From the IMG/VR virus record IMGVR_UViG_3300046804_001094, positions 1-43,869 of that record: 43,869 bases of DNA; one strand, 5' to 3'. The notes beneath the pieces were generated by a model. The model made no database searches and was not told where the DNA came from. It saw nothing but the letters and a program-made list of their open reading frames with translations. The position numbers were made by a program, and so were the translations under genes. The stretch is from a virus. Below are positions 1 through 43,869 of the stretch, one piece after another (position 1 is the stretch's first letter; each line of letters starts with the position of its first letter).

Positions 1-54
1 GTTATCCACAAGGGGCTCGGGCAAAAATTTGCAGTATGTCAAGTTAGACACGCC
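1..54 (-). repeat. Two-hairpin intergenic element, copy 1, with DnaA-box sequence
   Basis: This copy lies 20 bases past the stop of the minus-strand gene at 75-281. It holds TTATCCACA (2-10), a hairpin GCAAA/TTTGC (21-25 and 28-32), then a second inverted repeat TGTC/GACA (37-40 and 47-50). The flanks match the copies at 1541-1597 and 2391-2447, while the first stem has a different sequence in each. The left part may be cut by the window edge. Function is not known; a 3' end structure or a protein-binding site are both possible. Confidence 0.5.
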
Positions 55-74
55 ACAAATTTTTATTTTTAGTT

Positions 75-281
75 TTACTTTTTGCGTGAGTGAATTATGA
101 AACCTAACGCTAATGCGAAAGATAAAATTATCAACTGCCAACCAAAGAAAGTCCAAACGCCAGCACGAACGCTGTTATCAACTTCATTGACAATTTGAGC
201 AAGGTATTCAAAAGTATTGGCAGTTTGAAAACTACACAAACCTAAAATAAATACTGATACTACTAAAGCAACTTTTAGCAT
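75..281 (-). CDS. Small membrane protein (68 aa)
   Basis: The protein has two hydrophobic segments, roughly residues 3-20 and 45-64, and a basic tail ending HSRKK, so a two-pass membrane protein or a signal peptide plus one anchor is likely. Its ATG overlaps the stop codon of the upstream gene (281-439) by one base (TAATG), which implies translational coupling and one transcript from the promoter at 471-493. No family is recognised. Small phage membrane proteins can be holins, superinfection-exclusion factors or host modulators; nothing here separates these. Confidence 0.7.
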   Translation of the reverse strand: MLKVALVVSVFILGLCSFQTANTFEYLAQIVNEVDNSVRAGVWTFFGWQLIILSFALALGFIIHSRKK

Positions 282-439
282 TAGTTTCCTTTCTTAGAGT
301 TCTGTAAAGCACCAAGAGTGTAAGCACTATTCCAAACTGCTCGCAACTGCTTTTCGCTAAGTGATGAATAAAGTTTTTGACCAAAATTTTCAAACCAATC
401 CTGAAAGTCGTTTTCTCTATCTATGTAAAATTGTTCCAT
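281..439 (-). CDS. Hypothetical protein (52 aa)
   Basis: The reading frame begins MEQFYIDREN and ends NSKKGN. It is a soluble, aromatic-rich small protein with no Cys motif. The start is supported by an AGGA-type ribosome site about 10 bases upstream and by the promoter-like element at 471-493. Its stop overlaps the next start (TAATG at 279-283), so the two genes form a two-gene operon. No family is recognised. Confidence 0.65.
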   Translation of the reverse strand: MEQFYIDRENDFQDWFENFGQKLYSSLSEKQLRAVWNSAYTLGALQNSKKGN

Positions 440-470
440 TTTTTATTTTCCTATTCTTTTTGATAATTTT

Positions 471-493
471 ATTATACAGCGAACCACTGACAT
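471..493 (-). promoter_or_regulatory. Minus-strand cassette promoter (b/a operon)
   Basis: Read on the minus strand this is ATGTCAGTGG, 7 bases, TATAAT. It is one of eight copies with the same spacing in 471-2628. The predicted transcription start is near 464, giving a leader of about 25 bases before the ATG at 439. The block sits around positions -29 to -20, closer to the -10 than a normal -35 box. Confidence 0.65.
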
Positions 494-498
494 TAGGG

Positions 499-678
499 CT
501 AATCCCATTTATCAGGTAGACCATAGGGGAACGCTTTTTCCATTGCTGATTTCCAACTTTCAGGGTCAACGCAATTAGGGCATACCCTTCTTTTAGTTTC
601 GCTGTCTATCCAAGCAGAGTTTTTAGCGTTCTTTTCGCATACAGGGCAGATGTCTAAGATGTTTTCATTAGTGTTCAT
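499..678 (-). CDS. Zinc-ribbon mini-protein (59 aa)
   Basis: The protein carries two CxxC knuckles, C11/C14 (CPVC) and C33/C36 (CPNC), the usual layout of a four-cysteine zinc ribbon, followed by a Trp-rich tail ending PDKWD. A role as a nucleic-acid or protein adaptor is plausible but not shown. The upstream leader (AAGAAATGAGAAATAA) is almost the same as that of the gene at 854-1042, although the proteins differ. The promoter is the cassette element at 707-729. The stop lies directly against the promoter element of the next operon. Confidence 0.7.
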   Translation of the reverse strand: MNTNENILDICPVCEKNAKNSAWIDSETKRRVCPNCVDPESWKSAMEKAFPYGLPDKWD

Positions 679-706
679 TTATTTCTCATTTCTTTTATCT
701 ATTTAT

Positions 707-729
707 AGTATAAGGCTAACCACTGACAT
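707..729 (-). promoter_or_regulatory. Minus-strand cassette promoter
   Basis: Read on the minus strand this is ATGTCAGTGG, 7 bases, TATACT. It lies 28 bases upstream of the gene at 499-678, which it should drive. Confidence 0.65.
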
Positions 730-782
730 TTACCCCTGTTTTTAGGGGATTTTTATGGTGTTTCGTAGTATTGTTACCAATT

Positions 783-836
783 TGTTACAAAAAGCCTCGG
801 GCAATTTTTTGAGGTAGTAGCAAAATTACTACACAC
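783..836 (-). repeat. Two-hairpin intergenic element, diverged copy 2
   Basis: This copy follows the stop of the gene at 854-1042. It has a perfect GTAGTA/TACTAC hairpin (814-819 and 827-832) where other copies have TGTC/GACA. It keeps the CTCGGGCAA block seen at 16-24, and its other stem is changed. On the minus strand a CCTC/GAGG stem is followed by CTTTTT, so this copy could act as an intrinsic terminator. It has no DnaA-box sequence. Confidence 0.45.
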
Positions 837-853
837 AAAAAACTTTTTTATTT

Positions 854-1042
854 TTACTCACTTCCGTATAAGCGTATGTCATTCCACAAATCGCAAGCGT
901 AGCAACTGTTGATGAGTATTTTATTTGGAATGATAGTTCCAATTCCATTTGGATTTGGATACGGTTTAGGTTGCTTCCACGAATTAGTTGTAGCAACATT
1001 TTCACAATTTGCGAATTCGCATTTTACATTTTCATTTGTCAT
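854..1042 (-). CDS. Cys-rich zinc-binding mini-protein (62 aa)
   Basis: Cysteines at 8, 13, 47 and 50 (CYAC) could bind one zinc ion. The protein begins MTNENVKCEF and has a Pro/Asn-rich middle. A longer frame from 1054 adds four residues. I prefer the ATG at 1042 because its upstream sequence then aligns with the leader of the gene at 499-678. No cassette promoter lies in the 126 bases upstream, so it may be read through from the gene at 1169-1288. Confidence 0.7.
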   Translation of the reverse strand: MTNENVKCEFANCENVATTNSWKQPKPYPNPNGIGTIIPNKILINSCYACDLWNDIRLYGSE

Positions 1043-1113
1043 TTTATTTCTCATTTCTTTTTATTACTAATTTTATTTTTGTTGCTGGCAGTTTAGTTAT
1101 TTATTTGCTGATT

Positions 1114-1153
1114 AGTTTATTTGCTATTTCTAGGCTCACCTAATCAGGCTCAC
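1114..1153. repeat. Short direct repeat in the 1043-1168 gap
   Basis: The octamer AGGCTCAC occurs twice, about 13 bases apart, followed by ACTAAC-type repeats. This is the only visible structure in the gap upstream of the gene at 854-1042. It may be an operator or a promoter of a different type. Confidence 0.3.
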
Positions 1154-1168
1154 TAACTAAACTAAGTC

Positions 1169-1288
1169 TTACTTATTTAGTTTGTTATACAACGCCATAA
1201 GTTCGTCAAACTCGCTTTCCAGCATTGTATCGCTTTGAGCAATACGCATTAGTTCGTTGTATCTAAGTTTCATTTCGTTTAGTGTCAT
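1169..1288 (-). CDS. Hypothetical helical mini-protein (39 aa)
   Basis: The frame begins MTLNEMKLRY and ends YNKLNK. It is charged and probably helical throughout, with no Cys. It is supported by a strong AGAAAGG ribosome site and by the cassette promoter at 1314-1336. Its leader resembles that of the gene at 2455-2577. No family is recognised. Confidence 0.6.
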   Translation of the reverse strand: MTLNEMKLRYNELMRIAQSDTMLESEFDELMALYNKLNK

Positions 1289-1303
1289 TATTGACCTTTC
1301 TTT

Positions 1304-1317
1304 CTATACTTGTATAG
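1304..1317. promoter_or_regulatory. Palindrome at a predicted transcription start
   Basis: CTATAC and GTATAG form a perfect inverted repeat with a 2-base centre. It overlaps the -10 (1314-1319) and predicted start of the promoter for the gene at 1169-1288. It is a candidate repressor site. Confidence 0.35.
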
Positions 1318-1336
1318 TATCAGCGACCACTGACAT
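1314..1336 (-). promoter_or_regulatory. Minus-strand cassette promoter
   Basis: Read on the minus strand this is ATGTCAGTGG, 7 bases, TACTAT. It starts 12 bases past the stop of the gene at 1348-1455 and should drive the gene at 1169-1288. Confidence 0.65.
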
Positions 1337-1347
1337 TAGGGGACTAT

Positions 1348-1455
1348 TTATAGGGTATTTAGTAGGTGTGTTGATAACAAATAGATAACAATACTGCCTA
1401 CTGTTCCCAATAGTGTCCCTAGTGCTAGGCACTTGATTAGTGTAAGTTCTTTCAT
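1348..1455 (-). CDS. Single-pass membrane mini-protein (35 aa), probably leaderless
   Basis: The protein begins MKELTLIKC and is hydrophobic from about residue 9 to 31, so it is probably one membrane span with a short tail. The -10 (TACTGT, 1462-1467) ends six bases before the ATG, so the predicted first transcribed base is the A of the ATG. No Shine-Dalgarno site fits in that space. Leaderless translation is common in Actinobacteria. Its function is unknown. Confidence 0.55.
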   Translation of the reverse strand: MKELTLIKCLALGTLLGTVGSIVIYLLSTHLLNTL

Positions 1456-1461
1456 AGTTAT

Positions 1462-1484
1462 ACAGTATCACCTACCACTGACAT
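1462..1484 (-). promoter_or_regulatory. Minus-strand cassette promoter, leaderless
   Basis: Read on the minus strand this is ATGTCAGTGG, 7 bases, TACTGT, with the ATG of the next gene six bases further on. Confidence 0.6.
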
Positions 1485-1540
1485 TAGGGGACTATTTATA
1501 GGGGTTTCTTAGGGTGTGTTGTAAATCTTAACCATTTTGT

Positions 1541-1597
1541 TATAAGTTATCCACAGGCTCCCGACCCCGAAATCGGGGGTATGTCAAGCGACACACC
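1541..1597 (-). repeat. Two-hairpin intergenic element, copy 3, with DnaA-box sequence
   Basis: This copy sits 9 bases past the stop of the gene at 1606-1785. It contains TTATCCACA (1547-1555), a perfect hairpin CCCCGA/TCGGGG (1565-1570 and 1573-1578) and a second stem TGTC/GACA with a 4-base loop (1582-1593). Compared with the copies at 1-54 and 2391-2447, the flanks are conserved while the first stem is replaced on both arms. Confidence 0.55.
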
Positions 1598-1605
1598 AGC
1601 AAAGA

Positions 1606-1785
1606 CTACTCTTCACTACATTCAGAGCAATCGCAATTAGCAACTGAACCATAGTTATCACAGAACCAAGTGAACGTTTCACAACGCAACTCACCTTTGT
1701 TATGCTTTGCTAACACTTCTGTTTCGTGTTCATTGCTTAGGTCAAAGGAAGAACCGCAACCAGCACATTCAAAGTATTCATTCAT
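1606..1785 (-). CDS. Cys/His-rich mini-protein (59 aa)
   Basis: The protein has nine candidate metal ligands: C7, C10, H20, H28, C35, C42, C51, C53 and C56. The first pair is a CAGCG knuckle typical of zinc ribbons, and the tail is CDCSEC. Two zinc sites are possible. Its leader and promoter are almost identical to those of the neighbouring gene at 1839-1979, yet the two proteins are unrelated. No family is recognised. Confidence 0.7.
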   Translation of the reverse strand: MNEYFECAGCGSSFDLSNEHETEVLAKHNKGELRCETFTWFCDNYGSVANCDCSECSEE

Positions 1786-1815
1786 TTATTTATTTCCTAT
1801 TCTTTAGATGTTATT

Positions 1816-1838
1816 AGTATAAGTATAGCCACTGACAT
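1816..1838 (-). promoter_or_regulatory. Minus-strand cassette promoter
   Basis: Read on the minus strand this is ATGTCAGTGG, 7 bases, TATACT. It directly abuts the stop codon of the upstream gene (1839-1841). Confidence 0.65.
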
Positions 1839-1979
1839 TTACTCTGACAGATGTTCTGTCCACTCATCACCAAACTTAGCAAGTCTAGCAACTTCATCCC
1901 AGAATGCCTTGCCATCTAGTTCTGAGTATTGTGCTAGGTCTGTTGCGATTTCTAGTTCTAGTTCTGTTAGTTCTGACAT
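1839..1979 (-). CDS. Acidic helical mini-protein (46 aa)
   Basis: The protein begins MSELTELELE and is strongly acidic and probably helical, with no Cys. Small acidic phage proteins often act as DNA mimics or inhibitors of host enzymes, but there is no direct evidence for that here. The leader has AGGAAAT before the ATG. The leader and promoter nearly duplicate those of the gene at 1606-1785. Confidence 0.65.
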   Translation of the reverse strand: MSELTELELEIATDLAQYSELDGKAFWDEVARLAKFGDEWTEHLSE

Positions 1980-2012
1980 TTATTTATTTCCTATTCTTTA
2001 TTTGATGTTATT

Positions 2013-2035
2013 AGTATAAGGGATACCACTGACAC
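2013..2035 (-). promoter_or_regulatory. Minus-strand cassette promoter
   Basis: Read on the minus strand this is GTGTCAGTGG, 7 bases, TATACT. It differs from the consensus at the first base. It lies two bases past the stop of the gene at 2038-2274 and drives the gene at 1839-1979. Confidence 0.65.
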
Positions 2036-2037
2036 GA

Positions 2038-2274
2038 CTACTTGTCGCAGTCAGGGTATCTCTCGTTGTGATACTTTAGAGCAACCTTAGTGCCATAGCG
2101 ACCACACTTAGAGCAAGGGAACTTAGGGAATAGTGGTTGAGCAACAGGCTCATTAGACTTGTTATCAACAGGGGTAGAGTATCCTAACCCCTTGCTCTCC
2201 CAATACAATTCTCTTGCGTATTCCTTATCCCAAGTTTCTTGGTAAAGGCTCTCATTGTTATCATAGTAAGCCAT
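2038..2274 (-). CDS. CCHC zinc-finger protein (78 aa)
   Basis: The N-terminal half is polar and aromatic (MAYYDNNESL). The C-terminal 28 residues hold C54, C57, H69 and C76, which fits a single zinc finger of the CxxC-x11-H-x6-C kind found at the ends of small phage proteins. The ribosome site is GAAAGGAG close to the ATG. The promoter is at 2311-2333. A nucleic-acid-binding role is plausible but not shown. Confidence 0.75.
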   Translation of the reverse strand: MAYYDNNESLYQETWDKEYARELYWESKGLGYSTPVDNKSNEPVAQPLFPKFPCSKCGRYGTKVALKYHNERYPDCDK

Positions 2275-2310
2275 TTGTGGCTCCTTTCTTATTTATCTTT
2301 ATCTATTATT

Positions 2311-2333
2311 ACATTACACCTAACCACTGACAT
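2311..2333 (-). promoter_or_regulatory. Minus-strand cassette promoter
   Basis: Read on the minus strand this is ATGTCAGTGG, 7 bases, TAATGT. The -10 is weak, but position and spacing match the other copies. Confidence 0.6.
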
Positions 2334-2390
2334 TAGGGGGTCATTTATAGGAGTTTCTTAGGGTGTGTCGTGTATTGTTATCATTTCGTT

Positions 2391-2447
2391 ATAAGTTATC
2401 CACAGGTGCCCGCCACATTTTGTGGGGTATGTTAAGTTAGACACGCC
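2391..2447 (-). repeat. Two-hairpin intergenic element, copy 4, with DnaA-box sequence
   Basis: This copy is 7 bases past the stop of the gene at 2455-2577. It contains TTATCCACA (2396-2404), a hairpin CCACA/TGTGG with a 3-base loop (2413-2425), and the block TAAGTTAGACACGCC shared with copy 1. The first stem again differs in sequence from the other copies but keeps its pairing. Confidence 0.55.
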
Positions 2448-2454
2448 AGAAACT

Positions 2455-2577
2455 TTAGAAGTTTTCTGGACAGCCATAAGCGTTGTGGCAGATTACACAA
2501 ACCTGTTCGCCACATTCAACACAGTATTTGAACTCCACTAAGTTATCGCAAATTTCACACATTTGAACATTCATCAT
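2455..2577 (-). CDS. Seven-cysteine zinc mini-protein (40 aa)
   Basis: The protein has Cys at 7, 10, 19, 22, 27, 30 and 36, arranged as CEIC, CVEC, CVIC and a last single C, in only 40 residues. The pattern recalls a B-box or treble-clef mini-domain that binds one or two zinc ions. Two in-frame ATGs lie side by side (2575-2577 and 2572-2574); the first is taken. A strong GAAAGG site and the cassette promoter at 2606-2628 support expression. Its function is unknown. Confidence 0.7.
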   Translation of the reverse strand: MMNVQMCEICDNLVEFKYCVECGEQVCVICHNAYGCPENF

Positions 2578-2605
2578 TTTTTATTACCTTTCTTTCTATA
2601 CTTTT

Positions 2606-2628
2606 ACAATAGCATAGGGGTCTGACAT
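2606..2628 (-). promoter_or_regulatory. Minus-strand cassette promoter, variant
   Basis: Read on the minus strand this is ATGTCAGACC, 7 bases, TATTGT. The last three bases of the block differ from the consensus, but spacing and placement are the same. Confidence 0.5.
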
Positions 2629-2834
2629 TGGACACGCTTTTAGGGGGTGTGTCGTGCTATGTTATCAAAATGTTATAAATGTCCCTATTTGATAGGCGTG
2701 TGGTGTGCTCACTATTATCTTCATTCTTGTAGTGTGTAGTCGTGTATCATACACATTAGCAAAATATTCAGAAATGTATCAAAATGAAATATAAAAAATT
2801 TTTCAGATTTTGGCGGTATACAGAAAACCTGGAC

Positions 2835-2990
2835 TTACCTTCTCTTGACAAAATATCCTCCAGCAGCATCATATTTCTTATACCAATATGCTTTACATTT
2901 ATAGCATTTCCAATCTCTATTAGACATATACCAAAGTGGCTCTGGTGGATTACATCTATGTACTTTATTTCTATTAAATAATTTTAACAT
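2835..2990 (-). CDS. Cys-containing mini-protein (51 aa), coupled to the HTH gene
   Basis: The frame begins MLKLFNRNKV and ends GYFVKRR. It has C13, C29 and C32 (CYKC) with many Trp and Tyr, like a small zinc ribbon. Its ATG overlaps the stop of the upstream HTH gene by one base (TAATG), as at 279-283. A plus-strand frame covers the same bases but lacks a ribosome site and is taken as a shadow. The pair may be a split or worn-down DNA-binding module. Confidence 0.6.
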   Translation of the reverse strand: MLKLFNRNKVHRCNPPEPLWYMSNRDWKCYKCKAYWYKKYDAAGGYFVKRR

Positions 2991-3172
2991 TATGGTAGCC
3001 TAACGTCTGGGGTATTGCGAAGCAATCCATGCTCAATCAGCCAATAATTAACTAACTTATACGACACTTTGTTCTGATTGGCTATTTCCTTTGATGTCAT
3101 CTTGGCTGCAACGCATGCTTCAAGATATTCTTTTGACTCGTAATGCTTGATATATGGGACTTTTTCTTCCAT
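2990..3172 (-). CDS. Small helix-turn-helix protein (60 aa)
   Basis: Residues 26-50 (MTSKEIANQNKVS then YWLIEHGLL) match the homeodomain-like helix-turn-helix found at the start of many phage HNH endonucleases and small regulators. No nuclease motif follows. The start has an AGAGAG site and an extended -10 promoter at 3199-3204. It is the first gene of the minus-strand block and could regulate it, though that is inference. Confidence 0.7.
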   Translation of the reverse strand: MEEKVPYIKHYESKEYLEACVAAKMTSKEIANQNKVSYKLVNYWLIEHGLLRNTPDVRLP

Positions 3173-3198
3173 AATTCTCTCTCTTTCGCTAAGTTTCT

Positions 3199-3204
3199 AT
3201 TATA
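3199..3204 (-). promoter_or_regulatory. Extended -10 promoter, minus strand
   Basis: The minus strand reads TGCTATAAT about 27 bases upstream of the HTH gene. It lacks the ATGTCAGTGG block of the other minus-strand promoters, so this gene may be controlled separately from them. Confidence 0.6.
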
Positions 3205-3378
3205 GCATAAAAAGGGGCATATCGAAATAGGGAGTAGGGGGTAAAAAGGTCTCTATGGGGCATTTAAACCCTTATTTGCCCTATTTGGCAACTGTGTTGC
3301 ATGTTTGGTATTATGGGGGTTTGGTGTCTCTATTATCGACCGTTTTTAAATTCCCGAAACTCTGCCAAAAACATGGTG

Positions 3379-3384
3379 TATAAT
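3379..3384 (+). promoter_or_regulatory. -10 promoter for the small membrane protein
   Basis: GTGTATAAT ends nine bases before the ATG at 3394. The transcript would have a leader of 0-4 bases. Confidence 0.55.
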
Positions 3385-3393
3385 AATACTATT

Positions 3394-3687
3394 ATGACAA
3401 TTTCAGACTGGGCTGGACTAATATTAACAGCATTATCTATCGTTGCAATTACCGTTGGCGGAATCAGATGGTATGTATCAGCCGAAATCAAAGCCCTATC
3501 AGCCGAACTTAAAGAAGACCTTTCAGAACTAAAGCCTAATCATGGGTCATCAATGAAAGACCAGGTTAATCGTTTAGAAGAAAAATCACATAGACTAGAA
3601 GAAAAGATTGATAATTTATATAATGTTCTAGTTACTGAAGGTGTCAAAACACAAAAAAATAGAAAATCAGAAAAAACCGAACTTTGA
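3394..3687 (+). CDS. Small membrane protein with coiled coil (97 aa), possible holin-like
   Basis: From ATG 3394 (MTISDWAGLI) the protein has one membrane span at about residues 6-25 and then a charged coiled coil with heptads around EEKSHRLEEKIDNL. This one-span plus coiled-coil plan is shared by XhlA-like and other putative phage holins, so a lysis or membrane-anchor role is possible. A longer frame from 3301 has no ribosome site, and the promoter at 3379-3384 lies inside it, so the shorter start is preferred. Confidence 0.6.
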   Translation: MTISDWAGLILTALSIVAITVGGIRWYVSAEIKALSAELKEDLSELKPNHGSSMKDQVNRLEEKSHRLEEKIDNLYNVLVTEGVKTQKNRKSEKTEL

Positions 3688-3748
3688 TTATTATTATTTA
3701 ATATATAAACTATACTATATATTAATATATTATATATAAGTATATATC
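3688..3748. other. AT-only tract
   Basis: About 60 bases made almost entirely of A and T, rich in TATA and TTAA steps. It follows the stop of the membrane protein and precedes the 3825 promoter. It could melt or bend easily, or simply be a spacer. No gene is visible. Confidence 0.4.
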
Positions 3749-3820
3749 CCCAACAAAAGGTATTAAAAGGGTATCACACTTTTTAAGATTTGTCAAATAG
3801 AACACAGAAATCCCTAATAA

Positions 3821-3837
3821 ATGATATAATTTATCAT
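3821..3837 (+). promoter_or_regulatory. Extended -10 promoter inside a palindrome
   Basis: TGATATAAT (-10 at 3825-3830) sits within ATGATA and TATCAT, an inverted repeat with a 5-base centre. The predicted start is near 3837, just before the hairpin at 3843-3884. The palindrome could be an operator. Confidence 0.45.
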
Positions 3838-3892
3838 AAGAGCCAGTGTCTGATACTCTCTCTCATACCCACATCAGCCACTGGTTTCTTGA
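3837..3892 (+). ncRNA. Candidate small RNA or terminator hairpin
   Basis: CCAGTGTCTGAT (3843-3854) pairs with ATCAGCCACTGG (3873-3884), giving 11 of 12 pairs around an 18-base CU-rich loop, then TTTCTT. An extended -10 promoter ends seven bases before the predicted start. The unit could be a 55-base RNA with its own promoter and terminator, or a terminator for the membrane-protein gene. No open frame of note lies in it. Confidence 0.4.
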
Positions 3893-3901
3893 TTTATAGT
3901 G

Positions 3902-3907
3902 TATAAT
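3902..3907 (+). promoter_or_regulatory. Leaderless -10 promoter
   Basis: TATAAT ends six bases before ATG 3914, so transcription would start at the ATG. A longer frame beginning with GTG at 3899 would overlap the -10 box and is rejected. Confidence 0.6.
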
Positions 3908-3913
3908 GAGTAT

Positions 3914-4309
3914 ATGTCTTGTTCAACTTGCTCATCTGATTCCCCAATTACAATTGGTTCGGAACCTCAAAATATTAAATGGACCGTAGTTCGTGGTGAC
4001 GATGTTTCCGTTACCTTTGAATTTTATGAGGATGATGGTGTTACTGCTAAGAATACCACAGGATGGACATATCTAGCAAGTGCCTACAATCCAAAGACAT
4101 CTACAAAATATACTTTAACAGTAACATCTGGTGCTGGATATGTAAATGTCAGTGCAAATTCTGCGATGACCGCAGGTTGGGGCACTGGAAGTTCTCCTAT
4201 TGTTGCCGAACTTATTTTCGACCTACAAGTAACCATTTCTGGCGAAAAGTGGACACCGATTATCGGAACTATCGTTGTTAGAGCAGATATTACAGGAAGT
4301 GCCTTGTAA
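3914..4309 (+). CDS. Minor structural protein, baseplate/fibre N-domain-like (131 aa)
   Basis: After a Cys/Ser-rich start (MSCSTCSSDSP) comes a beta-rich domain with VVRGDDVSVTFEF and a repeat of alternating hydrophobic strands. Such domains occur at the front of phage baseplate-upper or fibre-attachment proteins, which is the likely role given the fibre genes around it. The stop overlaps the next ATG (TAATG). The exact function is unproven. Confidence 0.6.
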   Translation: MSCSTCSSDSPITIGSEPQNIKWTVVRGDDVSVTFEFYEDDGVTAKNTTGWTYLASAYNPKTSTKYTLTVTSGAGYVNVSANSAMTAGWGTGSSPIVAELIFDLQVTISGEKWTPIIGTIVVRADITGSAL

Positions 4310-4842
4310 TGACAACAATCAAGATTATTCCTGATACCACGCAAAGTGCTGTAATCAAAACCGTATTGACTGCAGGACAGCCAGCCGTTAGTCCAACAGC
4401 AGTTAGATTCTCTCCAACATTCCAGGCTACAGGCATGACCTTTACGGGAACAAACTCAACCTATCCATCCTATAATTCTTATTATGTTAAACTTGGTCAA
4501 CTTGTTACTTTTAATATTAAGATTATCTTGTCTACCGTTACAAATTTTGGAACTGGTCAGTTTAAGGTCGATTTGCCATTTGTTCCAATTGCTTCTGCTG
4601 CAAACCATTTTTCTGCTTGGGCTTGGGTAAATCCAGCACAGCCAGCAGACGAGTTAAATGGTCACGTTCAAATGGTTGCAGACCACCTACCTGGCTCACA
4701 AACACTAGACCTTCACTGGTTAAAAGAAACAACCGCAAGCCCTAAACCCCTAATTGAAAGTTTGCTAGTACAAGGAACACCAGTTACTTTTACTACAGCA
4801 AGTATTATTTACGTTAACGGAACCTATATTTCCGAATCATAG
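4309..4842 (+). CDS. Tail fibre/baseplate beta-sandwich protein (177 aa)
   Basis: Residues 50-90 include SYYVKLGQLVTFNI, a motif common to small phage tail-tip and fibre domains that begin with a Tyr-Lys-Gly-Leu-Val strand. The whole protein is beta-rich and Ser/Thr/Asn-rich. It is coupled to the upstream gene through TAATG. Receptor contact is a reasonable guess; no enzyme motif is seen. Confidence 0.6.
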   Translation: MTTIKIIPDTTQSAVIKTVLTAGQPAVSPTAVRFSPTFQATGMTFTGTNSTYPSYNSYYVKLGQLVTFNIKIILSTVTNFGTGQFKVDLPFVPIASAANHFSAWAWVNPAQPADELNGHVQMVADHLPGSQTLDLHWLKETTASPKPLIESLLVQGTPVTFTTASIIYVNGTYISES

Positions 4843-4856
4843 AAAGAGAACAGGGT

Positions 4857-5789
4857 ATGAAAATTGCAGTTTACACAATTGCATTAAATGAAGAAGAATT
4901 TGTAGAGAGGTGGTACAATTCCGTCAAAGATGCTGACTATATTCTGATTGCCGATACAGGCTCTACTGACCGTACCGTTGAGATTGCAAAATCTCTTGGA
5001 ATTAACGTATTCAACATTTCTATCAAACCATTTCGCTTTGACGATGCTCGTAATGCAGCCCTAGCCCTTATTCCAGGAGACATAGATATGTGCGTATCTC
5101 TTGACATGGATGAAGTAATCTCAGAGGGCTGGAGAGCAGAACTTGAAAAGATGACTGGTAATCAGATTACTTATGTTTTTAATAATGACCATGCTAAGTA
5201 TAGTTTTGTGAATAATCGTATTCATTCTCGTCATGGATACCGCTGGAAATTCCTAATGCACGAGGGTATCGTTCAAGATAGAACCTTGCCAGACATCCAG
5301 TTCTGTAACATGATTGAAGTAACGCACATTCCAAATCGTGACAAACCAAGAAATCAATATTTAGATTTAATTAAGGCTGCTTTAGACGAGAATCCAAACA
5401 TTACAAGATATTACAAATATTATACCGATGCCCTTGTTTCTTTAGAAAGATTTGAAGAGGCTGAAGAATATTATTTAAAGATGCTAGAGGTTCCAGGATT
5501 TAGTAATTACGATTCTGCACATGTATATAGAATCTTGTCTAAAATAATTCCAGATAAATTTGGTGAATACATCCTGTGTTGTCTTGGGGAAGCACCAGAT
5601 AGACGTGAGCCATATTACTATATTGCTAGGTGGTATGGAGAGCAAGAAAGATGGGAAGAATGTTTGGATTGGTGTGAGAAAGCACTAAATATCCAAAATA
5701 TAACAGTTGATATATTTAAAGATAATGACGCTTGGGGAGAACCTATGTTAGAATTATATAAGAACGCAAAGGAAAAGGCTACAAAATAA
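4857..5789 (+). CDS. Family 2 glycosyltransferase with helical C-domain, copy 1 (310 aa)
   Basis: The N-terminal 110 residues are a GT-A domain: TIALNEEEFV, the nucleotide-binding ADTGSTD (32-38) and the metal-binding DMD (83-85). The C-terminal half has TPR-like helices (YYKYYTDALVSLERFEEAEEYY). It resembles the SunS-like transferases that put sugars on peptides, and phage copies often sit beside tail genes. The likely target is a phage structural protein or a host surface component, which is inference. Its stop overlaps the ATG of its paralogue. Confidence 0.85.
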   Translation: MKIAVYTIALNEEEFVERWYNSVKDADYILIADTGSTDRTVEIAKSLGINVFNISIKPFRFDDARNAALALIPGDIDMCVSLDMDEVISEGWRAELEKMTGNQITYVFNNDHAKYSFVNNRIHSRHGYRWKFLMHEGIVQDRTLPDIQFCNMIEVTHIPNRDKPRNQYLDLIKAALDENPNITRYYKYYTDALVSLERFEEAEEYYLKMLEVPGFSNYDSAHVYRILSKIIPDKFGEYILCCLGEAPDRREPYYYIARWYGEQERWEECLDWCEKALNIQNITVDIFKDNDAWGEPMLELYKNAKEKATK

Positions 5790-6823
5790 TGAAGATTGCA
5801 GTATACACAATTGCTCTTAATGAAGAGAAGCATGTCGAACGCTGGTATAATTCTGCTAAAGATGCAGACTATTTGCTTATTGCAGATACTGGCTCAACCG
5901 ATAAAACAAAACGCATTGCCAAGAAACTTGGAATTAAGGTAGTAGATATATCAATCAAACCATGGCGTTTTGATGATGCTAGAAACGCTGCACTTGCTTT
6001 ACTACCAGATGATATAGATTATTGTATATCTATGGATATGGATGAGACACTATCAGAAGGCTGGCGTGAGTGCCTTGAAAAAATGACAGGTGACCAAATT
6101 GAATATAAATTTAATTTGACATTTAGGGATGAGGCAGAAACAGACCCAGATGAGACTTTTATTAATAACAGAATTCACAAGCGTCATGGATTTAGATGGC
6201 ATTGGCTTATGCATGAAGCAGTTCTTCCAGATAGAACCGAAAATAGAAAGCAGTTTTGCGAAGGATTAGAAGTATCACATCATCCAGACATAGAAAAATC
6301 TCGTGAACAGTATAATCAAATGATTGAAGATGCTTTTATAGAAAATCCTACAATTTCAAGATATTACATTTATCACGCATTGCAACTGCTCAGATTTAAC
6401 AGAGTAGAAGAGGCTAGAGAAGTTCTAAAATCATTAACAAAATTAAAAGATGTTAGTAATACAGACCTGGCTCTTACATATAGAGTTCTGGGAATGACTG
6501 GAAAATTTAAGATTTTAAACTATATGAGGTCAATAATTATATGTCCAACTAGAGAAACATATACGAGCATTGCAATTTACTACTATAATAAGGAAGATTG
6601 GTTCAGGGCTTACTATTTTGCAAAAAAGGCGGAATCCATTAAAATCAAAACACTAAGTATTTTTAGAGACCAATCAGTATGGAGATACCTGCCTTTTAAC
6701 ATAATGACTTCAGCCAAATACAATATGAAACTATTTAAATGGTCTAAGTCGTACAAGGTGAACAGAAAAGACATCAATATTAAGTCTCCAATATCCCAAA
6801 ACTTCAAGTTATTTGAAGACTAG
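5789..6823 (+). CDS. Family 2 glycosyltransferase, copy 2 (344 aa)
   Basis: This is a clear paralogue of the preceding gene: the first 90 residues share long stretches, including ADTGSTDKT and SMDMDE (DXD at 83-85). It has an extra insert near residues 110-125 and a longer basic C-terminus. The C-terminal halves are more different than the catalytic domains, as expected if acceptor or partner choice diverged after duplication. It begins with TAATG coupling. Confidence 0.85.
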   Translation: MKIAVYTIALNEEKHVERWYNSAKDADYLLIADTGSTDKTKRIAKKLGIKVVDISIKPWRFDDARNAALALLPDDIDYCISMDMDETLSEGWRECLEKMTGDQIEYKFNLTFRDEAETDPDETFINNRIHKRHGFRWHWLMHEAVLPDRTENRKQFCEGLEVSHHPDIEKSREQYNQMIEDAFIENPTISRYYIYHALQLLRFNRVEEAREVLKSLTKLKDVSNTDLALTYRVLGMTGKFKILNYMRSIIICPTRETYTSIAIYYYNKEDWFRAYYFAKKAESIKIKTLSIFRDQSVWRYLPFNIMTSAKYNMKLFKWSKSYKVNRKDINIKSPISQNFKLFED

Positions 6824-6830
6824 ACTATGC

Positions 6831-6836
6831 TATAAT
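6831..6836 (+). promoter_or_regulatory. Leaderless extended -10 promoter
   Basis: TGCTATAAT ends six bases before ATG 6843. There is no Shine-Dalgarno site between. Confidence 0.65.
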
Positions 6837-6842
6837 TAATCT

Positions 6843-7358
6843 ATGAGTTCACAAGTAGGCACAGGCACATCCTATCCAATTACAATACCAGATTATTCAG
6901 ATACCGCAGATATTCAGGTAGCACTACAATTATTGGCATATGGAACAACATCCACACCAGCAAACAATGCTGGAATATTAACAAGTTCCGTATTTGGAAA
7001 AATTATCTATGGTGTTCAACCAAACCCAACATCAATAAACTCAACTGCAACCCTTACAATTGCACAATTACTAACATACATTATAACCTCAGCCCCATCA
7101 TCAGCAATAAATCTAACACTTCCAACAGGAACCCTTAGCGATACTGGAATCAATGGAGCAGGGCAGGTATCAGCAAACAACACATCGTTTGACTGGTCAA
7201 TCATAAACACAAGTTCTACTACTGGTGCAACGGTAACTGTTTTGGCTGGAACAGCACACACAATTGTTGGGTCTGCAACCGTAGCAATTGGAACATCTGC
7301 TAGATTTAGAACTAGAAAAACAGCAACAAATACTTTTGTCACATATCGTATTGCTTAA
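6843..7358 (+). CDS. Fibre/tail-associated structural protein (171 aa)
   Basis: The protein is Thr/Ser/Ala-rich. Its C-terminal strand block (DWSIINTSSTTGATVTVLAG, ending TNTFVTYRIA) is typical of beta-rich phage fibre tips. The N-terminal part is helical (IQVALQLLAYGTT) and may mediate attachment. It meets the minus-strand lipoprotein gene stop to stop with no space between. The start is leaderless by the promoter at 6831-6836. Confidence 0.6.
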   Translation: MSSQVGTGTSYPITIPDYSDTADIQVALQLLAYGTTSTPANNAGILTSSVFGKIIYGVQPNPTSINSTATLTIAQLLTYIITSAPSSAINLTLPTGTLSDTGINGAGQVSANNTSFDWSIINTSSTTGATVTVLAGTAHTIVGSATVAIGTSARFRTRKTATNTFVTYRIA

Positions 7359-7907
7359 TTAGGCTGTCGGAACAATCCTTATAAAAACAATTCTGTTATT
7401 CTTATAATTAGACAATGGCTCAATTATTGTAGTTCCTGCTCCTGAGTTCGCATTAACTACCTTGCCTTTTCCAATATAGATTGCTGAGTGATAAAAACTC
7501 TTATAACCCTTATATCCAAATATAACGATATCTCCAAGTTTTGGGGTAGACACTCTTTTGCCAACCTTAGATTGTGCAGTAGCAGAATGAGGCAAGGTTT
7601 TTCCGAATTGCTCATACATCCACCGAACCATTCCAGAACAGTCCCAACCATATGGGCTAGAGCCAGCAAAAACATATGGAGTTTTGTTTACACGATGAAA
7701 TATCTTCATAATAGTTTCGTGCATCTTTGTTGTATTGTTGCTAATTGTTGCATTATAAATAAGGCGAGTTGAAACATCAACTTGATTTTTAACAACCACC
7801 TTTGTAGTAGGTATTTCAATAGCCTGGGATTGAGGGGTAACACAACCAGTCAAAGTCAAACTTAAAATTCCTGTAGCGAGTAATCTTTTGATTTTTAAAT
7901 TATTCAT
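7359..7907 (-). CDS. NlpC/P60 peptidase lipoprotein (182 aa)
   Basis: From ATG 7907 the protein has a signal peptide with the lipobox LTGC (Cys22), so export and lipid anchoring are expected. The C-terminal domain has the NlpC/P60 triad candidates: Cys90 in DCSG, His140 in YHSAIYIG and Asn152 in VVNANS. Such enzymes cut peptidoglycan stem peptides. It is the only minus-strand gene in the structural region and has its own promoter, leader hairpin and strong ribosome site (AAAGGAGG). It may be a lysis enzyme, a superinfection-exclusion factor or a lysogenic-conversion protein. Confidence 0.8.
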   Translation of the reverse strand: MNNLKIKRLLATGILSLTLTGCVTPQSQAIEIPTTKVVVKNQVDVSTRLIYNATISNNTTKMHETIMKIFHRVNKTPYVFAGSSPYGWDCSGMVRWMYEQFGKTLPHSATAQSKVGKRVSTPKLGDIVIFGYKGYKSFYHSAIYIGKGKVVNANSGAGTTIIEPLSNYKNNRIVFIRIVPTA

Positions 7908-7927
7908 ATTTTCCTCCTTTAATGGAA

Positions 7928-7948
7928 AAACACCTTGTTGAAGGGTGT
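7928..7948 (-). terminator. Leader hairpin with T-run before the lipoprotein gene
   Basis: On the minus strand ACACCCTT and AAGGTGT can pair, directly followed by TTTTT. This lies between the predicted start of transcription and the ribosome site of the lipoprotein gene, so it looks like an attenuator-type terminator. Confidence 0.45.
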
Positions 7949-7957
7949 CGTGTATCA

Positions 7958-7963
7958 ATTATA
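7958..7963 (-). promoter_or_regulatory. Extended -10 promoter, minus strand
   Basis: TGGTATAAT on the minus strand, about 50 bases upstream of the lipoprotein ATG. It is divergent from the plus-strand promoter at 7998-8003. Confidence 0.65.
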
Positions 7964-7997
7964 CCACCGTTTGACCACCAACACAAGTCCTTTATGC

Positions 7998-8003
7998 TAT
8001 AAT
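7998..8003 (+). promoter_or_regulatory. Extended -10 promoter
   Basis: TGCTATAAT followed by a 20-base leader with the ribosome site AAGGAGAG before ATG 8031. Confidence 0.7.
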
Positions 8004-8030
8004 AGACTCATCACAATTAAGGAGAGAATC

Positions 8031-8267
8031 ATGTCTATTGATTTTAATTCACTGCTGACTCTAGAAGAGAGAAAAGCGGTAGTTACACAGAGAGTACAAC
8101 AGTTGGCTGTAGAAGCATACCAGTTGACTCTTAATCTAAATGTTCTAAATGCACAAGAAGAGCCTAATGAACAAGCACTTACCGAAATTAACAATAACCT
8201 GTCAATTTTGGAACAGATGATTAATGTTTATAAGGAAGAATTGGCATCACTGGGAGATTCTGAATAA
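8031..8267 (+). CDS. Small coiled-coil protein (78 aa)
   Basis: From ATG 8031 (MSIDFNSLLT) the protein is helical with two long amphipathic stretches that suggest a helical hairpin or coiled coil (QRVQQLAVEAYQLTLNLNVL, then NNLSILEQMINVYKEEL). A longer frame from 7935 passes through the promoter and is rejected. Unlike most neighbours it has a full Shine-Dalgarno site, so good expression is likely. It could be a fibre-assembly helper; this is a guess from position. Confidence 0.65.
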   Translation: MSIDFNSLLTLEERKAVVTQRVQQLAVEAYQLTLNLNVLNAQEEPNEQALTEINNNLSILEQMINVYKEELASLGDSE

Positions 8268-8272
8268 GCAAC

Positions 8273-8578
8273 ATGTCCGTAATAATTCAGCACAAGAGGG
8301 GGACAGCAAGCCAATGGACTTCGCTTAATCCCACTCTTGAGGCTGGAGAAGTAGGATGGGAAAGTGATACCAATAGATTTAAAATTGGTACTGGTAGTAC
8401 AGTTTGGACTTCCCTTCCATATTTTGACCAAACAGTTTTAAACTTACTAGAAAACTCCTTTGACTTTGTTCCAACTTTTATACAATCCACAGCCCCTACA
8501 ACCACAGCAACACAATATGTTTGGTGGGATACATCACAAACAAATAACCTGACTTTATGGATTCAGGATGGTGTATAA
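8273..8578 (+). CDS. Mtd_N-like adhesin domain protein (101 aa)
   Basis: The N-terminal half (HKRGTASQW, LEAGEVGWESDTNRFKIGTG, WTSLPYF) matches the conserved signature of the N-terminal domain of the Bordetella phage major tropism determinant and many phage fibre heads. The C-terminal part is Thr-rich. In this phage it stands alone rather than as the front of a long fibre, so it may join the neighbouring proteins as a subunit. Its stop lies inside the -10 box of the next gene. Confidence 0.75.
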   Translation: MSVIIQHKRGTASQWTSLNPTLEAGEVGWESDTNRFKIGTGSTVWTSLPYFDQTVLNLLENSFDFVPTFIQSTAPTTTATQYVWWDTSQTNNLTLWIQDGV

Positions 8579-8579
8579 T
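8574..8579 (+). promoter_or_regulatory. Leaderless -10 promoter overlapping a stop codon
   Basis: GTGTATAAT holds the TAA stop of the previous gene and ends six bases before ATG 8586. Confidence 0.6.
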
Positions 8580-8585
8580 TAAACT

Positions 8586-8870
8586 ATGGCTCTTAGAAAT
8601 GCATTTGATAATTTAGGTACAGAATCTGCTTTACGCAGAATTGCCAGCATGCTCAATTTCGCCAGAACATCTTCTGACCAACTTCGTGTTATTGTTGATA
8701 ACCAACAGGCTGTTTCAATTTACAGCCGAAACTCATCAACAACATTGACAAACTCAACATTAAACTATAATGATGCTGCTGCTTGGAATGCTGTAGACGC
8801 TAGAGACCCAATTAGACAGCAATATCGTGCTAATGCAAACTTTACAGCAAAGAATAGGTGGACATACTAA
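8586..8870 (+). CDS. Hypothetical structural protein (94 aa)
   Basis: The protein begins MALRNAFDNLGTESALRRIA, is helical in the first third and polar after that, and ends FTAKNRWTY. No family is recognised. The leaderless start and TAATG coupling to the next gene suggest it belongs with the propeller-like protein that follows. Confidence 0.6.
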   Translation: MALRNAFDNLGTESALRRIASMLNFARTSSDQLRVIVDNQQAVSIYSRNSSTTLTNSTLNYNDAAAWNAVDARDPIRQQYRANANFTAKNRWTY

Positions 8871-10336
8871 TGGCATGGGCAAGCAATCTTAGAAAGGGAA
8901 CAGACTTACCAACATGGGATTGGTTGGCTTTTTTCCCACAAGGTTCATCGTATCATGGAACAGACCATGTTTACGATGGAACAAGATATATATATTGGGT
9001 TGTTCAATTTGGTTCAACTGGTGCAGCATCTACAACCCAATTACTTAGATTCGATACTTGGACAGAAGGTTGGCAATATTTAACAACAACAACAAGCGGA
9101 TATACTGGTGTTGCATTGGAATATGACCCAGTTAGAAATGTCTTATACATGACAACTGGTAACGCAACAACAGAATGGCGTGTATTTAATCTAAATACTA
9201 CAAACGTAACAATTGCAAACCAGGTTTGTACACCATTTACATTGCAGACAATTCCAACAGTACTTCCTGCATCAGCAGGTCTTGGAGCATCCCTAACACT
9301 TGCTGATGACGTTAGGTTCACAGACTCTGCGATTTCTGGAACTGCCAATGGAGGCTCGTCTACAACAATTACGGTTGATTCTACAACCACAAATGCAAAC
9401 CAAGGACAAGTTGGTATGGCAGTTAGGATGACATCTGGAACATATTCTGGTCAGAGAAGAATTATCTCTGCTGTTGCCACTTCTGGAACAACATTGACAA
9501 TTACTGTATCATCTGCTTTTGGTGGTAACATTGTTTCTGGAAACACATTTATAATTGAATATCCACAGGGAACAGCAACAGCAACTTTTAATACCACTAC
9601 ACTTGCAGACACAAACCAGGCATGGGCAACAAACTTCTATGCAAACATGGATGTTGTAATTACTGCTGGAACTGGCGTTGGTCAGCGTAGACGCATTACA
9701 TCGAATACCGCAACAGTTTTAACATTAGCATCAACAGTTACAGGAAACGCAAGAACAGGTGCTTGGGCAACGCAACCAGACGCTACATCAACATACAAAA
9801 TTGTTCCATCGTCAGACTTCCTATATTACATAAACGGAACAAACACTCAGACAATGTATAAGATTGATGTGAATACAGGTGCTAATGCTACCACATGGAC
9901 AACGCTTGGCACAATTACAGGAGCAGTTCAGGGTGGTGGTGCCATGGAACACGGAAGAGCACAGTCTCCATTTGTTTTGTACATTCTTCGTGGAAATGGT
10001 ACATCAAATATATACCAGTACAATATTGGATTAAACACCTTTACATCATTACCAACAACATACTTTGTTTCTGAAACTTTTAATACAGGAGCAAGCATGA
10101 CGGTTTTGGAGGATAACAATAGACTTTGGTTTTTGAAAGAATCCTCTACAAGGCTTTATTCTATGCGATTGTCGGATGGAGTTGTAGAAACTGCAGGAAC
10201 ATTGCCCTATGCAGCACCTGCTGCCTATGACGGTCACAGAGCAGAGTATGTAAAATCAGTAGATGGTGTTAAATGGGTTTATGTACTTCGTGCAGGTGGA
10301 CAAGAGTTTTATAGATATGCTCTTGAATGGTTGTGA
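8870..10336 (+). CDS. Propeller-like tail/fibre protein (488 aa)
   Basis: Repeated blocks such as YDGTRYIYWV, EYDPVRNVLYM, YDGHRAEYV and WLF-type strands look like kelch or WD-type propeller blades. The propeller is split by an insert at about residues 165-300 with two internal repeats, GQRRIISA and GQRRRITS. The start is ATG 8870, which overlaps the previous stop (TAATG); an upstream in-frame start at 8858 is less likely. Carbohydrate binding at the host surface is possible. Confidence 0.65.
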   Translation: MAWASNLRKGTDLPTWDWLAFFPQGSSYHGTDHVYDGTRYIYWVVQFGSTGAASTTQLLRFDTWTEGWQYLTTTTSGYTGVALEYDPVRNVLYMTTGNATTEWRVFNLNTTNVTIANQVCTPFTLQTIPTVLPASAGLGASLTLADDVRFTDSAISGTANGGSSTTITVDSTTTNANQGQVGMAVRMTSGTYSGQRRIISAVATSGTTLTITVSSAFGGNIVSGNTFIIEYPQGTATATFNTTTLADTNQAWATNFYANMDVVITAGTGVGQRRRITSNTATVLTLASTVTGNARTGAWATQPDATSTYKIVPSSDFLYYINGTNTQTMYKIDVNTGANATTWTTLGTITGAVQGGGAMEHGRAQSPFVLYILRGNGTSNIYQYNIGLNTFTSLPTTYFVSETFNTGASMTVLEDNNRLWFLKESSTRLYSMRLSDGVVETAGTLPYAAPAAYDGHRAEYVKSVDGVKWVYVLRAGGQEFYRYALEWL

Positions 10337-10342
10337 TAGGAT

Positions 10343-10633
10343 ATGGCTCTCGAAGGCGTAATCATCACAGTTGGAACGACAGCAACAATACTATCTGACA
10401 CATCTTTTTCAGATACTATAAACTATAATTACCGTGGACAATCAGTTCTTGTTCAAAATCCATCTACCACAATAACCGTATATCTTGGCGGTAGTGATGT
10501 AACATCTTCAGTATATGGATACAAACTTTCACCAAACCAATCCGTATCCATTGACCTATATCCTGGAGAACAACTGTATGCTGCTGTTGCTTCATCTACA
10601 CAGGCTGTCAATGTGATTAGGACTGGTGTATAA
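10343..10633 (+). CDS. Small beta-rich structural protein (96 aa)
   Basis: The C-terminal half (VYLGGSDVTSSVYGYKLSP, then SIDLYPGEQLYAAVASS) is the small beta domain common in actinophage structural genes, with a 'GG-DVT' strand and a 'PGE-LYA' strand. It probably decorates a tail or fibre. A weak AGGAT site lies five bases upstream. Its stop overlaps the start of the long fibre gene. Confidence 0.65.
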   Translation: MALEGVIITVGTTATILSDTSFSDTINYNYRGQSVLVQNPSTTITVYLGGSDVTSSVYGYKLSPNQSVSIDLYPGEQLYAAVASSTQAVNVIRTGV

Positions 10634-13600
10634 TGACTAGAATAAATCCATATCTTTATATAGATGAAACAAATTTAGCAAAACTTTCTACAACAAATAC
10701 ATTTACAGGAAATCAGATTTGGAATAACTCTGTAAATCTTGGTCCAGGATTAAATGCAAGCGTTGGATTTGAGATTGGTTATACTGGTGGTTCTGCTACT
10801 ACACCATACATTGATTTTCACTCAGGTGCTACCGCAGTAGATTTTGATTCTCGCATTATTGCTTCTGGTGGAAACGGAACTTCTGGAAACGGAACATTAT
10901 CCTATACTGCTGGAGCACATAACTTTGTTGGAGCAATAACTTCTCAAAACTCTATAACAGGTCAAGCAGGTTTAGCACTATCTGGAGCATCATCTCCACT
11001 TACTTTAAATGGTTCTACTGGAACTACTGGACAAGTACTTACTTCGGCTGGTGCTGGAACAACACCAACATGGTCATCATCATTTGTTTCTACATCAGCA
11101 AGTTATTTTGCAGGGCATCATCCAGAAGGTAGAATTATGTACAACTCATATCTTACAAATGATTTTGCCAATGCCAGACTTCGTGGTTCTACAATCACCA
11201 TAACCCAAAACGGTTCAGCATACAGCGTTTCAAATGCCGATATTGATGCTATGTTTGACGGTACCGCTAGTTTTTGGAATATAAGCCCTACATCTTCATT
11301 TACTTTTCCATTAGTTATATCATTCACACTGCCCAGAACATTAACATATGGAACATGGTTGGGTATTGGATTTGGCAACTCTGGATGGAGAGCAAACAGC
11401 GTAAAGATAGAGGTATTCTCTCTTGACAGCAGTTCTTGGGTAACATTGTTAGACACAACAACAAATACTAGCGAAGATGTCTATGTTGCTGCTTCTGGTA
11501 TTACAAATGGAAATGCTACTGGTATTAGTCAAGTTAGATATACCTTGGCAAATCCTGCTAGTTCGCAATTAAGAATTGCACATATCTGGGGCTATAACTT
11601 TGCATCCGATATGTGGTCTACAACAATGATGCCTCGTGCTGGAGGTTCTTTTTATGGACCAATTTCTGCAACAACACTTTCAGATGCTATAGTTATGTCT
11701 GTTCGTGGAGCCGCTAGTGGTGGAGCAAGCATACAGACAGCAGACTTACAAAGATGGCAAACATGGGATGGTACGACAACAACAACTAGGGCAAGAATTG
11801 ATTCTGGTGGAAACCTTAAAGCAACTAACGTTGCAACACTAAATAGCATTGGTCAGATGGCAGAATCAAATAGCGGTGCATTATTTGTAATGGGCAGGGC
11901 TACAGCACAAGCATCATCTCCAGGACTGAATACTGGGACATTGTATTTTCGTGACGGAACTACTTCTGGAACGTTAAGACTTGCAACCAGGACTGGTGCA
12001 TCAGGTATTGAAGAAACAATTGTTGACAATCTATCAAGTACAGGTTCAACCGCAGGTGCACAGTTTACTGGTGCTGGTGGAGTTAGGACCGCTGGAATAA
12101 TCAATGCAAACAGTTCTCAATACGGAAACACTTTGCTTTTTGCTGCACCAGCATCAACAACATACTATTTATTGGCAACCTTGCCAACCAGCAGTGCTGG
12201 AACATACGACCACATTCAAATAGATGGTGTAGGCGGTGGTTGGGGTTACACAGACTATTCAACATATTCGTTTACATTTGCAAACAGAAATGGATTTAGT
12301 TGGAATTACAAATTATCAAATAGAGATGTTATGGCAAACTTTAAACTTAGAGCCTATTCTCAAGTTGATGGCTCAGTACAAATTTGGGCATCTGGAGAAG
12401 CAACGGCATTTTTAAAGTTCGCCTATAATATTTCATCTGCTCAAAACGTTACTACTGTAACTAATCCAGTTTCTACGACTACCGCACCATCTGGAACAGT
12501 CGTTTTTGATTCATCAAATACTGCAACCTATCCACCAGTTCAATCTATTTATGGTGGAATATCAATATTTAATACTACCACTGGAACAACTCCACTATTA
12601 GTTCGTGGTGTTTCTGGACAAACAGCAGACTTGGTAAAAATACAAAATAACACACCAACTGATTTATTTACAATTTCATCTGCTGGATTAATTACTGCCA
12701 AAGTTGTTTCTAATGCAGCAAACCAATCTCGTGGAATTATGCTATCAAACACATCTGACCTATGGCAATCAGGTCTTTATTTAAAATCAGATGGTAGTGG
12801 AAACCCAAGACTAAGTTTGCTTGCTCCCACTGGTGGCTTGGGCGAAGCGGTAAGCATAGATGCAGCAGCCAAAGTTGGTGTTGGAAACATTTCCCCAACT
12901 GCTCAACTAGATGTTGTTAGTCAATCTTCAACTCGAATAGGTCAAATTATTCGTGGAGCATCAGGTCAAGCATCAAGTTTACAGGAGTGGCAAGATTCTT
13001 CTTCAACAGTGCTAACATCAATAACATCAGCAGGAAATCTAAATACTGGTCAAATTCGTTCTGGAACAACTTCTGGTCTTGCTCAGATTACTGGTATCTC
13101 TGGTAGTGCATCAACCATTGGTATGATTATTCGTGGGGCATCAGGTCAAACAGCCAATTTACAACAGTGGCAAAATAATAGCGGAACAATTCTATCTGGC
13201 GTAACAACTACTGGTCGAATCTATTTTGGTGGTGCTCCAATATCAAACAGCAACTCTCAAGCAGCAGGTATATCTGCATATGCCGATTCTACAACCGTAA
13301 CGCCAATAGTTGTCCAAGGAACAGCGTCACAATCTGCAAATTTACAAGAATGGCAAACATCAGACGGTAGTGTCGTTGGTGCAATAAACAATGTTGGTGG
13401 TTTTTCTACCACTAATAGACTAGCAGTTGGTTTTTCTGGAGTAGTCTTAGGCACAAAGGCAATAGTTCAACCTGGGGTTGCTACCGATGTTGGTGCAATC
13501 ATTCGTGGTGCAACAAGTCAATCAGCGGACCTACAGCAATGGCAGTCATGGGACGGAACCACCGCAAGCACAGTTGCATACATATCTTCTGCAGGTTCTG

Positions 13601-15693
13601 GATATTTTGGTGGCAATGTTTCTGCTGGTATTGTTGGCGGTCTTGGTGCTAGACTAAACGTACAACCTGGTGGGGCATCAGTTGTTGCTGCCATAATTCG
13701 TGGAGCAGCAAGTCAGTCTGCAAATCTAACTGAATGGCAGGATTCAAGCGGAAATATTTTATCCGCAATAACTAGTACTGGCTTAATTCTTGCATCTAAT
13801 GGTATAAGAGTGACAGGAATTCAAGGAACGGACAGTTTAACTGCCATCAATTTATCAACTGGTAGAAATGTGCAACTTGCTGGAAATACATCCTCTCATG
13901 GTGGTGGTTCTGGAATAGTAGGAATTACAAATGCGACTGTTGTTCCATCATCCAACCCAACTGGTGGTGGAGTTCTTTATGTAGATACTGGTGCACTCAA
14001 ATACCGTGGAACTTCAGGGTCAGCACAAAATCTAGTATCTGCTGATGGAACAATAAACTTTAATGGAGACGTAAACGCCTCTGGATATCTTAAATCAAAT
14101 AACTCCTCTGGTGACGAAGGTGGAGAAATATTCCTCAGTAAATCAGTTACAAATACCACCATCACTAATGGAGTGACAATTGACGTATATCAAAACAAAC
14201 TTAGATTCTTTGAACAGGGTGGAACTGCTCGTGGTTATTATATAGATATTACTACAGGTGGAGCAGGAGTTGCTACAAATCTAGTTGGTAGCGGTTCTTA
14301 TACTTTGCCAACAGCATCTACAACTGTACTTGGTGGTGTCAAATTAAATTCAGATACCGTGCAAACTACAGCGGCTAACGCTGTCTCATCTACCGCATCA
14401 AGAACTTATGGTATTCAGTTAGACGGTTCTGGACAGATGGTTACAAACGTACCTTGGACAGATACTGTTTATACTTTGCCAACTGCTTCTGCGACAGTTT
14501 TGGGCGGTATCAAGGTTGGAACCAATCTATCCATCGATGGTTCTGGTGTTTTATCTTCAACAGATACCAATACTACATACACCCTGAGTAGCGGAACTAA
14601 CAATGGAACGCTAAAGTTAACCCCATCTTCTGGAGTTGCTCAAGATAACGTTGCGGTTACTGGACTAGGAACTGCTGCTTATACAGCATCAACCGCCTAT
14701 GCAGCCGCTTCTCATACACACGCTGGAACAGACATTACATCTGGAACCATTGGTATCTCATATATACCAACAGGAACTACTGGAACGACAGTTGCATTGG
14801 GTAACCATGTGCATGGTAATATTACAAACACTGGAACACTGTCTACGTCCGTTACCGCAACCAACCCAGTTAAAGTTGTTATTACAGATTCTGGAAATGC
14901 TATTGGAACTCTTGCAACAACTGGTGCATCTGGAACAACCTTCCTTCGTGGAGACGGTACTTGGGCAACACCATCAGCATCATTTACAGGTGGAACACTA
15001 ACAGGTAATCTAACTTTAGCGGTTGGAACATCATCCTTAAACCCACTGGTATTCCAAGCAAATACTAGCACTCCAGCAACAACATCTGGTCAGGCTGACT
15101 ATGACGGAACAGTATTCTACAAAACAGCAAATACAAATCCTGGTAGAGCACTAGACGTTCAAACTTATTATTATGTTGGAACTTGGACTCCTGATTTTAC
15201 TTCATCTACCACTGCTCAAAGTTTTTTAGGTGGTGGAACCGTTGGCATTACCTTGGCTGCTGGAACAACCTATGAGTATGAGTTTCATGCCAAAGTAAAG
15301 TTTCAAATTATTGGAACTGCTAATGCTGCTTCTGGGGCGTATTCAATAGTCAAAACTGGTACCGCCACAACTGTTTTTGACACAGTATTGGAATACGGAA
15401 ACAACACAACAGGTTTTACTACCGCAACTACGCTATCTATGGTGTCAAACTCTGGTGCATCATTGACTTTCTCGCCAAATACTACAACTGGTTCAAGGTT
15501 CTCATTTTTGAGAGTAAAAGGTCTTATTCGTGTAACTGGTTCGGGAACAGCAAAAATCTATCCAGCCTTGACCCCATCTGCTTTGATGACAAATAGCGAC
15601 CCCAATTTTTCAACCTGGGATGTTTCTGGAATTATCTTTAAACTAATTCCTATCGGCAATGGAACAGTAACGACAGTAGGTGCTATAGCATAA
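10633..15693 (+). CDS. Long tail fibre protein with repeats (1686 aa)
   Basis: The middle (about residues 350-1050) carries seven copies of a 30-40-residue repeat of the form RGA-SQ-A-LQ-WQ, each followed by an 'ITSAG' strand. The C-terminal third has LGGVK-type repeats (YTLPTASTTVLGG, YTLPTASATVLGG) and two His pairs, SHTH and NHVH near residues 1358 and 1389, like the metal-binding HxH of phage fibre tips. LRGDGTWATP is also a known fibre signature. It likely forms a trimeric fibre for host binding. TAATG coupling at both ends. Confidence 0.8.
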   Translation: MTRINPYLYIDETNLAKLSTTNTFTGNQIWNNSVNLGPGLNASVGFEIGYTGGSATTPYIDFHSGATAVDFDSRIIASGGNGTSGNGTLSYTAGAHNFVGAITSQNSITGQAGLALSGASSPLTLNGSTGTTGQVLTSAGAGTTPTWSSSFVSTSASYFAGHHPEGRIMYNSYLTNDFANARLRGSTITITQNGSAYSVSNADIDAMFDGTASFWNISPTSSFTFPLVISFTLPRTLTYGTWLGIGFGNSGWRANSVKIEVFSLDSSSWVTLLDTTTNTSEDVYVAASGITNGNATGISQVRYTLANPASSQLRIAHIWGYNFASDMWSTTMMPRAGGSFYGPISATTLSDAIVMSVRGAASGGASIQTADLQRWQTWDGTTTTTRARIDSGGNLKATNVATLNSIGQMAESNSGALFVMGRATAQASSPGLNTGTLYFRDGTTSGTLRLATRTGASGIEETIVDNLSSTGSTAGAQFTGAGGVRTAGIINANSSQYGNTLLFAAPASTTYYLLATLPTSSAGTYDHIQIDGVGGGWGYTDYSTYSFTFANRNGFSWNYKLSNRDVMANFKLRAYSQVDGSVQIWASGEATAFLKFAYNISSAQNVTTVTNPVSTTTAPSGTVVFDSSNTATYPPVQSIYGGISIFNTTTGTTPLLVRGVSGQTADLVKIQNNTPTDLFTISSAGLITAKVVSNAANQSRGIMLSNTSDLWQSGLYLKSDGSGNPRLSLLAPTGGLGEAVSIDAAAKVGVGNISPTAQLDVVSQSSTRIGQIIRGASGQASSLQEWQDSSSTVLTSITSAGNLNTGQIRSGTTSGLAQITGISGSASTIGMIIRGASGQTANLQQWQNNSGTILSGVTTTGRIYFGGAPISNSNSQAAGISAYADSTTVTPIVVQGTASQSANLQEWQTSDGSVVGAINNVGGFSTTNRLAVGFSGVVLGTKAIVQPGVATDVGAIIRGATSQSADLQQWQSWDGTTASTVAYISSAGSGYFGGNVSAGIVGGLGARLNVQPGGASVVAAIIRGAASQSANLTEWQDSSGNILSAITSTGLILASNGIRVTGIQGTDSLTAINLSTGRNVQLAGNTSSHGGGSGIVGITNATVVPSSNPTGGGVLYVDTGALKYRGTSGSAQNLVSADGTINFNGDVNASGYLKSNNSSGDEGGEIFLSKSVTNTTITNGVTIDVYQNKLRFFEQGGTARGYYIDITTGGAGVATNLVGSGSYTLPTASTTVLGGVKLNSDTVQTTAANAVSSTASRTYGIQLDGSGQMVTNVPWTDTVYTLPTASATVLGGIKVGTNLSIDGSGVLSSTDTNTTYTLSSGTNNGTLKLTPSSGVAQDNVAVTGLGTAAYTASTAYAAASHTHAGTDITSGTIGISYIPTGTTGTTVALGNHVHGNITNTGTLSTSVTATNPVKVVITDSGNAIGTLATTGASGTTFLRGDGTWATPSASFTGGTLTGNLTLAVGTSSLNPLVFQANTSTPATTSGQADYDGTVFYKTANTNPGRALDVQTYYYVGTWTPDFTSSTTAQSFLGGGTVGITLAAGTTYEYEFHAKVKFQIIGTANAASGAYSIVKTGTATTVFDTVLEYGNNTTGFTTATTLSMVSNSGASLTFSPNTTTGSRFSFLRVKGLIRVTGSGTAKIYPALTPSALMTNSDPNFSTWDVSGIIFKLIPIGNGTVTTVGAIA

Positions 15694-15821
15694 TGAATGA
15701 AATAAAAAAACTACTAGATGAGTGGAAAGAAGAAGGTTTATTAAACCCAGATGCTTTACAAAAAGCATATGAAGCAATCTTATTACTCATTGAAGAAGTA
15801 GAAAACCTTAAAAATAAATAG
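15693..15821 (+). CDS. Helical mini-protein after the fibre gene (42 aa)
   Basis: The frame begins MNEIKKLLDEW and ends ENLKNK. It is charged and helical, and its ATG overlaps the fibre stop (TAATG). This placement fits a fibre-assembly chaperone or a small subunit, but no family is recognised. Its TAG stop is shared with the start of the reductase promoter region. Confidence 0.6.
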   Translation: MNEIKKLLDEWKEEGLLNPDALQKAYEAILLLIEEVENLKNK

Positions 15822-15824
15822 TGT

Positions 15825-15852
15825 TTGACAAATCCTAAAACTGTGGTATAAT
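15825..15852 (+). promoter_or_regulatory. Full sigma-70-type promoter for the reductase
   Basis: TTGACA, 16 bases, TATAAT with an upstream TGG. This is the best canonical promoter in the window. The leader has GGAAAGGTGG before ATG 15887. Confidence 0.8.
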
Positions 15853-15867
15853 TTATACATCACAGTT
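15839..15867. promoter_or_regulatory. Long palindrome over the reductase -10 box
   Basis: AACTGTG (15839-15845) and CACAGTT (15861-15867) flank a perfect inner palindrome GTATAA-T-TTATAC (15846-15858). A regulator could bind here, or the leader RNA could fold. It does not match the NrdR box as I know it. Confidence 0.5.
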
Positions 15868-15886
15868 ATGGAAAGGTGGAAACACT

Positions 15887-17926
15887 ATGTCGGAATTTTT
15901 TTCTTTTACACTCCCAACAGACTTTGTAGAAAAGTACAAATCGTTGGAATCACCCTTTGGATTCGTGGATGCAGGTGGCAACGCACTAGGTGAAATTACC
16001 TTTGTTCGCACTTACTCACGAGTCAAAGAAGACGGAACCAAAGAACGCTGGTACGAAGTTGTACGCAGAGTTATTGAAGGTATGTATTCTGTCCAGAAAA
16101 ACCATGCAAAGGAGAATCGTCTCCCATGGAATGATTACAAGGCACAGAAGTCAGCACAAGAAGCATTTGACCGTATGTTCAATCTAAAATGGACACCTCC
16201 AGGTCGTGGAATGTGGACATTCGGTACCCCACTAACAATGGAGAAGCGTAATTCAGCGGCTCTGCAGAATTGTGCGATGGTATCTACAAAAGACCTAGAC
16301 AAGAATGACCCAGGTGCCCTATTTGCATGGGTAATGGATGCTCTTATGCTAGGTATTGGTGTTGGTTTTGATACCCTTGGAAAAGACAAGAACTTTGGTA
16401 TCTATGAGCCAACTGAGCCAGAAGTTACTTATGTTATCCCTGACACTCGTGAAGGATGGGTAGAAGCAACTCGCTTGCTAATCAACTCATATCTTCGTGC
16501 AGGTCAGAATATTCAGAAATTTGATTATTCAGAGATTCGTCCAGAAGGTGCTCCAATTAAGGGATTTGGTGGAGTTGCATCTGGACCAGCACCACTAATC
16601 AAACTACACGAAAAGATTTCTCATGTTCTAGGTTCTAGAGCAGGAGAGACACTAGATGCTCGTGCCATTGTTGACCTAGTTAACCTTATTGGCACTTGTG
16701 TGGTATCTGGTAACGTCAGACGTTCTGCCACCCTTGCTTTGGGGGCAGAAGGAGACGATGACTTCCTAAACCTAAAGAATCCAGAAGTATTCCCTGAGCG
16801 TAACTCTTATGACCCAGAGAATCCTGGATGGGCTTGGATGTCAAACAATTCAGTTTCTGCAACTGTTGGCATGGATTACTCAAAATATGTTGACCGAATT
16901 GCTGACAATGGAGAGCCAGGTTTTATCTGGCTAGATGTTGCTAGAAACTATGGTCGTTTGGCTGATGCTCCAGATGGAAAGGATTTCCGTGTTATGGGAT
17001 TCAATCCATGTGCAGAACAGCCATTGGAATCATATGAACTATGTACACTTGTAGAGGTTCACCTAAATCGTCACGATTCAAAGGAAGACTTCTTGCGTAC
17101 ATTGAAGTTTGCCTATTTGTATGGTAAGACAGTTACTCTTCTTCCTACACACTGGCAACAGACCAACGGTATCATGCAGAGAAACCGTAGAATCGGAACA
17201 TCTCTAACTGGTATCGCATCATTTGCTGATGAGCATGGTCTTCCAACTGTCCGTCAATGGATGGATGAGGGCTATAAAAAGATTCGCTTCTATGACAATA
17301 AGTATTCAGAGTGGCTATGTGTTCGTGAATCAATTCGTGTAACCACAGTTAAGCCATCTGGTTCTGTGTCAATTCTTTCTGGTGCTACCCCTGGTGTTCA
17401 CTGGGGTCCAGGCGGAAAGTTCTATCTAAGAGCAATCCGCTTTAGCAACCAAGACCCAATGCTTCATTTATTTAAAGCAGCAGGGTACAAGATTGAAGCA
17501 GACCTTGTATCAGCAAATACTTCCGTAGTCTATTTCCCAATTGCATCTGGACACAAGAGAGCAGAAAAGGATGTCACTCTATTCGAGAAGACAGCACTTG
17601 CTGCTACCGCCCAGAAGTATTGGTCAGACAACGGAGTTTCCGTAACCCTGTCATTTGACAAGGAAAAGGAAACACAGCATATCACTTCTGTTCTAAATAT
17701 GTATGAGGGTCAGTTAAAGGCTGTATCGTTCCTATCAATGGGCAATGATGTCTACCCACAGCAACCATATACAGAAATTACAGAAGAAGATTATGACTAC
17801 TACATTGGTAGATTGGCAAAGATTGATTTCTCTGCTATCTATGATGGTGTAGATAATCTGGAAGCACAAGGCGAAGCCTACTGTACCACCGATTACTGTG
17901 AAATCAAGATTCCAGATAAAAACTAA
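15887..17926 (+). CDS. nrdJ: AdoCbl-dependent ribonucleoside-triphosphate reductase, monomeric class II (679 aa)
   Basis: This enzyme turns ribonucleotides into deoxyribonucleotides using adenosylcobalamin. Its length is close to the Lactobacillus leichmannii enzyme (about 740). Visible active-site elements are NPCAE (Asn373, Cys375, Glu377), the redox pair Cys129 and Cys386 (Cys386 is 11 residues after Cys375, as in that enzyme), and the C-terminal pair Cys666 and Cys671. TVKPSGSVSILSG is also conserved. It has its own promoter and terminator among late genes and would supply dNTPs during infection. Confidence 0.93.
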   Translation: MSEFFSFTLPTDFVEKYKSLESPFGFVDAGGNALGEITFVRTYSRVKEDGTKERWYEVVRRVIEGMYSVQKNHAKENRLPWNDYKAQKSAQEAFDRMFNLKWTPPGRGMWTFGTPLTMEKRNSAALQNCAMVSTKDLDKNDPGALFAWVMDALMLGIGVGFDTLGKDKNFGIYEPTEPEVTYVIPDTREGWVEATRLLINSYLRAGQNIQKFDYSEIRPEGAPIKGFGGVASGPAPLIKLHEKISHVLGSRAGETLDARAIVDLVNLIGTCVVSGNVRRSATLALGAEGDDDFLNLKNPEVFPERNSYDPENPGWAWMSNNSVSATVGMDYSKYVDRIADNGEPGFIWLDVARNYGRLADAPDGKDFRVMGFNPCAEQPLESYELCTLVEVHLNRHDSKEDFLRTLKFAYLYGKTVTLLPTHWQQTNGIMQRNRRIGTSLTGIASFADEHGLPTVRQWMDEGYKKIRFYDNKYSEWLCVRESIRVTTVKPSGSVSILSGATPGVHWGPGGKFYLRAIRFSNQDPMLHLFKAAGYKIEADLVSANTSVVYFPIASGHKRAEKDVTLFEKTALAATAQKYWSDNGVSVTLSFDKEKETQHITSVLNMYEGQLKAVSFLSMGNDVYPQQPYTEITEEDYDYYIGRLAKIDFSAIYDGVDNLEAQGEAYCTTDYCEIKIPDKN

Positions 17927-17935
17927 ATAGATGAG

Positions 17936-17969
17936 ATGCCCTGTCGTTAGTTCGGCAGGGCATTTTCTT
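17936..17969 (+). terminator. Intrinsic terminator after the reductase
   Basis: ATGCCCTGTCG pairs with CGGCAGGGCAT (one G-T pair) around a 6-base loop, followed by TTTTCTT. Confidence 0.85.
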
Positions 17970-17975
17970 ATGTGG

Positions 17976-17981
17976 TAGAAT
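17976..17981 (+). promoter_or_regulatory. Leaderless -10 promoter
   Basis: TGGTAGAAT ends seven bases before ATG 17989, directly after the reductase terminator. Confidence 0.6.
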
Positions 17982-17988
17982 AGATTAT

Positions 17989-20900
17989 ATGTCCACTTCA
18001 TCTAATTCCTATGCAGAAAAAATTCTAGCAGAACATCCACTAGCCATGTGGTCATTAGATGACCAATCATACTTTCTATCTCAAATATCAGAATCGGATA
18101 GGCAAATATCTACATGGACAGGTTCTGGCGGTAGTGCAACTACAGTTACGGATACCTCGGCACCATTTTCATCAAGTTATGTAACAAGAATTACTGGTTC
18201 TGCAACACCAGTTTATGGTGCAAATGCTAGAGTTTATCTTGCATCAACATCGACATTTTCTAGCAATACTTTTACAATATCATTTTATTTAAAAACTCAA
18301 TATGTCACAGAGATTTCTGCTGGATATGGAAATGGAAATATAGCAAATATAAGTACTGTAACCTGGTCGGAAGTATCTAGAGCAATTCCAGCACAAACAC
18401 CAACAGGTACTACGAATATTTCAATATCTGTAGGTGCTGGTAGCAATTATATAGTTGGAGAATATGTAAATATTTCTGGAGTAACACCAACAGCATATAA
18501 TGGAAATTGGCAGGTTCAGGCTGGAAGTTCTGGAAGTACGCTGATTGTAAACATCGGTTATAATCCTGGTGCAATAACAAATAGTTCTGGATTGGCAAAA
18601 CAAAGATTTTTACAATTTACAACATCATCTAATCACGGTTTTTCTGCTGGAGATTATGTAGAAATTTCTGGAGTAACTCCAGATAATTATGATGGTAATG
18701 GAATAGTTTCTTCAACAGGTTTAACCACAAATAGTTTTAGATTGTACAATAATGTGTCAAATCAAGGTTCTGGCTCTGGCGGAACTGCAAGTAGCAATAA
18801 AACACAAAGTACTTATATTAATCCAGCAGATTATCCAATCGATTCATGGATTCCAATATCTTTTACCTTTAATGATAATGTATTTTCTCAAAAAATATTA
18901 TTGAGTTTTACATATTCCCAGACAAACCCACAATTTTTTGTTAATGGACTTACAATTGGAAAAGATTCTCAGCCATTTAATGGAGAGTCTTTAGGGCAAA
19001 CATCTATCACAATACCAGAAAATATAGCCACAACGCTAACAACTGCCATAGAAGCAAAATCTTATGGAACACAAGAGTATAGTGGATATTACATTTGTGA
19101 TTCTACAAATATATATGCAAAAAATTCTGGGGTATCGATGGCTTATGGCTCAGATACATCTATGAGAATCTATCCATATTCTACTGCTGGTCAGCCATCA
19201 TTTCTGTTTCCAGGATTTGGGATGCTTAATGACATAGGACGATATAAAACATTAACACTCCAGGCATTAATTAGGATAACAGCAAATAACTCTATCCCTA
19301 AAAGAATAATCGGACCATTGGCATCAACTGATGGAGTCTATATTACAAAAGATATCATAAGTTTGAAGATTGGAGATAGTATAGGTTCTTTCCATTTATC
19401 TGAAATGTATAGACCAATGATTTTGCAAATTAAGATAGGAAATGGATTTGCAAAACTATCCATTGACGGTGAGGAACTAATTTCTCTACAAATAGATAAT
19501 TCTACATTATCTTTGCCAGAAAAGTTAAATGGTTCTAGCAAAAATCAAGATTGGTTTGGCATTTATGCATACATAGATATTCCACTAATAGAGATTGGCT
19601 CATTGGCTATTTTTCCATATGAGTCTTCAGAGTCATTAGCAAAACTAAATCTTGTTTATGCTCAATCGGTAATACTTCCAACCATATCAAATTCTTCTTC
19701 TGGTCAAACAATATCTCCAGATTTTGCATTATCTAATTATGTTAATAATTATAATTATCCAAGTTTTCAAGCAAAATGGGAACAAGCAACAATATCAGAA
19801 AACTTAGACATTTTAGAAAATGGGGCACTTTCGGCAAAACAGTATACTAAGCCAGCACTAACAACATCACTATATGATTCATCAAAATTACTACTTGACC
19901 TATATGAGACATATGTGGCATCTGGAGAATCAAATACCTTCATAAATTTAAAACCATCAACTGTTGTTAGTGGTTCTGGTAGGTCTTGGTCAAGCAACCA
20001 AGGGTATTTATCAGTTAATTTATATGGAGATGCTGACTATTTGTCAAGTTGTATTTATGGTGTTTTTAAATCATTGGAAAGTTCTGCAACAGAACAAATA
20101 TTGTTGAAAATCAAGAATATTTTAAATAATAATTATTTTCAAGTATCAATAATCAATACCACCGTTTACTATAAATACAAGTATGCCAATGGAACAGAAA
20201 CACAGATTACAACAAAATCGATAACTCAAAATACAACTTTTGCAATAGGTTTTGACATACAAAAACTAATCCTTACCAACTCAGACTTATCTGATTTTTT
20301 CTCTAATAAAACAAATCTTCAAATCTTTATTGGTGGACAAGACACATTGCTAAATACCTTTAGTGGAAACATCTACAAGGTTGGTTTTTGCACAATAAGA
20401 AATTCAGTAGACATATCCTCATTGTTTGATTCAGGCGGAATACTTACAAATTCATCATCATATAGTTCTTTACTTTCAAAAATAGCATCATATACAGTTT
20501 ATAGTCTAAATGCTTTTGGAAAAATAAACCTAGACACAGGAACTACTGGTTACTGGCAAGATTATGTTCCACTTACAAAATTAGCAAAAACAGTAGTTAA
20601 TACATCTGGACAAGAATCAATTGCCCTAGACTTTGTTCAAATTAATCTAGATTATGAGGAACCAAGAAGTTATTCTTCTGGAAACTTTGTAACATCTGGA
20701 TTACCAATTAGAGGGTATGTAACCTTTCAAACATTATCGTCTGGAGCAAACAAAGACCTAACTAATTTCGGAACTACCCAATCAGCAAGTGCCACTAGAA
20801 CAATTAATGCATCAACATTCAGTGCTACAACAAAATATGAGTTTGTTAACGGAATGATTGTTTATCCACCAACAAATGTGGATATATCGACATTGGCGAT

Positions 20901-22098
20901 GGTTTTGCATTTAGACGTATCAACCGAGGCATCAACAATAAAACCAGCAAGAATTAGATTCCTACAGTTAGCGGCACAATCATTCAACAAAAATATGCCA
21001 AATAAATTGGGAACAAAGTATGCAGTCAATCTATATCCATATATTTATAATGTAGATGTTTCTAACACTGCACCAACACATCCATATGACTATAATTCTC
21101 AAAATCCATATTTGATGTATAAGCAAGCAAGTCCACACCTATATCTCACAAGGCATTCTGGATTTAGAGTTGTTGGAACGCTATCAAATGCCAATCAATC
21201 ATTTAATCATAGGGGAATTTATGCAGATATAGGGGACCTTTCTCCAGATAAAAAAATAACGTCTTTACAATTATCAATGTTAGCAGATTTTGAGTCATTT
21301 CCAACATCAAGTACAAATATTTTTGAAATAAAAACAAATTCTGTAAAAATTAATTTTACAATTCTGGCGGTAAATGGAGACACATCTAAGGCAGTAATCA
21401 GCACAGATTCCACAATACCATTAATTTATTACTTAAATGGTAGAAAGGTTGGTCTACCAGTTATACGGATAAATGAATGGAACACGCTTGGAATAAGTTT
21501 TATAGAGCCACTTGATATATCAAATAATAAAGGAAAAATATCTATAAAACATAATATGCTTATTAATGACATATCTTGTCATTATGCTAATCCAATAGAA
21601 CTTGACCAAAAATCTGAACCATTATTGTGGTCTCAAATAGATAATAATAAATGGAGAATTCCAGTGCCAATACAAACACCAACCAGGGTAGGTAATTCAA
21701 TTACTTTGACAACAACTGGAGACCATAACCTTGTTGTTGGAGAAAAACTAACATTTTACGATATTCAGCCATCAGACTACGGCTCTGGATTTGGTGGTTC
21801 AGCACTAAAGATTTCCAGGGTAAATACAAGTTCATCATTCACTTACGAGAATAGTAATGCTCCAACAACAGCAATCACTACTGCTGGAACCGTTGTTGGA
21901 ACTTGGGAATATGCAACAATTCCAAACTACTATGCACTGTATGGTAGCAGTCCAGACAGCATCTATGACCAATTTACTGGAAGAAATAAGATTATTATAG
22001 ATACTCAAATAGATAGCCCAGTTATGCAATTGAATGAGTATGAATATTTAGCATATATGGACATAGAAACTAACACTTTTATACTTGACATCAGGTAA
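17989..22098 (+). CDS. Large minor tail / LamG-like adhesin protein (1369 aa)
   Basis: The start (YAEKILAEHPLAMWSLDD) is typical of phage minor tail proteins with laminin-G-like lectin domains, and later parts keep long beta-rich lectin-like blocks. Three inserts resemble the small domain with VNISGVTPTAYNGNW (about residues 140-200, 205-265 and 1235-1305). The same domain occurs in the genes at 27104 and 40037. It is probably a tail adhesin. The GC content is low and codons are AT-ending, unlike the capsid gene. Confidence 0.65.
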   Translation: MSTSSNSYAEKILAEHPLAMWSLDDQSYFLSQISESDRQISTWTGSGGSATTVTDTSAPFSSSYVTRITGSATPVYGANARVYLASTSTFSSNTFTISFYLKTQYVTEISAGYGNGNIANISTVTWSEVSRAIPAQTPTGTTNISISVGAGSNYIVGEYVNISGVTPTAYNGNWQVQAGSSGSTLIVNIGYNPGAITNSSGLAKQRFLQFTTSSNHGFSAGDYVEISGVTPDNYDGNGIVSSTGLTTNSFRLYNNVSNQGSGSGGTASSNKTQSTYINPADYPIDSWIPISFTFNDNVFSQKILLSFTYSQTNPQFFVNGLTIGKDSQPFNGESLGQTSITIPENIATTLTTAIEAKSYGTQEYSGYYICDSTNIYAKNSGVSMAYGSDTSMRIYPYSTAGQPSFLFPGFGMLNDIGRYKTLTLQALIRITANNSIPKRIIGPLASTDGVYITKDIISLKIGDSIGSFHLSEMYRPMILQIKIGNGFAKLSIDGEELISLQIDNSTLSLPEKLNGSSKNQDWFGIYAYIDIPLIEIGSLAIFPYESSESLAKLNLVYAQSVILPTISNSSSGQTISPDFALSNYVNNYNYPSFQAKWEQATISENLDILENGALSAKQYTKPALTTSLYDSSKLLLDLYETYVASGESNTFINLKPSTVVSGSGRSWSSNQGYLSVNLYGDADYLSSCIYGVFKSLESSATEQILLKIKNILNNNYFQVSIINTTVYYKYKYANGTETQITTKSITQNTTFAIGFDIQKLILTNSDLSDFFSNKTNLQIFIGGQDTLLNTFSGNIYKVGFCTIRNSVDISSLFDSGGILTNSSSYSSLLSKIASYTVYSLNAFGKINLDTGTTGYWQDYVPLTKLAKTVVNTSGQESIALDFVQINLDYEEPRSYSSGNFVTSGLPIRGYVTFQTLSSGANKDLTNFGTTQSASATRTINASTFSATTKYEFVNGMIVYPPTNVDISTLAMVLHLDVSTEASTIKPARIRFLQLAAQSFNKNMPNKLGTKYAVNLYPYIYNVDVSNTAPTHPYDYNSQNPYLMYKQASPHLYLTRHSGFRVVGTLSNANQSFNHRGIYADIGDLSPDKKITSLQLSMLADFESFPTSSTNIFEIKTNSVKINFTILAVNGDTSKAVISTDSTIPLIYYLNGRKVGLPVIRINEWNTLGISFIEPLDISNNKGKISIKHNMLINDISCHYANPIELDQKSEPLLWSQIDNNKWRIPVPIQTPTRVGNSITLTTTGDHNLVVGEKLTFYDIQPSDYGSGFGGSALKISRVNTSSSFTYENSNAPTTAITTAGTVVGTWEYATIPNYYALYGSSPDSIYDQFTGRNKIIIDTQIDSPVMQLNEYEYLAYMDIETNTFILDIR

Positions 22099-22103
22099 TG
22101 TGG

Positions 22104-22109
22104 TATAAT
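22104..22109 (+). promoter_or_regulatory. Leaderless extended -10 promoter
   Basis: TGGTATAAT ends seven bases before ATG 22117. A TTGACA lies only 13 bases upstream, too close to act as a normal -35. Confidence 0.65.
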
Positions 22110-22116
22110 AGTGGTT

Positions 22117-22512
22117 ATGAATATAGACACTAACAAAGATATTGGTCCTGTCATGCCCAATCAAATTGGCAAAACAAAGATTTCCGTTATAGAAGAACCA
22201 TTCTCAGACTATGGAATTTATGTTTGGCAGTTGCGTTCTGGCAAGGTTTTGACAGATGACCATGGAAATGCCCTTAGCATTGACTCAATGCGTGATGACC
22301 AATCAAGAATTACCCTATTGCAGAAGGAAGCGTCTTGGCTTGGTTTCCCAGATGGTAGACCAATTTTTATGCCAAATGTTCGCAAGGTATCCGATGAAGA
22401 GTACTCAGAGCAACTAGACCGCATGGCTCAAGGATACATTCCATCGGAAACAGACCTTGGTGCAATTATTGATGCAAAGAAGACATTTGACAAATTTGGA
22501 AGTGATGACTAA
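22117..22512 (+). CDS. Hypothetical head-region protein (131 aa)
   Basis: The protein begins MNIDTNKDIGP and is acidic, with a conserved-looking core (WQLRSGKVLTDDHGNALSI). A GTG start at 22111 would add two residues, but the promoter spacing favours ATG 22117. Its stop overlaps the portal start, so it is translated with the portal. A terminase is often found in this place, but this protein has no ATPase or nuclease motif. Its role is unknown. Confidence 0.65.
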   Translation: MNIDTNKDIGPVMPNQIGKTKISVIEEPFSDYGIYVWQLRSGKVLTDDHGNALSIDSMRDDQSRITLLQKEASWLGFPDGRPIFMPNVRKVSDEEYSEQLDRMAQGYIPSETDLGAIIDAKKTFDKFGSDD

Positions 22513-24110
22513 TGAGTTATTATGAATATGCAAACACTCCTGCTCGCCTAGATGAAGTGCCAGAAGATAGAAATCAATTTGCAGACTTAGACCCTTTTAC
22601 AAAGTCATGGGATGACATCAAGAGTCTAAGTGGCATGAATACTAATTTCAAGCGTAGAAGTGCTAGGATGTCAAAGGCTCTTGGAGATGATGCATATTTA
22701 GAATCAGCAGGTGCAATTCAAACTGGTATTAATGGAGCACAATCAAACGCTATTAATCCAGGTATAGTATTTCGTAATGCATATTCATTGTTTGATGTCA
22801 TTACCCCTCCATACAACCTATACGAACTAGCAAGTTACTATGACACATCATTTGCTAACCATGCTGCTATCGATGCAAAAGTTGAAAATACCGTTGGTCT
22901 TGGCTATGACTTCATTGTTTCTGATAAAACAAGTCTTAAACTAGAGGCTGCTTCTGCAGACCAGATGGCTCGTGCTCGTAAGCGTATTGAGAGACTCAAG
23001 GTACAACTTCGTGATTGGCTAGAAAGTCTAAACCAAGACGAATCATTTACATCAGTACTTGAAAAGGTATTTACGGATGTTCACGCTATGGGGAACGGAT
23101 ATATTGAAGTAGGCAGAACCGTTACAGGAGAGATTGGCTATGTTGGTCACATTCCAGCATCAACTATGCGTGTTCGTAGACTTCGTGATGGATACGTTCA
23201 GATTATTGCAAATAAAGTTGTTTACTTTAGAAACTTCGGGGCAAAGAACCAAAACTATATTACTGATGACCCAAGACCTAATGAGATTATCCACATCAAG
23301 GAATACTCTCCACTAAACACTTTCTATGGTGTTCCAGACGTGCTGGCTGCTATGCCATCTCTACTTGGTGACATGCTTGCTTCACAATACAATATTGACT
23401 ACTTCAATAACAAGGCTGTTCCTCGTTATATCGTTACTCTAAAGGGTGCACAACTTACACAAGAAGCAGAAGACAAATTGTTTAGATTCCTACAAACTGG
23501 TCTAAAGGGGCAGTCACATAGGACTTTATATATTCCACTTCCAGGAGATTCAGAAACCAACAAGGTTGAGTTCAAGATGGAACCAATTGAGAATGGTGTT
23601 CAGGAAGGTTCATTTACAAAATACCGTGAGCAGAACCGTGATGACATCTTGGTAGCACACCAAGTTCCATTGTCAAAATTGGGTGGTAGCAGTTCATCAA
23701 CAATCGCTGATTCTCTAGCACAAGACCGTACATTTAAAGAGCAGGTAGCAAGACCTGCACAACGCAATCTTGAAAAAATTCTCAACAAGATTATTCGTGA
23801 AAAGACAGATATTTTAGAATTTAAGTTTAATGAACTTACACTTACTGATGAACTTGCTCAATCACAGATTCTTACAAACTATGTCAAGAATCAAATTATG
23901 GTTCCCAACGAGGCTCGTGAAGTTCTTAATTTGCCAGAACGTGAAGAAAGCGATTCTATGGTTCAACTAACTGCTAGACAGGCTACAGACGCTGCTGCAA
24001 ATAATGCAGGAAACAGAACTCGTGATGGGGAACGTCAGCAAGCACAGGCAGACAGCACTGCAACAACTGCTGGTAGAAATCCAAAGGGTGAGGGGAGACG
24101 CTCTTCATAA
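22512..24110 (+). CDS. Phage portal protein, PBSX-like (532 aa)
   Basis: The portal is the ring at the capsid vertex through which DNA passes. Diagnostic blocks include YSLFDVITPPYNLYELASYY, NEIIHIKEYSPLNTFYGVPD and the QYNIDYFNNKAVPRYIV region, typical of PBSX-type portals of siphoviruses. The C-terminus is Ala/Gln/Arg-rich and probably disordered. It starts with TAATG coupling and is followed by two promoters and the protease gene. The length is within the family range. Confidence 0.92.
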   Translation: MSYYEYANTPARLDEVPEDRNQFADLDPFTKSWDDIKSLSGMNTNFKRRSARMSKALGDDAYLESAGAIQTGINGAQSNAINPGIVFRNAYSLFDVITPPYNLYELASYYDTSFANHAAIDAKVENTVGLGYDFIVSDKTSLKLEAASADQMARARKRIERLKVQLRDWLESLNQDESFTSVLEKVFTDVHAMGNGYIEVGRTVTGEIGYVGHIPASTMRVRRLRDGYVQIIANKVVYFRNFGAKNQNYITDDPRPNEIIHIKEYSPLNTFYGVPDVLAAMPSLLGDMLASQYNIDYFNNKAVPRYIVTLKGAQLTQEAEDKLFRFLQTGLKGQSHRTLYIPLPGDSETNKVEFKMEPIENGVQEGSFTKYREQNRDDILVAHQVPLSKLGGSSSSTIADSLAQDRTFKEQVARPAQRNLEKILNKIIREKTDILEFKFNELTLTDELAQSQILTNYVKNQIMVPNEAREVLNLPEREESDSMVQLTARQATDAAANNAGNRTRDGERQQAQADSTATTAGRNPKGEGRRSS

Positions 24111-24118
24111 AAAAGTGG

Positions 24119-24124
24119 TATAAT
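24119..24124 (+). promoter_or_regulatory. Extended -10 promoter, upstream of the protease
   Basis: TGGTATAAT 45 bases before the protease ATG; the first of two tandem promoters. Confidence 0.5.
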
Positions 24125-24156
24125 AACATTTGTATAACACTTTCATAAAAAGGGGC

Positions 24157-24162
24157 TATAAT
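24157..24162 (+). promoter_or_regulatory. Leaderless -10 promoter for the protease
   Basis: TATAAT ends seven bases before ATG 24170. Confidence 0.6.
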
Positions 24163-24169
24163 TAATAGT

Positions 24170-25420
24170 ATGAGTATTCAGAAGGCACATTTTGACGTTG
24201 ACGGAAATAATGTCCGTATCTCTATGCCTCTTACCAAAGTAGATACAGAACGTAGAATCGTATCTGGCTTTGCTACGCTTGATAACATTGACAAGCAGAA
24301 TGATATCGTTACCCCAGAAGCATCCCTTAACGCCTTCTCAAAATTCCGTGGTAATATCCGTGAAATGCACCAGCCAAAAGCGGTAGGTAAAATGGTAGCC
24401 TTTAAAGAAGACAAGTATTTTGACCCAGAAACAAAGAAGTTTTATCAGGGTATTTATGTGTCAGCCTATATTTCCAAAGGTGCACAAGATGCATGGGAAA
24501 AGGTAATTGATGGAACATATACAGGTTTCTCAATTGGTGGCAAGATGAATAAGTGGGATGATGGTTATGATGAGAAAAGTGATTCTGCTATCCGCATTAT
24601 CAAGGATTACGATTTGGTTGAACTTTCACTGGTGGATAGTCCAGCAAATCAGTTTGCCAATATTCTTTCTGTTGAGAAAGTAGACGGTGTTGACACTGTT
24701 GTTGGCGAGGGCACACAAACAGTTCTAGAAAATGTATTCTGGGACAAAGAATCAGGATTGGTAACAATCACAGAAGAAGAATCTGCAGTTAGCCCAGTAA
24801 CAGGTGCAACAATGCAGAACATAGGTTTTGTTGAGAAGTCAGATGCTGACAAACTTGACATGATAAAGTTCTTAGTAGATAGTGCTAAAGGCATTAATAC
24901 TTCTAAGACTATTAAAAAGGAGAATGATAACATGACCGATGAAAACGTAAACGTTGAATCAGTAGATGTCGTTCCAGAGGCAGAAGTTGTAGTTGACGCT
25001 CCTGCTACAGAAGAAGTTGTTGAAGAGGCTCCAGTAGCCGAGCCAGCACATGTAGAAGAAGTTGTAGAAGAAGTTGCACCAGGTTCAGAGGAAGTTATTG
25101 CTAAGGCAGTATCAGAACTAGGCACAACCGTTACAACAGCCTTTAGCGACATTGCGGCAATCGTAAAGTCTCTAGCAGATGCAAATGCATCTCTAGTTAA
25201 TGAAGTTGCCGAACTAAAGAAGTCACTTGGATTTGTATCCGCAGCAGTTGCAGATGCAGAATCAGACTTCACAAATCTTGGAAAGCGAATTGACGCTGTA
25301 GAGGCAGACACCGCTTTCCGTAAGTCTGGTGACCTCGGTGAGGTCATTCAGGAACCAGTACTGGTGGAAAAATCAGTATGGGGCGGAAGTTTCCTCACAA
25401 CATCCGATTTACTAAAATAA
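24170..25420 (+). CDS. Prohead protease fused to scaffold (416 aa)
   Basis: The N-terminal 165 residues are a XkdF/HK97-type serine protease domain: GFATLDNIDKQNDIV, His67 in EMHQ, Ser121 in GFSIGG and the ELSLVDSPAN block. It cuts scaffold and capsid during head maturation. The last 162 residues are acidic, Val/Glu-rich and coiled-coil (VNEVAELKKSLGF), as expected of a scaffold. An internal start at 24932 can make that part alone. The main start is leaderless. Confidence 0.88.
   Translation: MSIQKAHFDVDGNNVRISMPLTKVDTERRIVSGFATLDNIDKQNDIVTPEASLNAFSKFRGNIREMHQPKAVGKMVAFKEDKYFDPETKKFYQGIYVSAYISKGAQDAWEKVIDGTYTGFSIGGKMNKWDDGYDEKSDSAIRIIKDYDLVELSLVDSPANQFANILSVEKVDGVDTVVGEGTQTVLENVFWDKESGLVTITEEESAVSPVTGATMQNIGFVEKSDADKLDMIKFLVDSAKGINTSKTIKKENDNMTDENVNVESVDVVPEAEVVVDAPATEEVVEEAPVAEPAHVEEVVEEVAPGSEEVIAKAVSELGTTVTTAFSDIAAIVKSLADANASLVNEVAELKKSLGFVSAAVADAESDFTNLGKRIDAVEADTAFRKSGDLGEVIQEPVLVEKSVWGGSFLTTSDLLK
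24932..25420 (+). CDS. Nested scaffolding protein (162 aa), internal start
   Basis: ATG 24932 is in the same frame as the protease and is preceded nine bases upstream by AAAAGGAG, a better ribosome site than the protease itself has (none). The product MTDENVNVES... is acidic, Val/Glu-rich and ends in a coiled coil, like phage scaffolds. This copies the lambda C/Nu3 arrangement: a few protease-scaffold fusions and many free scaffolds. Confidence 0.72.
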   Translation: MTDENVNVESVDVVPEAEVVVDAPATEEVVEEAPVAEPAHVEEVVEEVAPGSEEVIAKAVSELGTTVTTAFSDIAAIVKSLADANASLVNEVAELKKSLGFVSAAVADAESDFTNLGKRIDAVEADTAFRKSGDLGEVIQEPVLVEKSVWGGSFLTTSDLLK

Positions 25421-25443
25421 TTCACTAGGAGGTGAAAAATAAA

Positions 25444-26607
25444 ATGTCAGAAGAAATTATCAAAAATATGCCTTCAACTGCGTCTCCAGTTTCTGGATAC
25501 CCAAACGCTGAAGGTGCTTTCGGTACATCAGGTAGCGTAACAAACGGTACAGGCTCTTTCTCAGAGCACGGTACTTACATGGGCAACAGCCCTACCGCTA
25601 ACTTCGGTGTAACCACTGGTGCTAATGGTGTAAACCCATCTGCTACCGCAAGTCCAACTTATCCAGGTACTGGTATCCTACGCCCTGAACAGGCAAGACG
25701 ATTCATCGACTATGTTTGGGACGCAACCACACTTGCACAGGACGGACGTAGAGTAACAATGAGAGCAAACACAATGGAACTTGAGAAGATTAACGTGGGA
25801 GACCGTGTTATTCGTGCTGCAAGCCAGGGTGTCTCAACTTACACCAACACTGGTGCAACCTTCTCTAAGGTTGAACTAACTACCAAGAAGATTCGTCTAG
25901 ACTGGGAAGTTTCTGCAGAGTCACTCGAAGATAACATCGAGGGTGCTGCTCTGGAGGACCACCTAGTTCGTCTAATGACTAATGCTTTCGGTAACGACAT
26001 CGAGGACCTAGCCATTAACGGTGACGGTTCTACAGGTTCGTTCCTAAGCATTATGAACGGATTCATTAACATGGAGAAGACCAACCCTAACGTTGGTTCT
26101 GGTTCAAACCTTGGAAGTGCTCACGAAGTAATCAACACTACACTTGTTGGTTCTAACGCAGCATTTACAGACTGGACAACTGAAAGACTACAAGCACTTA
26201 TCTTGGCTATGCCTCGCAGATACCGTGCCATCACTAATGGACTAAAGTTCTATGCTGGTACAGACACATTTGCTAACATCGTTAAGAACAATGCTACTGT
26301 CTACTCAACCATCGGTTCTACCGAGGGTACTCGTGGAGAGTTCATTGGTGGTGCAAACCAGACTTTCGGTGGTGCACGTCAGACTCGTGTTCTAGGTGTT
26401 CCTGTTCTTGAAGTTCCTTACTACCCTGCAGGATTTGTTGACCTAACATTCCCACAGAACCGTATTTGGGGCTTCCAGAGAGACATCACTGTGAACCGTT
26501 TCTACGTTCCTAAGAAGGACACAATCGAGTACACTGTCTTCGTTCGTTTCGGCATCGCCTGGGAAGAACTGGATGCAGTTGCATTCGCTGACACCACAAC
26601 AGACTAA
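25444..26607 (+). CDS. Major capsid protein, HK97-like (387 aa)
   Basis: The head shell subunit. Evidence is the position after protease/scaffold, a strong AGGAGGTG ribosome site, a Gly/Ser/Thr-rich N-terminus and the block LTTKKIRLDWEVSAESLEDN, where capsid proteins of this fold carry the spine helix. Codons end in C more often than in neighbours, which fits high expression. A GTG 12 bases upstream is part of the ribosome site, so ATG 25444 is the start. Confidence 0.88.
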   Translation: MSEEIIKNMPSTASPVSGYPNAEGAFGTSGSVTNGTGSFSEHGTYMGNSPTANFGVTTGANGVNPSATASPTYPGTGILRPEQARRFIDYVWDATTLAQDGRRVTMRANTMELEKINVGDRVIRAASQGVSTYTNTGATFSKVELTTKKIRLDWEVSAESLEDNIEGAALEDHLVRLMTNAFGNDIEDLAINGDGSTGSFLSIMNGFINMEKTNPNVGSGSNLGSAHEVINTTLVGSNAAFTDWTTERLQALILAMPRRYRAITNGLKFYAGTDTFANIVKNNATVYSTIGSTEGTRGEFIGGANQTFGGARQTRVLGVPVLEVPYYPAGFVDLTFPQNRIWGFQRDITVNRFYVPKKDTIEYTVFVRFGIAWEELDAVAFADTTTD

Positions 26608-26632
26608 TCTCTGTTAGGTGTTCCCTTTGAAT

Positions 26633-26664
26633 GGGGGTAGGGATTAATTTCTCTACCCCCTTTC
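26633..26664 (+). terminator. Intrinsic terminator after the capsid gene
   Basis: GGGGGTAG and CTACCCCC pair perfectly around a 12-base loop, followed by TTTC. It likely ends most of the capsid transcript. Confidence 0.8.
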
Positions 26665-26677
26665 TACATTTATCTGG

Positions 26678-26683
26678 TATAAT
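26678..26683 (+). promoter_or_regulatory. Extended -10 promoter
   Basis: TGGTATAAT with a 20-base leader and AAGGAGG before ATG 26711. Confidence 0.7.
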
Positions 26684-26710
26684 TGAAATAAATCTAAGGA
26701 GGATTTTATC

Positions 26711-27103
26711 ATGGCTGAAAACAAAAAGACCGAATCAACCCCTGTAGCAGAAAACGTAACTGTAGAAACAGTTGCAGAGCCAGTTGCAGAAGTAGTTGAA
26801 GATAAGGTTATCGTAACACCAGAACCAACAAAAGACGTCCCTACATTGGGATTCAATGAGGATGGCGTAATGGGTTCAACAACCACAAAGGCTAACAAGC
26901 CAAAGGTAGAGAAGGCATCAGTAGTAGACGAGGTTGCACCATCAAAGGTGGCACTATATTCTACAAGAAATATGTATGCTGATGGTTTTGGAAAAATTAA
27001 TGTTGGCTACAACATTGTTCCAAAGAAATACTCTGAGTTTTGGTTGTCACAGCGTGGCGTTCGTCTAGCAACACCAGACGAAGTAGCGGAGGCATTTGCC
27101 TAA
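26711..27103 (+). CDS. Head-associated protein with acidic N-terminus (130 aa)
   Basis: The first 60 residues are a low-complexity Val/Glu/Pro stretch (VETVAEPVAEVVEDKV) recalling the scaffold tail, and the last 65 are a compact basic domain (STRNMYADGFGKINVGY, FWLSQRGVRLATPDEVAEAF). Such proteins follow the capsid gene in many actinophages. A head decoration or joining role is plausible. Own promoter and strong ribosome site. Confidence 0.65.
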   Translation: MAENKKTESTPVAENVTVETVAEPVAEVVEDKVIVTPEPTKDVPTLGFNEDGVMGSTTTKANKPKVEKASVVDEVAPSKVALYSTRNMYADGFGKINVGYNIVPKKYSEFWLSQRGVRLATPDEVAEAFA

Positions 27104-28270
27104 ATGGAAGTATTGAGAGTTCCACCATATCCAATTACAACAACATGGGATGTACCAGATGCAAATGCACCATACATCTTTGAAGTTGAGGATTTGGTGG
27201 ACCACTCAATTGAAAGAACAGAGTTAACATCTAACTCTAGTTCACAAGTTACATACATAATCCCTAGAGCAAAAGCCCAATACGACCGTGATTTTGCCGT
27301 AAAAATTTATGAAACAGATATTTATGGTGAAATTGTTTTAGAGTCAAATCTTACAATTTATCGTCCATATGTAGACCCAAATATGTTGGCTACAACAACT
27401 GCAGATATTACAAGTTACAAAGAATACGAAATTATTGCTCGTTCTATTATTGACACCTATCTTCAGGAAGGTTCTGGAACTGGTGGTGCATTCTATAACC
27501 ACAAACTTATTATTCAGCGTACAGGCGAGGGTAATGACTACTTCCCTGTATGGCATCCAGTAAACCGTGTATTGAAAGTATATGAAAATAACGTTCTTGT
27601 TTATGATGCAGAAAATAGTCCTATTGGTATTACAACTCAAAATGTTGACGTAACAAATGGGGCATTAACACTTTCTACCACAATTTCCCATGGATTTCAG
27701 GTTGGTCAGATAGTGACAATTTCTGGAGTATTCCCAGAAAAATTTAATGGAACATTCTACATTACAGCAGTTCCAACATCAACAACGTTTAGCATTGACA
27801 ACGTAGATGTATCCGCAACCGATAATGAAGCAATTACAACTCGTGGTGGAGTAGAATCAGTTTGGGAGTATACCTATAAACCAACATTAGATAATTCAGC
27901 AATTATGAGAGTTCAGGATGGTATCTATAACAGAATGGAACAAACTCCACTGAACCTTCCACCTGCTGTTGGAGACCTTGGGTATTACGGATTTTATCCT
28001 ATTGCATTTCCAAGAGGATATGACTATATCTTTATTGTAGATGCTGGTTTTAAGGCAGTGCCGCCAGACGTAGAGATTGCTATCAAGATGCTGATTGAAG
28101 ACATCAAGTGTGGAAATAACGATTACTATAACAGATTTATAACACAATATAGCACTGACCAATTTGACATTAAGTTTGCACCACAATTTTTGGAGGGTAC
28201 TGGAAACATGATTGTAGATAAAATCCTTAGCAACTATAAGGGTACACTCATTAAACCAGGATTGCTATGA
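27104..28270 (+). CDS. Head-tail connector (adaptor) with inserted domain (388 aa)
   Basis: The C-terminal part (VPPDVEIAIKMLIEDIKCGNN) resembles head-tail adaptor proteins, and the gene lies directly between head and neck genes. Residues 175-250 are an insert of the ISGVFPEKFNGTFYITAV domain, also seen in the tail genes at 17989 and 40037. The start directly follows the previous stop, and its end overlaps the next start by four bases (ATGA). Confidence 0.7.
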   Translation: MEVLRVPPYPITTTWDVPDANAPYIFEVEDLVDHSIERTELTSNSSSQVTYIIPRAKAQYDRDFAVKIYETDIYGEIVLESNLTIYRPYVDPNMLATTTADITSYKEYEIIARSIIDTYLQEGSGTGGAFYNHKLIIQRTGEGNDYFPVWHPVNRVLKVYENNVLVYDAENSPIGITTQNVDVTNGALTLSTTISHGFQVGQIVTISGVFPEKFNGTFYITAVPTSTTFSIDNVDVSATDNEAITTRGGVESVWEYTYKPTLDNSAIMRVQDGIYNRMEQTPLNLPPAVGDLGYYGFYPIAFPRGYDYIFIVDAGFKAVPPDVEIAIKMLIEDIKCGNNDYYNRFITQYSTDQFDIKFAPQFLEGTGNMIVDKILSNYKGTLIKPGLL

Positions 28271-28710
28271 TATGCGAAACCACAGACTTCAACTACCCAC
28301 TACTTGCTGACATCTACTATCCCATAGTAGAAACAGGTGCATATGGAAATACAAAAAAGACTTGGGTTCTAGATAGAACGATTGCATGCTTTTTTAATCC
28401 AGCAGGTAGAAAAACAAAAGAAGACGTTAATTCAGAAAACAAACTTGAAATAGACAATCTGTTGATTGGTAGAGTTAAGAATGACCTAACTCAAAGTTCA
28501 AGCGATTCGTATGCAATAACCAATATAATCATTGCTAATATCCGTGATAAGTCTGGTAATTTTATTTATAATGAATCTGCTGGAATAAGAAAAGGAAATT
28601 CTACAATATTTGAAGTTGCATCTTTTAATCCAATTGTTGGAGGTTTTGGCAAGACAGAATATTACAAGGTATTGCTTAGACGTTCAGAGAATCAGGCGGC
28701 TGACCTATGA
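28267..28710 (+). CDS. Head closure / stopper-like protein (147 aa)
   Basis: Position and size fit the stopper that closes the portal after packaging. It is beta-rich, with GAYGNTKKTWVLDRTIACFF and a central SYAITNIIIANIRD strand. ATGA overlaps on both sides show tight coupling within the neck operon. The family match is by context more than by sequence. Confidence 0.65.
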   Translation: MICETTDFNYPLLADIYYPIVETGAYGNTKKTWVLDRTIACFFNPAGRKTKEDVNSENKLEIDNLLIGRVKNDLTQSSSDSYAITNIIIANIRDKSGNFIYNESAGIRKGNSTIFEVASFNPIVGGFGKTEYYKVLLRRSENQAADL

Positions 28711-29387
28711 TATCTATTAAATTTGATGATAAAACATTTTTTAAAGACCTGATGAACATAGCAGAATACTCAGAAGGTTTTCTAGAGGGTGCTGAATTAG
28801 CAGAAGAAAAGTTAGCCAGAGATATTGCTGAAAATGGTGTGGAAATCTTCAAGGAGTTTGTTGACCAAAACGCCAGGGTAGACCAACAAAGATATCATCA
28901 CATATACGAATGGTATGAAGTAGGCAATCCATCAGGAAGATTATTTGACATACATTATGACATAAATCAAGGAAGCATCTCTTTTGATGGAATATTTCTA
29001 CAGTCAAACACCATAAAGAAAGATTCTAATACTCCATTTTTTAATAAGGCTCAAATTATGGAACTTGGTATGCCTGTAACAATATCTCCAGTAAATGTCA
29101 GCATGTTGTCATTCAATATCGATGGTCAACAAATTTTTACATCAGGTCCAGTTACAGTAGAGCATCCAGGTGGAACCTATGTTATGGGTTCTTTTCAAAG
29201 AATTTTTGACATATTCTTTAAAGAACATTTTGCTCAGTCCGTGCTAGATGCCACTGGTATTAGGCAGTATTTAAATAATCCTAAAAAATATAAAGAAAAC
29301 CTTAAGTCTGGTAAATCATCTGGAAAATCAAAAGGTGTTGAAATAGGATATAATTGGATTGCAAGGGCAGGTGACCTAAATGTCTAA
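28707..29387 (+). CDS. Neck / tail-completion protein, HK97 gp10-like (226 aa)
   Basis: The protein has an N-terminal helical region (FFKDLMNIAEYSEGFLEGAE), a beta core with VTVEHPGGTYVMGSF, and a basic Gly/Ser/Lys tail. This plan and position match the tail-completion proteins that join the neck to the tail. It overlaps the next gene by eight bases. Confidence 0.65.
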   Translation: MISIKFDDKTFFKDLMNIAEYSEGFLEGAELAEEKLARDIAENGVEIFKEFVDQNARVDQQRYHHIYEWYEVGNPSGRLFDIHYDINQGSISFDGIFLQSNTIKKDSNTPFFNKAQIMELGMPVTISPVNVSMLSFNIDGQQIFTSGPVTVEHPGGTYVMGSFQRIFDIFFKEHFAQSVLDATGIRQYLNNPKKYKENLKSGKSSGKSKGVEIGYNWIARAGDLNV

Positions 29388-29901
29388 AACATCAATTTTG
29401 AATACTCCAGTTTTATGGATAAATGCCTATCTTCAGGAAAAACTTGAGGGATTAGGTTTTGAGACAGTTCCATTTTTTCCATCGGTACCATCAACTATAA
29501 ACGATTTAACAGAATTTTTCCCAACAAGTGGGGTAATGGCAACATATGACCGCATGATTAGAATGCGTAGAAGTCCGTTTCCACATGTTAAATGTGAGCA
29601 ACTACTTTACTATTTCTATGCTACTGCAGAGAACTCTGTAATCAATATGGTAAAGATAACAGAACAAACTCTAAGACTTATGGACCGTGAAGACGAAACA
29701 GCAGAAGAAGTAAATGAATGGTGCAAGCAAAAAGGCTCAATTCTTGTTGAGGGTCAGACTATTGAGCCAAACTTTAAATTTCATTATTTCAAGATATTCC
29801 AACTTCAGGAAACAAGGGATATTGTTAATTTTGGTACAGCCAGAACCTATGCTGGTAACAAAATAATTATCTATTATGACTACCATATGCTAGAGCAATA
29901 A
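29380..29901 (+). CDS. Tail terminator-like protein (173 aa)
   Basis: Located just before the tail tube gene, where the tail terminator (caps the tail tube) is normally found. It is mixed alpha/beta with MATYDRMIRMRRSPFPHVK and a C-terminal strand block. No sequence signature is decisive, so the call is mainly by order and size. Confidence 0.6.
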   Translation: MSKTSILNTPVLWINAYLQEKLEGLGFETVPFFPSVPSTINDLTEFFPTSGVMATYDRMIRMRRSPFPHVKCEQLLYYFYATAENSVINMVKITEQTLRLMDREDETAEEVNEWCKQKGSILVEGQTIEPNFKFHYFKIFQLQETRDIVNFGTARTYAGNKIIIYYDYHMLEQ

Positions 29902-29909
29902 ACGCATGG

Positions 29910-29915
29910 TATAAT
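29910..29915 (+). promoter_or_regulatory. Extended -10 promoter in a 12-base palindrome
   Basis: TGGTATAAT; GTATAATTATAC is a perfect palindrome over the -10 and the bases after it. A 55-base leader follows before the tail tube ATG. Confidence 0.6.
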
Positions 29916-29970
29916 TATACAGAGGAAACACAAGCCCATAAATTTCAAATGAAAGATGGTGAAATAAAAT

Positions 29971-30696
29971 ATGGCATATACAAGAGGAACCGCCACCAAT
30001 ATCGTAGTTGGTGCAGCGGCACTATTCGTAACAAAGAATAATCAGTCAATTGGTGATTCAACAGTTACTTCTGGAACTAACGCAACTGGCTCACTGCCTG
30101 GTACTGTTGCATCAGAGTCTTACAAGACAACGCTAACAGACCGTTACAGTGCAGTTGTTAGGAACGTTGGTTATACTAGCAATGGTCTAGAACTAACATT
30201 CACTCCAACATTTGGTGACGTTCAGGTTGACCAACTTCTAGATACAGCACGTCTGTTCAAGTCTGGAATGACAGTCACACTAAAGACTAGCCTTGCAGAA
30301 GCAACTCTAGAGAACTTGCTAATGGCAATCACTCAGAAGACAACAACTGCTGCTGGTGGAACTACTATTGGTTCATGGTCAGATACAGGAACTAACACAG
30401 GTACTTCAACTGCTACTGTGACTCCAACATTAAACACATCAAGTGGTTACATTGACATTGTTTCTGGAAACCTAGGTGAATACCCAGTAGAACGTAGTAT
30501 CATCGCTGTTGGTGCAGGTCCAGACGCTTCTACATCACTGAACGAAGAGCGTATTTACATTGCATATCGTGCAGTTTCTATTCAGAACGTAACGATTTCA
30601 GCAAAGCGTGATAACGCTACTATGTTCGATGTTGAGTTCCGTCTGCTACCAGACGCAAATGGTGCATACGGCAAGATTATCGACCGCACTTACTAA
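29971..30696 (+). CDS. Major tail (tube) protein (241 aa)
   Basis: The protein forms the tail tube. It has the pattern expected of this family: MAYTRGTATNIVVGAAALFV, a central ELTFTPTFGDVQVDQLLDTA strand-helix, and a C-terminal VEFRLLPDANG. It lies between the tail terminator and the tail chaperones and is followed by a strong terminator, as is common for abundant tube proteins. Codons resemble those of the capsid gene. Confidence 0.85.
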   Translation: MAYTRGTATNIVVGAAALFVTKNNQSIGDSTVTSGTNATGSLPGTVASESYKTTLTDRYSAVVRNVGYTSNGLELTFTPTFGDVQVDQLLDTARLFKSGMTVTLKTSLAEATLENLLMAITQKTTTAAGGTTIGSWSDTGTNTGTSTATVTPTLNTSSGYIDIVSGNLGEYPVERSIIAVGAGPDASTSLNEERIYIAYRAVSIQNVTISAKRDNATMFDVEFRLLPDANGAYGKIIDRTY

Positions 30697-30722
30697 AATT
30701 AAATAATAACTGAATATCGTAG

Positions 30723-30756
30723 AACTGCCCTGGGGAAACCTGGGGCAGTTTCTTTT
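30723..30756 (+). terminator. Intrinsic terminator after the tail tube gene
   Basis: AACTGCCC and GGGCAGTT pair around a GC-rich inner part, followed by TTTCTTTT. It sits directly before the next promoter. Confidence 0.85.
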
Positions 30757-30758
30757 GG

Positions 30759-30764
30759 TATAAT
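30759..30764 (+). promoter_or_regulatory. Leaderless extended -10 promoter
   Basis: TGGTATAAT ends six bases before ATG 30771 and overlaps the tail of the terminator. Confidence 0.65.
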
Positions 30765-30770
30765 AGATAC

Positions 30771-31484
30771 ATGCCTACTAAAATATATGATATTGGTTAT
30801 GTTAAAACAATATATGGAAAACAAATAGAACTTTCTCCCTTAAAGATTAAGTACATGAGACAATTCATGGAAAGATTTAATGATGTAAAAACTGCTAAAA
30901 ACGAAGAACATTTGGTTGAAATCCTTACAGAATGTGCCACAATAGCAATGAGGCAAATCTGTCCAGAGATTGAGACAGTAGAACAGTTTGAAGATACGTT
31001 TGACCTAAAATCAATGTATAAGATTATAGAGTTTGCTGGCGGAATAAAAATGGACGATAATGAAGACTCTTTAGAAGAACAACAAAAAGTAGAGGTTGAT
31101 TCATCAAAATCTGGATGGGAAGATTTAGATTTAAATAAACTAGAATCAGAGGCTTTTCTTTTGGGTATTTGGAAAAACTATGAAGAGTTGGAGTCATCCA
31201 TTTGTTTGGCAGAATTAATGTCCATTCTTGAACAAAAAAGAGAAATGGACTATCAGGATAAGAAGTTTACAGCATCACTAAAGGGAATAGATTTAGATGA
31301 GGCATCTGGAAAACAAGCAGAAGACCCATGGGAAGCCATGAAAGCCAGAGTAGCAGCCCAGGCATCTGGTATTGGAAATGGAGACCCAAACGATATATTA
31401 TCATATCAAGGTATTAAAGCACAACAGGCAGGATTTGGAATTGGTCATGGTCTAGACTATGAAGTAATAAACGACAGCCAGTAA
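30771..31484 (+). CDS. Tail assembly chaperone, long form (237 aa)
   Basis: Residues 1-100 (YGKQIELSPLKIKYMRQFMERF to YKIIEFAGGIKM) match the first part of the next gene, so the two are paralogues. Residues 115-175 are a second domain with ESEAFLLGIWKNYEELE and AELMSILEQKREM, like the domain added by frameshifting in ordinary tail chaperones. The protein would bind the tape measure during tail assembly. Leaderless start, so probably low output. Confidence 0.75.
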   Translation: MPTKIYDIGYVKTIYGKQIELSPLKIKYMRQFMERFNDVKTAKNEEHLVEILTECATIAMRQICPEIETVEQFEDTFDLKSMYKIIEFAGGIKMDDNEDSLEEQQKVEVDSSKSGWEDLDLNKLESEAFLLGIWKNYEELESSICLAELMSILEQKREMDYQDKKFTASLKGIDLDEASGKQAEDPWEAMKARVAAQASGIGNGDPNDILSYQGIKAQQAGFGIGHGLDYEVINDSQ

Positions 31485-31490
31485 TTATGC

Positions 31491-31496
31491 TATAAT
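31491..31496 (+). promoter_or_regulatory. Extended -10 promoter
   Basis: TGCTATAAT with a 25-base leader holding AAGGAGG before ATG 31522. Confidence 0.7.
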
Positions 31497-31521
31497 TTAT
31501 ATATATCCTTAAGGAGGAATA

Positions 31522-31839
31522 ATGTCAACAACTATTAATGAAGAGAAGAATATTACTCTTATTGATGGCACTACCGTTGTTATTCGACCACTAAAGATTT
31601 CACTTCTTCGTGACTTTATGAAGAAATTTGATGAAATCTCAAAGGTTGCTGATGACAATGACAAATCAATGAACCTGCTAATGGAGTGTGTGCAAATCGC
31701 ACTTAAGCAGTATAAGCCAGAAATCGCAACAGACCTAAAGGCACTAGAAGAACTTCTAGACTTGCCAACTGTCTATAAGATTGTGGAAGAAGCATCTGGC
31801 ATTAAATTAGGAGATACCGCTCTCGGTGGTCTCATCTAA
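31522..31839 (+). CDS. Tail assembly chaperone, short form (105 aa)
   Basis: The protein (RPLKISLLRDFMKKF to YKIVEEASGIKL) aligns along its whole length with the first domain of the preceding gene. It lacks the second domain, and there is no downstream frame that a slippage could enter before the tape measure. Its promoter and strong ribosome site suggest more product than the long form, the usual chaperone ratio. Confidence 0.8.
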   Translation: MSTTINEEKNITLIDGTTVVIRPLKISLLRDFMKKFDEISKVADDNDKSMNLLMECVQIALKQYKPEIATDLKALEELLDLPTVYKIVEEASGIKLGDTALGGLI

Positions 31840-31866
31840 TAAAATTAAATAAAGAGGTGTTTATGG

Positions 31867-34800
31867 ATGGCTGACGATATACAGTCCAATATTAGAATTA
31901 ATATTGATACTGCTTCCGCAATGGATAGTATCAGATTACTTCAGAATCAAATCGCAGCCTTCCATACACAAATGTCAAAAATGGGGGCAGCCAGTGCTGC
32001 CGATGCCAGAAACTTACAACAAAATCTTATAAACTCCGTTAATGCAACAGGTGCATTTACTGCAAATCTTACTAGAATTAAAACATCTGCAGAATCATTT
32101 ACAACTGCACTTGAAAAGAACAAACTCACAATGGGTGAGTATTTTAGATATGCCGCTGCTTCATCTAAATCTTTTGGTAGATTTTTTCAGACAGAATTTG
32201 AAACAATCAACAAAGTTGCTCGTGAAAGAGTAAAAGACCTTCAGACACAATACATCAAACTTGGTAGAGATGCCAGCGGTGCGATGCAAGCAATCAAGAT
32301 TAGACCACTTGCTCTTGACATGGATAATCTTTCAACAAGAACTCAGATTGCAGCACAACGTCAGCAACTTTTGAATCAATTACTGAAGCAAGGTTCTACA
32401 AATCTTCTAAACTTTGGTAAGAACACCCAATGGGCTGGTCGCCAGTTGATGGTTGGTTTTACAATCCCATTGTCAATTATGGGTTCTACTGCAATGAAGG
32501 CTTACAGAGATATTGAAGAAGCAGGAATTAGACTTAAGCGTGTTTATGGTGACTTAGGCACCACTGCTGCTGAAACAGAAAAGATGGTAAAGCAAGTTCA
32601 GGCACTTGCATTAGAATATACAAAATATGGCGTTGCCGTTAAAGATAGTATAGATATGGCTGCCAGTGCAGCCGCCACTGGTAAAAAAGGTGCTGACCTA
32701 TTGGCACAGGTTGCCAGTGCTAACAAACTTGCTGTTCTTGGTGGGGTAGACCAACAGAAAGCATTACAAACAACCATATCTCTTACCAATGCATTCAACG
32801 TATCCAGTAAAGACCTAGCAAAAAACATTAACTTTCTAAACGCTGTTGAAAACCAAACTGTTTTAAACATCGAAGATATGACAACAGCAATTCCAAAGGC
32901 TGCTCCAGTTATTCAGCAATTAGGTGGAGATGTTAAAGACTTAGCATTCTTCTTAACAGCAATGAAGGAAGGTGGCGTTAATGCCGCTGAGGGTGCTAAC
33001 GCAATCAAGTCTGGTCTTGCATCGCTTATTAATCCTACAAATACCGCCAGTAAAATGCTTGCTGGATTTGGTATCAACATCAAAGGCATTATTGAAAAAG
33101 ATAAGGGTGACCTTAAGAAAACAGTTGTTGATTTTGCTCAGGCACTAGACACACTTGACCCATTGAATAGAGCAAGGGCTATTGAGCAGTTGTTTGGTAA
33201 ATTCCAATTTGCTCGTATGTCTACCCTATTTAAAAACGTAATTGCCCAAGGTAGCCAAGCATCCGAAGTTCTAAGACTGGCAGGGCAAAGCAGTCTTGAA
33301 CTAGCAATGCTATCTCAAAAAGAGTTGAACAAGATTCAAGAATCACCATTGTATAAGTTCCAAAAGGCTATTGCTGACTTCCAAGCACAACTAGCACCTG
33401 TTGGTGAACAGTTTATGAAGGCTCTTACACCGCTAATTAATTTTGGAACTGATGTTTTAAAGAACTTTAATAGTCTTGGAGATGGTGCAAAGCAATTCAT
33501 TGTTAAGTTTGTTTCTATCGCTGGTGTTATTGGTCCAGTATTATTGATGTCGTTTGGTCTTATTGCTAACGCTGTTGCAAACGTAATTAAAGGATTTGCC
33601 CTTGTAAAAGATATTTTCAATAAAGCAGGTAAATCTTCTCTAAGCCTTGGCGAACAAGTAAATTATATGACTCAAGAACAGTTGCAAGCAGCGGCTGTTG
33701 CATCATCTCTTGACCAAGTCCATTCAAAACTAAAGCAAACATTTACATCTGAAGCAGCAGCAGTAGATTTGTTGACTGGAGCCTATGAACGTTCAATTGC
33801 TGCACAAAAAGGTTTTAACGTTCCTATTACACCAAGGGGACCAGTTGGTAAATATGCAAGTGGTGGATTTGTCAATGGTCCTGGAACAAGCACATCAGAC
33901 TCTATTCCTGCTATGCTTTCAAATGGCGAAGCGGTAATTGATGCAGAAACAACAAGAAAAAATCCATATGTAATTCAAGCATTGTTTGCTGGAAAGAAGA
34001 TTAGACTCCCTGGGTATGCAGACAACAATTCTGAATCATTTGATTTCAACGCTTATGAAAGAAGTTCTACGCCATTTGGCTTTCAAATACCAGACAGAAC
34101 CACCCAAACTAATGCAAAAAAGATTAGAGAAGTACTATATGCAGCAAGCAAAATAAGTGATGATGTTTTAGATACACTAAAAAGGTCTTTGCAAAATGCT
34201 CCAAAGATGACAACAGCAAACCTTGACGTAATCCTTAAATCCCCACAATTTCAATTTTTAACCTCAATGACTACTTCAAAAGCAAATGCTGAAAATCCAG
34301 AAGGTAGAAGTACTGGAAGCCAAGGAATGGTAAAGGCACACGCAACACCATCGAGACGAGTAACGCTAGAAGAAATTACGCCATTTATGAGTGAAGAAAG
34401 TGTTGCAAGTCTTAGGAATGCAACAGCAATAAATGCTTTAACAAACCTTACTTTTCCTGCTCCTGCACCACTCAATAAATCAAGCATGAAAATTACTGGA
34501 AATGACTGGGCATATCATATTAGAAATTTCTACGATGATTTTATGTCACAACTTGCTGGTCAAGGTCTAGATACAAATGACCCTGCTGCTAGAGCATTTG
34601 CAGATAATGTCGCTAGACAAATGGAGCAAGCAGGAACAGCCGCAATAGGAGAATCTGAGTTTGGAGAAATTGTTGGTAGGGCAATTTCTCAAGAAATTGA
34701 TGCGGTTGGCAAAAACGTATCACAAAAAGTTAAAACAGTATTTGATGAAGCAAGAATGTACGGAACAGTTCAATATACTCTTCCTGGAGAACCTACAAGA

Positions 34801-37800
34801 AGAGTTCCTATAGATAAAAAGGGTGTTACTGCTTATGGAATGACATCAATACCAGAACATCAAAAATCATATAAATTAATTGATGTGCTACCTGGTGCTC
34901 ACCAAAGGTCTGATGAGGTACTTGCAGCACAAACTATTCAAAATGTAAGAAACTATGGCATTGTAACCGCAGAAGCATTCACCGCAGCACAGAGAAGTGT
35001 TCTGGAAGGACCAGAAAACGATTTGGCTATTGTTACTAGGGATGCAGCAAGAAGAAATAGCCCACACGAACAAGCATCCATTGACGGTAGAGATGATGGT
35101 GTGGCATATGTTGATGCTAGGGCAAAAGCAGTAGAATCAGAACAAACAAAGGTTTCAAATAGAACACGGAGACGTGCAACAAGTCCAGATATTGTTACTC
35201 CAGGTCAATCGCAAATAATTATAGCAACTGGTTCTCAATCAAAAAAGCATCAAAGAGTTCAGTCTGAAGGAGAAAGTTTTATTCCAGGTCAAGGTGTTGT
35301 TATATATCCAAATGAACGACCAACTCGTGGTGGAATGGAAAATGCTGTAACAGACCGTTCAGAATTGATGACTAGCAGAAAACTAAACTATGTTGAACGT
35401 GCTGGTAAATCATTAAAGTTTGGTCAAAAATTTAGAGGGAAAATGTTTGGTGCATCTATGGGACTTGGAATGGCTTCAATGTTCTTACCACCAGAACTTT
35501 CTCAAGTTACCCAAGTTGCTTCCATGGTTACTGGTTTCGCTGGAATGTTTGAAGATATGGGACCAAAAATTGGAAAATTATTAATTAAATTTGCAGACCC
35601 ATTAAAGAGGCTAATTCCTGGAATAGGTGCAGCAGTCATAGCATTTGAAATATTTGACAAAGTTATTGTTCCAGCAGTTAGAAAAAATGCAGATGCTTAT
35701 GCCGCAATTACAGATAGTTTATCCTTAACTAAAGATAAAATAGATAAGATTAACTCATTCTTTGGTTCCGATATAAAACTTGGTGGCTTAAGAACAGCGG
35801 TTATTGGAAGTGTTGGTCAAACTGGAACACAAGCAACAGCATCTGAACAATTTAGAAAAAGCCAAGAATTTAAAGATACCTATGGAGAATCTGCAGGAAA
35901 ACTTAAAAACCTTTCTAATACAGAAGTTCGTTCTGCACTACAAGCATTAGGAACAGACCTAATTGGAAGCGGTATGCTTAAAGAACAGGTTCAAGCAATC
36001 ATAGATGCAATAAAGACAGAAGCAGGTAAGACATCGCTAATTATTGACCCTAAGACATTTGAGATAAATATGAAAGAAGGAAGTAGTTTCCTTACAGGAG
36101 TTAAACAGTCAATAAGTCAATTTAGAAAAAACTTTAATGAAAAAAATAGTAATCCAATTACAGCATGGTTTAATGCCGAACAGGTAGAAAAGTCAAAAGC
36201 AGGGGCAGCGGAACTTGGTTCATATATTAATGGTCTTTCTGGACAACTTGAAAATGGACTTATTACTGGAAAAGAATACAATGATAGATGGAAAGAAATT
36301 AACATTGAACTACAAAAGGTAAGTCAGGCAAATCCAACTGCCGCATTTGACCTTATGCAACAGGCGTTAACATCGCTTAATCCAGAAATGGCTACTGCAA
36401 TTAAGAATCTTACTGGAATACAACAAGCATTGATTATACAAGCAAAGGGTGCTGGACTAAATCCAGACAATGCCTTAGTCTATGCCATGGGTTCTGGTAC
36501 TCCAGACCAAAAGGCAGAGGCTGAAAAGAATATAAACGAAGCACTAGGAAAAGTTAATGCATTAAAAACAATTAGCGACAATGCTAAAAAGAAAATTACT
36601 TCTTTGCAAAATTCCACCACGGACCTTTCAAAACTAGAAGAAAAGATTAATCAGAAATACGATACTAGGATATCAAGACTTGAAGAAATCAAAAAATTAA
36701 ATGACCAAATTTCAAAATCTCAACAAGGACAACTAAGTCTTGCGGAAGCACTTAATAGTGGAGACATCGGTGCTGCTGCTCGTGCAGCAATGGAGATTCA
36801 AAAAACAGATATTCAAAATGCATTAGAACTACAACAATCTAACTTGGAACGTGCAAGACAATCAGAGTTAAAGCCAATTCAACAACAGCAATCAGAAGCA
36901 CAGTCTAAAATTGATACCCTAAATTCTACTATTGAGAATGCAACGATTGATGCTTCTAACATCACAATTAAGCCAGTAAAGGGTGAAGTAAATGCACCAC
37001 CAAAACTTGTTATCATGGATAATGGAAGAACATGGGCTTTTGACGCATATAAGGTTGATAAGGGTAATCCTACTCCAGATTTTATTAGTAATAAATATTT
37101 AACTACACAACCAAAGATTCCTGGAAGTGCAACGGGTGGTCACATCACTGGTCCAGGTAGTGGAACAAGCGACAGTATTCCAGCAATGCTTTCTAATGGA
37201 GAATATGTAATTAGAGCAAATGCTGTAAAGACCATTGGTGTTGATGTCCTCAATAGACTCAATCAAGCAGACAGAATTGGATTTAAGAATGGTGGATACA
37301 ATGGTTATGCCAATGGTGGTATGGTTGGATATAAAGATGGTGGAAAACCTAAGCCACCAAGATTTGGATTAGACGATATTGCAAGAGGTCTTTCAAATCC
37401 TGTATTACAGGGTGGTGGACAAGGTACAGACGTTGTTAGCGGATACGGTGTTGGTGAATCATACAAGAATATATTTACTGGTAAAGCAGATTTTTGGGAT
37501 TACCTTACTGGAGTACTTGCTCCATTCTCGCTTGCTGGATTTGGTGGTTCAAGCATGTTTGGCAAAATTGGAAGTCAAGCAAAGTCATTTATTCAGCCAG
37601 CAGTAAAAGCAATGCTTACTCCAGCAAGAGATTTAAAAATATTAGCACAAGCCAAGAAGTATAAACTCCAGACTGCATCTATGTTTGCTGCAGATAGATT
37701 AGCACCAGCATCAAAAAAGTCTAAAGATATCTATTCTGACATGCTAGAAAAGATAAACGTAGGTCGTGGCATAAAAGTTTCTGCGAGTTCTGATGAAGTT

Positions 37801-39423
37801 GGTTGGGGCGATGACATTCAGTTGGCGGTAAGCGGTGCATTAAATAAAAAAACAACTGAACTTAATCCTTTTGGAAAACCTAAAACAACAAGAGTTGGAA
37901 ACTTTTCAGCAGTTCTTTCCGAAGATTCTGTATCGGATATTCTTGTGCAACTGGAACCAGAGTTTCAAAAAATGGGAATTGGAAAAAATTTAACAGCACA
38001 ACTAATGGAATTAGGAAGCAATGTTGGTGCAAGAAATGTTTTGATTAAAGCATCACTCACTGACGGTGGATATGCTTGGGCAAAAGCAGGATTTAAATTT
38101 TTAGAAAAACCAACAAATGTAATTTCAAGAATGGATGCTTTGGCACCAAGAATTGATAATCCAAAATTCCACGAAATTCTGGGCAAACTTAAAGCAACAG
38201 GCGACCCAAAGAAAATGATAAGTCCAAAAGAAATTCTTGCCTTAAAAGAAAACTACAGAAAATACATTTCTGAAAAAGAACTGGTTGATTTTTATAATAG
38301 CAGAGCACTTGTTAATGAAGAAACATTAAGAAAAGCGGTATCATCACAATCATTGGGTGAACTTATTCTTAGGGGTTCTAACTGGGAAGGTTATAAAAGA
38401 CTAGGACCACAAATCCGTGTTCCTGCTGGACTATCAACAGTTTTAAAGAAAATAAAGAAACCATATGACAAGATTGGTTCGGCAGTCTCAAAATATCAAC
38501 AAGCAAAATTAATTAAAAAAGAACTTATACAATCTGCAAATCACTGGAAAAATATTGTTAGAGGAAACACCCTATCTGAACATGGAATACCAGATTTTTC
38601 TAATGCAAGTCCAAGAGAACTTACAAGACTTACTGAAGAAGTTTTGTTACCAGAAATTAACAAAAAATATTTAATAGCAGAGACAGCAATACATTTGCGT
38701 AATTTTGGTGGAGAGACTTGGAAAAATGCACTTAAGTCATATTCTAAAAAAGATGAACTGGTTGCTGCAGGAATTGACGAAGCAACCATGCTGCCGTATG
38801 TAGAAAAATATAGAAAGAATGGGGCACTTGACCTTGGAAAAGTAGAATTTGGAGTTCCAAGTCCTCAAAAAGAAAAATTTGAAGAATTGGTTGGAATTAG
38901 AAACACTTTACAAAATGCTAAAGTATCTGCACAAAGATATCTAAGACTTAAGAATAAGGATTACACGATACCTTTAGGCGAAGCACCAAAATTCTATAAC
39001 GCTGAAGAATTGATAACAGATGATTGGATAAGTAGGCTTATAAATGCAAGAAGATATGCTAATGGTGGTATGGTTAGGGCTGCTGTTGGAGGAATGTTAT
39101 TAAATGGCAAATTCTTTGGTGGATTTGCTAATGGCGGAATGGTTCCATCACACTACGCAATGGGTGGATTTGCTATGGGCACAGACACAGTTCCTGCCAT
39201 GCTTACCCCAGGAGAATTTGTAATTAAGAAGTCAGCGGCAGATAGAATCGGTAAGACAAAACTTGACAATATAAATAATGGAACAACAACTGGTGATTCA
39301 GTGTATAATTATAGTGTAAATGTTAATGTTCGTTCTGATGCCAACCCTGACCAAATTGCAAGGGCAGTTATGACACAGATTAAACAAATTGACAACCACA
39401 GAGTAAGAGGAAGTGCATTTTAA
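31867..39423 (+). CDS. Tape measure protein (2518 aa)
   Basis: This sets tail length and is threaded through the tube. It has an N-terminal helical core, membrane-like spans near residues 535-575 and 1190-1230, and three copies of the GTSDSIPAMLSNGE motif (near residues 670, 1760 and 2440). The segment at about 2020-2080 looks like a GNAT acetyltransferase fold (FQKMGIGKNLTAQL, then YAWAKAGFKFL). At roughly 1.5 angstrom per residue the tail could be several hundred nm. The TAATG at the end couples it to the next gene. Confidence 0.9.
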   Translation: MADDIQSNIRINIDTASAMDSIRLLQNQIAAFHTQMSKMGAASAADARNLQQNLINSVNATGAFTANLTRIKTSAESFTTALEKNKLTMGEYFRYAAASSKSFGRFFQTEFETINKVARERVKDLQTQYIKLGRDASGAMQAIKIRPLALDMDNLSTRTQIAAQRQQLLNQLLKQGSTNLLNFGKNTQWAGRQLMVGFTIPLSIMGSTAMKAYRDIEEAGIRLKRVYGDLGTTAAETEKMVKQVQALALEYTKYGVAVKDSIDMAASAAATGKKGADLLAQVASANKLAVLGGVDQQKALQTTISLTNAFNVSSKDLAKNINFLNAVENQTVLNIEDMTTAIPKAAPVIQQLGGDVKDLAFFLTAMKEGGVNAAEGANAIKSGLASLINPTNTASKMLAGFGINIKGIIEKDKGDLKKTVVDFAQALDTLDPLNRARAIEQLFGKFQFARMSTLFKNVIAQGSQASEVLRLAGQSSLELAMLSQKELNKIQESPLYKFQKAIADFQAQLAPVGEQFMKALTPLINFGTDVLKNFNSLGDGAKQFIVKFVSIAGVIGPVLLMSFGLIANAVANVIKGFALVKDIFNKAGKSSLSLGEQVNYMTQEQLQAAAVASSLDQVHSKLKQTFTSEAAAVDLLTGAYERSIAAQKGFNVPITPRGPVGKYASGGFVNGPGTSTSDSIPAMLSNGEAVIDAETTRKNPYVIQALFAGKKIRLPGYADNNSESFDFNAYERSSTPFGFQIPDRTTQTNAKKIREVLYAASKISDDVLDTLKRSLQNAPKMTTANLDVILKSPQFQFLTSMTTSKANAENPEGRSTGSQGMVKAHATPSRRVTLEEITPFMSEESVASLRNATAINALTNLTFPAPAPLNKSSMKITGNDWAYHIRNFYDDFMSQLAGQGLDTNDPAARAFADNVARQMEQAGTAAIGESEFGEIVGRAISQEIDAVGKNVSQKVKTVFDEARMYGTVQYTLPGEPTRRVPIDKKGVTAYGMTSIPEHQKSYKLIDVLPGAHQRSDEVLAAQTIQNVRNYGIVTAEAFTAAQRSVLEGPENDLAIVTRDAARRNSPHEQASIDGRDDGVAYVDARAKAVESEQTKVSNRTRRRATSPDIVTPGQSQIIIATGSQSKKHQRVQSEGESFIPGQGVVIYPNERPTRGGMENAVTDRSELMTSRKLNYVERAGKSLKFGQKFRGKMFGASMGLGMASMFLPPELSQVTQVASMVTGFAGMFEDMGPKIGKLLIKFADPLKRLIPGIGAAVIAFEIFDKVIVPAVRKNADAYAAITDSLSLTKDKIDKINSFFGSDIKLGGLRTAVIGSVGQTGTQATASEQFRKSQEFKDTYGESAGKLKNLSNTEVRSALQALGTDLIGSGMLKEQVQAIIDAIKTEAGKTSLIIDPKTFEINMKEGSSFLTGVKQSISQFRKNFNEKNSNPITAWFNAEQVEKSKAGAAELGSYINGLSGQLENGLITGKEYNDRWKEINIELQKVSQANPTAAFDLMQQALTSLNPEMATAIKNLTGIQQALIIQAKGAGLNPDNALVYAMGSGTPDQKAEAEKNINEALGKVNALKTISDNAKKKITSLQNSTTDLSKLEEKINQKYDTRISRLEEIKKLNDQISKSQQGQLSLAEALNSGDIGAAARAAMEIQKTDIQNALELQQSNLERARQSELKPIQQQQSEAQSKIDTLNSTIENATIDASNITIKPVKGEVNAPPKLVIMDNGRTWAFDAYKVDKGNPTPDFISNKYLTTQPKIPGSATGGHITGPGSGTSDSIPAMLSNGEYVIRANAVKTIGVDVLNRLNQADRIGFKNGGYNGYANGGMVGYKDGGKPKPPRFGLDDIARGLSNPVLQGGGQGTDVVSGYGVGESYKNIFTGKADFWDYLTGVLAPFSLAGFGGSSMFGKIGSQAKSFIQPAVKAMLTPARDLKILAQAKKYKLQTASMFAADRLAPASKKSKDIYSDMLEKINVGRGIKVSASSDEVGWGDDIQLAVSGALNKKTTELNPFGKPKTTRVGNFSAVLSEDSVSDILVQLEPEFQKMGIGKNLTAQLMELGSNVGARNVLIKASLTDGGYAWAKAGFKFLEKPTNVISRMDALAPRIDNPKFHEILGKLKATGDPKKMISPKEILALKENYRKYISEKELVDFYNSRALVNEETLRKAVSSQSLGELILRGSNWEGYKRLGPQIRVPAGLSTVLKKIKKPYDKIGSAVSKYQQAKLIKKELIQSANHWKNIVRGNTLSEHGIPDFSNASPRELTRLTEEVLLPEINKKYLIAETAIHLRNFGGETWKNALKSYSKKDELVAAGIDEATMLPYVEKYRKNGALDLGKVEFGVPSPQKEKFEELVGIRNTLQNAKVSAQRYLRLKNKDYTIPLGEAPKFYNAEELITDDWISRLINARRYANGGMVRAAVGGMLLNGKFFGGFANGGMVPSHYAMGGFAMGTDTVPAMLTPGEFVIKKSAADRIGKTKLDNINNGTTTGDSVYNYSVNVNVRSDANPDQIARAVMTQIKQIDNHRVRGSAF

Positions 39424-40037
39424 TGGCTAGTTCTGCATATATGGCTGGTAGGAAAAAATACCAAAGACCACAGGCAATACTTTTTTCAAACAATTCGGGC
39501 AGTCTTGTAAGCGGAAAATACGTTCCCAATAACAATGAATTTGGAGACTCAACAAACTCTAGCCAAGACTTTATAATCATCTCTGACCATAATAGAAGTT
39601 CCCTTGACTTTGGGGTTCAAAGAATTGAAAACCGTCAACGTATGGTCAATGGTCGTATGCGTTCCTATTGGGTTGCAGATAAAAGAACTTTGTCAATTTC
39701 TTGGGATAGCATACCATCGAGAGCATTTGGTTCAGACCCAAACTTCAACTCTTCTACTGGACTACCAGATAGTACTGGAGACCAGTATACTATAGATGGC
39801 GGTGCTGGCGGTGCAGAACTATTAGATTGGTACGAAACACATAATGGAACATTTTATGTATTTTTATCTTATGACAAATATACCGAATTTGGAAAAGATG
39901 ATGCAGCATACGGTCACCTAGCCGAATATTCAGAAGTTTTGGAAATGTATATTACAGATTTCACATATAGTGTTCAAAAACGTGGTGGAACAAACCATGA
40001 CCTATGGAATATTTCGATTTCGTTGGAAGAGGCATAA
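39423..40037 (+). CDS. Distal tail-like minor tail protein (204 aa)
   Basis: Directly after the tape measure, where the distal tail protein normally is. It is beta-rich and begins MASSAYMAGRKKYQRPQAIL; later blocks are RMRSYWVADKRTLSISWDSI and MYITDFTYSVQKRGGTNHDL. TAATG overlaps at both ends tie it to the tape measure and the next gene. The call is by order and size, supported by the strand pattern. Confidence 0.7.
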   Translation: MASSAYMAGRKKYQRPQAILFSNNSGSLVSGKYVPNNNEFGDSTNSSQDFIIISDHNRSSLDFGVQRIENRQRMVNGRMRSYWVADKRTLSISWDSIPSRAFGSDPNFNSSTGLPDSTGDQYTIDGGAGGAELLDWYETHNGTFYVFLSYDKYTEFGKDDAAYGHLAEYSEVLEMYITDFTYSVQKRGGTNHDLWNISISLEEA

Positions 40038-43000
40038 TGTATTCGAATATCAGTTTGACAAACTATCTACAAACATCCAGTAGTGTTAGTACAAAAAGTA
40101 AAGTAATTGCTGAATGGAATCTGAATAGTTCTGAAACAATACAGGCTGTTGGCAATTATAAAAATAGACCAACATCTGGAAGTCCTTCAAATACTGCATC
40201 AAATTTATGGAATTCGAATGAAAATGAAGCAACATCTTCAACAAATGAGTGGTACGGATATACCGATTATGATACAGTTATTGACGGTGGGTATACAGAC
40301 GAAGGACTAACACCAGTAACGTTTCGTACACCAAAAGATAGACAAAAATCGTTGATGTCTTTGGAAGATTGTTTCAATAGGTTTAGACCTCGTTCTGGTA
40401 TTAATAAATTAAGATTCTTTGGAAAAGGTAAAAAAATAATTCCAGTTGGTAGTTTTGGCAATACATTTTTAAATCCAAGATATTATGCAGGAAGCAAAGA
40501 TGATAGATTTAAATATTGGTCATCCTATAGAACAGCAGTAGAGAATAACGAAATAGTAGAATATGGAATATCTGGAGTAGTTTCTGGTAATGATAAGTTA
40601 ATTCAAGATACTGCACCATTTGTAATTTATAAAAATTTAATGCCAACCAATAAAATTGTCATTAAGGTTCAAACAAATGTAAGCAATAACAACTCTTTGC
40701 CAACAGCAAATGCTGACCCATTCTATTCTGGCTCTACACCAAACTATAAATCTACACCATTATCTTGGCAGGTTCAAAAATATGACGGAAGTATCTGGGT
40801 AGATAGTAGCCCAATTTATAATTCAAACGGTAACGATGTTTTCTCAGAAGACGGATACATTCAATTATCTTATGGAATAACAAATATTCCTTCGCAATAT
40901 TCTAACAATTTTAAACTTCTTGGTTATGTTGCAGAACTTCCAGCAGCAACATTATTCAGTATCGATATCGGAAAAGCATATATAGTTAGAACAAGTAATA
41001 CAGATAAAGGTGTTTTGCGTATTTGGAATGGTTCTTCGTGGGATGCAGCGATTACACCAACATATGCCTGGTATAAAAGTGAAGAATCAATTACAAACTC
41101 ACAACCATTTGTAACCGAACTAGATAATACAAAGGTAAGTAATTTTCCAGTATATGCTCCAGCATTTATTGAAAATGGAAATACCATATACAGAGAATTT
41201 GAATATATCAAAGGACTTAGAATCGTTGTTACTTCTATGCTTAATACTAATTGCGTTTTTGACCTAATTGAACTATCTCCAAGACTAGAGGTAGACATAA
41301 CAGATAATGCTTCAAACTTCTCTGTAAAAAAGTTTGCATCTGATATAGGTGTTAGTAATTTGCCAGTCGGACAATTATTGGCAGCAACTGGAAGTCTATC
41401 TATTTTTGACAATAATGAAGTATTCAATAAAAATAATTTAAATAGTCTATTAAACATAAGTTCTACAATAACCCTTATAAATAAAGGTTTGCAATTAAAA
41501 TTTTATGAAGTAATTTCCAATGTTCCATCGGAGTTTGCAATTTTGTCAACATCGCCACAGCCAACTGGTACCACAAACATTTCAATCACAACAGAAAATC
41601 CACATGGAATTGTTGCAAATGACACAGTAGTTGTTTCTGGAGTAGAACCTGTTGGATACAATGGAACATGGACAGCCCAGGCTGGAACCACAGGCTCAAC
41701 ACTAATACTAAATATTGGAAGCAATCCTGGAAATATAACAAAGGTTGGTACAGCAATTAAATCTAATCCGACATATAGAGATTTTTATGTTCCAATTAAG
41801 ACAATGTATTCTGATGGTTTTCCAAAATATGATGATGGCAATAGAGAAGTCTCTATTTCACTTAGAGATTTAACTTTTTATTTTGAATCATTTTTGGCTC
41901 CAGAAATACTATTAAGAAACTCATCGGTTAGTTTTATTGTTGCCACTTTACTAGACTCTATAGGATTTTCAAATTATAAATTTTTAAGAATATCTGGAAA
42001 TCCAGATGCGATTATCCCGTTTTTCATGGTTCCGCCAGATAAAAACGTAATGCAGGTATTGCAAGATTTGGCGGTAGCAACTCAAACCACCATGTTCTTT
42101 GACGAAGTAAATAACTTTGTTATTATGAATAAAGAGTATTTAGTTCCACAGACATCAACCAGCAGAACCAAAGACATAACTCTTTATGGCTTTGATGACG
42201 GACCCAGAAAATCAAATATTTTGGAATTGAACTCAGAATCTGATGACATTTACAATGACGGTAAGATTGTATACTATAATAGATATATTCAAAAAGCACC
42301 AAATGACCTACAAACATTGTCTCAATTAGATAAAGACCAAGTATTTGAATACCAAAAGTCAGTTTTATGGTCATTAGAAGCGAACGAAAAAAATATTCAG
42401 TCTAAAAATGAACAAGATATAACTCAAACAGCATATCCACTTACAGCCATACCGCTTGCAAAAACTTTGAGCACATCGATTCCAGAAGTAACAAATGTTG
42501 GATTAGTTCCAGTAATACAAAACAATATAATCGAATTTGGAGACGGAGTTTATTGGATGGGAAGATTCAGCGGATATTTTTATTCAAATGGAGAAATTAT
42601 AAAATATGATGCAATAGAGTATAGTTATGGTTCCGCAGAATCTACTAATACTGTTTGGATAACAAGTAATGAAGAATATCAATATTACTTTTCTCAGATA
42701 AACAAGGGAGATAAAATGTATAAGACTGGAAGGATTAGGATTTATGCAGAACCATATTACGAATCTTATAATCCAGCAACAAATTTTGTTGACGCTAACC
42801 CTGCCCTTAATACAGCAACAAGAATGAAGTATGGCAAAGTTTCAAAACATGGTCGTGGTCAATTTGGAACAACAATTGCAGAACATAAAGTAGACGATGG
42901 GACAACTACACAGTGGTGGGAAACCAAGCAGTCTTCTTTGCCAACAACATATCATCAATTATTTAAAGGCAAGGATACATCATCTACGATTGTTACAAAT

Positions 43001-43869
43001 AAAACAGGAATTGCATCTAAATCAGTAACTACACAAACAAAAATTAAAAACTTTTTAGGTAGACAGGCGTATAATTCAAAGAGCAAGACAACAACATATA
43101 CAGATTCCATACAATCTTCTGGATTAATTCTAACAGGACCAGCATTTGAAAATGATATCAATGCAATGGGTACAATAAGTTATGCCAAAAAGGTTTTAGC
43201 AGGTAATGTAAATTATGATACTTATGGTGCAAGAATTAGGCTTTTTGGAGACAATACCACTAATCCAGCATATGTATCCCTTGGTTCATCATATCCAGCA
43301 TATGAGTTAAGTAGTAATTTAAAATTTACAAACGATAACGGAACCTATATTAATGGTCCAAATAAAATAGGTGCAAAGTCTGGCGGAATAGCAATAATGA
43401 CCAATAAGAACGGAGAAGGATATTACTATGAATTAGTAGCACTAGAATATACAAACTCTGAGGTCATTAAAACATCGGCAACTATCAATACACTATTCTT
43501 CTACAAACTTAAACTAAATGATGACGGAATTCTAGAGCCAACAATTCTTCACGAAGAATTTAGAAATATTCTAGTAGATACTGGCAAGTTTTCTGCCAAA
43601 ATTTTAAAAACACAAGAAACTGATTCAGTTTATGACATTGGAATCAGTGTTAGTAAAAATAGTACTACAAGTTGGGTATTTTCTTTATATTTAGATAATG
43701 AACAAATTAAAATAATAGAAGATAAAACTCCAATAAATGCTGGAGTCTCTGAAGGAATATCGTTATTTGTTCGTGGTTCATCGCAAGTAATGTTTGAGAA
43801 TACATACGCCATGAGAAGATTCTTAACAAAAGATGAAATGACAATAAAGGTTGATAAGGTAGATGACGT
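40037..43869 (+). CDS. Large tail/baseplate protein, partial (at least 1277 aa)
   Basis: The frame opens at ATG 40037 (TAATG with the previous stop) and appears to remain open to the window end, so the C-terminus is missing. I checked the start and the final codons in frame but not every codon between. The N-terminus has GGYTDEGLTPVTFRTPKDRQ, then long beta-rich parts, and one copy of the VVVSGVEPVGYNGTW domain (41555-41760). Its last visible part looks LamG-like. A tail-tip or baseplate role is likely. Confidence 0.75.
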   Translation, partial: MYSNISLTNYLQTSSSVSTKSKVIAEWNLNSSETIQAVGNYKNRPTSGSPSNTASNLWNSNENEATSSTNEWYGYTDYDTVIDGGYTDEGLTPVTFRTPKDRQKSLMSLEDCFNRFRPRSGINKLRFFGKGKKIIPVGSFGNTFLNPRYYAGSKDDRFKYWSSYRTAVENNEIVEYGISGVVSGNDKLIQDTAPFVIYKNLMPTNKIVIKVQTNVSNNNSLPTANADPFYSGSTPNYKSTPLSWQVQKYDGSIWVDSSPIYNSNGNDVFSEDGYIQLSYGITNIPSQYSNNFKLLGYVAELPAATLFSIDIGKAYIVRTSNTDKGVLRIWNGSSWDAAITPTYAWYKSEESITNSQPFVTELDNTKVSNFPVYAPAFIENGNTIYREFEYIKGLRIVVTSMLNTNCVFDLIELSPRLEVDITDNASNFSVKKFASDIGVSNLPVGQLLAATGSLSIFDNNEVFNKNNLNSLLNISSTITLINKGLQLKFYEVISNVPSEFAILSTSPQPTGTTNISITTENPHGIVANDTVVVSGVEPVGYNGTWTAQAGTTGSTLILNIGSNPGNITKVGTAIKSNPTYRDFYVPIKTMYSDGFPKYDDGNREVSISLRDLTFYFESFLAPEILLRNSSVSFIVATLLDSIGFSNYKFLRISGNPDAIIPFFMVPPDKNVMQVLQDLAVATQTTMFFDEVNNFVIMNKEYLVPQTSTSRTKDITLYGFDDGPRKSNILELNSESDDIYNDGKIVYYNRYIQKAPNDLQTLSQLDKDQVFEYQKSVLWSLEANEKNIQSKNEQDITQTAYPLTAIPLAKTLSTSIPEVTNVGLVPVIQNNIIEFGDGVYWMGRFSGYFYSNGEIIKYDAIEYSYGSAESTNTVWITSNEEYQYYFSQINKGDKMYKTGRIRIYAEPYYESYNPATNFVDANPALNTATRMKYGKVSKHGRGQFGTTIAEHKVDDGTTTQWWETKQSSLPTTYHQLFKGKDTSSTIVTNKTGIASKSVTTQTKIKNFLGRQAYNSKSKTTTYTDSIQSSGLILTGPAFENDINAMGTISYAKKVLAGNVNYDTYGARIRLFGDNTTNPAYVSLGSSYPAYELSSNLKFTNDNGTYINGPNKIGAKSGGIAIMTNKNGEGYYYELVALEYTNSEVIKTSATINTLFFYKLKLNDDGILEPTILHEEFRNILVDTGKFSAKILKTQETDSVYDIGISVSKNSTTSWVFSLYLDNEQIKIIEDKTPINAGVSEGISLFVRGSSQVMFENTYAMRRFLTKDEMTIKVDKVDD

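Follow-up and report, generated by a model that had tools for sequence, protein, structure and literature searches.

The stoperators of mycobacteriophage L5 are short asymmetric repressor sites that occur in many copies and in one orientation but are not tied to a -10 hexamer. In the middle promoters of phage T4, a MotA box (wwwTGCTTtA) lies 12±1 bp from the -10 and replaces the -35 (PMC2988021). WhiB-like (Wbl) proteins bind region 4 of sigma-A (PMC10245118), and whiB is the gene by which freshwater actinophages are usually recognised (PMC6802176, PMC10202952). Very little is known of transcription takeover by phages of freshwater Actinobacteria, hosts that are among the commonest lake bacteria.

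The window considered here, namely, the whole 43,869-nucleotide stretch of DNA that was analysed, is a fragment of a virus record, as reflected in an open frame that runs past its right end. Genes encoding portal, protease and capsid proteins mark it as distant kin of the Stanwilliamsviridae, with the capsid protein sharing 41% identity with that of the Streptomyces phage Wakanda, a member of this family. A WhiB-like protein, a DUF7455 protein and an Lsr2-like mini-protein are encoded by relatives of the window, making an actinobacterial host likely. The phages bearing the box described below probably infect freshwater Actinobacteria.

Between positions 471 and 2628, a sequence-only reading had reported eight minus-strand elements, each comprising a conserved block followed at 7 bases by a TAnnnT hexamer. 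All eight were found where they had been placed, and the pattern RTGTCAG-N10-TAnnnT gave 8 matches in the window against a mean of 0.25 in shuffled sequence, with 0/100 shuffles reaching 8. A TAnnnT hexamer at 10 bp follows only these eight of the 21 TGTCAG hexamers in the window, such that the spaced element occurs nowhere else in it. The possibility that the block is common and unspaced elsewhere, which that reading had named as grounds for its own rejection, was considered and did not hold, the block being rare and always spaced. With the -10 hexamer taken as -12 to -7, the proposed position of the block at -29 to -20 holds to the base provided that the conserved A located seven bases beyond the -10 is +1; T(-1)A(+1) was seen in 8/8 cases.

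For each element, the predicted start falls 19-30 nt before a start codon or, in one case, on the start codon itself. Promoter 1 (471-493; box 484-493, -10 TATAAT at 471-476) has its predicted +1 at 464, giving a 25 nt leader, and would drive the ORF at 281-439, with that at 75-281 downstream. Promoter 2 (707-729; box 720-729, TATACT at 707-712) would start at 700, 22 nt before the ORF at 499-678, and promoter 3 (1314-1336; box 1327-1336, TACTAT at 1314-1319) at 1307, 19 nt before the ORF at 1169-1288. In promoter 4 (1462-1484; box 1475-1484, TACTGT at 1462-1467), the predicted +1 at 1455 is the A of the ATG of the ORF at 1348-1455, yielding a leaderless transcript with a leader of 0 nt. Promoter 5 (1816-1838; box 1829-1838, TATACT at 1816-1821) is predicted to start at 1809, with a 24 nt leader to the ORF at 1606-1785. 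The two variant blocks are as previously described: GTGTCAGTGG (2026-2035) belongs to promoter 6 (2013-2035; TATACT at 2013-2018, predicted +1 2006, 27 nt leader, ORF 1839-1979), and ATGTCAGACC (2619-2628) to promoter 8 (2606-2628; TATTGT at 2606-2611, predicted +1 2599, 22 nt leader, ORF 2455-2577). The latter is of the TGTCAG(A/T/C)CC form, which makes up 22% of sites in relatives. Between them, promoter 7 (2311-2333; box 2324-2333, TAATGT at 2311-2316) would start at 2304, 30 nt before the ORF at 2038-2274. All lie on the minus strand.

Other promoters in the window lack the box. The first two genes of the same minus-strand array (2835-3172), encoding a 60-residue HTH-like protein (2990-3172) and a 51-residue protein (2835-2990), are preceded by an extended -10, TGC-TATAAT, with the -10 at 3199-3204. 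As had been claimed, none of the plus-strand promoters carries the box; that of the ribonucleotide reductase gene (17926 being the last position of the ORF starting at 15887), for example, is a canonical TTGACA-N16-TATAAT with TGn at 15825-15852 on the plus strand.

The consensus and its spacing were determined in a set of 80 loci fetched solely by an array protein family, c1, so as to avoid selection by the motif itself. Of 1774 -10-like hexamers on the array strand, 411 are preceded by TGTC at exactly 12 bp, as compared to 0 and 4 at spacings shorter and longer by 1 bp, at most 22 at any other spacing and 11 at 12 bp on the opposite strand. Likewise, TGTCnG-N10-TAnnnT occurs 440 times on the array strand and once on the other, in 74 of the 80 loci; the remaining six, distant c1 loci, are without the box. 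Across 30 loci, the -10 was found at exactly 7 bases from TGTCAGTGG in 180/180 sites, and a scan of the collection with the wrong spacing (N10) returned 1 multi-hit locus, as opposed to 16 and 18 with two N7 patterns, among the matches listed.

The logo drawn from 360 distinct sites reads A(-30), A(-29), TGTC(-28 to -25), a variable -24, G(-23; 0.85), T/A(-22), GG or CC(-21, -20) and TATAAT, with T(-1; 0.54) and A(+1; 0.78) at the start region, where an ATG is often found exactly at +1. TGn is present at about half of the box promoters. Relatives thus allow the core to be corrected to wAATGTC(R)G, then (T/A)(GG or CC), N7, TATAAT and TA(+1). A TATAAT -10 and a purine start suitably placed ahead of genes are features of sigma-A-type promoters, and the eight window elements very probably represent genuine promoters, forming a distinct, phage-specific class. 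An antisense -35 (CTGACA, plus strand) was rejected as an account of the box, as the logo shows no conserved -10 at 16-18 bp upstream, and so was a coding or RNA element, given that the box sits upstream of the start site.

Although the logo of box sites contains no -35, at least 5/6 of TTGACA is found at spacers of 16-18 at 27.7% of the box sites, as compared to 1.6% at displaced spacers, and spacers 17 and 18 present a specific excess of TTG, at positions clear of the A-tract of the box. Given this retention and enrichment, sigma region 4 can probably still hold a -35 at about a quarter of the box promoters, with the box lying within the spacer; the box would, therefore, not be a plain substitute for the -35. 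In the main rival explanation, a phage repressor would use the box as its operator, set in the spacer of ordinary sigma-A promoters such that the array is silenced late in infection or in a superinfecting genome. The box indeed lies exactly between the -35 and -10 positions, about 28% of the sites keep a -35 hexamer directly upstream, and actinobacterial promoters often lack a -35 in any case. A site that works by occlusion, however, needs no single spacing or orientation, whereas here hundreds of sites maintain a base-exact register and a fixed strand; nor is the box, which is asymmetric, palindromic. Repression is, as such, considered unlikely. Because spacing and orientation are rigid, an activator is favoured.

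The element was detected in well over 70 IMG/VR contigs, with a contig containing up to 30 copies that nearly all share a strand. Most of the 31 records that were scanned end to end contain 9-30 sites, again almost exclusively in one orientation, as compared to 0-3 for a reversed-pattern control. A further 45 viral records mostly present the same pattern; two mycobacterial genomes are not above the control. Among fully read relatives, the sites are confined to a single array of small genes of about 10-17 kb, oriented opposite to the rest of the genome, in which most transcription units have their own copy of the box and predicted starts lie 17-30 nt ahead of most start codons. The hexamer is all-or-none among array promoters, with 84 presenting 6/6 positions, 5 presenting 4-5/6 and 57 presenting at most 3/6. 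No earlier report of such a class was found in the open-access literature. Judged from sequence, this promoter class is real, strong and conserved, and apparently unreported.

The base at -24, an A in the window, varies between phage lineages, yet within a lineage it is shared across the non-homologous promoters of one array (chi-square 356, as compared to a permuted mean of 144 and maximum of 202). For example, only A is found in G028 and G002, while G is found in G078 and T in L686 and L696. The preference does not correlate with GC content (r 0.07), and the control positions -17 and -40 fall inside the permuted range. Because the -24 base is lineage-specific across whole arrays, a trans-acting reader is suggested, the simplest reading being one protein per lineage with drifting specificity. 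No protein column tracking the -24 base was found in the core families, c1, c48 or DUF932, with the best DUF932 column failing to hold as a follower in a wider set.

These observations also bear on the idea that host polymerase and host factors directly recognise the box, which would serve as an extended core element of very strong immediate-early promoters. The -10, TGn and start base are host-like, and extra conserved bases are seen in T4 early promoters as well (PMC2988021). Against this, the strict form of the element is no commoner than chance predicts across 257 Gb of genomes from bacteria and archaea, where 26 matches in scattered taxa were obtained versus an estimated 30 or so expected. 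Moreover, each of 297 genomes of one actinobacterial class contains at most five scattered, mostly GC-rich matches and none contains a box array, although the true host may not be among them. The genomes of the box phages, furthermore, also contain canonical TTGACA promoters that are without the box, and the -24 base shifts by lineage. Direct reading by the host is accordingly deemed rather improbable.

The sequence-only reading had proposed that an activator or an alternative sigma factor may read the block. Fixed spacing, the logo and the shifts at -24 are indeed what a site for a trans-acting factor would present, but the sigma factor was not found. Sigma-70 region 2 (PF04542) was detected in 0/22 records, despite being detected in bacterial controls, and region 4 (PF04545) gave no match over the cut-off in 18 records, with weak sub-threshold matches to a small HTH protein of about 50 residues near the terminase. 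A phage-encoded alternative sigma factor that recognises both box and -10 would have a precedent of sorts in cultured Planktophila phages of another family, which carry a sigma-70 gene (PMC10202952). Given these searches, together with the normal TATAAT -10 and a spacing unfit for a sigma -35 element, such a factor is nonetheless highly improbable. The small HTH protein near the terminase was itself dismissed as reader, since its relatives are also found in phages without the box, as was the 60-residue HTH protein of the window, since just one of the fully read relatives compared with it had a homologue. The MotA C-terminal domain (PF09158) and AsiA (PF09010) were each detected in 0/15 records, some of them incomplete.

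By contrast, a Wbl protein (PF02467) scored over the cut-off in 12 of 18 records, and the fully read box-bearing records that gave no such match do not contain that gene region. All fully read records spanning this region thus have the gene, and in those inspected it lies behind a TTGACA promoter, which fits an early-made regulator. This WhiB-like core protein is a candidate reader. Presence of the element does not, however, track that of Wbl, as Wakanda, Karimac and NiceHouse encode Wbl, lack the box and use TTGACA promoters. Four families (c0, c1, c48 and c11) are found in all eight of the first-compared box phages and in none of these three, yet none resembles a DNA reader. The 140-residue c1, seen in all box phages covering the array, was rejected in this role, as AlphaFold predicts a long helix with no match in the PDB or to a DNA-binding fold, and given the six box-less c1 loci.

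The presence of a phage Wbl also raises the possibility that host WhiA, or a WhiA-like domain, is recruited by this protein and reads a GACA core on the opposite strand. On that strand, the box includes GACAT, close to the WhiA site GACAC (PMC3781837), and WhiA and WhiB bind the same promoters together (PMC4850268). The GACAC/GTGTC motif itself is lacking, however, with the needed G at -29 occurring in 3% of the 360 sites, and no set orientation was reported for the WhiA motif (PMC3781837), in contrast to the box. WhiA is, therefore, given very little weight as reader.

The reading that we prefer, and hold to be slightly better than an even proposition, is that sigma-A-type promoters of a phage-specific class carry the box as their upstream element, where it is bound in fixed geometry by an activator that is most likely phage-encoded. 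Host RNA polymerase would recognise the -10, half of the time with TGn, while a transcription factor would occupy the region from about -32 to -20 by binding the asymmetric sequence wAATGTC(R)G(W)(GG/CC). Once bound, this factor would contact polymerase in one fixed geometry and so activate initiation, the start being the A that lies seven bases beyond the -10. It is most likely a phage gene product, expressed from ordinary TTGACA promoters, which would place the box promoters in a delayed-early or middle class. Wbl could act on sigma-A region 4, either alone or with a DNA-reading partner. That activation rather than repression is at work, that the factor is of phage origin and when it acts are points that we infer from sequence. 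A fuller proposal, to which somewhat less than even credence is given, is that an undescribed phage factor, or a Wbl-sigma-A complex, reads a -25 box set at an invariant distance from the -10 and controls a regulon of 10-30 promoters across a clade of freshwater actinophages, with specificity at -24 shifting repeatedly together with the whole regulon. With the box, the search for a new promoter-reading factor has something concrete to aim at, and regulon-wide shifts of one base offer a natural experiment in protein-DNA co-evolution. The element also marks accessory genes directly in raw sequence and predicts starts to the base, leaderless genes included.

Compared with described systems, the box shares with L5 stoperators a repeated asymmetric site in one orientation but differs in being locked to the -10 and +1. 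Activation by WhiB7 or other WhiB-type Wbl proteins is likewise actinobacterial and involves sigma-A-type promoters, and a Wbl core gene is found in all covered box phages; WhiB7, however, reads AT-rich DNA upstream of the -35, whereas the box is of another sequence and sits downstream of the -35 position. WhiA, of the WhiAB regulon, differs in recognising GACAC, with no set orientation. The Stanwilliamsviridae (Streptomyces BE phages) and Trinavirus share virion, replication and Wbl core genes with the box phages, but lack the box and instead repeat a TTGACA-N16-18-TAnnnT promoter. The resemblance to T4 middle promoters that had been proposed holds in part. Both classes combine a sigma-70 -10, TGn at about half of the promoters and, mostly, no -35 with a short asymmetric box that opens with an A/T tract and then TG, present in many copies per phage genome. 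Where the two part is in the AATGTCRG box lying 7 bp from the -10 with no tolerance in spacing (12±1 in T4), in the quarter or so of box sites that keep a -35 hexamer, in the lack of detected MotA C-terminal domain and AsiA, and in the phages and host phylum, which are unrelated. The analogy is partial, and the box promoters would be T4-like at most in their broad logic.

Examination of the array, the small-gene region whose units mostly carry their own box promoter, revealed a repeat at the downstream ends of units in three copies (1-55, 1543-1600 and 2393-2450 of the window), each with GTTATCCACA, a GC hairpin further on and, beyond it, ATGTYAAG-GACAC. Every copy is possibly a terminator for minus-strand transcripts. 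For ORF 854-1054, no box promoter was found apart from an upstream candidate (1040-1095, minus strand), where TGCCAG, set one base closer than usual to TAAAAT, may represent a degenerate box.

Several arrays carry, at their downstream end, the gene of a 49-aa protein resembling the Lsr2 DNA-binding domain; it was seen at locus L153 (around 2480-2730, minus strand) and in the relative phages G014 (22480-22671), G008 and G024. The promoter of this gene is canonical, conserved and box-free, and the same promoter occurs in G011.

Elsewhere in the window, two tandem, mutually related glycosyltransferase-like genes (4857-6823) have close relatives in other box phages. The ribonucleotide reductase gene (15887-17926), lying within the structural gene cluster, has its own canonical promoter, nearly identical to that in G028, a close relative. 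Distant relatives of the array protein c1 (140 aa) and of DUF932 were seen at L713, L719 and L725-L728, in phages having neither box nor array.
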